48,754 nt of DNA, from positions 1 to 48,754 of the forward strand of contig DAOWAN010000003.1 in assembly GCA_030634545.1 (NCBI GenBank), read 5' to 3'. Shown piece by piece: positions 1-48,754 of this stretch. Under the pieces are notes generated by a model. That model did no database searches. It saw only the letters and a program-made list of their open reading frames with translations, and was not told the DNA's origin. The stretch is from Candidatus Nanohalarchaeota archaeon. GTDB taxonomy: Archaea > EX4484-52 > B79-G9. The translations under genes and the position numbers were made by a program. Every line of letters starts with the position of its first letter. Position 1 is the first letter of the stretch.

Positions 1-132
1 GAGTGTCTGAGAATAAAAACAAATTTGAATCATTTTGCTCTGAAGGCAAAAATCTATTTGAAAGCTGCAAAAGCAGCTTTTGAAGAATTGCAGGAACTTA
101 AATTGATTCACAAAATTGGAGATTTTGCGTAA
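1..132 (+). CDS. 3' end of an unidentified protein (runs in from the left edge)
   Basis: The first reading frame is open from base 1 to a TAA at 130-132 and gives 43 residues rich in Ala, Lys and Leu, ending in ...KLIHKIGDFA. The composition suggests a helical C-terminus. The start lies outside the window and no family is recognised. Its end overlaps the end of the convergent truncated gene at 108-263, so one of the two genes has probably been damaged by a rearrangement here. Confidence 0.45.
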   Translation, partial: ECLRIKTNLNHFALKAKIYLKAAKAAFEELQELKLIHKIGDFA

Positions 133-263
133 GGTGAGTTATTATTATTCTTTAACTTCTCTATAAATCCCTTTACAATCTGTGAGGATTCTCTCTGGTG
201 CAGATTGAATTTCTGGTCCACAAAGATATGTCCAAACTCAATATTATAATTCACTTTTTTCAT
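108..263 (-). pseudogene. Truncated tandem paralogue of the upstream 217-aa gene
   Basis: A 51-codon frame starts at ATG 263, behind a good ribosome-binding site (GAGG, 7 nt spacing), and lies 10 nt after the stop of the 217-aa gene. Its first residues, MKKVNYNIEFGHIF, closely match MEKVDYNIEFAHIY of that neighbour, so the two arose by tandem duplication. The similarity fades after about 15 residues and the frame stops at 108, inside the end of the convergent frame from the left edge. It was probably cut short by a deletion or insertion. It may still be translated, but a function is unlikely. Confidence 0.6.
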
Positions 264-272
264 AATAAAACC

Positions 273-926
273 TCAGAAGAATTCAGAGCGTATGTTTCTG
301 GTAAGTTCCCCATACTGTGTTGCGGATATAATATTTTTATTTGCAGCTTCTACATCAGCGTATTTTCCTGGAAGGACATTGATTACATTCCTGCCGGCAA
401 AAGGCTTTGGCACAGTCAGACCGGTTAATTCCACTGCATTCTTTGCCTGAATCACTCCGAAGCGTAGCAATACCCATGCGCAGCTCAGCAGCGCGCAGCT
501 ATACCTTGAAAAATGGATTACGTCTCCTCTTGTTTTAATCTTTATTCTTTTTCCGTTTCCTAAAGTCAGGGAAGTTATCTTTTCATTGATTATTATTTTT
601 GGATGAAATCGTATTGTACTTTTCATGTCGTGCGGGATTGACTTCAATAAAAGCCTGGCAGCAGAGACCATTTTAGATTCATAAGCAATATATGTGGGAG
701 GAACGCCCATCTTATCCAGTCTTTTCAGGAATAAATTAAAATTCAGCCTGTGAAATTTCGGGTGATATTCGTCAACCAGGAGCGTGAGCACAAAGGATTT
801 ATTGCTTCCGGCAATTCTTTCTATCAGTTTTTTGGTCGCATTCGCACTTTTAATCTGCTCATCAGTCAGACTCGACTGGTCTGAATAAATATGCGCAAAT
901 TCAATGTTGTAGTCTACTTTTTCCAT
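273..926 (-). CDS. Conserved-looking protein of unknown function, 217 aa
   Basis: The family is not recognised. The protein is soluble, basic and has no signal peptide or membrane span. Its N-terminus (MEKVDYNIEFAHIYSDQ, residues 1-17) is repeated in the truncated copy just downstream. The middle part (about 45-75) carries an acidic LLVDEYHPKFH segment, and the sequence has a DUF3800-like or nuclease-like flavour, but I cannot show this. The start at ATG 926 is followed by good coding sequence, and A/T-rich promoter-like sequence precedes it. Confidence 0.6.
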   Translation of the reverse strand: MEKVDYNIEFAHIYSDQSSLTDEQIKSANATKKLIERIAGSNKSFVLTLLVDEYHPKFHRLNFNLFLKRLDKMGVPPTYIAYESKMVSAARLLLKSIPHDMKSTIRFHPKIIINEKITSLTLGNGKRIKIKTRGDVIHFSRYSCALLSCAWVLLRFGVIQAKNAVELTGLTVPKPFAGRNVINVLPGKYADVEAANKNIISATQYGELTRNIRSEFF

Positions 927-1024
927 GATTATAGATATGTATACTGCTCGTATTTAAAGATTGATTTAAACACATAAATCCAAAAAAAAAACGATTTTTA
1001 GCCACTGAAAAGCAACTTCTAAAA

Positions 1025-2251
1025 TCACTTAAGCCGCGACGCAATCAATGCGAAAATGAATAGTATAGGTCCAATCACAAGGAACATTTGCTGTATTCCT
1101 ATTACCAGAATCAGGATTGATGCAAGTATCGGCGCTATCGTATAGCCCATGTACTGGGCGGTCTTAAATATGCCGAAAAAGACATTTACTTTGTGAGGAG
1201 GACAGTGCTTCAGGATATAGGCATCCTTAAACGGCTCAACCATTGCTGCACCGATACAGGCTGTTAAGAATAGCGCAACAATAGCATATTGAGAATAGAA
1301 GAAATAAACCAGGGTCATGGCTGTTGAGGATATTACAAAGCCTGCGACTATAAACCGCTTTGTGGTGATCCGCTTTGACATTCGCGTAAACGGGATTTCC
1401 AGAAAAATCAGTGGCAGTACGAGCGCACCTGTCATCAGACCAATCAATATTTTACTGACCCCGAACCCACTAAGAATTATCGGAAGATAAATCCACTGCG
1501 TTGAAAAAAGCATGTATAGCCCGAAGCTTGCAAAATATACAAGTACAAGATTCCGGTACTGGACAAAATGTTTCACCTCATGTGCAATTGTCTTCACACC
1601 AAAATAATATGTTGCCGGCAGAAATGACTTATTAATCACATGCGCACGGATATAGTGAAAATTAAGATTGCCGTGTATTCTGTGGTCCTTCAGATGGGTC
1701 TTTTCAAGGGATAAGAAAGCAACAGTTGTAAAAAGAGCGGCAATAAGAAAAATAGCGTTCATCCCATACTTCATAAAAACAATACCGCTTATGACGGGGG
1801 CTATAAGCCATGCAACATTTGAAAAAGTATAAAATTTCCCTTCTGAACTTTCGATATCATCTTTTCTTGAAACAGTTTTCACAAGTACTCCAAGAGTGAG
1901 AAATGCACTTGTTGCCATAACCACTCTCATGCTTTCCACAAGCACAAGATCAACTACACTAGTTACAAGAGTCAGGACAACAAAACATACGCAAAGCATA
2001 ATCGTCGCAGTTTTCAATACCAGCACTCTTCCGTACTTCTGCATCAACTCACCTGAAAGCAGGCAGAAGATAAGTCCGAAAAACGAAGTGATACCATAGA
2101 TTACGCCGACCATCGCTTCACTGCCTGTGAGACTTTTCATAAATAGAGGATATACTGGTGCGATAACAGCTGCGGAAAAGGTATACAAAAATACGGAAAT
2201 AGATAAGCGACCAATACGGTTAATGCGCATCTTGTGCCTGTGAAACATCAT
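1025..2251 (-). CDS. Major facilitator superfamily transporter
   Basis: This 408-residue protein has about 12 hydrophobic spans, the usual size and topology of an MFS carrier in the cytoplasmic membrane. The family's loop 2-3 motif appears as GELMQKYGR at about residues 66-74, and the two halves are separated by a longer basic loop near residues 185-225. A TATA-like CTTTATATCC about 30 nt before ATG 2251 suggests a short or absent leader; ATG 2248 and 2230 are possible alternatives. The substrate cannot be read from the sequence. It stands alone, with the nitrilase operon upstream on the same strand. Confidence 0.85.
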   Translation of the reverse strand: MMFHRHKMRINRIGRLSISVFLYTFSAAVIAPVYPLFMKSLTGSEAMVGVIYGITSFFGLIFCLLSGELMQKYGRVLVLKTATIMLCVCFVVLTLVTSVVDLVLVESMRVVMATSAFLTLGVLVKTVSRKDDIESSEGKFYTFSNVAWLIAPVISGIVFMKYGMNAIFLIAALFTTVAFLSLEKTHLKDHRIHGNLNFHYIRAHVINKSFLPATYYFGVKTIAHEVKHFVQYRNLVLVYFASFGLYMLFSTQWIYLPIILSGFGVSKILIGLMTGALVLPLIFLEIPFTRMSKRITTKRFIVAGFVISSTAMTLVYFFYSQYAIVALFLTACIGAAMVEPFKDAYILKHCPPHKVNVFFGIFKTAQYMGYTIAPILASILILVIGIQQMFLVIGPILFIFALIASRLK

Positions 2252-2374
2252 AGGCTATTATTAGCTGCCGCAGGATATAAAGATTGTTGGAGAATCAATG
2301 TTCAACGCACAGGTAAATTAGTTTTCATCCTGAAATTGCTTTTCACGATAGAATAAATTATAGCTGCCAGCCCC

Positions 2375-3124
2375 TTAAACATCTTCACAGATATCTGAAA
2401 GGCATGGAAATGCTTCGCGGGTATGCTTTACTTGTTTCAAATCTATTTCTACGTTCAAAACATGTTCATCAGTATCATCTAATATGCCAATCATTTCTCC
2501 TTTTGGATTTACTGCCTGGCTTCTTCCGCCTGAGAAATTACCAATACCATTTACACCAACCACGAAAAACTGGTTCTCTATGGCTCTTGCTCTCAATAAT
2601 ATGTTCCAGTGCTCAATCCTATTTTCTGGCCATTGGGCTGGTAAAAAAACTGCATCGGTCCCATTTTTCATCAATGCTCTCCAAAATTCTGGGAATCTAA
2701 GGTCATAACAGATTGCTATGCTGAGTTTGCCGAAACATGTCTCAAATACAATTACTTCATTACCTCTTGTCAATCCCTTGTCAAATTCACTAATCAGGTG
2801 TGTCTTTCTGTATTTTGCAGCTAAGTTACCTGCTTTATTGAATACCAGGTATGAATTGTATTGTTTTTTATTTTGCTTTTCTAAAAAACCACAACCAATA
2901 AACACGCTGTTATCGCGGGCTATTTTTGATAACTCATCAGAGGTATTTCCATCTATTTCCTGAGCGTATTTATCAAACTCCCCGCTGCAATAGCCGGTTA
3001 CTGCTAATTCCGGGAATAGCACAAAATCCGCATCCCTGTTCTTAAAGACATAATCGCGAATCTTATCTATGTTGTCCTGTATCTTTCCGATTTTTGATTC
3101 CATCTGGACTATAGCAATTTTCAT
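2375..3124 (-). CDS. Nitrilase-superfamily carbon-nitrogen hydrolase
   Basis: The protein (249 aa from ATG 3124) has the complete Glu-Lys-Cys triad of the family: E39 in LFPELAVTGY, K107 in KYRKTHL and C139 in IAICYDLRFPEFWR. Such enzymes hydrolyse small amides or N-carbamoyl compounds, and the omega-amidase and deaminated-glutathione amidase branch is the closest in appearance. An in-frame GTG lies at 3133, but ATG 3124 begins the conserved first strand (MKIAIVQ). The gene follows the L-asparaginase gene by about 40 nt on the same strand, so the pair probably forms an amide-hydrolysing operon. The exact substrate is unknown. Confidence 0.88.
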   Translation of the reverse strand: MKIAIVQMESKIGKIQDNIDKIRDYVFKNRDADFVLFPELAVTGYCSGEFDKYAQEIDGNTSDELSKIARDNSVFIGCGFLEKQNKKQYNSYLVFNKAGNLAAKYRKTHLISEFDKGLTRGNEVIVFETCFGKLSIAICYDLRFPEFWRALMKNGTDAVFLPAQWPENRIEHWNILLRARAIENQFFVVGVNGIGNFSGGRSQAVNPKGEMIGILDDTDEHVLNVEIDLKQVKHTREAFPCLSDICEDV

Positions 3125-3164
3125 TTCTATCACGGCACTTATGTCTGAAACTTAAAACACTGTT

Positions 3165-4214
3165 TCAGACCCTTATCTCACCTACGAAATTTTTCATCAT
3201 CATCTTTCTGATGGTCTTTGGGTCATCGTCGAAATTACCCATTATCCACATTAATTTTACGAGCGCAGTCTCTGTTGTCATGTCATTGCATGGTATTGCC
3301 CCTGCCCTCATTGCTTTCTGCCCTACCTCGTAAAGAGTCATATCAACTTCGCCAAACGGGTTTTGCGTAGTGACGAATACACATACATTTTTCTCTACAA
3401 GCATCTTAATCTTCTTAACAAGAGAATTTTCAATGAATGGAATATTGCCTGGACCGAAGGCTTCAATGACCACACATTTGAAATCAGTTAGTTTATCGAA
3501 TATCTGCGGCCTTAAACCAGGGTAGATTTTTACCAGAAATATACGGTCATCTGCAATTTTAGAGAATGTTTTCGGTTTTTTACAATCTTTTACAGAGCGC
3601 ATACTGTATTTTTCGTTAAAGACTATCTTTCTCTTGTGATTATCCACAAAGCTTCCTATCATTTCACCAACGAGATGATAATTTATGCTTGAATAGACAT
3701 TAAGGTTCTCATTTGTAATCCTTGTCGCTTCATTTGTGACTTTCTTTGCCTTGCATCCTTTGATAATCTTCCCGTGAAAAACTACGCAAACCTCATTTAT
3801 GCCGGAACATGCGACAATCACAGAATCAATAAAATTTTGCTCTGCATCACTTCCTTCTTTTTCAAATGTCTTTACACTGCCTGTCAACACTATGGGCTTG
3901 CCTGTATTCTGCAGCATAAAAGAAAGAGCAGTTGAAGTATAATGCATTGTATCTGTCCCGTGGGTAATCACAAAACCGTCATAGTTGTCATATTGCCTTG
4001 TAATCTCTTCTGCGATCAGAGACCAGTGGTGCGGCTGTATATTCGCACTATCAATATTAAAAAGCATCCTGCCTTCAATATCCGCTATTTTTCTGACTTC
4101 AGGGAAAAAAGAAATTAATTCATCTGTATTATGCACGGGTCTTAATCCATCTTTTGTCTTTACAGATGCTATTGTCCCGCCGGTACCTATTACCAAAATT
4201 TTCTTCTTTGCCAT
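3165..4214 (-). CDS. L-asparaginase (type I/GatD-like amidohydrolase)
   Basis: The 349-residue protein begins directly with the asparaginase fold: GTGGTIAS at residues 10-17 holds the nucleophile Thr14, and HGTDTM at 85-90 holds the second Thr-Asp pair (T87, D88). Conserved DSANIQPHHW precedes it. Such enzymes release ammonia from asparagine. GatD, which feeds ammonia to Glu-tRNA(Gln), shares this domain but carries an extra N-terminal domain. That domain is missing here: the start is fixed by GGAG about 9 nt before ATG 4214. I therefore favour asparaginase over GatD. The gene is transcribed ahead of the nitrilase. Confidence 0.85.
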   Translation of the reverse strand: MAKKKILVIGTGGTIASVKTKDGLRPVHNTDELISFFPEVRKIADIEGRMLFNIDSANIQPHHWSLIAEEITRQYDNYDGFVITHGTDTMHYTSTALSFMLQNTGKPIVLTGSVKTFEKEGSDAEQNFIDSVIVACSGINEVCVVFHGKIIKGCKAKKVTNEATRITNENLNVYSSINYHLVGEMIGSFVDNHKRKIVFNEKYSMRSVKDCKKPKTFSKIADDRIFLVKIYPGLRPQIFDKLTDFKCVVIEAFGPGNIPFIENSLVKKIKMLVEKNVCVFVTTQNPFGEVDMTLYEVGQKAMRAGAIPCNDMTTETALVKLMWIMGNFDDDPKTIRKMMMKNFVGEIRV

Positions 4215-4371
4215 GAAATCTTCTCCATTATTTAAACTTCACTTAAATGTTGATTTAAACTTCTGTCCTATTGTTCCAAAAGTTTATTCTAATAGATTAG
4301 AAAATCGTCAAAGCAGTAAACTGAATGTAAGTCCAATTCAAAATATGCTTTCAGACTATGCAATTCTAAAA

Positions 4372-4641
4372 TCAATCTTCCATGGCTTCTGGTGCAGAAA
4401 TATGCTTGATTATCGCAATGTCATCTACAGCGCGAATCATCGCATAGGGGATTATAACGCCGCGCTTGCCGCCGACAACACTTGCAAGATAAGAACCTTT
4501 TGCAGCATCAACCACTATCGCCCGCAGTCTGAATTTTGACAGGTCAAATTCAACATCTGCAATTTTCCCGCAATAAGATCCTTTGTCTGTGAAAATATCT
4601 TTTCCCATTACTTCACTCATTTCCTGTTCATTGACAACCAT
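4372..4641 (-). CDS. PRC-barrel domain protein
   Basis: This 89-residue protein is a single PRC-barrel: EVMGKDIFTDKGSYCGKIAD (strand-turn-strand) followed by DVEFDLSKFRLRAIVV and a VIIPYAMIRAVDDIAII end. Archaea encode many such small barrels; related ones are thought to have RNA-processing or cell-division roles. ATG 4641 is chosen over the in-frame ATG 4665 because GAGGTG sits 8 nt before it. The upstream ATG has no ribosome-binding site. Confidence 0.8.
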   Translation of the reverse strand: MVVNEQEMSEVMGKDIFTDKGSYCGKIADVEFDLSKFRLRAIVVDAAKGSYLASVVGGKRGVIIPYAMIRAVDDIAIIKHISAPEAMED

Positions 4642-4761
4642 ATGAAAACACCTCTTGATAAGCAATAATATGCTAATAGCGCTGCAAACTTTATACTATT
4701 AAGTATTATTAGTGGGGGAACATTATTAAAACTTTTGATTTAAACATAACAGATACTCTGC

Positions 4762-4890
4762 GTCAGGGTCGCCTAGCTCGGTATGGCGGTAGCCTGCTAA
4801 GTTACTGTCCGCAAGGACTCGAGGGTTCAAAATAGTTGTATTTGAGGGTCTTTTGATTCTCCGGCTCTGAAAATCCCTTCCCTGACGCCA
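4762..4890 (+). tRNA. tRNA-Ser (GCU anticodon) with a T-loop intron
   Basis: The acceptor stem is GTCAGGG/CCCTGAC with discriminator G4887 and an encoded CCA at 4888-4890. The anticodon arm GTAGC-CTGCTAA-GTTAC gives anticodon GCT. The long variable arm GTCC-GCAA-GGAC is typical of serine tRNA. The T-stem GAGGG/CCCTT is separated by a 42-nt insertion (4832-4873). Removing it leaves the normal 7-nt T-loop TTCAAAT. A T-run (ATTTTTT) follows as a likely terminator. The gene lies alone between the PRC-barrel gene and a small membrane-protein gene. Confidence 0.93.
4832..4873 (+). other. tRNA intron at canonical position 59/60 (T-loop)
   Basis: TTCA at 4826-4829 can pair with TGAA at 4868-4871, giving the 4-bp central helix of a bulge-helix-bulge. 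The 3-nt bulges are AAA (4830-4832) and AAT (4872-4874). Cutting after the second base of each bulge joins TTCAAA to T. Inside the intron GAGGGTC/GATTCTC forms a hairpin, while AGTTG/CGGCT gives a helix next to the 5' bulge that is slightly irregular. Archaeal tRNA splicing endonuclease should remove it. Confidence 0.85.
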
Positions 4891-5049
4891 ATTTTTTCTA
4901 TCAACCTCACTCATTAAAAAAGTTTGGAAATAAACACACAGAACGATAATTTGCATGAAAATCTTCTTCTCTTCTATCTTTTTCTTCCACGACCGATAAG
5001 TTTATAAATGTGCATTACTATTTAATAGTAATAACTGATAGGTAATCCA

Positions 5050-5472
5050 ATGACATTCACATCCGCATTAGCAGGAACTGCGCTGACATCTGTGCTATTC
5101 ATAACGCTTTTCGGCATGGTTGCGCTAATTATGAACAGCGCAATGGCGCATACAGATACTATGCTTGAAAACATGAACAACTACAAGGATAACCCAACTG
5201 AAGAGAACAAACTTGCACTTGAGCAAAGCATAGATGATACGAATACATATATGACAGACATCAGCTCAGTATCAGCAGAATTTCTCAAAAAATACCTTGA
5301 TACTGTAGATTCATCCATCCTGACTGACGACGAGAAAAAATCACTTATAGAAGCCAAAAAAATGCTTGACAAGATAGAGACAAAAGACCCAGAGGATCCT
5401 GATGCAATTGTGTTGAAAAACAGTCTGCAATCCATACTAGATAAACTCGACAGCCCTGCGACTACATCCTGA
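5050..5472 (+). CDS. Small membrane-anchored acidic protein, 140 aa
   Basis: The family is not recognised. Residues 7-33 form one hydrophobic span (alternating Leu, Phe and Ala), and the remaining ~105 residues are acidic and helical with a heptad-like pattern (KKSLIEAKKMLDKIE), suggesting a coiled coil outside the membrane. A TATA element (GTTTATAAATG) lies about 45 nt before ATG 5050, and AGGT is just upstream. Its last 11 bases overlap the convergent Pelota gene end. Confidence 0.65.
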   Translation: MTFTSALAGTALTSVLFITLFGMVALIMNSAMAHTDTMLENMNNYKDNPTEENKLALEQSIDDTNTYMTDISSVSAEFLKKYLDTVDSSILTDDEKKSLIEAKKMLDKIETKDPEDPDAIVLKNSLQSILDKLDSPATTS

Positions 5473-6469
5473 ATCTCAGGAATGCGGCAACGCCGCCGAG
5501 GGCATGCAGTTTCTCTCCTGCCTCATGAGTGGTGTTTATAATCATGACTTCTCCTTTCTGTTTCTTCTGCTCATCAATCATCTTTTCAATGTCATTATCG
5601 CGCATAAGCTTATCAGATACCAGAACCAAAGAAACAGCTCCGCATCCTACGGCGTCGATGACATGACTGCGCCCGTAAGTCACAAGTTTGCTGTCTTTTG
5701 CGATATCTGTAAGAAATGATTCTACTTTTGCGGTTTCTGAAGATATCCTGCTCTCTTTCATCACTCTTTCGAGTCCGCCGCGCTTAATGACCTCATTGAT
5801 ACCGGTCTTTCCGGTCACACTTGAGACTTCAAGTGCTATTTTTGCTTTCAGGGCGGCATCTTTTACAGCAGAGTATAGGTTGTCTCTAGTGAAGCCCGGT
5901 CCTGCGACAATTATCTTGTCGCACAGTTCCATGTTTTCTGAAAGATATGCAATGACCTCGTCATAATATACTGACGGGGACTCTCCACCGTACAGTTTTC
6001 CTGCGGATTTAGCAGAAATTGATGCCTTGTTAACTATTTTCACATCACTGGCAAGAGCGAAATCTGCTCGTCTGTCATCCATGACACAAATAAGCACTTT
6101 TGAGCCGCGGCATTTCAAAGAATCATTCAGGCGAAGAATGTCGGTACTTCGCCATGCTTTCTCAACTGAAATTATTGTATTTATATCAACAAGTATGCTG
6201 TGATAGCCGAACTGAATATCATCTGGTCCTGCTATGATCTTGCCATGCACACGCAGATGCACACCCTCCTCATCAAATGATACCTTTTCTACTTTTAGCT
6301 TCAGATAGACTGGCTTTTTCTCGCCCTTATCTGATGCCTGAAGTGTCCGAAGAGTTCTTGCACCTACAATATCCCCTACTGAGAGTATACTTTTCAGGTT
6401 CCACAAATCATCTGCATTTTCCGGCTTAATCTTTGTCTCATGCTTAAAATCCTTTTTTAAGAGCTTCAT
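5462..6469 (-). CDS. pelA: Pelota (ribosome rescue factor, eRF1-like)
   Basis: The 335-residue protein matches archaeal Pelota in length and domain order: an N-terminal Sm-like domain (MKLLKKDFKHETKIKPEN and DLWNLKSILSVGD), a central domain holding VAGPGFTRD and a C-terminal domain ending with a helix-rich GGVAAFLRF segment. Pelota binds stalled ribosomes with the translational GTPase aEF1A and helps split them. It lacks the GGQ peptide-release motif, as expected. ATG 6469 is preferred to the in-frame GTG 6478 because the TATATATA box lies about 25 nt before the ATG, giving a leaderless message. It is divergent from the surface-protein gene at 6520. Confidence 0.93.
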   Translation of the reverse strand: MKLLKKDFKHETKIKPENADDLWNLKSILSVGDIVGARTLRTLQASDKGEKKPVYLKLKVEKVSFDEEGVHLRVHGKIIAGPDDIQFGYHSILVDINTIISVEKAWRSTDILRLNDSLKCRGSKVLICVMDDRRADFALASDVKIVNKASISAKSAGKLYGGESPSVYYDEVIAYLSENMELCDKIIVAGPGFTRDNLYSAVKDAALKAKIALEVSSVTGKTGINEVIKRGGLERVMKESRISSETAKVESFLTDIAKDSKLVTYGRSHVIDAVGCGAVSLVLVSDKLMRDNDIEKMIDEQKKQKGEVMIINTTHEAGEKLHALGGVAAFLRFRM

Positions 6470-6481
6470 ACAAACCACACT

Positions 6482-6491
6482 TATATATATA
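6482..6491. promoter_or_regulatory. TATA box shared by the divergent pelA and surface-protein genes
   Basis: A run of alternating T and A (TATATATATA) lies 13-22 nt before pelA ATG and 29-38 nt before ATG 6520. It can act in both directions. The pelA message would be leaderless, while the other gene has a short leader with AAGGA at 6510-6514. Confidence 0.5.
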
Positions 6492-6519
6492 CTGTTACCT
6501 TAAAATAATAAGGATTACT

Positions 6520-7665
6520 ATGGAAGATTTTGTTAAAGTACTGGTAGTGGGACTGTTTATATTTGCACTTGCACTTGTAGTATTCGGGCAACTCCCAGAA
6601 TATACTAAAGACGATAATAAAGAAACAATAGATGAAGACATAATATATTCAACTGAGGCCGTAGGCGATATTGGTCTTATAGCGTCACGAACCAGAACTA
6701 TCTCTCTTGGCACATTTGATGTCGGGTACACAATCGGAAGAGACAAAGAAATAACAGAAGACACAGTGACAATTGAGAACGGATGGTTCAAAAAAACATC
6801 AAAACATATCACATTCTCTGGTGAAGAAGCAGATAAAGCAGTTATTGAATTTGATGTGGCTGATATGAATGAGTACGGCAATCTCACACTGACATTAAAT
6901 ACAGAAGAGATATACTCTAACATAACATACCCACGGAAGTTTGTATTGATAGTGGATGATATTAAGCCAACTAATGATATTGTAATCTCTGCCACAACGT
7001 CGTGTATGCGATTCTGGGCTCCTACAACATACCTGCTGGAAGATCTTAGTGTGATTGTAGAGAAATACAATGATAAGACGAAAGTATTGCCATTTGAAAT
7101 TTTCCTGTATGAATACAAAGGATGGGGTCGCGGAACACTCTCGTTTTCAGTAGATGATACGCAGGGATTTGAAGATCTTATTATATTGATCAATGAAAAA
7201 ATAGTTTACGAAGGAAGACCGTTACCTGGCGACATTATTGAAAAGGAGTTTACAAAAAAGGATATGACTTTAATACCAGGTGAGAATCTTATAACATTTA
7301 AGACCAGAAAAGGAGTTACTTATAATCTTGAAAATGTTGAGTTGATGGTTTCTTATTACGGCAGCGGCGAATCTAATATTAAGGTAATCAATTTTGATGC
7401 TGACCCGTGGTGGACTATATTAGGTCAAACAGCAAATGTGACTGGTGAGATTAAATTCTTTACAGAAAAAGTAAATATCGACAGTGGAATTACAGTTTAT
7501 CTGAATGATAAGACATACTATATACCAAGTCTAGAGGAAAACGAATGGTTTACAGTTGAGTTTACGTCTGATGACCTGAAAGAAAAAGATAATGAGTTAA
7601 AATTCTCTGCTACGGGTAGCTATAGGATAAGCAGTCTTGAGATAGATGTTGCGGCTACGGAATGA
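6520..7665 (+). CDS. Membrane-anchored extracellular beta-sandwich protein, 381 aa
   Basis: The family is not recognised. Residues 5-23 form a single N-terminal span (VKVLVVGLFIFALALVVFG) with no cleavage site, so the protein is probably anchored and faces outward. The rest is strand-rich with repeated patterns such as LTLTLNTEEIYSN, LIILINEKIVYEG and ITVYLNDKTYYIP, each a short strand pair in which a Leu/Ile-rich strand is followed by a polar turn. This suggests two or three tandem carbohydrate-binding-like or adhesin-like domains. AAGGA lies 5 nt before ATG 6520. It is divergent from pelA. Confidence 0.7.
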   Translation: MEDFVKVLVVGLFIFALALVVFGQLPEYTKDDNKETIDEDIIYSTEAVGDIGLIASRTRTISLGTFDVGYTIGRDKEITEDTVTIENGWFKKTSKHITFSGEEADKAVIEFDVADMNEYGNLTLTLNTEEIYSNITYPRKFVLIVDDIKPTNDIVISATTSCMRFWAPTTYLLEDLSVIVEKYNDKTKVLPFEIFLYEYKGWGRGTLSFSVDDTQGFEDLIILINEKIVYEGRPLPGDIIEKEFTKKDMTLIPGENLITFKTRKGVTYNLENVELMVSYYGSGESNIKVINFDADPWWTILGQTANVTGEIKFFTEKVNIDSGITVYLNDKTYYIPSLEENEWFTVEFTSDDLKEKDNELKFSATGSYRISSLEIDVAATE

Positions 7666-7857
7666 TGCCATGAAAATCCTGATATTATCGCAGGTAATAC
7701 TTATTTCAGCATAGGATATTATCAAGAACCCTTAACTGCTTTAAGAATTCTTTTTTCATCTGAGAGCAAATGGGTTTTACTGAAGTGCTAAATGACGCAC
7801 ATAACCCCATAGTCTGTAACGACCAGAAGCATAATAAATATTAAAGAACAATTATGC

Positions 7858-8532
7858 ATGAAAGATATGAATACAAAAAAAGGATGTCTTCTATTCCCTT
7901 GCTTTGACACACTTACAGGGGCGATTTTTGAAAGAAATGCGCGCGGTCATGTAACTTTTGCGTGCAGGGAGTGCCAGAGATCATGCAATTCGGAGTCAAA
8001 AACATCTCCTGAAACGCCAGTAGAGACATTATACTTTCAAAAAATTAGTCTCTTAAAACCTGAATTCAATGCATTTTCTGATGGTGTAAAAGTAATTGAC
8101 TGCCTGAAAAATACTGACGGCATCTGCAAACAGAGTGTCGTGATACTATCTCAAGAAGAAAAAAAAGAGGCTATGGAAATAGAGAAGCAGGATAATTACG
8201 AAAATATAGGTATCTATTCCAGCTTAACGAGAGATATCACAATTGCCTGCGCACATGACTCGCTTCTGAGACCTCCTCCTATGCCTGTTGTCCTTCTTGT
8301 GAAAGATAGAGAAATTGTTGGTGAGATGACTTGTGATGGGAGAAAGTTCTATGAGGGTGTGTCTGAATGCGCTTGCGTTTTTCCACCAATAGATTTCCCG
8401 GAAATTGATAGATTCGGTGAAAATATTGTGTCTGCTTCTCCTGGAATCATGCTTGATAAGTGGCTAAGAGAAAAAATGAAGATAAGACCAACAGATGCGA
8501 CTCTTCTGATTGGACTTAACCGGATGCGATAA
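7858..8532 (+). CDS. Cysteine-rich protein of unknown function, 224 aa
   Basis: No family is recognised. The N-terminal 50 residues hold Cys residues in the pattern C-x4-C ... C-x2-C-x3-C (GCLLFPC, ACRECQRSC), which looks like a small metal-binding module. More Cys residues follow (IDCLKNTDGIC and SECAC). There is no membrane span. ATG 7858 lies 20-25 nt after an AATAAATATTAAAG promoter element, so the message is probably leaderless; ATG 7867 is an alternative. The 3' end overlaps a convergent small membrane-protein gene by 17 nt. Confidence 0.6.
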   Translation: MKDMNTKKGCLLFPCFDTLTGAIFERNARGHVTFACRECQRSCNSESKTSPETPVETLYFQKISLLKPEFNAFSDGVKVIDCLKNTDGICKQSVVILSQEEKKEAMEIEKQDNYENIGIYSSLTRDITIACAHDSLLRPPPMPVVLLVKDREIVGEMTCDGRKFYEGVSECACVFPPIDFPEIDRFGENIVSASPGIMLDKWLREKMKIRPTDATLLIGLNRMR

Positions 8533-8674
8533 TCAAAACAATAATAACTGCAAGAATGAATAAAAGAATAGTAAATAAATTCAGACCAACTATACCCGGA
8601 ACAAAATAAATCTTGGCAAGAAAAACAGAAATAAAAAGTATTGCTCCGAGGGTAACAGCAATATACAGATTCAT
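8516..8674 (-). CDS. Two-span membrane microprotein, 52 aa
   Basis: The frame from ATG 8674 encodes 52 residues with two hydrophobic spans (about 4-25 and 31-50) separated by PGIVG. The length, symmetric hydrophobic pattern and lack of charged residues inside the spans make it a credible membrane protein. On the minus strand a TATA-like element (AATTATAAAT) ends about 23 nt before the start. Its 3' end overlaps the convergent 224-aa gene by 17 nt. The function is unknown. Confidence 0.6.
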   Translation of the reverse strand: MNLYIAVTLGAILFISVFLAKIYFVPGIVGLNLFTILLFILAVIIVLIIASG

Positions 8675-8718
8675 ACTCTTTCTCTTGTATCACCAGAAAT
8701 TTATAATTATGCATCATG

Positions 8719-8852
8719 ACCACCGGGTTGTGCGTAGGTTGTGTACACAGGTCGTTGTGTTCGAAAACACCCTAGTTTGAACACCCGGTGAGTTCGTGTG
8801 GAATGAGGATACGGAAGTCTCTGCAAACCGGTTTTACGCAGTCCAGTTGAAA
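8719..8852 (+). ncRNA. Candidate structured non-coding RNA
   Basis: No gene fills 8675-8900. A TATA element (TTTATAATTA, 8699-8708) faces right. About 20 nt on begins an 8-bp stem, CACCGGGT (8721-8728) with ACCCGGTG (8783-8790). Inside it is a hairpin, GTGTT-CGAA-AACAC. Downstream, CTGC (8821-8824) pairs with GCAG (8838-8841) around an AAACCGGTTT palindrome. G+C is clearly above the flanks, as is common for RNA genes in A/T-rich archaea. It matches no RNA family I know: there are no clear C/D boxes, no ACA after the stem and no RNase P signature. Confidence 0.4.
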
Positions 8853-8900
8853 TATCAGGCAACCCAATAATATTTATAGAATCATGCCAAATAACAGACT

Positions 8901-10031
8901 ATGACCAAAGTATCTATTGTAAAATGCCAGAATTATGATTATGTAAAAGTAAAAGCTGCGGTTGACAAATCTATTGCGCTTGCAGGAGGTCTTAAAAAAA
9001 CAGTTAAAAAAGGAGATAGGGTTCTTCTTAAAGTGAACCTCCTCAAAGCTGCAAAACCAGGACATGCGATAACAACGCATCCGTCAATCGTAAAAGCAGT
9101 ATGCGAACAGGTACTGGACCTTGGCGCAATACCAATTGTCGGCGATGCCCAAAACATCCAGATGGATAAAGGAATGAGCAGTCTTGATGTCTGCGGCATA
9201 AAAGCGGTCTGCGATGAGCTAAAAGTAAAGGCAATCGATTTCAAGGACAATGGATTCAGAAAAGTCAAAGTCTCAAAACCAGTACAGATGAAAAACATAT
9301 GGATTGCAAAAGATGTGCTTAGCGCAGATACTATCATAGCTCTCCCTAAAATGAAAACCCATATGCTGACAAGCTATACTGGCGCAGTCAAGAACTTCTT
9401 CGGATGCATCCCTTTTGGCGAGCGAATGAAAGCACATGTACTTGGCAAAGATGAGATGTTCGCAGAAGTATTGTCTGATATTTATTCGGTAATTAAACCT
9501 TCTTTTTGTGTAATGGATGGTATAATCGGTATGGAAGGCGATGGTCCTACACACGGTCCAAAAAGAAGATACAATATGATTGCAGCATCTACTGACTGCG
9601 TGTCACTTGATGCAGTATGCTCTAATCTCATGGGATTCAAGAACCTGAACACTGTCGTCGCAGCAGAGAAAAGAGGGCTTGGTGTCGCGGATTTGAATAA
9701 AATACAGATCATTGGCGATAAAATAGCGCCATTCACGATTAAAATGCCCAACCAGAACATGAGAAAATCACAAAACATAGTTGCGCTGCTTCCAAAATCA
9801 ATCCGTGAGTATATTGCAAAAACATTGCTAATATTCGAGCCAAGAGTAGATGAATCAAAGTGTAAAAAATGCGCAATATGTAAAAATGCATGTCCGGTCA
9901 AGGCGATAAGTATGGATCCTTATCCGGTGTTTGACCGCGAAAGATGTATAAAATGTTTCTGCTGCCATGAGTTGTGTCCTGATGGCGCGATTTACACCCA
10001 TAAATCATGGCTTGCAAAACAATGGAGATGA
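8901..10031 (+). CDS. DUF362 iron-sulfur protein with C-terminal ferredoxin domain
   Basis: The first ~300 of 376 residues form a DUF362 domain (PSIVKAVCEQVLDLGAIPIV, LPKMKTHMLTSYTGAVKNFF). The last 65 hold two 4Fe-4S clusters: CKKCAICKNACP and CIKCFCCHELCP. Proteins of this type are redox carriers or flavin-linked enzymes of anaerobes whose substrates are mostly unknown. A TATA element (AATATTTATAG) about 25 nt before ATG 8901 implies a leaderless message. The stop overlaps the start region of the MazG-like gene, so the two are co-transcribed and probably translationally coupled. Confidence 0.85.
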   Translation: MTKVSIVKCQNYDYVKVKAAVDKSIALAGGLKKTVKKGDRVLLKVNLLKAAKPGHAITTHPSIVKAVCEQVLDLGAIPIVGDAQNIQMDKGMSSLDVCGIKAVCDELKVKAIDFKDNGFRKVKVSKPVQMKNIWIAKDVLSADTIIALPKMKTHMLTSYTGAVKNFFGCIPFGERMKAHVLGKDEMFAEVLSDIYSVIKPSFCVMDGIIGMEGDGPTHGPKRRYNMIAASTDCVSLDAVCSNLMGFKNLNTVVAAEKRGLGVADLNKIQIIGDKIAPFTIKMPNQNMRKSQNIVALLPKSIREYIAKTLLIFEPRVDESKCKKCAICKNACPVKAISMDPYPVFDRERCIKCFCCHELCPDGAIYTHKSWLAKQWR

Positions 10032-10033
10032 GT

Positions 10034-10345
10034 ATGGAGCTTAAAAAAGCCCAAAAAAAAGTTGATGAATGGATAAACCTATTCGATGATGGATATTGGT
10101 CACCATTGGCGCAGTTGGCTGCTCTTACTGAGGAGACTGGTGAGCTTGCGCGTGAAATCAATCACGCAGAAAGTATGAAAAAGAAAAGAGATAGGTCCGG
10201 CAACCTGAAAACTGAAATGGGTGACGTTCTCTTTGCACTTATCTGTATAGCTAATTCCTATGACATATCGCTTGAAGAAGCTCTGAATGAGACACTAGCC
10301 AAATATAAGAAAAGGGATAAAGACAGATGGCAGAAAAAATCGTGA
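10034..10345 (+). CDS. MazG-like nucleotide pyrophosphohydrolase
   Basis: The protein (103 aa) has the MazG metal-binding pattern: EETGELARE in helix 1 and EMGDVLFALICIAN in helix 2, the E-x2-E ... E-x2-D arrangement that holds Mg2+ and the triphosphate. Single-domain forms remove pyrophosphate from non-canonical or damaged NTPs. Three ATGs (10022, 10028, 10034) are in frame. I choose 10034 because GGAG lies 6 nt before it; 10028 would make an ATGA overlap with the DUF362 stop. It follows the DUF362 gene without a gap. Confidence 0.8.
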   Translation: MELKKAQKKVDEWINLFDDGYWSPLAQLAALTEETGELAREINHAESMKKKRDRSGNLKTEMGDVLFALICIANSYDISLEEALNETLAKYKKRDKDRWQKKS

Positions 10346-10362
10346 TAGACAATAAAAAACAG

Positions 10363-10455
10363 TCAAATCCTGCTTAATATGTCTCTGATATCATCTCTTT
10401 TGTAGCGCTCAATCAACCCTTTTTTAAATACACTATTTACATCACTTTTGTTCAT
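10363..10455 (-). CDS. 30-residue microprotein with strong ribosome-binding site
   Basis: ATG 10455 is preceded by GAGGTGG at ideal spacing, the same leader pattern as the secreted-protein gene at 10773. A TATA element (GCTTATAAG, about 10494-10502 on the minus strand) stands upstream at a suitable distance. The product is short, charged and helical (SVFKKGLIERYKRDDIRDIL). It resembles the small regulator-like microproteins of archaea, but no family is recognised. The promoter and ribosome-binding site make it more likely than a chance frame. Confidence 0.55.
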   Translation of the reverse strand: MNKSDVNSVFKKGLIERYKRDDIRDILSRI

Positions 10456-10562
10456 AAGACCACCTCGCTGTTTGATTAAGAACTCTTTTACTGTGGCGAC
10501 TTATAAGCAATTCCTATACATGCCCTGCCGATATATGGCTGAGGAATGAAATATCTTTAGAA

Positions 10563-10668
10563 AATTATTCAAAAAAAAGCACCTACAGAACAGATAATAC
10601 TAGCGCAGAGAGAATATGTCGTGGCTTTGAAAAATGCCGATAAAAATACAAAGACATGGAGAGTTACA
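10563..10668 (+). pseudogene. Possible decayed gene end in the 10.46-10.77 kb spacer
   Basis: The spacer 10456-10772 holds no full gene. One frame, open without an ATG to TAA 10666-10668, reads ...LAQREYVVALKNADKNTKTWRVTK, which has protein-like composition. It could be a remnant of a lost gene. Its end runs into a 38-bp inverted repeat (10655-10692). Confidence 0.2.
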
Positions 10669-10692
10669 AAATAAATTCTGTAATTCTCCATG
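10655..10692. repeat. Inverted repeat/hairpin
   Basis: CATGGAGA (10655-10662) pairs with TCTCCATG (10685-10692), and TTACA/TGTAA extends the stem around a 10-nt loop. It could serve as a transcript 3' end for the region, or be a relic of a mobile element. Confidence 0.5.
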
Positions 10693-10772
10693 TTAGATGT
10701 TGCAAAATACGCAGTCAATCGCGGCAGTTAATATCAGCAATACTTTCTGATTCTTTATTTATCTTCGCCGAA

Positions 10773-11255
10773 TTATTTAAACAATACCTGATCGCTTCCA
10801 GTGAATGTATAAATTGTCAAATCACCAGCATCAGTATATACCTCAAAATCGCCTTTAATTGTTACATCGACGTTTTTTCCAACAAGATTATTAGCAATAG
10901 CATACTTCTGGATTGCAGTTCTGTCAAAGCTCACTTCCATGTGTGTCCATGCCCAGATTATTGAATCTGCTTTAACAACAACATCGTCCCCGATAATAAA
11001 AGATATATCAGGCTCACCAATATCCCTGTATAATGTAATGAATCCGAGGTTAGCCTTTATATTTTGTTGTGTTCCGGTATTTTGGCTATTCAAGCTAATT
11101 ACCTGCGGCACAACTTTGACACCTGTTTCTATTACATCCGTTTCGATTACACCTGTAACAGAATCCTCGCTGTAAGCCATACTGAAAAGTGCATAGACGA
11201 CTAGGATGCCGCACAATGCAACACCTATCTTTTTACTCATATTTAGATGCTTCAT
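10773..11255 (-). CDS. Secreted or lipid-anchored protein of unknown function, 160 aa
   Basis: The N-terminus (MKHLNMSKKIGV...) has a basic start and a hydrophobic core to about residue 28, ending in YALFSMAYSE, a typical signal peptide. A short repeat, GVIETDVIETGV, follows at about 35-46. The rest is strand-rich (PDISFIIGDDVVVKADSIIW, VDVTIKGDFEVYTD), like a small beta-sandwich. The start is fixed by GAGGTGG about 8 nt before ATG 11255. Hairpin element A lies directly upstream. The function is unknown. Confidence 0.65.
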   Translation of the reverse strand: MKHLNMSKKIGVALCGILVVYALFSMAYSEDSVTGVIETDVIETGVKVVPQVISLNSQNTGTQQNIKANLGFITLYRDIGEPDISFIIGDDVVVKADSIIWAWTHMEVSFDRTAIQKYAIANNLVGKNVDVTIKGDFEVYTDAGDLTIYTFTGSDQVLFK

Positions 11256-11374
11256 GTTTTTTCCACCTCGTAGTTATATAATAGACTAATTAAGCTATGA
11301 AACCGTATATATATGTTTACTGAAACCGTAATTCCATAGTTGATGCAAGGAATAATATAATAAACTTCAACAAA

Positions 11375-11731
11375 ATATAGCCAAAGACATAACTCTCCAG
11401 ACCATATGTCTTTGTCATCTGATTAACAATCTTCGAGATTTATCATTTTGAAAATTGGTACCCAATTTCCAATTTTCGAAATCACTAAAAATCCACTTCA
11501 CATAGTGGATTTTTGTGATAACAAAAATCGAGTCTCTCGATTTTTAGTTATTTGAAATGGGTGACCATTTCGAAAATCCAGCAAATCCCGGATTTGCCCG
11601 GATCCTAAAAATCACGATGTGATTTTTAAGGACACATAAATCGCGGGATGTGATTAAGTATGTTTATATTTGTCAATCCGGTAACGGCGTGAAATATAGA
11701 AATATACCTCAGCTTAACTCACGCCAGTTAT
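11375..11731 (+). repeat. Hairpin-array element A (long form)
   Basis: This intergenic block is almost entirely consecutive palindromes. The left hairpin is AAAGACATA/TATGTCTTT (11383-11413). Next come AATCT-TCG-AGATT, a long stem ending in TTTCGAAA, AAAAATCCACT/AGTGGATTTTT, AAAAATCGAG/CTCGATTTTT, AAATGG-GTGA-CCATTT, then ATCC..CAAATC/GATTTG..GGAT and AAAAATCAC/GTGATTTTT. The right hairpin is GGCGTGA/TCACGCC (11686-11725). It shares borders and modules with elements B, C and D. It ends at the stop codon of the winged-helix gene. Confidence 0.85.
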
Positions 11732-12303
11732 GACTCTTTCTCAAGCAGGATATCCTTAATCTGATCTTCCAGAACTATGCGATTAGTCTTTCCGTATTTT
11801 TCAGTCCGAATTATTCCTTTTATTTTTAGACTATTTACCGCCCTATGGGTTTTCAGTTTATCCATATAGTTCTCTCTTGTTATTTCAGACTGCAATACAT
11901 CTCCCTTATTCTCAATTAATTTTTTCAGTACAATCCTTTCATCAGGGTTTGAAAATCTTAAAATTGTGTTTATGTAATTTGTGTCTTTGGAACTTGTTTT
12001 TATCGTATTATCTTCATCTATTGTTTTTGAAAGCAGTTCCATTTCTTGTTTCAGTTTTGTCTCACTTATTTTTGAGATGAAATAGTATGAAACCGGAACT
12101 ATTGCAAGAATCAGGAGTACGATAGTTACCCACAAGATCCGGTTTGGTATCATGTGTTTGCATTCAGATGCCCAGGGAATATTTTTGAGTCCCTCATGAT
12201 TAAAAGCACTATAAAAAAGAATGATTAAAATGCCGGTCATTGATGTTGATGATACCAGCAAAAGCAGTTTTTCGATTTTTTTGTTCATGGTAATATTCCG
12301 CAT
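11728..12303 (-). CDS. Membrane-bound winged-helix regulator
   Basis: The protein (191 aa) has two membrane spans (about 11-32 and 54-76), a coiled linker (ETKLKQEMELLSKTI) and a C-terminal winged helix (about 115-190). In it, LRFSNPDERIVLKKLIENKG, the recognition-helix region RENYMDKLKTHRAVNSLK and a wing, GIIRTEKYGKTNRIVL, can be recognised. Archaea have many such membrane HTH proteins, presumed to sense the cell surface. A TATA element lies ~25 nt before ATG 12303; ATG 12288 is also possible. Its stop codon coincides with the end of hairpin element A. Confidence 0.75.
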   Translation of the reverse strand: MRNITMNKKIEKLLLLVSSTSMTGILIILFYSAFNHEGLKNIPWASECKHMIPNRILWVTIVLLILAIVPVSYYFISKISETKLKQEMELLSKTIDEDNTIKTSSKDTNYINTILRFSNPDERIVLKKLIENKGDVLQSEITRENYMDKLKTHRAVNSLKIKGIIRTEKYGKTNRIVLEDQIKDILLEKES

Positions 12304-12436
12304 TTTGAAATATATATATCATTATAAAAAACACATCACATCAACAATATGAATATTCTGATGCACAACTATAGCCACCAATTGCTGCTCTGACAGAGAC
12401 AACATCATATGTTCATGGGAGCAAAGAAAAATAAAT

Positions 12437-13465
12437 TTAATCAGAAATTGGAGTACTGCCATGAATTCTCTCAAAGTCATCTGTAAACTTATCTGCAATT
12501 TCCTTATCGTGAATTATCAGAATGTTCTCATCATTTTTGGTGTCTCCTGCTTTTGTAGGGTTAAATGAGCCTGTAACAACAATAGTTTTATCTATAATAA
12601 ATACCTTATTGTGCATATTCTTAGGATTGCTATCCCAAATCACAGGTACGTCATTCTCTAGAAGTTTTTCATATTCACACCATTTACTTTTCTGGAATTT
12701 CTCAAAAACACCGCGCACCTGTACGCCACGATTATGCGCATCAACCAGCGCATCCCCTATCCCGTCATGCGTGAATGTAAAGCACATAAAATCTATTGAG
12801 TCGGTTGCTCCTGAAATCAGTTCTATGATATGCTCTGCGCACTTGTCTTCAGGACAGAAATAATTCTCATAACGGATATCGTTAAGATAGATCACAGGAT
12901 TGCGCACTGTGTCTCCACTTCCAAATACCCTGCTTTCCAGTTCTGAAAACTCATCCTCGTAATTAGAAGAGAGGTATTTTGAATATATTACAAGCATATT
13001 GTTGTCATTTTTCATGCCGGTGATTGTAGGATTGTACGAACCCATAAATACAATCTCACTGTCTATGATGCAGAATTTATCGTGCATCAGCTGGTGCGTA
13101 CCGATATTAGATACATAATCAATCCCGTAAAGGTGTTTGGTGTTATCTTTATCTGTCACAAGTTGTACATCGATATCTTTTGCCTTTGCTTTAAGTGCAT
13201 CAACAATTCCCTCTAGTTCAACGTCATATAAAGCGCAATGGATAGATACATTCGCGCTTTCAATCAGGGTCCTTAGCCGGGTCTCGCAGCCATCCGCAGG
13301 ACAGAACAGTACTTCCGGCGCTAAATTTGTCTCACGGATATCCCCGTCGGGTAAAATCACATTGCTGACAATAGAGGTATCCTGCATGAACACAAACCCT
13401 GCAATTAAAACCAGTATGAAAAAAATATTCCACTTCTTAACTCTTCTCTTTCGCCTGCCCATCAT
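12437..13465 (-). CDS. Phospholipase D-like protein with two HKD motifs, secreted or membrane-anchored
   Basis: Two homologous halves each carry a PLD catalytic motif: HDKFCIIDSEIVFMGSYNPT near residue 142 and HNKVFIIDKTIVVTGSFNPT near residue 285. Each half also starts with a Cys-containing FCPADGCE or FCPEDKCAE segment, suggesting a disulfide or metal site. Basic residues then a span (about 13-28, IFFILVLIAGFVFM) anchor or export it. Members act as nucleases or phosphodiesterases. Its ATG overlaps the stop of the RecB-like nuclease by 4 bp, so both are in one operon. Confidence 0.88.
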   Translation of the reverse strand: MMGRRKRRVKKWNIFFILVLIAGFVFMQDTSIVSNVILPDGDIRETNLAPEVLFCPADGCETRLRTLIESANVSIHCALYDVELEGIVDALKAKAKDIDVQLVTDKDNTKHLYGIDYVSNIGTHQLMHDKFCIIDSEIVFMGSYNPTITGMKNDNNMLVIYSKYLSSNYEDEFSELESRVFGSGDTVRNPVIYLNDIRYENYFCPEDKCAEHIIELISGATDSIDFMCFTFTHDGIGDALVDAHNRGVQVRGVFEKFQKSKWCEYEKLLENDVPVIWDSNPKNMHNKVFIIDKTIVVTGSFNPTKAGDTKNDENILIIHDKEIADKFTDDFERIHGSTPISD

Positions 13466-14727
13466 TCTCCCTCCTTCTTTTTACTTAAACTTACTTTATG
13501 ACTTGTCTCTTCACTACTGAAAGCCTTTATCTTTTCGGCGACCCTGTTGTCAAGCAGAGTCTCTTTCATGACGCGCTTAAGAGCAAATACATCAAGACCT
13601 GATGCCTTATCCCATAATCCGGTCTTCTTTAGATAAGCTTCCAGTTCTTTTCGCTTTTCATCTCCTGCTTTAGGGTATTTTACGTCTATGCTCTCTGTGA
13701 CTTTCGCAATATAGTCATTGCTTTCAACTGCGCTCATGTGGTTCTTGGTGCAATACTCAATGAGCGCATCACGAATATCATCCAGCTCATCACTTATCGT
13801 TTTTTTGCGCAGCTTCAAAAGAGCATATTTATCGACCAGCTCAACCCCGGATCCGTAGATATCATTTTTTTTATTTTCTGCACTGAACTTATGCTTGTGT
13901 ACAGGGCATATTGCCTGATACTCGCACCACGAGCATAATTTTGATGCATTGGGAAGAAAGTCACCTTTGTCTTTTGCATCTTCAATTATTCCAATCTTTT
14001 TGATTATGCTGTTTTTGACGTCTTTTAGTTCCTTTTCAGTGCGCAGATAGCTGAATTCCTTGTTGAATGCAAGATAATGCCATATTACGCGTATGTTTTT
14101 TGCGTCAGCATACATATCCCTGACTGCAAGAGCGTACAATGATAGCTGTTCATCTCTTTTCAGGACTGCCTGTGGCGGCAGGCTTCCCGAGGTCTTGTAA
14201 TCGTGTATCTCATATATGGAGTCTTTTGCTGTAGCGAGTCTGTCTATGTAGCCTATGATAGTATGCCCGTCCAGCTTCAGATTGACTTTCTGCTCAAGGC
14301 TTACGGTTGTGCCTGATGTAAACGGGAAATTCTTCTTATAGTAATCTGCGATATATTTTCTGCCCATATCAAGATAATTTTCTTTACAATAGCCTTTCTT
14401 GATTATACGGATAGCGTCACTATACTTCTTATTCCATCTGTCCTCATAGTACGTATTCAGATTGTCTGCGCTGTTCTCTTTATGGCGCTTGAGGTCTGAG
14501 TAGAGCATCTCAAGTGTCTCATGTACGCGCTTGCCGAGAAATGCTTCGATGCCTTCAAAGCGCTCTACTTTCACTTTGTCAATATAGCGGTACCTGAACA
14601 TCAGAGGGCAGTTGAAATAAGTGTTTATCTTTGAATAAGAATACATGGGGTGTAATTTACGGGCAAGATTCATATTTCTTTGCCTGCAGCCAAGATATTT
14701 CTTTTCTATGCTTCTGGTAGCGAGCAT
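13462..14727 (-). CDS. RecB/Cas4-like PD-(D/E)XK nuclease with Fe-S cysteines
   Basis: The catalytic core reads GYIDRL (Asp) then EIHDYKTSG (D-x-K) at about residues 160-182. An early Cys (YFNCPLMFRY, about 39) and three late ones (CSWCEYQAIC, about 264-273) form the four-Cys cluster seen in Cas4 and AddB-type nucleases. The usual activity is DNA end processing. No cas genes or CRISPR repeats are nearby, so a repair role is more likely. The protein is 421 aa from ATG 14727; ATG 14673 (MNLARKLHPMYSYSK) is an equally good start. It lies 3 nt after the Gdt1-like gene. Confidence 0.85.
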   Translation of the reverse strand: MLATRSIEKKYLGCRQRNMNLARKLHPMYSYSKINTYFNCPLMFRYRYIDKVKVERFEGIEAFLGKRVHETLEMLYSDLKRHKENSADNLNTYYEDRWNKKYSDAIRIIKKGYCKENYLDMGRKYIADYYKKNFPFTSGTTVSLEQKVNLKLDGHTIIGYIDRLATAKDSIYEIHDYKTSGSLPPQAVLKRDEQLSLYALAVRDMYADAKNIRVIWHYLAFNKEFSYLRTEKELKDVKNSIIKKIGIIEDAKDKGDFLPNASKLCSWCEYQAICPVHKHKFSAENKKNDIYGSGVELVDKYALLKLRKKTISDELDDIRDALIEYCTKNHMSAVESNDYIAKVTESIDVKYPKAGDEKRKELEAYLKKTGLWDKASGLDVFALKRVMKETLLDNRVAEKIKAFSSEETSHKVSLSKKKEGE

Positions 14728-14730
14728 ACC

Positions 14731-15282
14731 CTAGAATAAAAAGAAGGATACGCCTATCAGTATAAATAATATCCCGGAAAATTTTGTAATCGCACGTTCG
14801 TCTATTCTGTCTGAGAGATATTTTCCTAAATAGATTGTCATCAATGACAATAAAGTCAATGCGGTCATGACTCCTGCAAAAACCATAAACCCGTTGTATT
14901 TTGCTGCAAACAATGCAGAAGCTATTTGCGTCTTATCTCCCCATTCAGATAAAAAAATCAGGGCAAATCCCGAATAGAATGGGGTTTTGAAATAAGAGAT
15001 ACTTTTGAGTTCTTCTTTTTTGCTTACCAGTACCAATACTCCAAAAATTATGAAAACAGCACCAGATAGGGGTTTTATTAAGCCTGCATCAAAAATAGTT
15101 GTAATCCATCCACCTGCCAGAATAGCAATCCCGTCAACCACTAAAAATGCCAGTATCACACCTGCCAATAACTCACGATGTTTTTTTGTTTTCGAGGATA
15201 AGAGTAAAATAGACAGCTGGGTTTTGTCACCCAGTTCTGCAAGACCAACTACAATCAAAGGAATCAATATCTCTTCTAACAT
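14731..15282 (-). CDS. TMEM165/Gdt1 (UPF0016) family cation transporter
   Basis: This 183-residue membrane protein has about six spans and two copies of the family motif, ELGDKTQ (near 18) and EWGDKTQ (near 113), each in the middle of a span. The family moves Mn2+ or Ca2+ in exchange for protons. ATG 15282 is chosen because GAGGT lies 7 nt before it; the ATG at 15288 immediately abuts that site. It is the first gene of the operon with the RecB-like nuclease and PLD-like protein. Mn2+ supply for the nuclease is a possible link, but this is only inference. Confidence 0.9.
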   Translation of the reverse strand: MLEEILIPLIVVGLAELGDKTQLSILLLSSKTKKHRELLAGVILAFLVVDGIAILAGGWITTIFDAGLIKPLSGAVFIIFGVLVLVSKKEELKSISYFKTPFYSGFALIFLSEWGDKTQIASALFAAKYNGFMVFAGVMTALTLLSLMTIYLGKYLSDRIDERAITKFSGILFILIGVSFFLF

Positions 15283-15336
15283 AATCATACCTCACAGGAA
15301 ATTCATTGAGGATATTAATATTTGTTTGCCTGTGGT

Positions 15337-15400
15337 GGCTTTGTGTAAAAAGTCCCGAAAGTGTGTAAAATCGGCTATTTCAGACTTCATACACAAAGCC
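15337..15400 (-). terminator. Long hairpin downstream of hel308
   Basis: GGCTTTGTGT (minus strand, 15400 side) pairs with ACACAAAGCC, and AAGTC/GACTT extends it to about 15 bp plus an inner CCGA/TCGG. It lies after the Hel308 stop and before the TATA element (AAATATTAATATCC) of the Gdt1 gene, so it would be in the hel308 3' region. It may help end or stabilise that transcript. Confidence 0.4.
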
Positions 15401-15419
15401 AGCAGATAGCAATCATACA

Positions 15420-17663
15420 TCACCCAAAACGCTTCTGCGCTTTCAACCCATCCACATCCTCCCCGACCTTCTTCTTAAGCGCTTCTGCGCTTTTCTGTCC
15501 CACTGCGCGGACAAGGTCAGCGAATGAAACATCGCGAATAGAGGTCAAATCTGTAACACCAATCTTAAAAAGGGCGCGCGCCTTCACTCTGCCAATCCCG
15601 CGGATCTTTACAAGATTTATCAACTCTGAGCGCACCCCATACTTCAGTCTTACTCTAAGTTTGTCGATAACGGGGCGCAGACTCGTTACATTGCAGATGA
15701 AAGAGATTTCTGAGACTGCGTATAAAAGCCAGTCGCAATTGTCAAGCTTTGCACGAAGTTCGCCGGGGCTCATCCGGAATCTATCCATCAGAAAATCTTC
15801 GCTTTTTTCATGTATCCATGCATCAAGCGCCATTGCGGTCTTAAATGCGCTAAGATTTGTGTCCTCATCGGCTTTGGCAAAGTCAGGGACTATCAGTTTT
15901 GCTGAGGATTTCTCTATTTCCTCGTAAATCCACTCATATTCTGCTTTTCCAATCCTTAAGCGTGGTCTCATCTCAAGTGCAGAACAGACAAGATGCATCA
16001 GACCAAGGTCTGAAGCTTTTATTGGTGCGCATTTTCGAATGGCATGTACAAAGAGCCAGGAGGTCACAGGATCAATGTATAGTTCTGCAACGCGCTTGCC
16101 TAGTACTGTTGCTTTCATCTTTTTGACGGCATGATATGAATCTGCGCTTTGGAAAAGCGACGGGCTTGATATATCTCCTTCTTCATTCCATTCTACCAGC
16201 TTATAATCGCCTAGCATGTCAACAACCTTACTTACATTACGTTCAAGTTCAAAAAGGTCATTGTACTGGAATGCATAAAATGTCTTTTCCATAAATGCCA
16301 TCAAATGTTTGTCACTATAGACGTGTCCTGTGGCTATCAGGGAAAGGATGTGCGAGCGGAGGACCGGCTCAAGCGAAAGTTTTGAAAAGATCTTCTCGCA
16401 TTCGGCATTGACATATTCATCCATTACGCGGTCAACGTCATATTCGCTTTTAGCGCATGCAAGTGCAATGCCTTTAGAATCATACTTCGGTCTGCCTGCT
16501 CTTCCTGCCATCTGCTGGAATTCAAGTACTGGAATAGGGCGCATCCCATATCCGCCCATGTATCTTGTGAGGTCTCTTACAATCACATACGCTGCAGGGA
16601 GGTTTACTCCGGCGGCAAGCGTCGGGGTGGCGCAAATTACCTTTATCTTTCCACTCTTAAAATTCTCCTCGATAATGTCTTTCTGCTTTGGCGCAAGTCC
16701 GGCATGATGGAATGCAGCGCCATCTGATACTATTCTTGAAAGCCTTCTGCACTGTTTTGTGGGATGTGCAATTGCTGAGAGAACTGAAGAAGAGACCTTA
16801 TCCATACCTTTAGAAAATTTTTTTGTTACTGCACCTGCTTTTTCAGCCTGGCTTTCGGCACTGGGTCTTGAATTTACAAATACAATCGCCTGCTTACCTG
16901 AGGAGACAATGTGCTCAATCAATGCAAGCAGACTATCTGTTCTCTTATCTACTGCCTGTGTTTTTTCTTTAAAATGCATCTTACAGCCATGATAAGCACC
17001 TACTGCAAGGTCTACGGGTCTGTAATCGGATTTCACAAGTTCTGCGGAAAGCCACCCTGCAAGTTCTTCACTATTGTTGATTGTAGCAGACAGACCGAGT
17101 ATCTGGAATTTTGTGAGGTCCCGCAGGCGGGTGATTGTGACTTCCAGTGTCGGTCCTCTTGAAACATCGTTTAAAAGATGTATCTCATCGCAGACCACCA
17201 GCCCTATATCGCGCACCCACTCTATGCCGTGCCGGATGAGGCTGTCAAGTTTTTCGCAGGTGACAATTATCACATCATATTCTGCAAGCCACATCTCTTT
17301 TGAATCGTGCCCGCCCATTGAGAGCGCTATTTTGATACCCATTCCCTCGTATTTCTCTTTGAACTCCTTATATTTTTCAGATCCAAGCGCCTTGAGGGGC
17401 ACAATATATATTGCTTTTTTCTTGAGGTTCAGTACGGTATTGATGATTGCAAGCTCGGCAATAATCGTTTTCCCGGAAGCGGTGGGGCATGCAACAACCA
17501 GGTTTTTGCTGTCAAGCAGCCCTGAATCTATTGCCTTCTTCTGCGGGGGGTTAAAGCGGGTGATGCCATCTTTTTTAAAAACAGAGACTACCTTTTCAGG
17601 AATACCTAACTTAATGACTTTTGAAACATCCATAAATTCGCTGTCGTCATGCGTAATAGTCAT
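15420..17663 (-). CDS. hel308: Hel308 superfamily 2 DNA helicase
   Basis: The 747-residue length is typical. Motifs in order: Q-motif region FNPPQKKAI (38-46), Walker A PTASGKT (60-66), DEIH (159-162), LSATINN, FHHAGLAPKQ, AAGVNLPA and QMAGRAGRP. The C-terminus has the ratchet domain and a helix-hairpin-helix (VKIRGIGRVKARALFKIGV). Hel308 unwinds lagging-strand and fork structures 3' to 5' during replication restart. A TATA element about 25 nt before ATG 17663 suggests a leaderless message; ATG 17633 (MDVSKVIKLG) is the alternative. The gene is monocistronic and divergent from the HAD gene. Confidence 0.95.
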   Translation of the reverse strand: MTITHDDSEFMDVSKVIKLGIPEKVVSVFKKDGITRFNPPQKKAIDSGLLDSKNLVVACPTASGKTIIAELAIINTVLNLKKKAIYIVPLKALGSEKYKEFKEKYEGMGIKIALSMGGHDSKEMWLAEYDVIIVTCEKLDSLIRHGIEWVRDIGLVVCDEIHLLNDVSRGPTLEVTITRLRDLTKFQILGLSATINNSEELAGWLSAELVKSDYRPVDLAVGAYHGCKMHFKEKTQAVDKRTDSLLALIEHIVSSGKQAIVFVNSRPSAESQAEKAGAVTKKFSKGMDKVSSSVLSAIAHPTKQCRRLSRIVSDGAAFHHAGLAPKQKDIIEENFKSGKIKVICATPTLAAGVNLPAAYVIVRDLTRYMGGYGMRPIPVLEFQQMAGRAGRPKYDSKGIALACAKSEYDVDRVMDEYVNAECEKIFSKLSLEPVLRSHILSLIATGHVYSDKHLMAFMEKTFYAFQYNDLFELERNVSKVVDMLGDYKLVEWNEEGDISSPSLFQSADSYHAVKKMKATVLGKRVAELYIDPVTSWLFVHAIRKCAPIKASDLGLMHLVCSALEMRPRLRIGKAEYEWIYEEIEKSSAKLIVPDFAKADEDTNLSAFKTAMALDAWIHEKSEDFLMDRFRMSPGELRAKLDNCDWLLYAVSEISFICNVTSLRPVIDKLRVRLKYGVRSELINLVKIRGIGRVKARALFKIGVTDLTSIRDVSFADLVRAVGQKSAEALKKKVGEDVDGLKAQKRFG

Positions 17664-17787
17664 AATAGATGTTCTGCGTATTAATTTAACTTCTTTTCCC
17701 TCCCATAAACCTAGGATGATTTTTTCCCGGGCATTTTATCTTTGGGATACAATAATATTTATATAATTATCTTTACTTTGAAGTAGT

Positions 17788-18519
17788 ATGACTATAGATG
17801 CAGTAATTTTCGATATCAACGGAGTATTGGTGAAAAATTCCCGAACATACAACGAAATCTCTTTCAAAAAATATATCTCAGATAATTATAATGAAAAGAA
17901 CTTAACAGACACCATAATTGATGGATGCCGCAGGCGTCCTCTGATAGAGCAGGTAAAATGCTGGGAAAAAAAACTAAACATCTCTATTGATTATAACCAC
18001 TTCGATAAAGAGACCACAGAAATGCAGTTGGAAATGATGAGAAAAGAGAAAAAAGACCCACAACTAACCCTATTTTTAAAATATCTTCGTATCAATAATA
18101 TTCAAATTGCTGTCGCAACTTCTTCAGGAAGAGCGCGCGCAAAAAAAATTCTTCAAACTCTGGACTATTCCTACGATGTGCTTGTAACCTCGGACGATGT
18201 AGGCGATGGCAGAAGCAAACCCGAACAGGACATCTATTTGGAAGCCGTCAAAAACTTAAATTATCCGACAACTGTTATTGCTGTTGAAGATTCACCTAAA
18301 GGGATAACCTCAGCTAAAAGCGCATCACAACACTTAGAGTCCCTAGGGATAACTCTGAAAGTAATTGGCTATTATCGAAAAGACGATCCAGAACACAGAG
18401 ACATGTTAAGTGACGCGGATGCCACAATAGCTGATTTTTCCGAAATATATGCCTCTATCAACCGATTATTTGCTGAAGACATCCCGATACCTCGTGCGTT
18501 GTCTGAAGCAGTTTCCTGA
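17788..18519 (+). CDS. HAD-superfamily hydrolase (beta-phosphoglucomutase-like)
   Basis: HAD motifs are all present: motif I FDINGVLV (D9), motif II VATSSG, motif III lysine in SKPEQDIYLEA and motif IV VEDSPKGITSAKSA. The helical cap sits between motifs I and II, as in the phosphatase and phosphoglucomutase branch. Motif I carries Asn11 where most phosphatases have a second Asp, so the acid-base step may differ. The substrate is unknown. A TATA element (ATATTTATATAATT) lies about 25 nt before ATG 17788, implying a leaderless message. Confidence 0.85.
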   Translation: MTIDAVIFDINGVLVKNSRTYNEISFKKYISDNYNEKNLTDTIIDGCRRRPLIEQVKCWEKKLNISIDYNHFDKETTEMQLEMMRKEKKDPQLTLFLKYLRINNIQIAVATSSGRARAKKILQTLDYSYDVLVTSDDVGDGRSKPEQDIYLEAVKNLNYPTTVIAVEDSPKGITSAKSASQHLESLGITLKVIGYYRKDDPEHRDMLSDADATIADFSEIYASINRLFAEDIPIPRALSEAVS

Positions 18520-18605
18520 TTTATAATTGATATCAGAATCTTCCAAAAACGAACTCCAAAAACACATCCATAAATATTAATACACTAAAATCCAAAGAGA
18601 TACAC

Positions 18606-19187
18606 ATGACAGCGCCATACATTGTAATAGAAGGAATGGACGGGTCAGGCAAGACCACGCAGGCAAAACTGCTTATCGATTTTTTGAAAAACCATAAATT
18701 CAAGGTCTACCATAATATAGAACCTTCTACAAGCCCTATCGGAAAACACATACAAGAGATGATAAAATCATCTGCATCCCGTGCTGAGACTACTGCGCTT
18801 GCGTTCGCACTTGACCGCATGCTGTCTTATGACCAGAACCTGAAATATGCAAAAGAGAAATATGATTACATAATAGCTGACAGGTCATACCTTTCATCCC
18901 TTGCATACCAGCCACTCCAAGGCTGTCGATATGATTGGATAAAAGAGCTTAATCGCTATGTGGAAAAACCAGACATTGTATTTATCCTCGATATCCCTCC
19001 CGAAGAATTCACAAAACGCAGGGGAAAGACAAAAGTCATCTTTGAAAATGAGGAATTCCAGCGCAAACTAAGACGCTCATATCTATCTCTTAAAGAAAAA
19101 CTTCCGCTTGACATCATTATTCTTGACGGCACAAAACCCAAGTATGAGATTCATGAGCGCATCCGCGAGCTTACTGTAAAATTATAA
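18606..19187 (+). CDS. tmk: Thymidylate kinase
   Basis: The 193-residue protein has the P-loop EGMDGSGKTTQ (9-19), the DRS motif in IIADRSYLSSLAYQ that binds the substrate, and a lid region with FTKRRGKTK. It phosphorylates dTMP to dTDP with ATP in the cytoplasm. It lies 86 nt after the HAD gene on the same strand with its own A/T-rich promoter-like sequence. Confidence 0.9.
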   Translation: MTAPYIVIEGMDGSGKTTQAKLLIDFLKNHKFKVYHNIEPSTSPIGKHIQEMIKSSASRAETTALAFALDRMLSYDQNLKYAKEKYDYIIADRSYLSSLAYQPLQGCRYDWIKELNRYVEKPDIVFILDIPPEEFTKRRGKTKVIFENEEFQRKLRRSYLSLKEKLPLDIIILDGTKPKYEIHERIRELTVKL

Positions 19188-19304
19188 TGACGATTCTTAA
19201 TAAACTGGCAATATGCGCAAAACAGAAAAGATAAAGGATTTAACTGTTATCTGGCAGAAAGACTCGTAATCTGAAATATAACCCAAAGAAATAGATGATA
19301 TTCC

Positions 19305-19385
19305 GGACCCGGGGGAGTTGGCGCAATTACTTAAATTCTGATGTGGATTAGTTCCACGGACATCACACACTCATATCCCGGGTCC
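19305..19385 (+). ncRNA. Structured RNA candidate, copy 1 of a related pair
   Basis: A perfect 9-bp stem GGACCCGGG/CCCGGGTCC closes the unit and is followed by ATCTTTTTTTT, a strong archaeal-type U-run terminator. Inside, TGAT/ATCA and GTGGA/TCCAC form a hairpin followed by a GGACAT segment. Copy 2 at 19773-19848 keeps the inner hairpin and GTTCCACGGACAT exactly, while the closing stem is changed on both sides. The spacer 19188-20257 otherwise holds no gene. No known family is recognised. Confidence 0.55.
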
Positions 19386-19772
19386 ATCTTTTTTTTACTT
19401 TCATCATATTGTTATATAGTGTCTATCACCCCTTTAGCGTATTATATTGTATTACTTTGTATTACCTCTTATTGTTGTACCCATATATATACTTAACTTA
19501 CCATTTCAACATCCAGTATGCATGATAGATACAAAATAAATGATAAAACGCATAGATAATACAATATTTTTAGAAATAGTGTCGTAAACGACAACCACCA
19601 CAGAATACTAACAAGATATAGACACTGAAAATCATACCCCATGATTATAGATTAAAATCAGGTAAAATATCCCTAAGAACACTGAGTAAATATTACAGAT
19701 CACGCGCTTAAGAACGAGCATACTGACATAGAATAAAAATGAAATCCAGAAGAAGAAGAGGTGATTATACGA

Positions 19773-19848
19773 ATCCGGGTGCTTTTGACCATCAACCAAT
19801 CAATAAGTGGAATTTGTTCCACGGACATAGTACAATAGTCACCCGGAT
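19773..19848 (+). ncRNA. Structured RNA candidate, copy 2 of a related pair
   Basis: The closing stem is ATCCGGGTG/CACCCGGAT, a fully compensated version of the stem in copy 1. The inner hairpin GTGGAA-TTTG-TTCCAC is followed by the same GGACAT. T-rich sequence follows (CCTTTAGTTTTAGATTTTT). The 100 nt after each copy are also alike (GTATTACTTTGTATTAC against GTATTACTTTATATTAC, then CCTATATATACTT or similar), so the whole unit of about 470 bp seems duplicated in tandem. Confidence 0.55.
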
Positions 19849-20257
19849 CCTTTAGTTTTAGATTTTTCGAAATGTAGTGGGCATCACCTCATGTTTTTGT
19901 TTGTATTACTTTATATTACACAATGTTATACTACATCTATTGTCTTCTGCCTATATATACTTCCTCCATAGCTCAGAACAATTTTTTGCATACATAATAC
20001 ACTATATTTAAAAAAATACACCCTATAATTCAAAAAATAATAAATTACAATATATAAATACAACTACAGATAAATAACAACGCGTTTGAAAGGCATACGG
20101 ATACTTGTTTCAAAGAACTGAAAATTCTCAATATATAAGGTGAAAAAAGATTTCTGGAAAAAAGAAAAAAACAGAAAAACCAAACGCAATAAAAAATAAA
20201 TTATACAACGACCATGAAAGTCACAAAAGAGGCAAATATTATTAAAGATTCACCCCT

Positions 20258-20902
20258 ATGTGGAAGTATACTGTGATTGTTATGAATTCATATACTCTAG
20301 AGGCAAAAGAAAACATTAATCTCTGCAATGGTCCAGAACTAACTGCATATTTGGAAGAGTTAGGTGACTCACAATATTATAGTGCCACAGTATCTGCAGG
20401 TTCATCCGAGGTTAATCCTCCAAAGCACGAGCTACACTTCATTTTACCCCTCAATGAAAGAGACATTTTATTTTTAGAGGATTCATTTGATTCAAAATAT
20501 AGTTTTTTAGCAGCATATGAAGACATAAAATCAAAAGAAAAAACACACCTCGAATACAATCCTGAAGAACTCAAAGCATCCAGAGTGTCTGAAATTTACG
20601 AAATGGGATTAGACAATATTGAAAGTGAATTACGCAAGCATAGAGTTCAGGCAAAACTAATGGGCGGGCTTTGTAAGATGGGTGCTATAATCCGCCCCTC
20701 AAAAGCAGAAGAGTTTACTGTTCGCAAGGCCATGAATTCCAAATATTTACCTATCTTCATTGAAGAGATACTAAGACAAGATCAAAAGGAGCACCCCGTC
20801 AGCAAGGTTCGTGATTTCATCTGGAATAATGACCCACCATACAAGATATCAGCATATGACCTAGGGCTAAAACCAGAAGTATTTATCCCTCTAAAAATTT
20901 AA
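20258..20902 (+). CDS. Unknown protein, 214 aa
   Basis: The family is not recognised. The protein is soluble, acidic and without membrane spans. The first half has strand-like segments (YYSATVSAGSS, HELHFILPLNERDILFL), while the second half is helical (IESELRKHRVQAKLMGGL, FTVRKAMNSKYLPIFIEEIL). A TATA-like AATATTATTAAAG lies 20-30 nt before ATG 20258, so the message is probably leaderless; ATG 20282 is an alternative. Base composition is more A/T-rich than in the por genes next to it. Confidence 0.6.
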   Translation: MWKYTVIVMNSYTLEAKENINLCNGPELTAYLEELGDSQYYSATVSAGSSEVNPPKHELHFILPLNERDILFLEDSFDSKYSFLAAYEDIKSKEKTHLEYNPEELKASRVSEIYEMGLDNIESELRKHRVQAKLMGGLCKMGAIIRPSKAEEFTVRKAMNSKYLPIFIEEILRQDQKEHPVSKVRDFIWNNDPPYKISAYDLGLKPEVFIPLKI

Positions 20903-21101
20903 CGACCCCATCTGAAAATAACGTATTTTTTTCTGCACCAGCCCAAGAGTTTTTTCTCAAAATTTTGGAACTTTTCAATAATCAAAAAAAAGAACACAAG
21001 CATCTCAACCATAGAAGAACCACACCCCACCAATTCATATCCCCAACAATATGCCTGCAAAAACCACATACCCAACATTTAAATACTATTAATTCAATAA
21101 T

Positions 21102-21674
21102 ATGCCTATGACTTCTACAGTACCATCTACAACTCTTAAACAGGTCCGTATCCATGGCAGGGGTGGTCAGGGCGCAGTTACATCTGCTGAGCTTCTTGCA
21201 ATAGCGGCTTTCAAGGATGGTAAATATTCACAATCGTTTCCTTTCTTCGGAGTAGCGCGGAGGGGGGCGCCAGTACTTGCATTCACGCGCATTGACGACC
21301 ATTTCATCCGCCTTAGGCAGCAGGTAAAAGACCCAGATTATGTGCTTGTGCTTGATGCAACACTTATTGATGTTGTAAATGTAGCAGAAGGCATTAAAAA
21401 AGGCGGCATGATCATAATCAACTCATCAAAGGCACCTGAAGAATTAGGGGAACTCAAGGGAGATTATACAGTAAAAACTGAAGATATCACGAAAATCGCA
21501 CTTGACATAATCGGCAAGCCGTTTGTAAATACACCTATGCTTGGCGCTTTTTCAAAAGCTACGGGCGAGGTAACAATAGAGTCTATTGAGTCAGCCATTA
21601 AAGAGAAGATGCCGCAAAAGATAGCAGACATAAATGTAAAAGCAGCAAGAGAAGTATATAATAACCTGAAATAG
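21102..21674 (+). CDS. porG: Pyruvate:ferredoxin oxidoreductase, gamma subunit
   Basis: The 190-residue protein has the family start VRIHGRGGQGAVTSAELLAIAAF and FPFFGVARRGAPVLAFTRI, marks of the gamma subunit. It is the first gene of a gamma-delta-alpha-beta cluster that oxidises pyruvate to acetyl-CoA and CO2, reducing ferredoxin. A TATA element (CATTTAAATAC) ~25 nt before ATG 21102 makes this the operon's promoter and a leaderless start. Confidence 0.92.
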   Translation: MPMTSTVPSTTLKQVRIHGRGGQGAVTSAELLAIAAFKDGKYSQSFPFFGVARRGAPVLAFTRIDDHFIRLRQQVKDPDYVLVLDATLIDVVNVAEGIKKGGMIIINSSKAPEELGELKGDYTVKTEDITKIALDIIGKPFVNTPMLGAFSKATGEVTIESIESAIKEKMPQKIADINVKAAREVYNNLK

Positions 21675-21950
21675 ATGATGATCATGACAAAGAAACACAT
21701 ACCAGGCGGAATAATTACGGATGTCGGAAATACCACGATAAATAAGACAGGTACATGGCGCACTTTCAGACCCATAGTAGATAAGGACAAATGTATCGGA
21801 TGCGGCATATGCGAGCGATTCTGTCCTGACGGATGTATCGAGATAATCAACAAGAAATGCGAGATAGATTACGACTATTGCAAAGGATGTTTAATATGCA
21901 TGAATGAATGTCCTGTAAAGGCAATAGATAAAGAGATTGAAAAAAAGTGA
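21675..21950 (+). CDS. porD: Pyruvate:ferredoxin oxidoreductase, delta (ferredoxin-like) subunit
   Basis: This 91-residue subunit carries two 4Fe-4S motifs, CIGCGICERFCP and CKGCLICMNECP, and passes electrons from the catalytic subunits to ferredoxin. ATG 21675 follows the porG stop directly; ATG 21678 and 21684 are alternatives in the same ATG-rich start region. The tight junction points to translational coupling. Confidence 0.92.
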   Translation: MMIMTKKHIPGGIITDVGNTTINKTGTWRTFRPIVDKDKCIGCGICERFCPDGCIEIINKKCEIDYDYCKGCLICMNECPVKAIDKEIEKK

Positions 21951-21954
21951 GACT

Positions 21955-23103
21955 ATGACTAAAACAGTACTTGAAGGAAGTTTGGCAACAGCACAGGCAG
22001 CAGCATTATGCGAGCCGGATCTGGTGGTTGCATATCCCATAACACCCCAGACACACATCGTTGAGAACCTCGGGAAGATTATCGCATCAGGCAAGTTTAA
22101 AGCAAAACATATTGAAGTAGATTCGGAATTCTCGGCATTATCTGCATGTGTAGGCGGCAGTGCAGCAGGTTCACGCGTCTTCACAGCAACAGCATCACAG
22201 GGATTAGCGCTTATGAATGAGGTTCTTTTCGCTGCGTCAGGCATGAGATTGCCAATAGTCATGGTAGTTGCCAATCGCGCACTTTCTGCGCCTATCAACA
22301 TCTGGAATGACTGGCAGGATTCAATCAGCGCTAGGGATTCAGGATGGATTCAGCTATATTGTGAAACTGTTCAGGAAGTAGTAGATACAATCATACAGGC
22401 ATATAAGATTGCAGAGGATAAAGATGTGCTTCTGCCAGTAATGGTCTGCATGGATGGTTTCTTTCTGACTCATGTGGTTGAGCCTCTGGATATGCCGGAC
22501 GATATCTCAAAATACCTTAAGAAATACAAACCAGAACATGCATTTCTTGACCCGGAAAAACCACAGACACAGGGTCCTTTCGCATTTCCAAAGCCTTATG
22601 CGGAGTTAAGAAAAGATCTTTCTGACACAATTGATGCATCTTCTGAGATAATCAAAAAGTGCCATGATGACTATGCAGGGATTTTCAAGCGCACATACGG
22701 AAACGGTCTGGTGGAAGAATATAAGACAAAAGGCAAAAAAAACATTATAATCACAATGGGTTCACTTTCAGGCAATGTTAAAGAGGTAATAGACAAACGG
22801 GAGGATACAGGACTTTTAAGAATAAAGAGCTTTCGCCCGTTTCCAAAAAAAGAGATTCTTGAGGCACTGAAAGGCAAGGAGACTGTAATCATACTTGAAA
22901 AGAATATATCATTAGGTACGTCCTGCGGGGCACTATTCGATGAAATCCGGAGCATCCACTGTAATGTGAAAGATACGCCTAAGATTCTTGATTACATTGT
23001 GGGTATCGGAGGCATGGACTGTCGCACAGATGATATAGAGAATATAATCAATGAATCAGGTACAAAGAAAGACGGGCACATAGAGTGGCTTATGGAAAAA
23101 TAG
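21955..23103 (+). CDS. porA: Pyruvate:ferredoxin oxidoreductase, alpha subunit
   Basis: The 382-residue subunit shows AYPITPQTHIVE near the start, the Glu-containing IEVDSEFSALSACVGGSAAG that activates thiamine diphosphate, TATASQGLALMNE and the PorA-typical ANRALSAPINIWND. It pairs with PorB to bind pyruvate and thiamine diphosphate. ATG 21955 starts 5 nt after the porD stop with GTGAG just upstream. An in-frame ATG at 21937 lies inside porD and is less likely. Confidence 0.92.
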   Translation: MTKTVLEGSLATAQAAALCEPDLVVAYPITPQTHIVENLGKIIASGKFKAKHIEVDSEFSALSACVGGSAAGSRVFTATASQGLALMNEVLFAASGMRLPIVMVVANRALSAPINIWNDWQDSISARDSGWIQLYCETVQEVVDTIIQAYKIAEDKDVLLPVMVCMDGFFLTHVVEPLDMPDDISKYLKKYKPEHAFLDPEKPQTQGPFAFPKPYAELRKDLSDTIDASSEIIKKCHDDYAGIFKRTYGNGLVEEYKTKGKKNIIITMGSLSGNVKEVIDKREDTGLLRIKSFRPFPKKEILEALKGKETVIILEKNISLGTSCGALFDEIRSIHCNVKDTPKILDYIVGIGGMDCRTDDIENIINESGTKKDGHIEWLMEK

Positions 23104-23112
23104 GGATGTAAT

Positions 23113-23970
23113 ATGAAAAAAGATGAACTTCTGGCACCAGGACACAGGACATGCGCAGGATGCGGACCGGCAATAGCAATACGGTTGCTCTTAAGAGCCG
23201 CAGGTCCAAACACGGTCATCTGCAACGCAACCGGATGCATTGAAGTGACGACAAGCCAGTATCCTACTACATCATGGAAAGTCCCGTGGATTCATGTCCT
23301 CTTTGAGAATGCAGCATCTGTAGCTTCCGGTATAAGAGAAGCTCTTGATATGCAGGGTAAAGAAGATGTAAATGTTATTGCATTAGGGGGTGACGGAGGC
23401 ATGATGGATATCGGTTTTCGGGCAATTTCCGGTCTATGGGAGAGGGGGCATAATGTACTTGTAATCACTTATGATAATGAAGCTTATGCAAATACAGGGG
23501 TCCAGCGATCCGGCGGTACCCCTTGGCTTGCATCAACTACGACTACACCGGCAGGTCCGGCATCAAAAGGCAAGGAGCAATGGAAGAAAGATATGCCGGC
23601 TATTGCTGCAGCACATCACATACCCTATGTTGCGACGGCGTCAATTGCACAGCCTTTTGATCTTGAGAAAAAGATTAAAAAAGCATTGTCAATCAAAGGT
23701 CCAAAATATATACATATCCACACACCATGCACTATCGGCTGGCGCTACGACGAATCAAAGACTATTGAGATTGCAAAACTGGCAATAGATACAAAAATGT
23801 GGGCATTGTATGAGATAGAGAATCACCAGAAGAAGCTTACTTATAAACCTAAAGGTACACCGGTAAAGGAATATTTAAAGGCGCAGGCAAGGTTCCGCCA
23901 CCTCACAGATGAAGATATTGAGGAATATCAGAAGATGATTGATGAGGTATGGGCGCGGGATTTTGAATGA
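23113..23970 (+). CDS. porB: Pyruvate:ferredoxin oxidoreductase, beta subunit
   Basis: The 285-residue subunit has APGHRTCAGCGPAIA with two of the cluster cysteines, the conserved NATGCIEVTTSQYP, and the thiamine-diphosphate motif GDGGMMDIGFRAISG ending in YDNEAYANTG. A later Cys (THTPCTIGW, about 208) completes the cluster ligands. It begins 10 nt after porA, with GGGATG as ribosome-binding site. It is the last gene of the cluster. Confidence 0.93.
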   Translation: MKKDELLAPGHRTCAGCGPAIAIRLLLRAAGPNTVICNATGCIEVTTSQYPTTSWKVPWIHVLFENAASVASGIREALDMQGKEDVNVIALGGDGGMMDIGFRAISGLWERGHNVLVITYDNEAYANTGVQRSGGTPWLASTTTTPAGPASKGKEQWKKDMPAIAAAHHIPYVATASIAQPFDLEKKIKKALSIKGPKYIHIHTPCTIGWRYDESKTIEIAKLAIDTKMWALYEIENHQKKLTYKPKGTPVKEYLKAQARFRHLTDEDIEEYQKMIDEVWARDFE

Positions 23971-24073
23971 ATCCCATCGCTATTCTACTCATACTTCTTG
24001 TGTTCTATCCCCATATGAAAATCCGTATTCTGATAAATTTAAATAAAATCTTTACATATATTTAGATATAGAT

Positions 24074-24208
24074 ATGTTTGAAGATTATTTTACATCAAAA
24101 AAGAGAAGAAAAAAATCGAACAATCTCTTTGGAGAATGCCTGATTCCTCATAATTCGATATGTCCGGATAAGGTAATGCCATTTAAAATATCGGACTTGA
24201 GAGTTTGA
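24074..24208 (+). CDS. Possible 44-residue basic microprotein
   Basis: A frame from ATG 24074 reads MFEDYFTSKKRRKKSNNLFG and on to TGA 24206-24208. A/T-rich promoter-like sequence (AAATTTAAATAAAATC) precedes it. The Lys/Arg cluster suggests nucleic-acid binding. However, its last 61 bases run antisense over the end of the HTH-nucleotidyltransferase gene, so it may be chance. Confidence 0.3.
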   Translation: MFEDYFTSKKRRKKSNNLFGECLIPHNSICPDKVMPFKISDLRV

Positions 24209-24693
24209 TCTATACTGCTTAAATCTTCATAAAAATTTAGAGATATGAATCTATCCAATCTTTTACTATATACGGTTAAATCAATATCTTTTTCTTTTGA
24301 GTTAATTATTGTAATATCAATATCAGATCCCACTGTATCCTTGCCTGATGAATAAGCGCCAAATAATATGATTGCGCATCCAGGGAATTTCTCATCCAGA
24401 AAAGCACAAAGACCGGAATCATAAATCTGCTCAAGATTATCTATTCTCTTGAATGCCAGCACTTTTGGATTATCATGATTAAGCTGAATAGAAGTAAGGT
24501 TCACAGAACCTACTTTTTCAATGATTACAAATCCTTCGCGTTCCATGTAAGTCATTGCTTTTGCTATTGCAGTAGGTGAAACATTTAATACCCGCGCAAT
24601 CTCTCTCTTGTTAAGGGAGATGCCTGCGGTTATGCATAGTAACCTGAAAATCCTATTCTGCAAGCAGGTAAACATTAGTTTAGATGTATCCAT
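24148..24693 (-). CDS. Winged-helix protein with minimal nucleotidyltransferase domain
   Basis: The N-terminal part is a winged helix (LNKREIARVLNVSPTAIAKAMTYMEREGFV). The C-terminal part is a MNT-type nucleotidyltransferase fold: ILFGAYSSGKDTVGSDIDITI with GSDID supplying the metal-binding Asp pair. Such proteins may add nucleotides to RNAs, as MntA-type antitoxins do, or act as regulators. No HEPN partner gene is adjacent. ATG 24693 is chosen over upstream ATGs because a TATA box (GTTATAAACTC) lies about 25 nt before it, giving a 181-aa leaderless product. Confidence 0.8.
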   Translation of the reverse strand: MDTSKLMFTCLQNRIFRLLCITAGISLNKREIARVLNVSPTAIAKAMTYMEREGFVIIEKVGSVNLTSIQLNHDNPKVLAFKRIDNLEQIYDSGLCAFLDEKFPGCAIILFGAYSSGKDTVGSDIDITIINSKEKDIDLTVYSKRLDRFISLNFYEDLSSIDQTLKSDILNGITLSGHIEL

Positions 24694-24941
24694 AATAGTT
24701 TCTATGTGTACACTTGAGTTTATAACTATTTCTGTAATGTGGCGGTATTGACTATAAAATACACTACCAAATAGAATATTTCCTGAACTTTCCATTACAG
24801 AGTAAAACATTTGCGCAAAAGAGTCACTCTACAACGGAAAGATATACTCTAACAGAAAAAACAATTCAATTCTTTCGGCAACCCCCATACACTAATCAAC
24901 TATAAAAACGACACATAACCAGAGGAATTAGGTGATAAACA

Positions 24942-25628
24942 ATGAAACTAAACAAAAATACAGAAAAGCCAATAGACATGCCGAAACTAAAAAGCCCATT
25001 CATAAGAAAGGATATAAACAACCAATACGTCTGCACTCCTGAAATCAATAACGATTATCGGTGGGTATTTACAAAAGAAAGCACGGCAATAGAAAAACTG
25101 GATGGCACAAACATAAGCATAGTCATAGAAAATAAGACAATAACCCAAATATACAACCGCAAAAACCATATAGATGTCTGGAAAAAAGGCAGCAAAATAT
25201 ATGCGCAGGGTCTCTTAGAGACCATAGACCGCCAGTACTTCAAACCAAACCACATGATGGACGGGCAGTATTTTGGCGAACTTATCGGCGCAAGAATCAA
25301 TGGCAACCAGTATAAGCAGGATAATCCAATATGGCTCCCATTCTACTATCTTGAAAAAAACTACCGCTACAAATTCTGGGATGACTTTGTAAAAGAACTC
25401 GACGGTCTTGAAGACAAAGAAATCTATGAAAAAATGCGCAGCCTCTTCAAAGGGCTATGGAGCTTATACAAGCGAAAAAAAGCAATTAAAGGCGAAGTAG
25501 ATGAGACCACTGCGTTTGAAGGTCTTGCAGCAGAAGGCATAGTGTTCTACCGGAAAGGCACAAATGAGATGTGCAAACTAAGGCGCGATATGTTTGACTT
25601 CTATAGAGGGAGGCATCATAAAAACTGA
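24942..25628 (+). CDS. RNA ligase-family nucleotidyltransferase
   Basis: The protein (228 aa) has the covalent nucleotidyltransferase motifs in order: I, EKLDGTN with the nucleophile Lys52; III, YFGELIG near 110; IV, AEGIVFY near 200; and V, CKLRRD with Lys212. There is no DNA-ligase OB domain, and the set best fits the T4 Rnl2/RNA-editing ligase group that seals RNA nicks using ATP. AGGTGAT lies 6-7 nt before ATG 24942. A DUF1016 nuclease gene follows after 22 nt, so the two are likely co-transcribed. Confidence 0.8.
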   Translation: MKLNKNTEKPIDMPKLKSPFIRKDINNQYVCTPEINNDYRWVFTKESTAIEKLDGTNISIVIENKTITQIYNRKNHIDVWKKGSKIYAQGLLETIDRQYFKPNHMMDGQYFGELIGARINGNQYKQDNPIWLPFYYLEKNYRYKFWDDFVKELDGLEDKEIYEKMRSLFKGLWSLYKRKKAIKGEVDETTAFEGLAAEGIVFYRKGTNEMCKLRRDMFDFYRGRHHKN

Positions 25629-25650
25629 GATATCGCACGAGGAGGATATT

Positions 25651-26679
25651 ATGAGAAGTGAAATTAAGGATATAAATATGGACAAGGTCTACAGGGACAT
25701 AAGAACTGTATTGGAAAAAGCCAGAGGTAATGCATACAGGGCAGTTAATTTTGCAATGGTTACAGCGTACTGGCAGATAGGTAAAGTTATCGTCGAAGAA
25801 GAACAGGAAGGTGTAAAACGTGCAGAATACGGAAAATCACTTATAAAATGTCTTGCACAAAAACTAACACAAGAGTACGGCAAAGGATTTACTGAAAGAA
25901 ATCTGTGGTACATCAGGGATTTTTATATGAAGTTCCGAAAAGTGAACGCACTGCGTTCAGAATTGACATGGACCCATTACAGGATGCTTTTGCGCATCGA
26001 AAAAGAGGAAACAAGACAATTTTATATGGCGGAATCTGTTAATAGTAACTGGAGCACAAGAGAACTTGAAAGGCAAATAAACTCTCTTCTTTATGAGCGA
26101 ATTGCTTTAAGCAAAGATAAAGAAAAGGTAAAAGAATTGTCAGAACAAGGTCAAATTCTCAGGAAACCGGAAGATATTATTAAGAATCCTTACGTTCTTG
26201 AATTTTTGGGATTAAAAGAGAATACTAAATTGCATGAGAGTGATTTGGAGCAATTGCTGATTGATAAGCTACAGGCATTTCTGCTTGAACTTGGGAAAGG
26301 ATTTTCTCTTGTAGCAAGGCAAAAAAGAATATCTGTTGGCGGAGATCATTACTATATTGATTTAGTATTCTATAATTACATTTTGAAGTGTTTCGTTCTT
26401 ATTGACCTGAAAATTGGCAAGCTCACACATCAGGATATAGGGCAAATTGACTTTTATACGCGCTATTATGAAAAAGAAGAAAGGCAGGACAGCGATAATC
26501 CTACAGTTGGCTTGATTCTGTGTTCAGATAAAAATGAATCAATGGTAAAATACACTCTTCTTAATGATAACAAGAGGGTTTTTGCATCAAAATACAAACT
26601 CTGCCTGCCGACAGAAGAAGAACTTAAAAAAGAGATACTCAGGGAGCGTATGCAAATAGAAGAGGAAAAAACTCGCTAA
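25651..26679 (+). CDS. DUF1016 (YhcG-type) PD-(D/E)XK nuclease-like protein
   Basis: The 342-residue protein has the DUF1016 layout: an N-terminal helical domain (FAMVTAYWQIGKVIVEEEQ, LSRKL-type YGKGFTERNLWYIRDFY) and a C-terminal nuclease fold with YIDLVFYN and CFVLIDLKIGKL, the D...D-x-K catalytic set. Members occur in defence islands and beside restriction genes. The start is fixed at ATG 25651 by AGGAGG at 25639-25644. It lies directly after the RNA ligase gene. A truncated relative is at 47229-47348. Confidence 0.85.
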   Translation: MRSEIKDINMDKVYRDIRTVLEKARGNAYRAVNFAMVTAYWQIGKVIVEEEQEGVKRAEYGKSLIKCLAQKLTQEYGKGFTERNLWYIRDFYMKFRKVNALRSELTWTHYRMLLRIEKEETRQFYMAESVNSNWSTRELERQINSLLYERIALSKDKEKVKELSEQGQILRKPEDIIKNPYVLEFLGLKENTKLHESDLEQLLIDKLQAFLLELGKGFSLVARQKRISVGGDHYYIDLVFYNYILKCFVLIDLKIGKLTHQDIGQIDFYTRYYEKEERQDSDNPTVGLILCSDKNESMVKYTLLNDNKRVFASKYKLCLPTEEELKKEILRERMQIEEEKTR

Positions 26680-26751
26680 ACAAAAAACCAGATAATAACA
26701 AGAAAACAAAAAACATGGCTCTTTCTATCAACAATCTGAGACCACCCCCCA

Positions 26752-27636
26752 TTAACTTCCCATCTTCTGCAAAATAGACTGATATGAGCCGTCAAAATCA
26801 AAACTCGGCAGATATCCCGAAGTTACAAAAAAGAAAACCGCTACTGCAAAAGCCAGCGAAAGCATGTTAACAATAAACCCCTTCCAAAGATCTTCCCGCT
26901 CATCTGCTTTGAGCAGAAACATTGTAACTGTGATGGATAAGAAACCACCGATATGTGCAAAATGCGCTATCCCATCATTCACCTGCCCCAAAATCCCTGC
27001 AATGTCTGCATAAATCACAAGCCACCCACTTACAATATTCGGCAGCGGAACAACAGACTGGTAAGTAATCCCGAAAGGTTCAATCAGCATTGCTGCGGCA
27101 ACCACACCCATCAATGCACCGGAGGCGCCAATCGCACCGGCATCAGATCCGGTAATAAAAAGAGATACAAGAGAGTAAAATAAACTGCTGATAATCAAAG
27201 CTCCGAAATAAATCATAGCAGTCTTACTGCTACCAAGCCTTCGCTCAACTGTTCTTCCGAAAACAAAAATGCCCAGCATATTTCCAAACAGGTGCACAAG
27301 ACTGCCATGCAGAAATCCGCAGGTCACAAGCGTATAATAACTCCCGAAATCATACAGGTTGCCCGGGTAATTTACAAAAGACATGAATAGCTCTTCACTA
27401 AAAAACAGACTGGCAAACATAATTACGATATTCAGAATAATTATCGTGATAGTAAATTTTGCCTCAAACATAAACCTGTGCATATAAGAAAATGGCTCAA
27501 ATAAATCATTCCAATTCCTCTTTCCTATGAGAATCAGCAGAAAAGTTACGGGCGTAAGCAATATATCTATAAAAAACTTCCAAAGAAATCGTGATTCAGA
27601 TTCAATCTCTTTTTCTTTATCTTTAGCATTGCCCAT
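26752..27636 (-). CDS. Rhomboid-family intramembrane serine protease
   Basis: The protein (294 aa) has a cytoplasmic N-terminus, six or seven spans, GSLVHLFGNMLGIFVFG (the HxxxN motif), the catalytic Ser in GASGALMG and the catalytic His in AHFAHIGGF. It cleaves membrane proteins within the bilayer; its targets are unknown. ATG 27636 has GTGAT just upstream. It is convergent with the DUF1016 gene. Its + strand is strongly C-rich (8 G to 22 C in 26941-27000), in contrast with DP1 across the spacer. Confidence 0.9.
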   Translation of the reverse strand: MGNAKDKEKEIESESRFLWKFFIDILLTPVTFLLILIGKRNWNDLFEPFSYMHRFMFEAKFTITIIILNIVIMFASLFFSEELFMSFVNYPGNLYDFGSYYTLVTCGFLHGSLVHLFGNMLGIFVFGRTVERRLGSSKTAMIYFGALIISSLFYSLVSLFITGSDAGAIGASGALMGVVAAAMLIEPFGITYQSVVPLPNIVSGWLVIYADIAGILGQVNDGIAHFAHIGGFLSITVTMFLLKADEREDLWKGFIVNMLSLAFAVAVFFFVTSGYLPSFDFDGSYQSILQKMGS

Positions 27637-28187
27637 AATATCACTTAGACTATATTAACATATATAATTTTAAAGTGTTTTAGATAAATACAGGGAATAA
27701 CGGGCACATAGAATGCATATTTCTCTTAACCGAACACGTATGCAGTGAAAATACACTTATAGTAAAAGCCATAACTATTTTGACTGAATGGCTTTTCTAT
27801 ATGCTTAAAATTGCGATGCAATTTTAGCATCCAACAAATCAATGTGATTTGTTCGGATCATTAAAAATCGTTTTACGATGTTTATGATTGCGGAATTGCG
27901 ACCCAATTCCTAATTTCGCAATAAGCAATTCAGTATGAATTGCGAAATTTTGAAAATTTGTACCAAATTTCCAATTTTCGAAATTTGAAATGGGTGACCA
28001 TTTCGAAAATCCAGGAAATCTTTGATTTCCCCGGATAGATTGACGCCTCTAGGTTTTTTCTAGAGTTTGTCCATTTTTTATCGTATATGAAAATAAAAAA
28101 GCTTGGAATTCTCCAATTGTACATATCTTCCATGATTTAGTAACGGCGTCAACTATACATTAATATTTATGCGCATAATTAGTTCCT
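27637..28187. other. Candidate replication origin (strand-composition switch)
   Basis: The + strand is C-rich left of this spacer (8 G/22 C in 26941-27000; 5 G/27 C in 15421-15480) and G-rich right of it (23 G/9 C in 29041-29100), independent of gene direction. The spacer is A/T-rich with many palindromes (element B) and lies directly before DP1, a replication gene found near origins in Pyrococcus. No cdc6/orc1 gene or origin box was seen, so this stays a hypothesis. Confidence 0.35.
27757..28157 (+). repeat. Hairpin-array element B (longest form)
   Basis: The left hairpin AAAAGCCAT/ATGGCTTTT (27764-27796) is followed by AAAATTGC-GAT-GCAATTTT, ATCC..AACAAATCA/TGATTTGTT..GGAT, AAAAATCG/CGATGTTTATG, ATTGCG/CGCAAT, GCAATTC/GAATTGC, a long AAATTT stem, AAATGG-GTGA-CCATTT and ATCC..GGAAATC/GATTTCC..GGAT. 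The right end is closed by TTGACGCC (28040-28047) with GGCGTCAA (28145-28152), enclosing CTCTAG/CTAGAG. TATAGT and ACTATA mark the ends. It sits between the rhomboid gene and DP1. Confidence 0.88.
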
Positions 28188-29738
28188 ATGGAGAAGATAG
28201 ATGAGGGGAAGAAGGATATGGATGAAGTTGGTGAAGTTATTTCGTGTCTGAGGAAGAAGGGGCTTATTGTTGATACCGGGGCGCTTGAGTTCATCAAGGA
28301 GAAGAATCTGGGATGCTCTGATGTTGAGTCTATACGTGTGGAGTCGCTGTTTCTTACTAAGGAGATGATTGAGGCGCATATTGGGAAGGTTAAAGTGAGT
28401 GAGACTAAGGAAGTAGAGGTCGCTTTGGAGGATGAAGATGAGCTATGCACGGATCCTGAGATGCAAGATACTAATGAAGAGGAGAGTCCTGAAGTGAATG
28501 GTACCGGAGAGAGGTCTCCTTGTGTGAGGGTTGAAAGTCCTCTGTGCGATGAGCCGAGGGAGAGGCGTATTGATTCGTTTGTAGGGTATTTCAATGCGCG
28601 ATATAATGCGATGAAGAATCTGCTTTTGCGCAGGCAGGAGCTTAAGAATCTTGTGTCTCTCGGAAGGTTTACCAAGTATAGTAATGACAGGAATGTCTCT
28701 GTTATCGGGATTGTGACGGGTGTCTCGAAGAGCAAGGCAGGGAATACTGTTGTAAATCTTGAGGACCCGACTGGCAAAATTATGGTGATCATAAAGGACC
28801 AGAAAGGGATTGGCGAGGATGAGCTTCTGAATGATGTGGTTATTGGAGTATGCGGCAGTACGTTTAATGGGTTTTTCTATGCGGATTCTATTGTGCTTGC
28901 AGATGTGCCTATACTGAATAATGCTAAGACTGTTTCAGATCATGTTTCGGGTGTGTTTCTTTCGGATCTGCATTTTGGCAGCAAGTATTTTAATAAGGGG
29001 ATTGAGGAGAGGTTTTTGAAGTGGATTATGTCTCCTTCAGGGGCGCAGGTCAGGTATCTGTTTATTTGCGGGGATAATGTTGACGGGGTCGGGATATACC
29101 CGGGGCAGGATTCTGAGCTTGTTGAGACTGATATTTTTGCGCAGTACAGGCTTTTTGAGGAGTTTGTACTAAAGATCCCGCGGCATATACAGATCATAAT
29201 ATGCCCGGGGAACCATGATGCTGTGAGGATAGGTGAGCCACAGCCGGCGCTTGGGAGGGATCTTGTCCCGAATATATGTGATGCAGAGAATGTGCATCTT
29301 GTGGGGAATCCAGCGTATGTAAATGTACATGGTGGTGATTCTGCGGATGGTATCAATGTCCTTATGTATCACGGGTATAGTTTTACGAGTATTGTTGATG
29401 CGATTCCTTATCTTAGGCAGAAGGGGCTTGTCAATCCGCAGTATGTGATGGAGTATGTGCTGAAGAGGAGGCATCTTGCGCCGCCTTACGGTGTGACTGT
29501 GGGTATGCCTGAGAAGCAGGATGCTCTTGTGATCAGCAAGATCCCGGATATTTTCCAGACAGGGGATCTTCATTCGCATGCGATTGATGATTACAGGGGG
29601 ATCACTCTTATATCGTCCAGTACGTTTCAGGACCAGACTCCGTTTATGGATCGCGTGGGGCATGTCGCTAATCCCGGGAAGGTCAGTGTTGTTGATTTTC
29701 ATACAAGGGAGGCAAAGTCTATTGATTTTAGTTCCTAG
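28188..29738 (+). CDS. polB: DNA polymerase D (Pol II) small subunit DP1
   Basis: The 516-residue protein has a variable acidic N-terminus, an OB fold (VSVIGIVTGVSKSKAG to GKIMVIIKD, about 170-205) and a calcineurin-like phosphoesterase domain: LSDLHFGSKYF, CGDNVDG, CPGNHDAV, YHGYSF and TGDLHSHA. DP1 is the 3'-5' proofreading subunit of the replicative PolD. The last motif is G-D-L-H where G-H-x-H is usual. The start follows hairpin element B by 30 nt, with TTAATATTTATG about 25 nt upstream as promoter. Its last 4 bases overlap the convergent MFS gene. Confidence 0.94.
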   Translation: MEKIDEGKKDMDEVGEVISCLRKKGLIVDTGALEFIKEKNLGCSDVESIRVESLFLTKEMIEAHIGKVKVSETKEVEVALEDEDELCTDPEMQDTNEEESPEVNGTGERSPCVRVESPLCDEPRERRIDSFVGYFNARYNAMKNLLLRRQELKNLVSLGRFTKYSNDRNVSVIGIVTGVSKSKAGNTVVNLEDPTGKIMVIIKDQKGIGEDELLNDVVIGVCGSTFNGFFYADSIVLADVPILNNAKTVSDHVSGVFLSDLHFGSKYFNKGIEERFLKWIMSPSGAQVRYLFICGDNVDGVGIYPGQDSELVETDIFAQYRLFEEFVLKIPRHIQIIICPGNHDAVRIGEPQPALGRDLVPNICDAENVHLVGNPAYVNVHGGDSADGINVLMYHGYSFTSIVDAIPYLRQKGLVNPQYVMEYVLKRRHLAPPYGVTVGMPEKQDALVISKIPDIFQTGDLHSHAIDDYRGITLISSSTFQDQTPFMDRVGHVANPGKVSVVDFHTREAKSIDFSS

Positions 29739-30910
29739 GGTTTTCTTGCGAGTGAGAGGAGTATGTTTATTGTTAACAGGAGGATGGCGCATAGCATGAA
29801 TGTGTGGGTGAGGGTGTATGCGTCTGTTATGTAGCCTGTGAGGGGGAGTATTATTGCGGCTGCTATGCTTGCTGCAAGTGAGTTTACTGATAGGATGGTT
29901 GCACGGTTGTGGGATGCGATATGGCGGTTTATGTAGTCGTTTATTACAGGGTCGCTGTAGCCCCATGCGAATTGTCCGAGGATTATTGCGATTATGCCGA
30001 GGGCAAGGCTGCCTGTTGAGAGGAGCAGGAGGGCGATTATTGTGAGGGCAGGTATAATTATAAGAGATGATTTTTCTCCGATGATGTTTTCTATGCGGTT
30101 GGCAGAGTATGCGCCGAGGGCTACGAGCAGGTTCACTAATGCAAAGACGGCGCCGATGTAGATTATGCTTAAGCCCGCAGATATGAGGAATGGCTGGTAG
30201 AGCCAGAACATCGCAAATGAGAATGCAGAGTATACTGAGGAGTAGAGTATGAGCCATCTTACGTGTTTGTGGGTTTTTGCGAATATTATGCCTTCTTTTA
30301 TGAGGTGAGTTGTTTCGCGGAGGGTTGCGCTTTTGGTGTGCAGTGGCTCGCGCATGGAGAGTGCCAGCGGGATTGTCAGAGTATAGGGAATTGCTGCTAC
30401 CAGGATTGGGAGGGATGGGGATATTGTGTATAGCCAGCTTCCGATTATGGATGCTGCGGCTGCGCATGTGAAGCCCATGGCGTTTGCGTTGCCTTGTATT
30501 TTCTTGAAGCGGCTTTCTTTTTTTAGTGATTTTAGTGTGTCGTAGAGGATTGCTGTGTCTGCGCCGGAGATGAAGACTGTGCCGAGGGCAAGGATGGCTT
30601 CTGCGATTAGGAAACCTGTGAAGGTGGATGCATAGGCGTATGAGAGGAGACCAATTGCGCCTAGTGCTGAGCCTAAGGCTATTGTTTTTTTCCGGCCTAG
30701 CTGATCTGCTATGGCTCCAGTGGGTATCTCTAGTGCAAACATTAATAGCGAATATATTCCCTGGAGAATCATTATCTGTGTCAGGGTGAGACCTTTGCTT
30801 GTGAGGTATATTATGAATATGGGGACGAAGAAGAAGGCGGCGTATCTTAGGGTCATGAAGACGTAGTATTTCGGGATGTTTTTTTCCAGTTGTTGTGTTG
30901 GTGTTTTCAT
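29735..30910 (-). CDS. Major facilitator superfamily transporter
   Basis: This 391-residue protein has about 12 spans and the MFS loop motif A as GAIADQLGRKKTIALGS (near 64-80), which places it among proton-coupled drug or sugar exporters. The first half has PTGAIAD, typical of the multidrug branch. ATG 30910 precedes the basic N-terminus MKTPTQQLEKNIPKYYV. It is convergent with DP1 (4-nt overlap), and element C lies about 100 nt upstream. The substrate is not known. Confidence 0.88.
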   Translation of the reverse strand: MKTPTQQLEKNIPKYYVFMTLRYAAFFFVPIFIIYLTSKGLTLTQIMILQGIYSLLMFALEIPTGAIADQLGRKKTIALGSALGAIGLLSYAYASTFTGFLIAEAILALGTVFISGADTAILYDTLKSLKKESRFKKIQGNANAMGFTCAAAASIIGSWLYTISPSLPILVAAIPYTLTIPLALSMREPLHTKSATLRETTHLIKEGIIFAKTHKHVRWLILYSSVYSAFSFAMFWLYQPFLISAGLSIIYIGAVFALVNLLVALGAYSANRIENIIGEKSSLIIIPALTIIALLLLSTGSLALGIIAIILGQFAWGYSDPVINDYINRHIASHNRATILSVNSLAASIAAAIILPLTGYITDAYTLTHTFMLCAILLLTINILLSLARKP

Positions 30911-31011
30911 TTTATTGGCACCTTATGATATGTTGTTTAGATAGATATATACAGAGCAATATAATATGATTCATAGGGTTAAATATCTTAAAGACAAGCA
31001 ACAAACCAGAG

Positions 31012-31170
31012 TTATAGTCAAGGCACTAATAAATTGAGTACGGTGCCTTGCCATATCATTAAAATTGCTCTGCAATTTTAGGATCCGGAAAATCAAAGAT
31101 TTTCCAGGATAGACGAAGGCATATTGGTTTTTTTGTGATGTTTGCTCATTTATTTCATGCCTTCACTATA
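31012..31170 (+). repeat. Hairpin-array element C (short form)
   Basis: It opens with TATAGT, then hairpins CAAGGCAC/GTGCCTTG (31019-31050), AAAATTGC-TCT-GCAATTTT and ATCC..GGAAAATC/GATTTTCC..GGAT. It closes with GAAGGCAT (31115-31122) paired to ATGCCTTC (31157-31164), then ACTATA. The closing stem differs from those of B and D on both sides, so pairing is conserved rather than sequence. It lies upstream of the MFS gene. Confidence 0.88.
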
Positions 31171-31266
31171 GAATGGGAGGCGGTCAGAAGTTCAGGGTTA
31201 ATATGTAAATGCCCTTAAAGATATAAATGAGAATATTGATAGAAAGGAATAGCAGAGGGCGATGGA

Positions 31267-31491
31267 TTATTCTGTGGATTTTTTTGTCTTGCAGTCACCG
31301 AGAAGCTCGTGGAGCTTGTCTGGGAGGTAGCGCACATCAATCTGGTTTTTGAATATTATCATTACGTCTTTCCTGTTGTCTGTCTTGTCCAGGTCTTCTA
31401 TGTCAAAGTCGTCTATGTCGTCGTTTTTTAGTTTGGATTCAAGGACTGAGCGCTTTTCGTCAACCATGATTCCGACACTTGTTACATCCAT
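31267..31491 (-). CDS. Small acidic protein of unknown function, 74 aa
   Basis: No family is recognised. The product is acidic, with KNDDIDDFDIEDLDKTDN in the middle and a basic end (GDCKTKKSTE). ATG 31491 is preferred to an in-frame GTG at 31500, because AGGTG (which includes that GTG) lies about 6 nt before the ATG as ribosome-binding site. It stands alone between element C and the M24 peptidase gene. Confidence 0.6.
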   Translation of the reverse strand: MDVTSVGIMVDEKRSVLESKLKNDDIDDFDIEDLDKTDNRKDVMIIFKNQIDVRYLPDKLHELLGDCKTKKSTE

Positions 31492-31699
31492 TTTTTTCAC
31501 CTGTGAATTGTATTAAAGTGTTAATTTTTTAAAGATATATGTGTGCGAGCCGGCAATCAAAAAAGTGACCGTTAAATATTTAAATGATGGAGAACATATA
31601 GTGACATTCTGGAAAACTTGGGCTCGGATGGGTGGAAGTCAGAATTTTCTTGTTTCGGGATTTTTCCCAGAGGCAATCTTCCTCCCTCTACCGGGACTT

Positions 31700-32845
31700 T
31701 TACATTTCGAAGCGGTTTAGGCGTTCGATTCCTTTGGTTTTCAGGACGACGGTGTCTTCTATTCTTATGCCGAATCTTCCTTTTACGTAGATTGCGGGTT
31801 CTATTGTGAATACCATGTTTTTTTTCAGGATGAATGATGTGTGTGATGATAGTGTCGGGTATTCATGGACTTCGAGTCCTACGCCGTGACCCAGACCGTG
31901 AAAGTTTGAGTAGTTTGTGTTTTTGTGTCCTTTTTTTTCGAGGAATTCTTTTGCAATCATGTCTATTGAGTTTGAGGTCATGCCGGGCACTATCTCGTCT
32001 TCCAGTTTTCTGTGCAGTTCTATTAGGTCGGTGTGTGCTTTTTCTATTTCAGGGTCGTGACCTAAGATGAATGTCCTTGAGGTGTCGGAGTTGTAGTGGT
32101 TGCTTTTTACGCCCATGTCTATCAGTATGAGTTTTGATGGCTTTCTTGTGGTGGGTGTGCCGTGGATGTAGGATGAGCCTTCGTCGCCTGCGACGAGTAT
32201 CGGGAAGCTCCATTCTTTGCCGCAGCCGACTACCATCTGTTTTATTCGTTCTGCGAGTTGTTTTTCTGATCTGTCTTTTAGCCCTTCTGATTCGAGGTTG
32301 GTTAAGATACGGTCTGAGAGCAGGCATGCGTTTTTTATTTCGGTGATTTCTGCGTCGTCTTTTATTGATCTTATAGCTGAGATCTCTTTGCTTATGTCGA
32401 TTAGCTGGCACTGCGGTAGTTTTTTCTGGAGGGCGGTGTAATAGTTGTAGTCTACTGTGCCGTCTATACCTATTTTCATTTTGTGCGCGTTCATGTCTTT
32501 TAGATAGTCTGAGATTTTCTGGGATTTGATGTCGATTATGGATCTTATGCCTGTGGTGGCTTCTGCTTTTTCTTTTTCAAATGTGAAGAGGGTGTCGTTT
32601 GCTTTTGTCAAGAGAAGGCATGTAGGCCAGAGGTCGTAGAAGCCGGTGAAGTAGTAGATGTTCGGGAGGGTTGTGGTTTCGGGGTAGTTTTGCGCGCAGA
32701 GGAGTATGATGTCGAGGTCTTTTTCGTATAGGAGTTTTCTTAGTTGCTGCATGCGTTTTGAGGGGGGCATAGGTGTCATCTTTGTTTTGTAAATTGGGGT
32801 GTTGAATGGGTTTGGTTGGTTTTGGTTGTTTTTAGAAGTCATCAT
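31700..32845 (-). CDS. M24-family metallopeptidase (Xaa-Pro peptidase-like)
   Basis: The C-terminal 'pita-bread' domain holds all five metal ligands: Asp in LIDMGV, Asp in NSDTSRTF, His in GLGHGVGLEVHE, Glu in TIEPAIY and Glu in RIEDTVV. The creatinase-like N-terminal domain precedes it. Such enzymes remove N-terminal residues next to proline or cleave Xaa-Pro dipeptides. A longer frame reaches 32923, but a TATA box (GCTATAAATAA) lies within that extension, so ATG 32845 (MMTSKNNQ) or 32842 with GAGATG nearby is the better start, giving 381 aa. Confidence 0.9.
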   Translation of the reverse strand: MMTSKNNQNQPNPFNTPIYKTKMTPMPPSKRMQQLRKLLYEKDLDIILLCAQNYPETTTLPNIYYFTGFYDLWPTCLLLTKANDTLFTFEKEKAEATTGIRSIIDIKSQKISDYLKDMNAHKMKIGIDGTVDYNYYTALQKKLPQCQLIDISKEISAIRSIKDDAEITEIKNACLLSDRILTNLESEGLKDRSEKQLAERIKQMVVGCGKEWSFPILVAGDEGSSYIHGTPTTRKPSKLILIDMGVKSNHYNSDTSRTFILGHDPEIEKAHTDLIELHRKLEDEIVPGMTSNSIDMIAKEFLEKKGHKNTNYSNFHGLGHGVGLEVHEYPTLSSHTSFILKKNMVFTIEPAIYVKGRFGIRIEDTVVLKTKGIERLNRFEM

Positions 32846-32950
32846 CTCGTGTGTTTTGTATTTGCATGGATTGTGAACGAAATTATTTATAGCTTCGTGT
32901 GAATTATGTGTCTTTTCGTTCAAATCACATAATAAATAAGAAAAAATGAA

Positions 32951-33376
32951 TTATTCTGGATGATTGATTGCTCCAGATTTACTTAGTGATTTATCATGGC
33001 GCAATATATCTTCTGCTTTGAGATGGATTAAGTCTTTTTTCACTTTTTCAATAGTTCCATTTAATTTAGATATTCTTGCCATTGCCTTATCGTCTTTAAA
33101 TTTCAAAATATTTGCATATTCCTTTTTTTTCTTATATCTAAACGTTGTTAGTTGAGTTGTTAATTTGTGTGCTTTAGATTGAAGGATTTTATCTTTTATT
33201 TTAAGTTCTTGGACCCATTTTTCCTTTTCTTTTCCCGTAGTAGTTGCCACTTTCATCTGGAGATACCTTACTCGATTCACTGCAATATCTTTCTTGGTTA
33301 CAGTATTTCTTCTTTTACCATTATAAACGACTCCAGATCCTAAACGATAATTTTCATATGAAATGTCATACCCCAT
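32951..33376 (-). CDS. Coiled-coil protein of unknown function, 141 aa
   Basis: The protein is very Lys-rich and helical. Residues about 40-130 form a long coiled coil (KEKEKWVQELKIKDKILQSK, AMARISKLNGTIEKVKKDL). No family is recognised. GGTGAT lies 5 nt before ATG 33376. It opens the A/T-rich island that extends to 37.2 kb and shows little of the G/T bias of flanking genes, suggesting acquired DNA. Confidence 0.6.
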   Translation of the reverse strand: MGYDISYENYRLGSGVVYNGKRRNTVTKKDIAVNRVRYLQMKVATTTGKEKEKWVQELKIKDKILQSKAHKLTTQLTTFRYKKKKEYANILKFKDDKAMARISKLNGTIEKVKKDLIHLKAEDILRHDKSLSKSGAINHPE

Positions 33377-33465
33377 AAAATCACCAGATATTTTTGTTAT
33401 TATATTGATATCTTACGCAACCAATAAATTTAAAATATCTCAACATAATAATACGTTTGAGATTC

Positions 33466-34974
33466 ATGTTTGAAAAAGACTCCTGTTTTCTGGTTGACCT
33501 CCGTAGATGTAGAGACCTCAAATTTAAAGATTTAGTAGAATTACAAGAGTTTCAACAAAAACTTGATTATTTTAGGATATCAAACCCCAAACACCTCAAT
33601 TTTTCAATAAACAAATTGCCAATAGTTCTCAAAATACATTCTACAACGATGGATAAATTCCACAATAGCACTATTGGTTCAAAAATTACGGTGGATGGCT
33701 ACTTAGAGCCATATTTCCCTAAAAAAATGGAAACAAGAACAATTTTAAAATATCTAGAGACACATGGTTTTCAAGTAAATGAGGGATTTAGAACTTATGC
33801 ATTTTATGCCGTATCTTCAAAGATACCAACAGAGGTCATAATAATTGCCCCCAGAGAATATGAATTTGTTATAAACTCTGAAATGCCACACACACTAAAA
33901 ATCATAAATCTAAAGCGAATAAAATATCAAACAATAGCGTTGCTGCAAGATGTTCCTGAACCGATAACACTAAAAATACCCCCAATTGAGACACCATATC
34001 CCGTATTGACTTTAAAAGAGATAAGAAAGTGTATAACACAAATATCTTCACTAGATTCTCCTGATAAACAAATAATTGATGCGCTAATTGCACCCAATAT
34101 TGGTTCAGATTTTGTTAAAAAACATGTTGAAACCGACGGCATTGGTTCTTCATATGTTCACAATAAAACTGTTGAGCAAGATGTAACTCTGCTTAATAAT
34201 ATGTTAAAAGAATCTAGTTCGGGCTTATCTCTACAAGATTATGGCATCATTAATATTTCAAATAAACATAATTCCCATTTACTTAACATAAAACGAAGAG
34301 ATCCTTTAGTCCTTAAAATGTGTAATGTTTTCTCATGGGATATCCCATCCTCATTAAATAGAAACAATTTACCGCTATCAGAATATAGAATGAATCCAGA
34401 GGGTATTAATATTATAGATACAAAAGACATACAGAATAACACCGCACTCCAATATTCCATTTTACATTATGGTCTACTTAGAAAAGGTCTAGTTAGTACA
34501 ACAACACATGACATGATTTGTAAAAAATTGATAGATAACGTATCTGAGTTAATGCAAGATAAAACAAATAGTATCAACAAAATCATGGACATCAATTCAC
34601 TACCCAAACAAGCAGGCAGAGTAGTTTCTTTTTACAAGAAGTTCAATATCCCAAACGCACTAGATGTAGCATATAAAAGTATAGATGACGGTATTGATTC
34701 AATACTTCAGGATGATGTCTTTTTAATGAACTGTAAAGAGTCACATCAATTATCTACAGAAAATATACCTATAGATATAATGAAAGCTTATCATTCATGC
34801 CCAAAAAAAACAAAGGATAATATTATTGAGCATATTATGGAAAGAACGGGATGGTCTGAAAAACGTGCTGAAAAGGCATTTGACGAATTAGTTGAGAATG
34901 GTACATTTACAGCATATGATAATGTACATTATCGTTTTACCCACGATGCTAATTATGAACTTACAGAAGCATAA
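33466..34974 (+). CDS. Large unknown protein with C-terminal winged helix, 502 aa
   Basis: The first ~430 residues match no family I know. They are soluble and mixed alpha/beta, with LDSPDKQIIDALIAPNIGSD and LPLSEYRMNPEGIN segments. The last 65 resemble a winged helix (TKDNIIEHIMERTGWSEKRA then FDELVENGTFTAYDNVHYRF). The frame extends to a TTG at 33457, but ATG 33466 is the natural start. A/T-rich sequence (AATTTAAAATATC) ~35 nt upstream may be the promoter. Composition (5 G/13 C in 33541-33600) is opposite to the region's skew, so recent transfer is likely. Confidence 0.65.
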   Translation: MFEKDSCFLVDLRRCRDLKFKDLVELQEFQQKLDYFRISNPKHLNFSINKLPIVLKIHSTTMDKFHNSTIGSKITVDGYLEPYFPKKMETRTILKYLETHGFQVNEGFRTYAFYAVSSKIPTEVIIIAPREYEFVINSEMPHTLKIINLKRIKYQTIALLQDVPEPITLKIPPIETPYPVLTLKEIRKCITQISSLDSPDKQIIDALIAPNIGSDFVKKHVETDGIGSSYVHNKTVEQDVTLLNNMLKESSSGLSLQDYGIINISNKHNSHLLNIKRRDPLVLKMCNVFSWDIPSSLNRNNLPLSEYRMNPEGINIIDTKDIQNNTALQYSILHYGLLRKGLVSTTTHDMICKKLIDNVSELMQDKTNSINKIMDINSLPKQAGRVVSFYKKFNIPNALDVAYKSIDDGIDSILQDDVFLMNCKESHQLSTENIPIDIMKAYHSCPKKTKDNIIEHIMERTGWSEKRAEKAFDELVENGTFTAYDNVHYRFTHDANYELTEA

Positions 34975-35051
34975 CATATTCATATAAATCTTACAACACA
35001 ATAAAAATAGAGAAACAATAACCATTGAATCAATATTACATAAAGATGAAA

Positions 35052-35261
35052 TTAAAAATCAAACTTAAACCCCAAATCTTTTGCTACATCTTTAAGTTTT
35101 CTCACTTTACCTTCTCTTACTTGCATTTTTCCTTCGATAACTTCTTTTTTCAGTTTAGGATTATAAAGTATTTCTAATGTTGATTTCATAGAATTATATT
35201 CATCAGTAGTTATTGTTATCCATTCAGTTTCATGTCTACCACTAATCATTGCTTCGCTCAT
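35052..35261 (-). CDS. Antitoxin-like protein (RelB/Phd-type), apparently orphan
   Basis: The 69-residue product has ETEWITITTDEYNSMKSTLE, a Phd/RelB-like DNA-binding start with a TxxEYxxLxxTLE pattern, followed by ILYNPKLKKEVIEGKMQVREGKV, resembling the 'DP-x(3)-I-x-EG' toxin-neutralising tail of archaeal RelB-like antitoxins. No RelE-type toxin gene lies on either side; the next gene is unrelated. The assignment rests on pattern only. Confidence 0.5.
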   Translation of the reverse strand: MSEAMISGRHETEWITITTDEYNSMKSTLEILYNPKLKKEVIEGKMQVREGKVRKLKDVAKDLGFKFDF

Positions 35262-35367
35262 TATTTAATATTAAATCTTAAATTTTATAAAATTAGATTT
35301 ACTTTCTAACCTGAAAATTAAAAACAGTTGGATAAGGGTTATCCATTTTTTATAAAAACCTTCTCCT

Positions 35368-35895
35368 TTAATTGAATTTTAATTTCTTTTTATAATCTTT
35401 AATATCATCTTCATGTCTCAAACATGTGAAATGTGGAATATACACTAGTTTTACATCTTTCAGTTCTTCTTTGATATCTTTTTCAAGATATTTAGAAAAG
35501 AGTTCTTCTGCATTTCTACCCATGAGAAATATCTTTTTTAGCTTTTCTTTTCCTATTTCCCACTTGATAATTTCCAGATACAATATCATTTCTTTTATTA
35601 TTTCTGGATCTGAGTTTTTCTTATATTTGCGGTAGTATTCTTCTGCTTCTTTTGCAGTCATCCTTTTTTTGATGAAATCAGTTAAATGCGCACCAGATAG
35701 ATGTGCTTCTTCTAGATGTTTATAATGTTTGTCAAGCTGTTTTGTTCGTGTCCTGTTTTTGTTTGGACAGAATGATATTATCATTACGTCTCTCCACCCA
35801 TAAAATCCTTTGATGATCTTATCTGTTGGGTACATCCCGTCTTTTTTGTAATCCCCTATTATTTTCTTTTGTTGCATATTTAATTTGTGCATCAT
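35368..35895 (-). CDS. Unknown protein, possible uracil-DNA-glycosylase-like fold, 175 aa
   Basis: The sequence has MIISFCPNKNRT near 40, LTDFIKKRM near 75, FLMGRNAEELFSKYL near 130 and IPHFTCLRHEDD near the end. The order strand-'NP'-like loop, 'TDxxK' and 'GxxAxxx' resembles UDG-fold proteins such as DUF1643, but I am not sure. ATG 35895 has AGGAG 6 nt upstream and overlaps the stop of the MCM-like gene, so both are in one operon. Confidence 0.5.
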   Translation of the reverse strand: MMHKLNMQQKKIIGDYKKDGMYPTDKIIKGFYGWRDVMIISFCPNKNRTRTKQLDKHYKHLEEAHLSGAHLTDFIKKRMTAKEAEEYYRKYKKNSDPEIIKEMILYLEIIKWEIGKEKLKKIFLMGRNAEELFSKYLEKDIKEELKDVKLVYIPHFTCLRHEDDIKDYKKKLKFN

Positions 35896-36590
35896 TATAC
35901 TCTCCTAATATAAGCATGTCTGGGTTCGAACAGTTCACCTTCCCGCTTTAACTTTTTGATTATTTCTTCTGCATCTTCAATACCCTGTTCCTCAGCACAC
36001 ACTTTCACATCTTCTATAAGCACAGACTTATCCTCTCTTTCACCTTGCATTTCTTTAACTAGTTTACAGATGATACGCATTTTATTATTTATGGTTTTAC
36101 CTTCATCGGTATCGTAATCAATTACATCATCATCTAATATTACAAGTTCTAATTTTTCGGCAATTATTGTCGGATTTATCTTTCTTGTGTTCCTTGCGAA
36201 TTCTATATTGATTTTGCCTTCTATATGTACTAGGTTTTCTTCTTTGACAATATCTTTTTTTGAAATAAATTTCTCAGGAATTATAACATCAACATGAATG
36301 GAACGATATAGACTATTACCCCATTCAAGTATTATCCTCTGTGTAACTTCTGTTACGACATTTTTTATCTCAAAACTTGTTTTATTACCACAATCGCAAA
36401 ATGGTTTTTTCAATTTTTCAGATTCTTGTAATTCTGTTAGTTTTTTACCACATTCTTTACACTCAAATGTGACTTCTATTGCATGCTGTTCGATATTATC
36501 AATACGTGTAATCACACCATTTATTCCTACTATATCACCATTATTATGATGAGTAGATAAGAAATCATAATAATTTTCGAAGAACTTCAT
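35895..36590 (-). CDS. MCM-like protein lacking the ATPase domain
   Basis: Residues 1-170 look like the N-terminal part of archaeal MCM: a helical start, an OB fold (GDIVGINGVITRID) and a zinc site with Cys44, 47, 65 and 67 (CKEC...CDC). Residues 185-231 look like the MCM C-terminal winged helix (IEDAEEIIKKLKREGELFEP). The ~300-residue AAA+ motor that normally joins them is missing, with no Walker A. ATG 36590 is chosen because the upstream extension to 36686 is not protein-like. It is co-transcribed with the 175-aa gene. Confidence 0.6.
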   Translation of the reverse strand: MKFFENYYDFLSTHHNNGDIVGINGVITRIDNIEQHAIEVTFECKECGKKLTELQESEKLKKPFCDCGNKTSFEIKNVVTEVTQRIILEWGNSLYRSIHVDVIIPEKFISKKDIVKEENLVHIEGKINIEFARNTRKINPTIIAEKLELVILDDDVIDYDTDEGKTINNKMRIICKLVKEMQGEREDKSVLIEDVKVCAEEQGIEDAEEIIKKLKREGELFEPRHAYIRRV

Positions 36591-36635
36591 GTTATTTCTT
36601 AAAAAAAGAAAATTAATAAACTTATAGTCCAAATT

Positions 36636-36776
36636 ATGCACGCTTTTGCAAAAGATTATTTTTGTAGCGCAAGTGAAAAAAAACAATATTCTCAGCCCAC
36701 ATATTCTAATGAGTCTTTGCAGGTTGATGAAAACAATATTAACAACACATTACTATCAAACTCAGTCAACCTATAA
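36636..36776 (+). CDS. Possible 46-residue microprotein
   Basis: ATG 36636 opens a 46-codon frame rich in Ser and Asn (KKQYSQPTYSNESLQVDENN). TTAATAAAC about 20 nt upstream could be a promoter. It lies between divergent neighbours and ends before the TATA box of the gene at 36834. There is no recognisable family and the A/T-rich setting makes chance frames common. Confidence 0.3.
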   Translation: MHAFAKDYFCSASEKKQYSQPTYSNESLQVDENNINNTLLSNSVNL

Positions 36777-36833
36777 AAAGTGATATTGTTTCTGCGTTAT
36801 ATTTTTATAGTACACCTACCAATAAATCATATT

Positions 36834-37199
36834 ATGACAGCCAATATTGTAGCGCCTAACAAATCAATATTTTCATCAAGACCAGAACCCATGTGGTTTG
36901 TTAAAATTGAAAAGATACTTGCTCACCGAGTAAAAATCAAATTCTTACAGAAAGTGCTTGTCTCTGGGAAAGAAGAAAATGATAAACTAACAATTAACAT
37001 CTTTCCGAAAGAAATAGAGGATAAAACAACTTGCAGTATAAAAGTAACAATCCATCAATATGATAATATTGTAAATAATATTGATGTGAAATATTACATT
37101 GGATACACAATCAAAGGACATTTTATTTTTGTATTATCATTTCCTGAATATTCATCTGACATATTAGAAAGTGATAGAATTGAACTTGTACCGAAATAG
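36834..37199 (+). CDS. Unknown protein, 121 aa
   Basis: No family is recognised. The protein has mixed strands and helices, no membrane span once the start is placed at ATG 36834, and a strand-rich C-terminal half (VKYYIGYTIKGHFIFVLSFP). A TATA box (ATTTTTATAG) about 25 nt before ATG 36834 overrules the earlier in-frame ATG 36780. It is the last gene of the A/T-rich island. Confidence 0.55.
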   Translation: MTANIVAPNKSIFSSRPEPMWFVKIEKILAHRVKIKFLQKVLVSGKEENDKLTINIFPKEIEDKTTCSIKVTIHQYDNIVNNIDVKYYIGYTIKGHFIFVLSFPEYSSDILESDRIELVPK

Positions 37200-37271
37200 A
37201 GTTGTTCTCAGAATTCTCCATAAATAGATTTTAATTCATCGCACATAATCCCGTTCATCTATTATTCAGAT

Positions 37272-37379
37272 TCATACGTTACATTTATGGCGAGAATTTA
37301 TGTTTTTTCTTAGGGTTTTTGTTAGGGCGTCAAGCAGTCTGCGCTCTGTCAATTGGGTCTTTTGGTTGTCTTTGAATGT
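37272..37379 (-). pseudogene. Duplicated 3' end of the radical SAM gene
   Basis: Read on the minus strand this fragment gives TFKDNQKTQLTERRLLDALT, then KTLRKNIN. It matches the C-terminus of the radical SAM protein at 42496 (DFKDNPKSPLTERRLLDALI, then KTLRKNTN). It begins 2 nt after the subtilase stop codon and has no start codon. The bases 37295-37375 form a direct repeat of about 80 bp with 42497-42578. It is a duplicated gene end, as left by integration or a tandem duplication. Confidence 0.85.
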
Positions 37380-37380
37380 G

Positions 37381-40300
37381 TTAGTGTTTTTTGTTTTTCG
37401 GGACATGCTTTTTATATTTTATTGGTTCTGCGCGGTTCTTTTTCATGAAGATTGCCCTTAAAAATATGCCTACAATTATGGCTATCAACACAATCATGAT
37501 GCTGTCTAAACCAGGGGCGTATTTTGATATTGTCGAGGCTGCAAGTCCTGTCGGTCCCATGTCTTCCTGCGCAGTACGGTCTGATGAGGTTAGCACTCTC
37601 TTTTCTTCATCTTCTTTTGTGTCGGGGATGTCATGTGCGGATATGTATTTTGGGGTTTTTGGTTCTATTTCACATGTTTGGGATTCTGCTGATTTGTTTT
37701 CTTCTGTGGCGCAAACATTGCGGTCTGTACAGGTTCGGGTCTGCCTGTTGTTTTCGCATGAGGACCATTCTGTACATGTCCAATCTTCTGTGCAGGCTGC
37801 GCTTTGTATTATTGCTGGAGCGGGGGTCCTGCTGCTTGTGCTGCTGCCGATGTTGTTGTTATCTTCTTCGGGCGGGTCCTCGCCTTGGATGCTTGCGAAT
37901 GAACCGTAATGGCTGAAGTGTGTAACATTTGCCCATACATAGTTGTCTATTACATTTACTCCGGTGTTTTCACATGCTGTCCATTCATTTAGGGTTTCGT
38001 TCAGATAGTACATCTTTAGTGTGTTTTCGTCTATCCCGGCAGCGCTTAGTTCGCTGTCATTGTAGTGCATCTTTATCATTGCCCAGTTCATATTGCCTTC
38101 AAGGTCGTCATTTACTTCTATCTGGATGAATCTATTCCAATCTGTCATTCCTGAAGGGGTTGTGTTACCGGGGTTGTTTAAGTGTTCTATCAGGTTTACT
38201 GAGGCGTTTGTTGAATCTCCTACTTTTATCTGTAAGGTCAGTTCACCTTCAGTTATGTTAATGGAACTGTCTTTTGGTATATTTACGTTTACTAAAGCCA
38301 CGTTGAATTGCTTTGATGCTTCTGCGGTCCAATTTTTACCAGAATAGTCTGTATAATTGTAGAGCAGGGTGAGGATGTAATCACCGGGTTTCAATATATT
38401 TGCTCTCCAGTTTTGAGCAAGATCAATGCTTTCACCACCGGAGATATGAACATTCTCTATCTTTGATATTATCGTTGTATGGTTCTCATATGCTACCTGC
38501 CAGAATACTGTGCCGGTGGTCTGTTTATACAGATACTCTTCAGTGTTCGTCAATTGCGCTTTTGCAATAACTTCTTCTGTCGGGCTATATTCCTGTTTAT
38601 CAATATCAAGTGAGATGTCAACCATAGGCTTTACAAGAGATATCATAAGCGGGATAGTGTCTGACCAGGAACCTTCTAATACCTCATGATTTTCACCACT
38701 ATACCAATCACCTGTCAAATACAGAGTAGCAGAATAGGTTTCTGATGTTGCGTTATCCGGCAGTCTTATACTTAGTGATATGTTTTCTGTATCTGTGAAA
38801 TAATCGGTTGGTCTATTGATTACAGAAATCCAGTCACATTCTGCTTCACTCACTACCCAGATGTTCAGATCAAAAGGATATTCCTCATAATACAGACCTT
38901 CGCCTACCAGCACGATTGTCCATAGTCCTGATTCATAATTCTCTGTCAAATAGAGGTATCCGGAAATATCACTGCCATAAGTATTCATTGATTGTTCAAC
39001 CAATGTTCCATTCCCATCGAAAATATATAATTCGAAAGTATTCAAATAGGCAAGAGAATCCAGATGCGCCTCAAACTTTAGATGTTCATCATTATTCAAT
39101 TGCTCCTGTGTTATGTTGAAATTATAGTAGCGGTATGAATTACTGAACGGTCCTAAGGTATTGTTTTTATCAATATCGGAGGCAGGGACAATGTCCAGAG
39201 GAGTTTCAACCCAGACATTGCTTTCAGTGGAGTTTAGAAGAAAATCTGAATCCAGGAAATTTGTCAGGTTTATGGTCACGTTGGTGGTTTCGTTTGGCTC
39301 TAAAGTAATCCTGGAGCTTTTTAGATTGGCAGTCATGCCAGGATACCAAATCTCACCTGAAAATTGAAGACCTGCATCATCTTCCAGGTATAAGTTCTCT
39401 GACTCAATAACCACTGTCCAATTGCCTTCTAAAGGTTCGCGTAGGTATGAGTTCTCTATACTACCTTCAAGATCTGATGCATCATATTCTTTTCCTGCCG
39501 GGTCATATACGAATAGTCTCAAGTCATTATAACTTCCGGGAGCGTAATCTCTTATCCAAAGAGATATCTTCAGATAAGGTATTTGGGGCAGCACTTCAAA
39601 GGAAAATGCTCTTCTTTCATTTGAACTACAGAAATATCCGTCAAATGATGCTATTCTGTTAGTGTATCCCATAGATGAACCAGAACCTCCAGAGGAAGGC
39701 GGTTGTGCATAATTACCCGTACCACAAATATTACTTCCAAAATACTCATGTGTCGCATATGATTTAAATTCTATTGGTTCTGAAACTATGATCGATGCAG
39801 GAATCATAACATCTTCATCAATTGAATTTAGTTTTATCTTTCCTGCATATAATCCGGATATATCTGCATCAGGTATTATTGTAAGTCCGTTTTCTGAATA
39901 ATTGAACCAGTCCCACGTTTCAGGTTTATATGTTTTCAAAGTGATTGTAACATTTACTTCTCCGGAAACACTATATGGGTAAACATACAGGCGCCAAAGA
40001 CCATCTTTGGGCTTGTAGACAAATATGCTTTCTGAGTCAATTATGCCATAAGACCCGGAATAGTGCATATTCACTGGATCATATAGAGTCATGTCAATAT
40101 CATTGGAACTATTGTTCCAATTTATGGAGATATTAAATGAGTAGGCATCGTCAGGCATATAAAAGGTGTAATTAAATCCGATTGTAGAATTTACTGTATC
40201 GTAATCTGTTATCAGATCTATGATTTGCGTACCATCTTTAATGGCAGATAAAGCAGGATCAGTTAATGTCGTATTTAGAGTGATTGTTGTCTGCCTGCCA

Positions 40301-42324
40301 TTTTGAATGATAAGATTTAACAGGGACGGTGTCGCAAGAATTTTTGACTCCTCTGCTAATTCATGAGCATCTGAAACATTGATTAAACCTGCTCCCTGAA
40401 CAAATACTCTTTCACCAAAATCTTCGGCTGTATTCATTAAAATCTCTTTTATCTCATCCGGAGTCAGGTCGGAATCTGTCTGTTTCAATAGTGCTACTGC
40501 GCCTGCGACGTGCGGGGCGGCCATACTTGTGCCGCTAGCAGAGGTATAATGCGGAGTGTATAAAATACCCATATCAGTGCTACCTGACCTTGCTGAAATT
40601 ATTGAAACACCGGGGGCAACTAATTCCGGTTTTATTCTGCCGTCTGATGTGGGACCGATACTGCTGAAAGATGCAATCTGTCCTGATTGCGCATATTTGT
40701 ATGAAGCACCAACAGTAATCACTTTTTTTGCACAGCCGGGAGTAAGGATTGTTTCATTACCCCACCAGCCATAATTTCCTGCTGCTATAACTACCACTGT
40801 ACCCATATCCCATGCTTTTTCTGCTGCCTGCGCCAAAGGATCATTTCCATCACAAATGTTTTGCCCACCACCTAAACTCATAGAGATCACATCTGCTCCA
40901 CTTAGTACAGCCCATTCTATGCCCGCTATTATCCCTGAATCATATCCATAGCCATCATCACTTAGGATCTTGCCATTCAATAGCTGAGCGCCGGGCGCTA
41001 CACCTTTAAAAATATCCGGCTGATAATCCAAATTGATATCCAATCCTATTGTCAGATTATTGTCTTCTGAATCGATTTGAGAGACAAGATATTCTGTAGA
41101 ACCCCAAGAACCATAACATACCCCCCAATAATCACATACAGAATAATATTTTTTAAAATGCTCATTCTCAAATGCTTTCATCTGGTCGAGCATTGTGTTG
41201 AAGTCCCCGTCTTCATCAAGATAAATTAAACTGTAATCGGAGGTGATTTCTACGAAACCATTTATGCCTGTGCTGAAATTAAATGTAACATTACCCCAAT
41301 CTTGTGTCCCTGTGCCAGTTATCCATGATTTCCCACCATCAATACTGAAATCGTAAATATGTGTCTCATTTCTATTAATGTCCAATGTATAATTCTCATT
41401 TTCCTGGACCATCAATACATAATCATCTGTATCGTATCCCCACCAACCGGATGGGATGTCATAATTAGATACCTTAGAATCAGGGGTTATCTTAAATATC
41501 CATTTTGTGAGAAGTACATTATACATATCAACTAATTCGACTATTCCTACATGCGGTGTCTGTTCCGGATTCGGTATGTTTGTCAAACCGCTTGTATCTG
41601 TAGAGATTGTGTCTACAAAGATTGTGGAGCCAGCACCGCTCCCGGCAATTATGCCTGCGCAGTGTGTTCCGTGCCCGTAGCCATCTGATGCGTCTAATCT
41701 GTTATCGAATAAAGTGAAATCTCTTTCTAAAATAATCTTATCTTTCAGTCCGGGATGATCTTTGTCGATTCCTGTGTCTAAAACCGCTATCTTTACCCCT
41801 GTACCATCAATGCCATTGTCCCAGACAAATGGTGCGCCAATCGCTTTTGTGCTTTCACTGAGAAGAGGAGTGAATTTTCCTTTTTCTCTCAATTCCTGCA
41901 TTTCCTGTTCAAAGCCTTCATCCGGTTTTGGTATCTGTACTTTTTTGTCTAAATAGATTCCTTTAATGTTGGTATCTGAAGCTATGTTTTGGATGTTTTC
42001 GTGAGGGATGTCCAGGGCGATTGCGCCTATCAGTTCATAGATGTATTTTATCTTTGCATTATTCTGGTTTAAAAAATTGATGACTTCGTCCTTGTGTTTG
42101 ATGTCAGTTAAAGTAACTATCACCGGTACGTCTATTGGTGTCGGTTGACTCAATTGAGTATTTAGGGTGGATACTGCGGTCTGCGGTTGTTGTGATGTTT
42201 TTTCAGATATTTCCTGTAAATGTTCTACAAGAGCAGGGCCAATTATTGTTGGCTCTGAGTGTACTGAATTTGCGAGAAGCATTAAAAAGAACACACATGA
42301 CCAGATTAGAGTTAACTTTTTCAT
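37381..42324 (-). CDS. Giant cell-surface subtilase (S8 family) with C-terminal anchor
   Basis: The 1647-residue protein starts with a signal peptide (1-23) and an I9-type prodomain (65-130). The catalytic triad is Asp183 (VLDTG), His221 (GHGTHCAG) and Ser600 (SGTSMAAPH), with Asn517 in AAGN for the oxyanion hole. About 210 extra residues (230-440) split His from GVAPGA. Then come repeated beta-sandwich and pre-peptidase-like domains, a Cys-rich thrombospondin-like segment (CTEDWTCTEWSSC), and a final span with a basic tail. It should digest proteins at the cell surface. Flanking gene-end repeats suggest it arrived as a unit. Confidence 0.93.
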   Translation of the reverse strand: MKKLTLIWSCVFFLMLLANSVHSEPTIIGPALVEHLQEISEKTSQQPQTAVSTLNTQLSQPTPIDVPVIVTLTDIKHKDEVINFLNQNNAKIKYIYELIGAIALDIPHENIQNIASDTNIKGIYLDKKVQIPKPDEGFEQEMQELREKGKFTPLLSESTKAIGAPFVWDNGIDGTGVKIAVLDTGIDKDHPGLKDKIILERDFTLFDNRLDASDGYGHGTHCAGIIAGSGAGSTIFVDTISTDTSGLTNIPNPEQTPHVGIVELVDMYNVLLTKWIFKITPDSKVSNYDIPSGWWGYDTDDYVLMVQENENYTLDINRNETHIYDFSIDGGKSWITGTGTQDWGNVTFNFSTGINGFVEITSDYSLIYLDEDGDFNTMLDQMKAFENEHFKKYYSVCDYWGVCYGSWGSTEYLVSQIDSEDNNLTIGLDINLDYQPDIFKGVAPGAQLLNGKILSDDGYGYDSGIIAGIEWAVLSGADVISMSLGGGQNICDGNDPLAQAAEKAWDMGTVVVIAAGNYGWWGNETILTPGCAKKVITVGASYKYAQSGQIASFSSIGPTSDGRIKPELVAPGVSIISARSGSTDMGILYTPHYTSASGTSMAAPHVAGAVALLKQTDSDLTPDEIKEILMNTAEDFGERVFVQGAGLINVSDAHELAEESKILATPSLLNLIIQNGRQTTITLNTTLTDPALSAIKDGTQIIDLITDYDTVNSTIGFNYTFYMPDDAYSFNISINWNNSSNDIDMTLYDPVNMHYSGSYGIIDSESIFVYKPKDGLWRLYVYPYSVSGEVNVTITLKTYKPETWDWFNYSENGLTIIPDADISGLYAGKIKLNSIDEDVMIPASIIVSEPIEFKSYATHEYFGSNICGTGNYAQPPSSGGSGSSMGYTNRIASFDGYFCSSNERRAFSFEVLPQIPYLKISLWIRDYAPGSYNDLRLFVYDPAGKEYDASDLEGSIENSYLREPLEGNWTVVIESENLYLEDDAGLQFSGEIWYPGMTANLKSSRITLEPNETTNVTINLTNFLDSDFLLNSTESNVWVETPLDIVPASDIDKNNTLGPFSNSYRYYNFNITQEQLNNDEHLKFEAHLDSLAYLNTFELYIFDGNGTLVEQSMNTYGSDISGYLYLTENYESGLWTIVLVGEGLYYEEYPFDLNIWVVSEAECDWISVINRPTDYFTDTENISLSIRLPDNATSETYSATLYLTGDWYSGENHEVLEGSWSDTIPLMISLVKPMVDISLDIDKQEYSPTEEVIAKAQLTNTEEYLYKQTTGTVFWQVAYENHTTIISKIENVHISGGESIDLAQNWRANILKPGDYILTLLYNYTDYSGKNWTAEASKQFNVALVNVNIPKDSSINITEGELTLQIKVGDSTNASVNLIEHLNNPGNTTPSGMTDWNRFIQIEVNDDLEGNMNWAMIKMHYNDSELSAAGIDENTLKMYYLNETLNEWTACENTGVNVIDNYVWANVTHFSHYGSFASIQGEDPPEEDNNNIGSSTSSRTPAPAIIQSAACTEDWTCTEWSSCENNRQTRTCTDRNVCATEENKSAESQTCEIEPKTPKYISAHDIPDTKEDEEKRVLTSSDRTAQEDMGPTGLAASTISKYAPGLDSIMIVLIAIIVGIFLRAIFMKKNRAEPIKYKKHVPKNKKH

Positions 42325-42495
42325 TGAATTACCACCTTAAATATATAATTTAGTGGAAGAATGGTTAACACACACCTTTATATATGTTACTCTTTGTGAA
42401 TGATTAAAATAGATTTTAGGTTTTTTGTGTATGGCTATAATTCAGGTGAGTTATCTTTGAATCGATTACTTAGAATCCTGCTTATATCCCACTGG

Positions 42496-43818
42496 TTAAT
42501 TTGTGTTTTTTCTTAGGGTTTTTATTAGGGCGTCAAGTAATCTGCGCTCGGTGAGTGGGGATTTTGGGTTGTCTTTGAAGTCTTTGTATGTGTTTTTGTC
42601 CAGACAGGAGATGAGAGGGAGGTTTTGTTTTTTGCATGCGTTTTTTAGGGCAGTGTAGCTTTCTGAATCGGGTTTGAAGTATGCGAAGAGCTTTTCGTAT
42701 CTGTGGGATTTCAGGTAGTTTTCGATTCTATCTTGTGTTGTTTTTAGGTATTGTTTTTTTATCTCGGGGGTCTCTTCCCATTCGGGCCAGTCGTAGTGGG
42801 CGAAGGGGTATTTGGTCTCGAATTCGCGGGGGATTATGCCTGGATTTGAGATCATGAGATGGTGGAGGTTTGCGTAGGCGGACAGGGATTTTAGGCGCCT
42901 CGTGATTTCTTTGTGAGTTTTTGAGTATGAGTAGGGTTTGCGGTATGCGCAGGGGAGGAAGAGAGCGTATTTTTTTATTTCGGGTTTTTCGTAGAAGCGC
43001 ACTATGTAGTCCTGCCAGAGGTCGTAGATTGGGTTTTCAAGGTTTTCTTTTGTCGCGCCGATCAGAGGGGTCTGGTCTTTGAAGCGTGGGTATGAGATGT
43101 AGTCGTCATAGTAGATGTCGATTTTTTTGTCTGCGCGGTGCTTTTTTACGAGGGTGTTGAATTCGCTTTTGTTTAGTGGGCGCCATGTTTTTTTCAGCCA
43201 TAGATTGAAGAGTGGGGCGTAGCCGTATGGGTAGGTGTTTATGATTGCGATTGTGTCTGAGTGTTTTTGCGCGAATTCTACGGAGTCGTCGAGGGAGCTT
43301 TGGATGTCTTTTGTGTATGGGAGGTTTGCCATGAGGTATGTCCGTATGTAGAAGCCTTGTTTTTTCAGGAGGGATGCGGCGTTTTGGTAGTCTTTTGTTG
43401 TGAAGCCTTTGCAGATTTTTTTTAGTATGCTGTTGTCGGATGTTTCGAGTCCGAGTGCGAAGTATATTTTTAGTCTGTTGTTTTTGTTTGCGTCTTTTAG
43501 GATTTTTAGGTTTTGGGGGGTTATGTGGTCCGGGCGGCTTTCGATTATTAGTTGTTTTATGTCTAAGTCGATGCATTTTTGGATGAGGTATTTTTGGAAG
43601 TCTTCAGGGATTTGGTTTTTGTCCAGGAATGAGCCGGAGTTCAGGTATTTTAGGGTGTGGTAGGTTTTGGTCAGTCTTGCGTCCAGCTGGTGCTTTAGGC
43701 GGTTGAAGTCAGGCTCTGGGAGGTCGGGTTTTTTGCTGAAGCTGCAGAAGATACAGCGCGCCCATGAGCAGCGACCTGATTCGGTTATGATGGTCAGTTC
43801 TGTTTTGTCTGTCGGCAT
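42496..43818 (-). CDS. Radical SAM protein of unknown substrate
   Basis: The protein (440 aa from ATG 43818) opens with GRCSWARCIFCSFSKKP. Cys17, Cys22 and Cys25 form a C-x4-C-x2-C site, a variant of the usual C-x3-C-x2-C that binds the 4Fe-4S cluster. Downstream, LIIESRPDHI, FALGLETSD and RTYLMANLPYT fit the Elp3/HemN-type barrel. The frame extends to 43995, but the extension is not protein-like and contains the palindromic operator. Its C-terminal end is duplicated beyond the subtilase. The substrate cannot be named. Confidence 0.82.
   Translation of the reverse strand: MPTDKTELTIITESGRCSWARCIFCSFSKKPDLPEPDFNRLKHQLDARLTKTYHTLKYLNSGSFLDKNQIPEDFQKYLIQKCIDLDIKQLIIESRPDHITPQNLKILKDANKNNRLKIYFALGLETSDNSILKKICKGFTTKDYQNAASLLKKQGFYIRTYLMANLPYTKDIQSSLDDSVEFAQKHSDTIAIINTYPYGYAPLFNLWLKKTWRPLNKSEFNTLVKKHRADKKIDIYYDDYISYPRFKDQTPLIGATKENLENPIYDLWQDYIVRFYEKPEIKKYALFLPCAYRKPYSYSKTHKEITRRLKSLSAYANLHHLMISNPGIIPREFETKYPFAHYDWPEWEETPEIKKQYLKTTQDRIENYLKSHRYEKLFAYFKPDSESYTALKNACKKQNLPLISCLDKNTYKDFKDNPKSPLTERRLLDALIKTLRKNTN
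42497..42578 (+). repeat. Direct repeat flanking the subtilase gene (second copy)
   Basis: This stretch, the 3' end of the intact radical SAM gene, is repeated at 37295-37375 on the other side of the subtilase gene, in the same orientation. About 80 bp match with a few changes: GCGTCAAGTAATCTGCGCTC against GCGTCAAGCAGTCTGCGCTC. The arrangement resembles att sites or duplication joints. Confidence 0.75.
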
Positions 43819-43885
43819 GGGTATCACTAACAGTTCTATAATGAGGATAGAAATATAAATTGTGGGGTGTTTTGTTTTTGGTTTA

Positions 43886-43920
43886 GTATACCAGTTGGCA
43901 TATATACCATACGGTATATC
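43886..43920. promoter_or_regulatory. Tandem palindromic operator upstream of the radical SAM gene
   Basis: Two 14-bp palindromes lie 16 bp apart: ATACCAGTTGGCAT and ATACCATACGGTAT. The same pair with the same spacing lies at 45671-45705 over the start of the ATPase gene. This site is about 70 nt before the radical SAM ATG. Confidence 0.65.
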
Positions 43921-43931
43921 TCGTGTTTTGT

Positions 43932-44090
43932 TTATAGTAAAAGCCATAACTATTTGGACTGATGGCTTTTCCATATCCTTAAAATTGCTATGCAATTTTA
44001 GGATCCAGGAAATCTTCGATTTCCCCGGATAGATTAACGCCTATTGTTTTATTGGTTCTATTTGTCCAGTTATTATCGGCGTTAACTATG
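43932..44090 (+). repeat. Hairpin-array element D (short form)
   Basis: After TATAGT it has AAAAGCCA/TGGCTTTT (43939-43970) enclosing TTTGGACTGA, then AAAATTGC-TAT-GCAATTTT and ATCC..GGAAATC-TTC-GATTTCC..GGAT. TTAACGCC (44034-44041) pairs with GGCGTTAA (44078-44085), then CTAT. GTCCA at 44062-44066 could pair with TGGAC in the left loop. It matches B closely apart from the missing middle hairpins. Confidence 0.88.
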
Positions 44091-44138
44091 ATGAGAAATT
44101 GTGATGGACCAATATATGAATCGCATACCTGCGCCTGC

Positions 44139-45680
44139 TTACGGCAGATCAAGTACCTGTATATGGTTGTCGTTTAGAAACTGTTTTGCAGTTTCTGTGA
44201 ATCCAGATTTTGAAATGAAGAATAATTTTTTGTTTTTGTTCTTAAGTTCAGGGGTTTTTGTTTTTTTTAGAAAGTTCGCTGTTTCCTTGTAATCTGTGGG
44301 CTTGTTTTTCCATTTTATTTCTACAATGTATGTGATGCCTTCACTAATGCCGATGGCATCAAGTTCTATGTTGTTTTTCAGATATCTTCTGAATTCAAAG
44401 CCGAAGTGATCTTTTAGTTTTTCCCTGAATTCATATTCTTTGGCTATTCCAAGTTCGGTTTTTGCTTTTAGGAATTCCTGCTCTATCTGCTTTAACCGGG
44501 ATTTGCGTATTCGTTCAAAGTCTCCTCCTTCAAGAAGTATGTTTCTTATCCAAAACCGAAGTATTGGGTCACATATCCTGTATTGGTGAGCAACTTTTTC
44601 AATGAGGTCAACTTCTGTTAATCTCAGTAGAGAGATATTTACTGTTGGGATAGGCATTCTCGTGGCTTTACTTATTTCAATCATTGAAGATAAACTGTTC
44701 TCTGAAAGATATTCAAGTATGCGCTTTATTGATGAGCGCCCTCTTGCTTTTTCTATGGATGTGTCAAATACGTATTTGCAATGGTCATAAATTCTTGCAT
44801 TAGGTGTCAGAACTTCTTCAAATATTGAAGATGTCAAATCTTTTAAGGTTGGCTGATTGGTTATGGAACACAGGCGGTCTGCGATGCAAAAGGTATAAAA
44901 CGGGTGTCCTCTGGTGAATGTAAATATCCTGTATTTTATCTGTATGTCTGTTTTTATGTCATACATCTTTTCTGTTTTGGCTATGAGTTTCAGTGTGTTT
45001 TGCCTGCTGAAAAAGTCCAGATTTATGTTTGTAAAAAGCTCAAAGAGTGGGGAAGATGAACCGGAAGTTATGCTGTGCATCAGAGATATTGCTGATCCGG
45101 ATATTATCCACATAATATTTTCTGTGTGTTCAAAAGAGCTTCTTGTGGCTGCGAGAATGTTTTTTATTTCCGGGTAATTGTTTAGGTCATTGATTGCCTG
45201 AAATTCATCGAGGATCAGGATTAATTTTATGTCTTGTTCTTTTGCGAGTGTGCCCGGCAATTCAAATGCTTTTTGAATCAGCAGTAGACGATCAGGTTTT
45301 GTTTTTTCGTATTCTTCTATGAATAAACTTACGATTTCGTCTGCGGATTTTGATTTGGGCTTTATTTTGATTAGCCCGGATAGTGAGGGTGAATAGGGAA
45401 TTTGCTGGTCCAGTGAGTAAAATACAGCATAAACAAATCTCAGGGCAAAGTCTTCGGGCGGTGAAGAGTTGTTTTCTATGTTGAAAAAGACAACTTTCGC
45501 TTTTTTTGTGTCTTCGGCAATCTTTCTTAAGAGGAGAGTCTTTCCTGTTTTTCTTAATCCCAATAATGAATAGTTTCGGGGATATCCTTTCGCAAGGAGT
45601 TCTATTCCCTTGTTTATGTGCGTGATTTCAGCTTCCCTGTTTGTGAAGAGGGCTTTTTCTTTTTTTGTCAGATATACCAT
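44139..45680 (-). CDS. Archaeal ATPase with DUF234-type C-terminus
   Basis: The 513-residue protein starts with an archaeal AAA/STAND-like ATPase: Walker A GLRKTGKT (41-48) and Walker B LILILDEFQAI (near 155), a winged helix in the middle (MIEISKATRMPIPTVNISLL), and a nuclease-like DUF234 end (GISEGITYIVEIKWKN, with E-x-K). Such proteins are common in archaeal genomes and often spread with mobile DNA; their role is not settled. ATG 45680 lies inside a tandem palindrome, so its own expression is probably repressed by a protein binding there. Confidence 0.85.
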   Translation of the reverse strand: MVYLTKKEKALFTNREAEITHINKGIELLAKGYPRNYSLLGLRKTGKTLLLRKIAEDTKKAKVVFFNIENNSSPPEDFALRFVYAVFYSLDQQIPYSPSLSGLIKIKPKSKSADEIVSLFIEEYEKTKPDRLLLIQKAFELPGTLAKEQDIKLILILDEFQAINDLNNYPEIKNILAATRSSFEHTENIMWIISGSAISLMHSITSGSSSPLFELFTNINLDFFSRQNTLKLIAKTEKMYDIKTDIQIKYRIFTFTRGHPFYTFCIADRLCSITNQPTLKDLTSSIFEEVLTPNARIYDHCKYVFDTSIEKARGRSSIKRILEYLSENSLSSMIEISKATRMPIPTVNISLLRLTEVDLIEKVAHQYRICDPILRFWIRNILLEGGDFERIRKSRLKQIEQEFLKAKTELGIAKEYEFREKLKDHFGFEFRRYLKNNIELDAIGISEGITYIVEIKWKNKPTDYKETANFLKKTKTPELKNKNKKLFFISKSGFTETAKQFLNDNHIQVLDLP

Positions 45681-45799
45681 GTGGTATATATACCAAGTGG
45701 TATATTTAAATGTTTCGTTTGATATTTTCCATGAAATGGTATGGTTGTGGTTCTGCCATCAGGATGATGATAAAATACACGGCTTTCTTTTTGGAGAAA
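45668..45799 (-). pseudogene. Decayed HicA toxin remnant
   Basis: Read on the minus strand, 45799 down gives FLQKESRVFYHHPDGRTTTI, then PFHGK. This matches the C-terminal core of HicA mRNA interferases (G-S-H ... HPDGR ... PxH). The N-terminal part is gone: a TAA stands in frame directly before it. It lies just after the hicB gene on the same strand, the expected partner position. The end runs into the operator and start of the ATPase gene. Confidence 0.65.
45671..45705. promoter_or_regulatory. Tandem palindromic operator at the ATPase gene start
   Basis: ATACCATGTGGTAT and ATACCAAGTGGTAT lie 16 bp apart and cover the ATG (45678-45680) of the ATPase gene. This matches the pair at 43886-43920 in sequence and spacing. 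Confidence 0.65.
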
Positions 45800-45814
45800 T
45801 TAGTATCTAACGGC

Positions 45815-46036
45815 TCAAGATGAGACCTCTATTTGCTGTACGCCTACAAATTTCGGTAATTCGTGCGCTTCTTCTTTTTCTGTCTCTAAGCAAAGTTCAA
45901 TGACTTCCTGCATGTTTTTCATTAGTTCATCTATTGTTTTTCCATGGGTGCGACATCCGGAAAGCCCGGGCACTTCGCCAATGTACATGTCTGCGCTTTC
46001 GTCTTTTTCTATTATAACTGTGAAATGTCGTTTCAT
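45815..46036 (-). CDS. hicB: HicB-type antitoxin
   Basis: The 73-residue protein has the HicB partial RNase-H-like fold: FTVIIEKDESADMYIGEVPG, then LSGCRTHGKTIDELMKNMQE. HicB binds and blocks HicA and may bind DNA. It lacks the extra C-terminal DNA-binding domain of longer forms. ATG 46036 is chosen over a longer frame to 46135, because a TATA element (TTTTTATAAAATC) lies about 25 nt before it. The toxin partner downstream is decayed, so this antitoxin is now orphan. Confidence 0.85.
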   Translation of the reverse strand: MKRHFTVIIEKDESADMYIGEVPGLSGCRTHGKTIDELMKNMQEVIELCLETEKEEAHELPKFVGVQQIEVSS

Positions 46037-46109
46037 AGTATGTTGTTGTTGATATGATTTTATAAAAATAGACGCGCTGTTTTTGAATTTCGTATGATAT
46101 CTTGCATGT

Positions 46110-46190
46110 TTACGACGTGCGACCGAAGGGCGCAATGTGGCTTCAGCCCTTGCGTAAACACGCCGCTATCTGAAGTTGCACAAGTCGTAA
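46110..46190 (+). ncRNA. Candidate structured RNA between hicB and the MarR-GNAT gene
   Basis: TTACGAC..GTGC (46110-46120) pairs with GCAC..GTCGTAA (46178-46190) as an outer stem. Inside, GAAGGGC/GCCCTT forms a hairpin, and CTTCAG (46141-46146) can pair with CTGAAG (46170-46175), competing with or crossing it. G+C is higher than in neighbouring DNA. It lies in the gap between divergently read gene ends. There is no known family. Confidence 0.4.
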
Positions 46191-46207
46191 GTTTCTTAAT
46201 ACAATAC

Positions 46208-47155
46208 TTATAATTCTTTTTCAAACCACACATCATTATGTATAAAACCAGTATTGCCTAATGGTTTTTTTATTCTTTTAAATCCAAATTCACGATATAA
46301 ATTGCAAGCTAAACTCATTTCTTTAATGGTTTCTATATAACATTTTTTATATCCTTTTTCTTTTGCCTTATTTAAACATAACAGTAATAATTTTCTTCCT
46401 ATTCCTATCCCTCTAAACTCAGGTAACAAGTACATTTTTTGTAATTCACATATTTTATCTTTAGTTCCTTTTAATGGAGCAATGCCCGCTCCCCCTACTA
46501 TTCGATTGTCTTTTTCAACCACATAAAATTCTGATTTTCTTTTACTAAATGCACCATACATATTCTTGGTATTGCTATCAGATAATGAGTACCTATATAT
46601 TTTATTGCCACCAAACTCTTTTCTAACCGTATGGATGATATACTCTAAAGGCTTATTATCTTCTCGTTTTATTTTTCTGATGTTTAATTTAGCTTGGTTA
46701 TTAACATATTTGATTACTTTTGCATACTTTTTTAGACCATTTATTATGACTTTTTTATCATCTTCATTTAATAGCTGTAAAGCATCTTTCACAATATTAT
46801 CAGCATCATCATTAATCTTTTGAATTATCTTAAAAGATCTATTTGTTAAACAAATCAATTTTTCTCTGCTATCAAATGAGTTGGGGCTAATCGTAACTAG
46901 ATTTAAATTAGATAATTGTTTGATTGTGCGACTTATAGTAGATTTATCCAATTTTAAAAATTTAGAAATACTTGAAATTGTTAAATAATTATATTTCTGT
47001 AATTCAATTAGTATATGACACTGTGTGATTGATAAATTTGTTGATTTTTGTTTCCAAGATAAAATCCCTAATTCTCTAACAATCTGTCTTGAAGCTTCCC
47101 TTACTTCTTGTATTTCGTTTGAAATCATAAGCATCTCATTTATTGCTTCATACAA
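46208..47155 (-). CDS. MarR-type regulator fused to a GNAT acetyltransferase
   Basis: Residues 1-150 form a MarR-like winged helix (ILIELQKYNYLTISSISKFL and LDKSTISRTIKQLSNLNLV). Residues 155-315 form a GNAT domain with the acetyl-CoA motif PEFRGIGIGRKLLL and the ending LYREFGFKRI. Such fusions couple sensing and acetylation of an unknown small molecule or protein. A 15-bp palindrome lies between the TATA element and the start, which points to self-repression. Composition is A/T-rich and C-poor, unlike argH, so transfer is likely. Confidence 0.88.
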   Translation of the reverse strand: MYEAINEMLMISNEIQEVREASRQIVRELGILSWKQKSTNLSITQCHILIELQKYNYLTISSISKFLKLDKSTISRTIKQLSNLNLVTISPNSFDSREKLICLTNRSFKIIQKINDDADNIVKDALQLLNEDDKKVIINGLKKYAKVIKYVNNQAKLNIRKIKREDNKPLEYIIHTVRKEFGGNKIYRYSLSDSNTKNMYGAFSKRKSEFYVVEKDNRIVGGAGIAPLKGTKDKICELQKMYLLPEFRGIGIGRKLLLLCLNKAKEKGYKKCYIETIKEMSLACNLYREFGFKRIKKPLGNTGFIHNDVWFEKEL

Positions 47156-47162
47156 TTAGTTA

Positions 47163-47177
47163 GTTGTATTATACAAC
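47163..47177. promoter_or_regulatory. Palindromic operator of the MarR-GNAT gene
   Basis: GTTGTAT-T-ATACAAC is a perfect 15-bp palindrome placed between the TATA element (ATTATATAATA, 47180-47190) and ATG 47155. A MarR dimer bound here would block transcription. Confidence 0.6.
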
Positions 47178-47228
47178 CAATATTATATAATAGTATGCAT
47201 TTGCCAAATTAGACATAAGTGAATTATT

Positions 47229-47348
47229 TTAAAAAAAGCTCGGAGTAATACTTGTATTTACGGTCACTGCAACAGTTTCCTGTGTTTTTGTAATCAAATC
47301 ACATATTTCAAAAAACAGCTGATTGGATTGTAATTGTTTATCTGTCAT
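47229..47348 (-). pseudogene. Truncated N-terminus of a DUF1016 nuclease
   Basis: The 39-codon frame reads MTDKQLQSNQLFFEICDLIT, then KTQETVAVTVNTS. This is the usual start of YhcG/DUF1016 proteins, whose next block is normally a Trp-containing 'LYWxIGxxI' segment. Here it runs out in ITPSFF and stops. The rest of the gene is absent. It is a relic of a second nuclease of the type at 25651-26679. Confidence 0.65.
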
Positions 47349-47450
47349 ACATAAAACCCAGTGTTTTTGGTCATTAGTTCGTTGTTTTCAGGTAGATATC
47401 TCTCTGTGTGTATGTTCGCCGTTAGAAGACCTCTTCCGATTACGAATTTT

Positions 47451-48623
47451 TCAGTATTCCCTGGAGACAATCTTGTATGCGTCCCTGAATGGAGTGCCTT
47501 TCTTTACTAGCGCGTATGCTTTCTCTGCTGCGTAGAGTTCTTCTGTCATTGCGCTTTTGCAGCGCTCTTCATTCACTTCCAGGTTCCGGAATAGCAGGGT
47601 CATGATGGATAAAGTCTCTTTTGTGATGTCGAGGGCTTTCATCGGTGGTTCTTTTGTTAGCTGGAGGTCGCGGTGGTAGCCGGAGATTAGGTTTGAGGTC
47701 ATTGTCTTTAGCTGGAATTCGCATGAGAGTACTATGTGGTATTTTGCGCGGACTAATTCCAAAATGTCCGGGTTTTTTTTGTGGGGCATTATTGAGCTTC
47801 CGGTGCAGAGTTCGTCTGGGAGTCTGAAATAGGCGAATTCTGGCATTGAGAATGTTATGAGGTCGGATGCGATTTTGTTTAGGTCGTACATTATCTGTGT
47901 CAGGGTGTGGATGATTGTTGATTCGAATTTGCCTCTGCTGTTTTGCACATATATCGGGTTTTGGAGGGTTTTGAATCCGAGTAATTTTCTTGTGTAGTCG
48001 CGGTCTATTTCAAGCGGGATGCCGTATCCTGCGCCGGTTCCATGAGGGGACTGGTCTATGAGGTCTAATGTGTGTGTCAGTAGTTTTATGTTGTCTTTCA
48101 TGGAGTCGATGAATGAGTCTGTCCAGAGTGGGATTGATGAGGGCATTGCTTTTCTTGTGTGGGTGTAGCCGGGGAGAGGGGTTTTTTTATGTTGTTTTTT
48201 GAATTTTGAGAGAGTTTTTATGAAGGTCTCTGCTTTGGTTTTGCAGTCGTTCAGCTCGTCTTTGTAGTAGAGTCTTGTGGCGGTCTGTATCTGGTCGTTT
48301 CTTGATCTTGCGGTGTGGATCTTTTTTCCTGTGTCGCCAAGTGCTTTTGTGAGGTGGGCTTCGATGGCTGTGTGGCAGTCTTCCTGTTCTTTTTTGATTT
48401 TGAATTTGCCTTTTTTTTCGAGGGCTATTATGCTTTTGAGTTCTTTGACTATGTCTTTGAGTTCCTGCTCGTTTAGTATGCCTGCTTTTTTTAGTGTTTT
48501 CGCGTGGGCAATTGAGGCTGTGCAGTCGTATCTTATCAGGCGCTGGTCGAGAAGATAGTCATTTCCAACTGTGTAGTTTTCTATGTCTTTGTTTAGTGTG
48601 TATTTTTTTTGCCATAGTTTCAT
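47451..48623 (-). CDS. argH: Argininosuccinate lyase
   Basis: The 390-residue enzyme has the fumarase-superfamily signature GSSIMPHKKNPD with the catalytic Ser, HTARSRNDQI and GTGAGYGIPL. It cleaves argininosuccinate to arginine and fumarate. ATG 48623 is chosen over a TTG at 48635. The preceding argG ends at 48632, 8 nt before, so the two form an arginine operon. The minus coding strand is A/C-rich, in line with the right-hand strand bias. Confidence 0.93.
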   Translation of the reverse strand: MKLWQKKYTLNKDIENYTVGNDYLLDQRLIRYDCTASIAHAKTLKKAGILNEQELKDIVKELKSIIALEKKGKFKIKKEQEDCHTAIEAHLTKALGDTGKKIHTARSRNDQIQTATRLYYKDELNDCKTKAETFIKTLSKFKKQHKKTPLPGYTHTRKAMPSSIPLWTDSFIDSMKDNIKLLTHTLDLIDQSPHGTGAGYGIPLEIDRDYTRKLLGFKTLQNPIYVQNSRGKFESTIIHTLTQIMYDLNKIASDLITFSMPEFAYFRLPDELCTGSSIMPHKKNPDILELVRAKYHIVLSCEFQLKTMTSNLISGYHRDLQLTKEPPMKALDITKETLSIMTLLFRNLEVNEERCKSAMTEELYAAEKAYALVKKGTPFRDAYKIVSREY

Positions 48624-48631
48624 GTGGGGTG

Positions 48632-48754
48632 TCAACTCTTTTTGGATTTTCTTTTGTCCAGGATTAGCTTGTGTGCTATCAGTCTTATCGCATTTATGTT
48701 TATGAAGCCTTTTGAGTCGGTCTGGTCGAAGCCGCCTTCTATGTCCATGCTTGA
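48632..48754 (-). CDS. argG: Argininosuccinate synthase, C-terminal end (runs off the right edge)
   Basis: The 40 visible residues ([20 protein letters not shown], then [11 protein letters not shown]...) look like the C-terminus of argininosuccinate synthase, with the DQ-x-D-x-x-GFI pattern. It joins citrulline and aspartate before ArgH acts. The call rests on this short match and on argH directly downstream. Confidence 0.7.

Follow-up and report, generated by a model that had tools for sequence, protein, structure and literature searches.

Are the four intergenic hairpin arrays in the window (the whole 48,754-nucleotide stretch of Candidatus Nanohalarchaeota DNA analysed here) mobile elements, and if so, what moves them? 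DPANN archaea are regarded as having small, streamlined genomes. Nanohalarchaeota MAGs nonetheless carry dozens of small mobile-element copies, about 90 of them in the genome from which the window comes. The four repeats are members of a family, not described before, of very small mobile DNA elements that number several hundred. The reading we prefer, with a probability of about 0.8, is that these are non-autonomous MITE-like elements mobilised in trans, the enzyme responsible not having been recovered by our searches. Their oriented target and missing transposase pose a concrete question about the mobiliser, and the family is a natural experiment on the building, perfect upkeep and shuffling of DNA hairpins. 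Copies at contig ends may also help to fragment assemblies.

Extent of the family

Four co-oriented intergenic copies had been described in a sequence-only reading of the window. All are present (Table 1), with the stems and modules quoted there, and direct reading places each between genes on the same strand. Pieces common to copies A-D were recovered by a direct-repeat search. Compared with dinucleotide shuffles, the elements fold well as single-stranded DNA (z = -11.7 for A, -9.2 for B and -6.0 for D), with no shuffle as good.

Table 1. Positions of the four elements in the window and of the parts of copy B
Feature	Position	Strand	Description
Copy A	11376-11698	+	Long, array-bearing element with decay at either end (TATAGC...AATATA); DNA fold z -11.7
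Copy B	27758-28157	+	400-bp element, focus of the study; orthologous site empty in G004 (L179)
Copy B, left-end hairpin	27758-27796	+	TATAGT + stem AAAAGCCAT (27764-27772) / ATGGCTTTT (27788-27796)
Copy B, match to covariance model R1	27758-27803		Left end; stem backed by covariation
Copy B, hairpin array	27797-28039	+	About 8 hairpins between the two end hairpins, AT/GGATCC borders; missing in 103-bp copies
Copy B, right-end hairpin	28040-28157	+	Stem TTGACGCC (28040-28047) / GGCGTCAA (28145-28152) + ACTATA
Copy C	31013-31170	+	158-bp element, subfamily 2; CAAGGCAC / GAAGGCAT stems, GAG/CTC loop pairing
Copy D	43933-44090	+	158-bp element, subfamily 1; precise empty site in G003:C27 (L203)

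The four copies first described are a small fraction of the family. The own genome (G000) is a 2.18-Mb assembly that, given an estimated contamination of 7.4%, may be a mixture of genomes; G001-G004 are same-genus MAGs (Ca. Nanohalarchaeota), and G052 is a complete, distant archaeal genome. All the MAGs are fragmented drafts. A DNA search of G000 returned 78 matching pieces. Covariance models of the left and right ends, a search that the earlier reading had proposed, found copies across this genome (at least 90 left and at least 93 right ends) and in related archaea. Left/right ends number at least 44/45, 29/34, 50/51 and 32/31 in the four same-genus MAGs, which amounts to at least 29-51 ends of a kind in each, at least 7/7 in G005 and at least 10/7 in G014. 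A signature search of named genomes matched almost only Ca. Nanohalarchaeota records, and the few other matches look like chance matches of one 18-base pattern.

G052 has three copies with recognisable left ends, bare hairpin pairs of about 95 bp (L078-L080). Some of these pairs stand in tandem, TATAGC..GCTATA ends directly abutting TATAGT ends, and all three have A at position +7 of the target motif given below. The elements match no Rfam family. Searches of viral contigs, phages and plasmids gave no match, and carriage by a virus or plasmid was rejected on this ground. In a genome of the same family (G008), L039 and L059 (about 1300-2000) are hairpin arrays with other borders and ends, which suggests that array-type elements are broader than the present family. 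The window also holds a 1647-codon ORF (37381-42324, reverse strand) with an 82-bp direct repeat, 87% identical, on both sides (37295-37376 and 42498-42579); a peptide-pattern scan of 84,980 genomes returned no relative of this ORF.

A two-hairpin core with optional modules

The 158 distinct insertions recovered range from 101 to 447 bp. The commonest form (72 of 158) is exactly 103 bp and lacks internal hairpins, which are present in 71. This core reads TATAGT - left hairpin - CCAT AT AGAT - right hairpin - ACTATA and consists of two abutting hairpins, TATAGT-L-CCATA and TATAGAT-R-ACTATA. In longer copies extra hairpins enter at the CCAT-AT-AGAT point, and the GGATCC borders seen earlier arise because every inserted module ends in AT. 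Other copies carry a two-hairpin extension within the left or right loop, as in the right-end hairpin loop of copy B; one left loop (L255, G000:C31, upstream of 14769) holds two such extensions in tandem, with differing stem sequences. Optional modules at the centre of the core and inside the end loops are common to the subfamilies. The module TAAAATTGC/GCAATTTTA is present in both, 24 and 12 times, and ends and modules therefore assort independently. The hairpin arrays by which the elements had been defined are thus real, but they are optional cargo.

The outer ends of the core are diverged terminal inverted repeats (TATAGT...ACTATA). Comparison of the left end with the reverse-complemented right end shows TATAGT in common (94-99% identity per position) together with loop positions, and the end loops are complementary (GGACAAA/TTTGTCC; GAG/CTC in subfamily 2). 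A single closed outer stem, pairing 5' TATAGT with 3' ACTATA, was rejected, as it has no two-sided changes and five rows of the core alignment contradict it. In those rows the right terminus changes from CTAT to GTAT and the internal ATAG to ATAC, so pair 47-103 compensates (G-C to C-G) in the same rows where the 5-103 pairing breaks. The internal ATAG therefore closes the right hairpin, and the core is made up of two hairpins in a row. The closing stems quoted in the earlier reading are present, but the terminal ACTATA pairs with this internal ATAG and not with the 5' TATAGT.

Insertion and the search for a mobiliser

The elements are mobile. The joined flanks of 29 elements were searched in six genomes, a match across the joint counting as an empty site. 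Together with the paralogue pair L067/L166 this gives about eleven independent empty sites (L051, L016, L023, L069, L014, L098, L029, L067 and copy D, with diverged sites for B and L092); L051 is empty in three genomes, L016 in two and L023 in four. Comparison of L067 with its paralogue L166 shows the flanks joined perfectly at one TA. At most empty sites a single TA stands in place of the filled TA-[TAGT...ACTA]-TA. TG is found instead in the empty sites of copy D, L029 and L098, and the filled site of copy D reads TA...TG. G002 (L177) and G004 (L179) lack copy C in the orthologous intergenic region, which is too diverged for the junction to be placed, and in a flank-to-flank DNA search around copy A the sequences were too diverged. 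Three pairs of 100%-identical copies each have different flanks. The suggestion of passively mobilised DNA is thus upheld by precise empty sites, by TA targets and by identical copies at different loci. The flanks of L166/L067 (AAAATATCCAA..CAGAAATTAGTTGGATTCCATAGTC) are themselves a second dispersed repeat of the own genome, at least about 85 bp long, one copy of which is the paralogous empty site.

Clean insertions are flanked by TA...TA in 131 of 147 cases. Read in element orientation, the target across these 147 insertions, which are not phylogenetically independent, is A(-3, 72%) W(-2) N T A R(+2) T(+3, 60%) N3 A(+7, 71%); at the mirrored positions the preference is much less marked (p=3.6e-10 for A at -3, p=1.9e-7 for A at +7). 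Twelve of 126 sites lie inside an ORF of at least 150 codons, compared with 419 of 600 random positions. Copies next to each other on a contig are co-oriented 35:11 among the matches listed (p=2.7e-4) and 20:7 in fully read contigs (p=0.0096). Neighbouring genes were rejected as the source of orientation, there being no bias relative to gene strand, as was GC skew, to which the link is weak (p=0.046; the sign agrees in 31 of 58 elements, 31:27). Three elements (L016, L088 and L090) are inserted about 10-30 bp from tRNA genes. The neighbours of L088 and L090 were confirmed as tRNA-His and tRNA-Gly; the tRNA-like sequence at L016 was not called, possibly through an intron.

We propose that an unlinked transposase would recognise both ends through the conserved TATAG and loop sequence, the stem sequence being free, and would join TAGT...ACTA into TA. 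It would probably duplicate the TA to give TA-element-TA, although copy D reads TA...TG, with TG in the empty site. Template switching between the arms, a requirement for folding, or both together would preserve perfect stems in the DNA itself, and hairpin modules may accumulate as neutral or self-serving cargo.

These modular MITE-like elements are in their working closest to RUP, Correia and BOX elements. Like MITEs they are short, non-coding and multi-copy, with terminal inverted repeats and precise empty sites; no autonomous partner with matching ends was found in the same genome. The earlier statement that no family of this design is known holds in that there is no Rfam, phage or plasmid match, but the working class, that of short non-autonomous elements flanked by TA and in part modular, is known (RUP, Correia/NEMIS, ERIC, BOX). 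Of the known kinds that the same reading had named as possible homes (an IS end, an Rfam family or a MITE), the last is largely borne out: the elements are a new family and a new variant within the MITE kind, and a member of none of RUP, Correia/ERIC, BOX or REPIN.

RUP of Streptococcus pneumoniae (107 bp, TA target) has ends like those of IS630-Spn1, of which it is the proposed client (PMC2229807). The archaeal elements resemble it in length (about 103-107 bp), TA target, high copy number, intergenic location, high degree of base pairing and lack of an ORF (PMC2229807). However, RUP ends match a resident IS630 while no matching transposase was found for the archaeal elements, RUP lacks hairpin-array cargo, and host phylum and sequence differ. 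BOX (boxA-(boxB)n-boxC, Streptococcus), compared by its published description, likewise has fixed ends and a variable number of internal modules (PMC3049150), in a size range of 67-637 bp against 101-447 bp here (PMC3049150); BOX repeats one module in tandem, whereas the archaeal elements combine many different hairpin modules with AT/GGATCC borders. Correia/NEMIS and ERIC have terminal inverted repeats, TA at the termini and probably target duplication in common with them (PMC2229807, Table 1), but form one long foldback rather than two separate hairpins with freely changing perfect stems.

The earlier remark that no transposase gene is adjacent proved correct: no recognisable transposase is linked to the elements, and a search for left and right ends separated by a gene, or standing unpaired around an ORF, found none. 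An apparent 1.7-kb left-right pair on C172, taken as a possible autonomous copy, is in fact a pair of distinct 103-bp copies. Right ends that seemed to lack a partner belong to copies whose left loop is extended.

The most likely single candidate for the mobiliser, at roughly even odds, is an IS630/Tc1-mariner-type enzyme. IS630-type elements L222 (G000; ends TATAGC...) and L229 (G013, same order; ends TATAGTC...) have TA on both flanks, and ends of this type fit TA-targeting Tc1/mariner/IS630 chemistry. Against background TATAG sites the G013 ends fall in the top 2.5-3.6% and the G000 ends in the top 6-25%; beyond TATAG the similarity to element ends is modest, and the inner end sequence of the G000 IS630 differs. 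G000 has only one DDE_3 (IS630) gene, and none was found in G001-G005, G010, G014 or the complete G052. It counts against such an enzyme that neither an oriented target nor co-oriented neighbours (35:11 among the matches listed) would be expected of a symmetric TIR/DDE reaction. Genes for IS4/IS5-type DDE (PF01609), scattered and absent from G001, G002, G010 and G014, were rejected as the mobiliser.

An unlikely alternative is REPIN- or IS200-like single-stranded DNA transposition, in which an HUH (Y1/RAYT-type) enzyme would act on hairpins at replication forks and insert them in one orientation without target duplication. REPINs are RAYT-mobilised inverted REP doublets, and their two inverted hairpins behind a conserved tetra- or pentanucleotide resemble the archaeal pair, each behind a conserved TATAG (PMC3116915); compensatory stem changes and extragenic location are further likenesses (PMC3116915). 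The oriented target, the co-oriented neighbours and the weak link with GC skew all favour this route, and the left TA is unchanged in (TA,TG) and (TA,CA) cases, as expected if it belongs to the element. Yet the skew sign agrees in little more than half of the elements, the tag is TATAG with the GTAG signature of REPs missing, and the TA target has a likely 2-bp duplication. Moreover, no RAYT/Y1 gene (Y1_Tnp) is present in seven of nine element-bearing genomes examined (G001, G002, G004, G005, G010, G014 and the complete G052). G003 has one partial Y1_Tnp match. Both Y1 copies of G000 are IS200-like elements of the ordinary kind, and an IS200/Y1 origin was rejected, as these copies have other ends and are missing from most hosts. 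They lie in L166 (G000:C145) and L161 (G000:C164), one with an in-frame stop, and are both close to conserved hairpins of the type CACCGCTCxCTTCGxTCGCTATAGACTGG, which have no relation to the hairpin-array family.

It is about as probable as the ssDNA/HUH route that the mobiliser is neither IS630-like nor ssDNA/HUH-like; if so, a new DNA-integrating enzyme awaits in these genomes. Rather unlikely, too, is a new archaeal mobile-DNA class in which the folded hairpins would be the substrate of an enzyme still to be found, acting in one orientation, coupled to replication, at the asymmetric target A-W-N-TA-R-T-N3-A, with this process also adding and exchanging modules at AT/TA borders.

Pairing of the stems

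Paired changes in the stems, reported from the window alone, hold in covariation tests. For a set of 15 short copies, 96.8% of the 714 cells are paired and two-sided changes occur in 21 of 48 pairs; pairing in slid controls does not exceed 42%. The 69 distinct cores of 103 bp have 94.8% of their cells paired and two-sided changes in 21 of 29 pairs; the 285 two-sided cells, which are not phylogenetically independent, compare with 86.7 +/- 6.4 in shuffles, and slid partners pair in 29-49%. Kinship of sequences inflates such counts, but the slid controls preserve relatedness. The refuting outcome named in the earlier reading, covariation without support beyond phylogeny, did not arise. That the pairing is under selection, as had been claimed, does not follow of necessity: template switching in replication makes paired changes in one step (PMC8794818), and homogenisation of the arms in this way gives the same two-sided changes. 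Arm-to-arm template switching in replication and selection for a perfect DNA hairpin both remain as explanations of the perfect stems, and are not mutually exclusive.

RNA stems usually drift via G-U pairs. The 16 stem pairs of the elements (1104 cells, again not phylogenetically independent) comprise 1052 Watson-Crick pairs, 6 G-T, 22 A-C and 24 other mismatches, whereas eleven tRNAs from the same loci have G-U in 19 of 239 pairs (Fisher p=2e-10). The share is therefore 0.5% against 8%, about 15-fold rarer, and G-U is no commoner than A-C. Stems and closures together have 252 two-sided but only 8 one-sided G-U changes. Two-sided changes almost without G-U intermediates therefore point to the stems acting as DNA, not RNA. 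The idea that the repeats are RNAs fares badly for this reason, and a transcribed structured RNA, or RNA-based mobile element, with fold and loop-loop pairing under selection is very improbable. The very strong covariation would suit it and the complementary end loops would allow a kissing interaction, but the loops are complementary because the ends are inverted repeats, Rfam holds no matching family, and orientation is unbiased relative to gene strand.

A still slighter chance attaches to unselected hairpin expansion, with template switching making and homogenising palindromes and the elements spreading only as hitch-hikers: it leaves the defined ends, TA targets, precise empty sites and identical dispersed copies unexplained and is an addition to mobility, no substitute for it, although two-sided changes without intermediates are the signature expected of template switching (PMC8794818) and the two-hairpin unit is tandemly duplicated in the left loop of L255.
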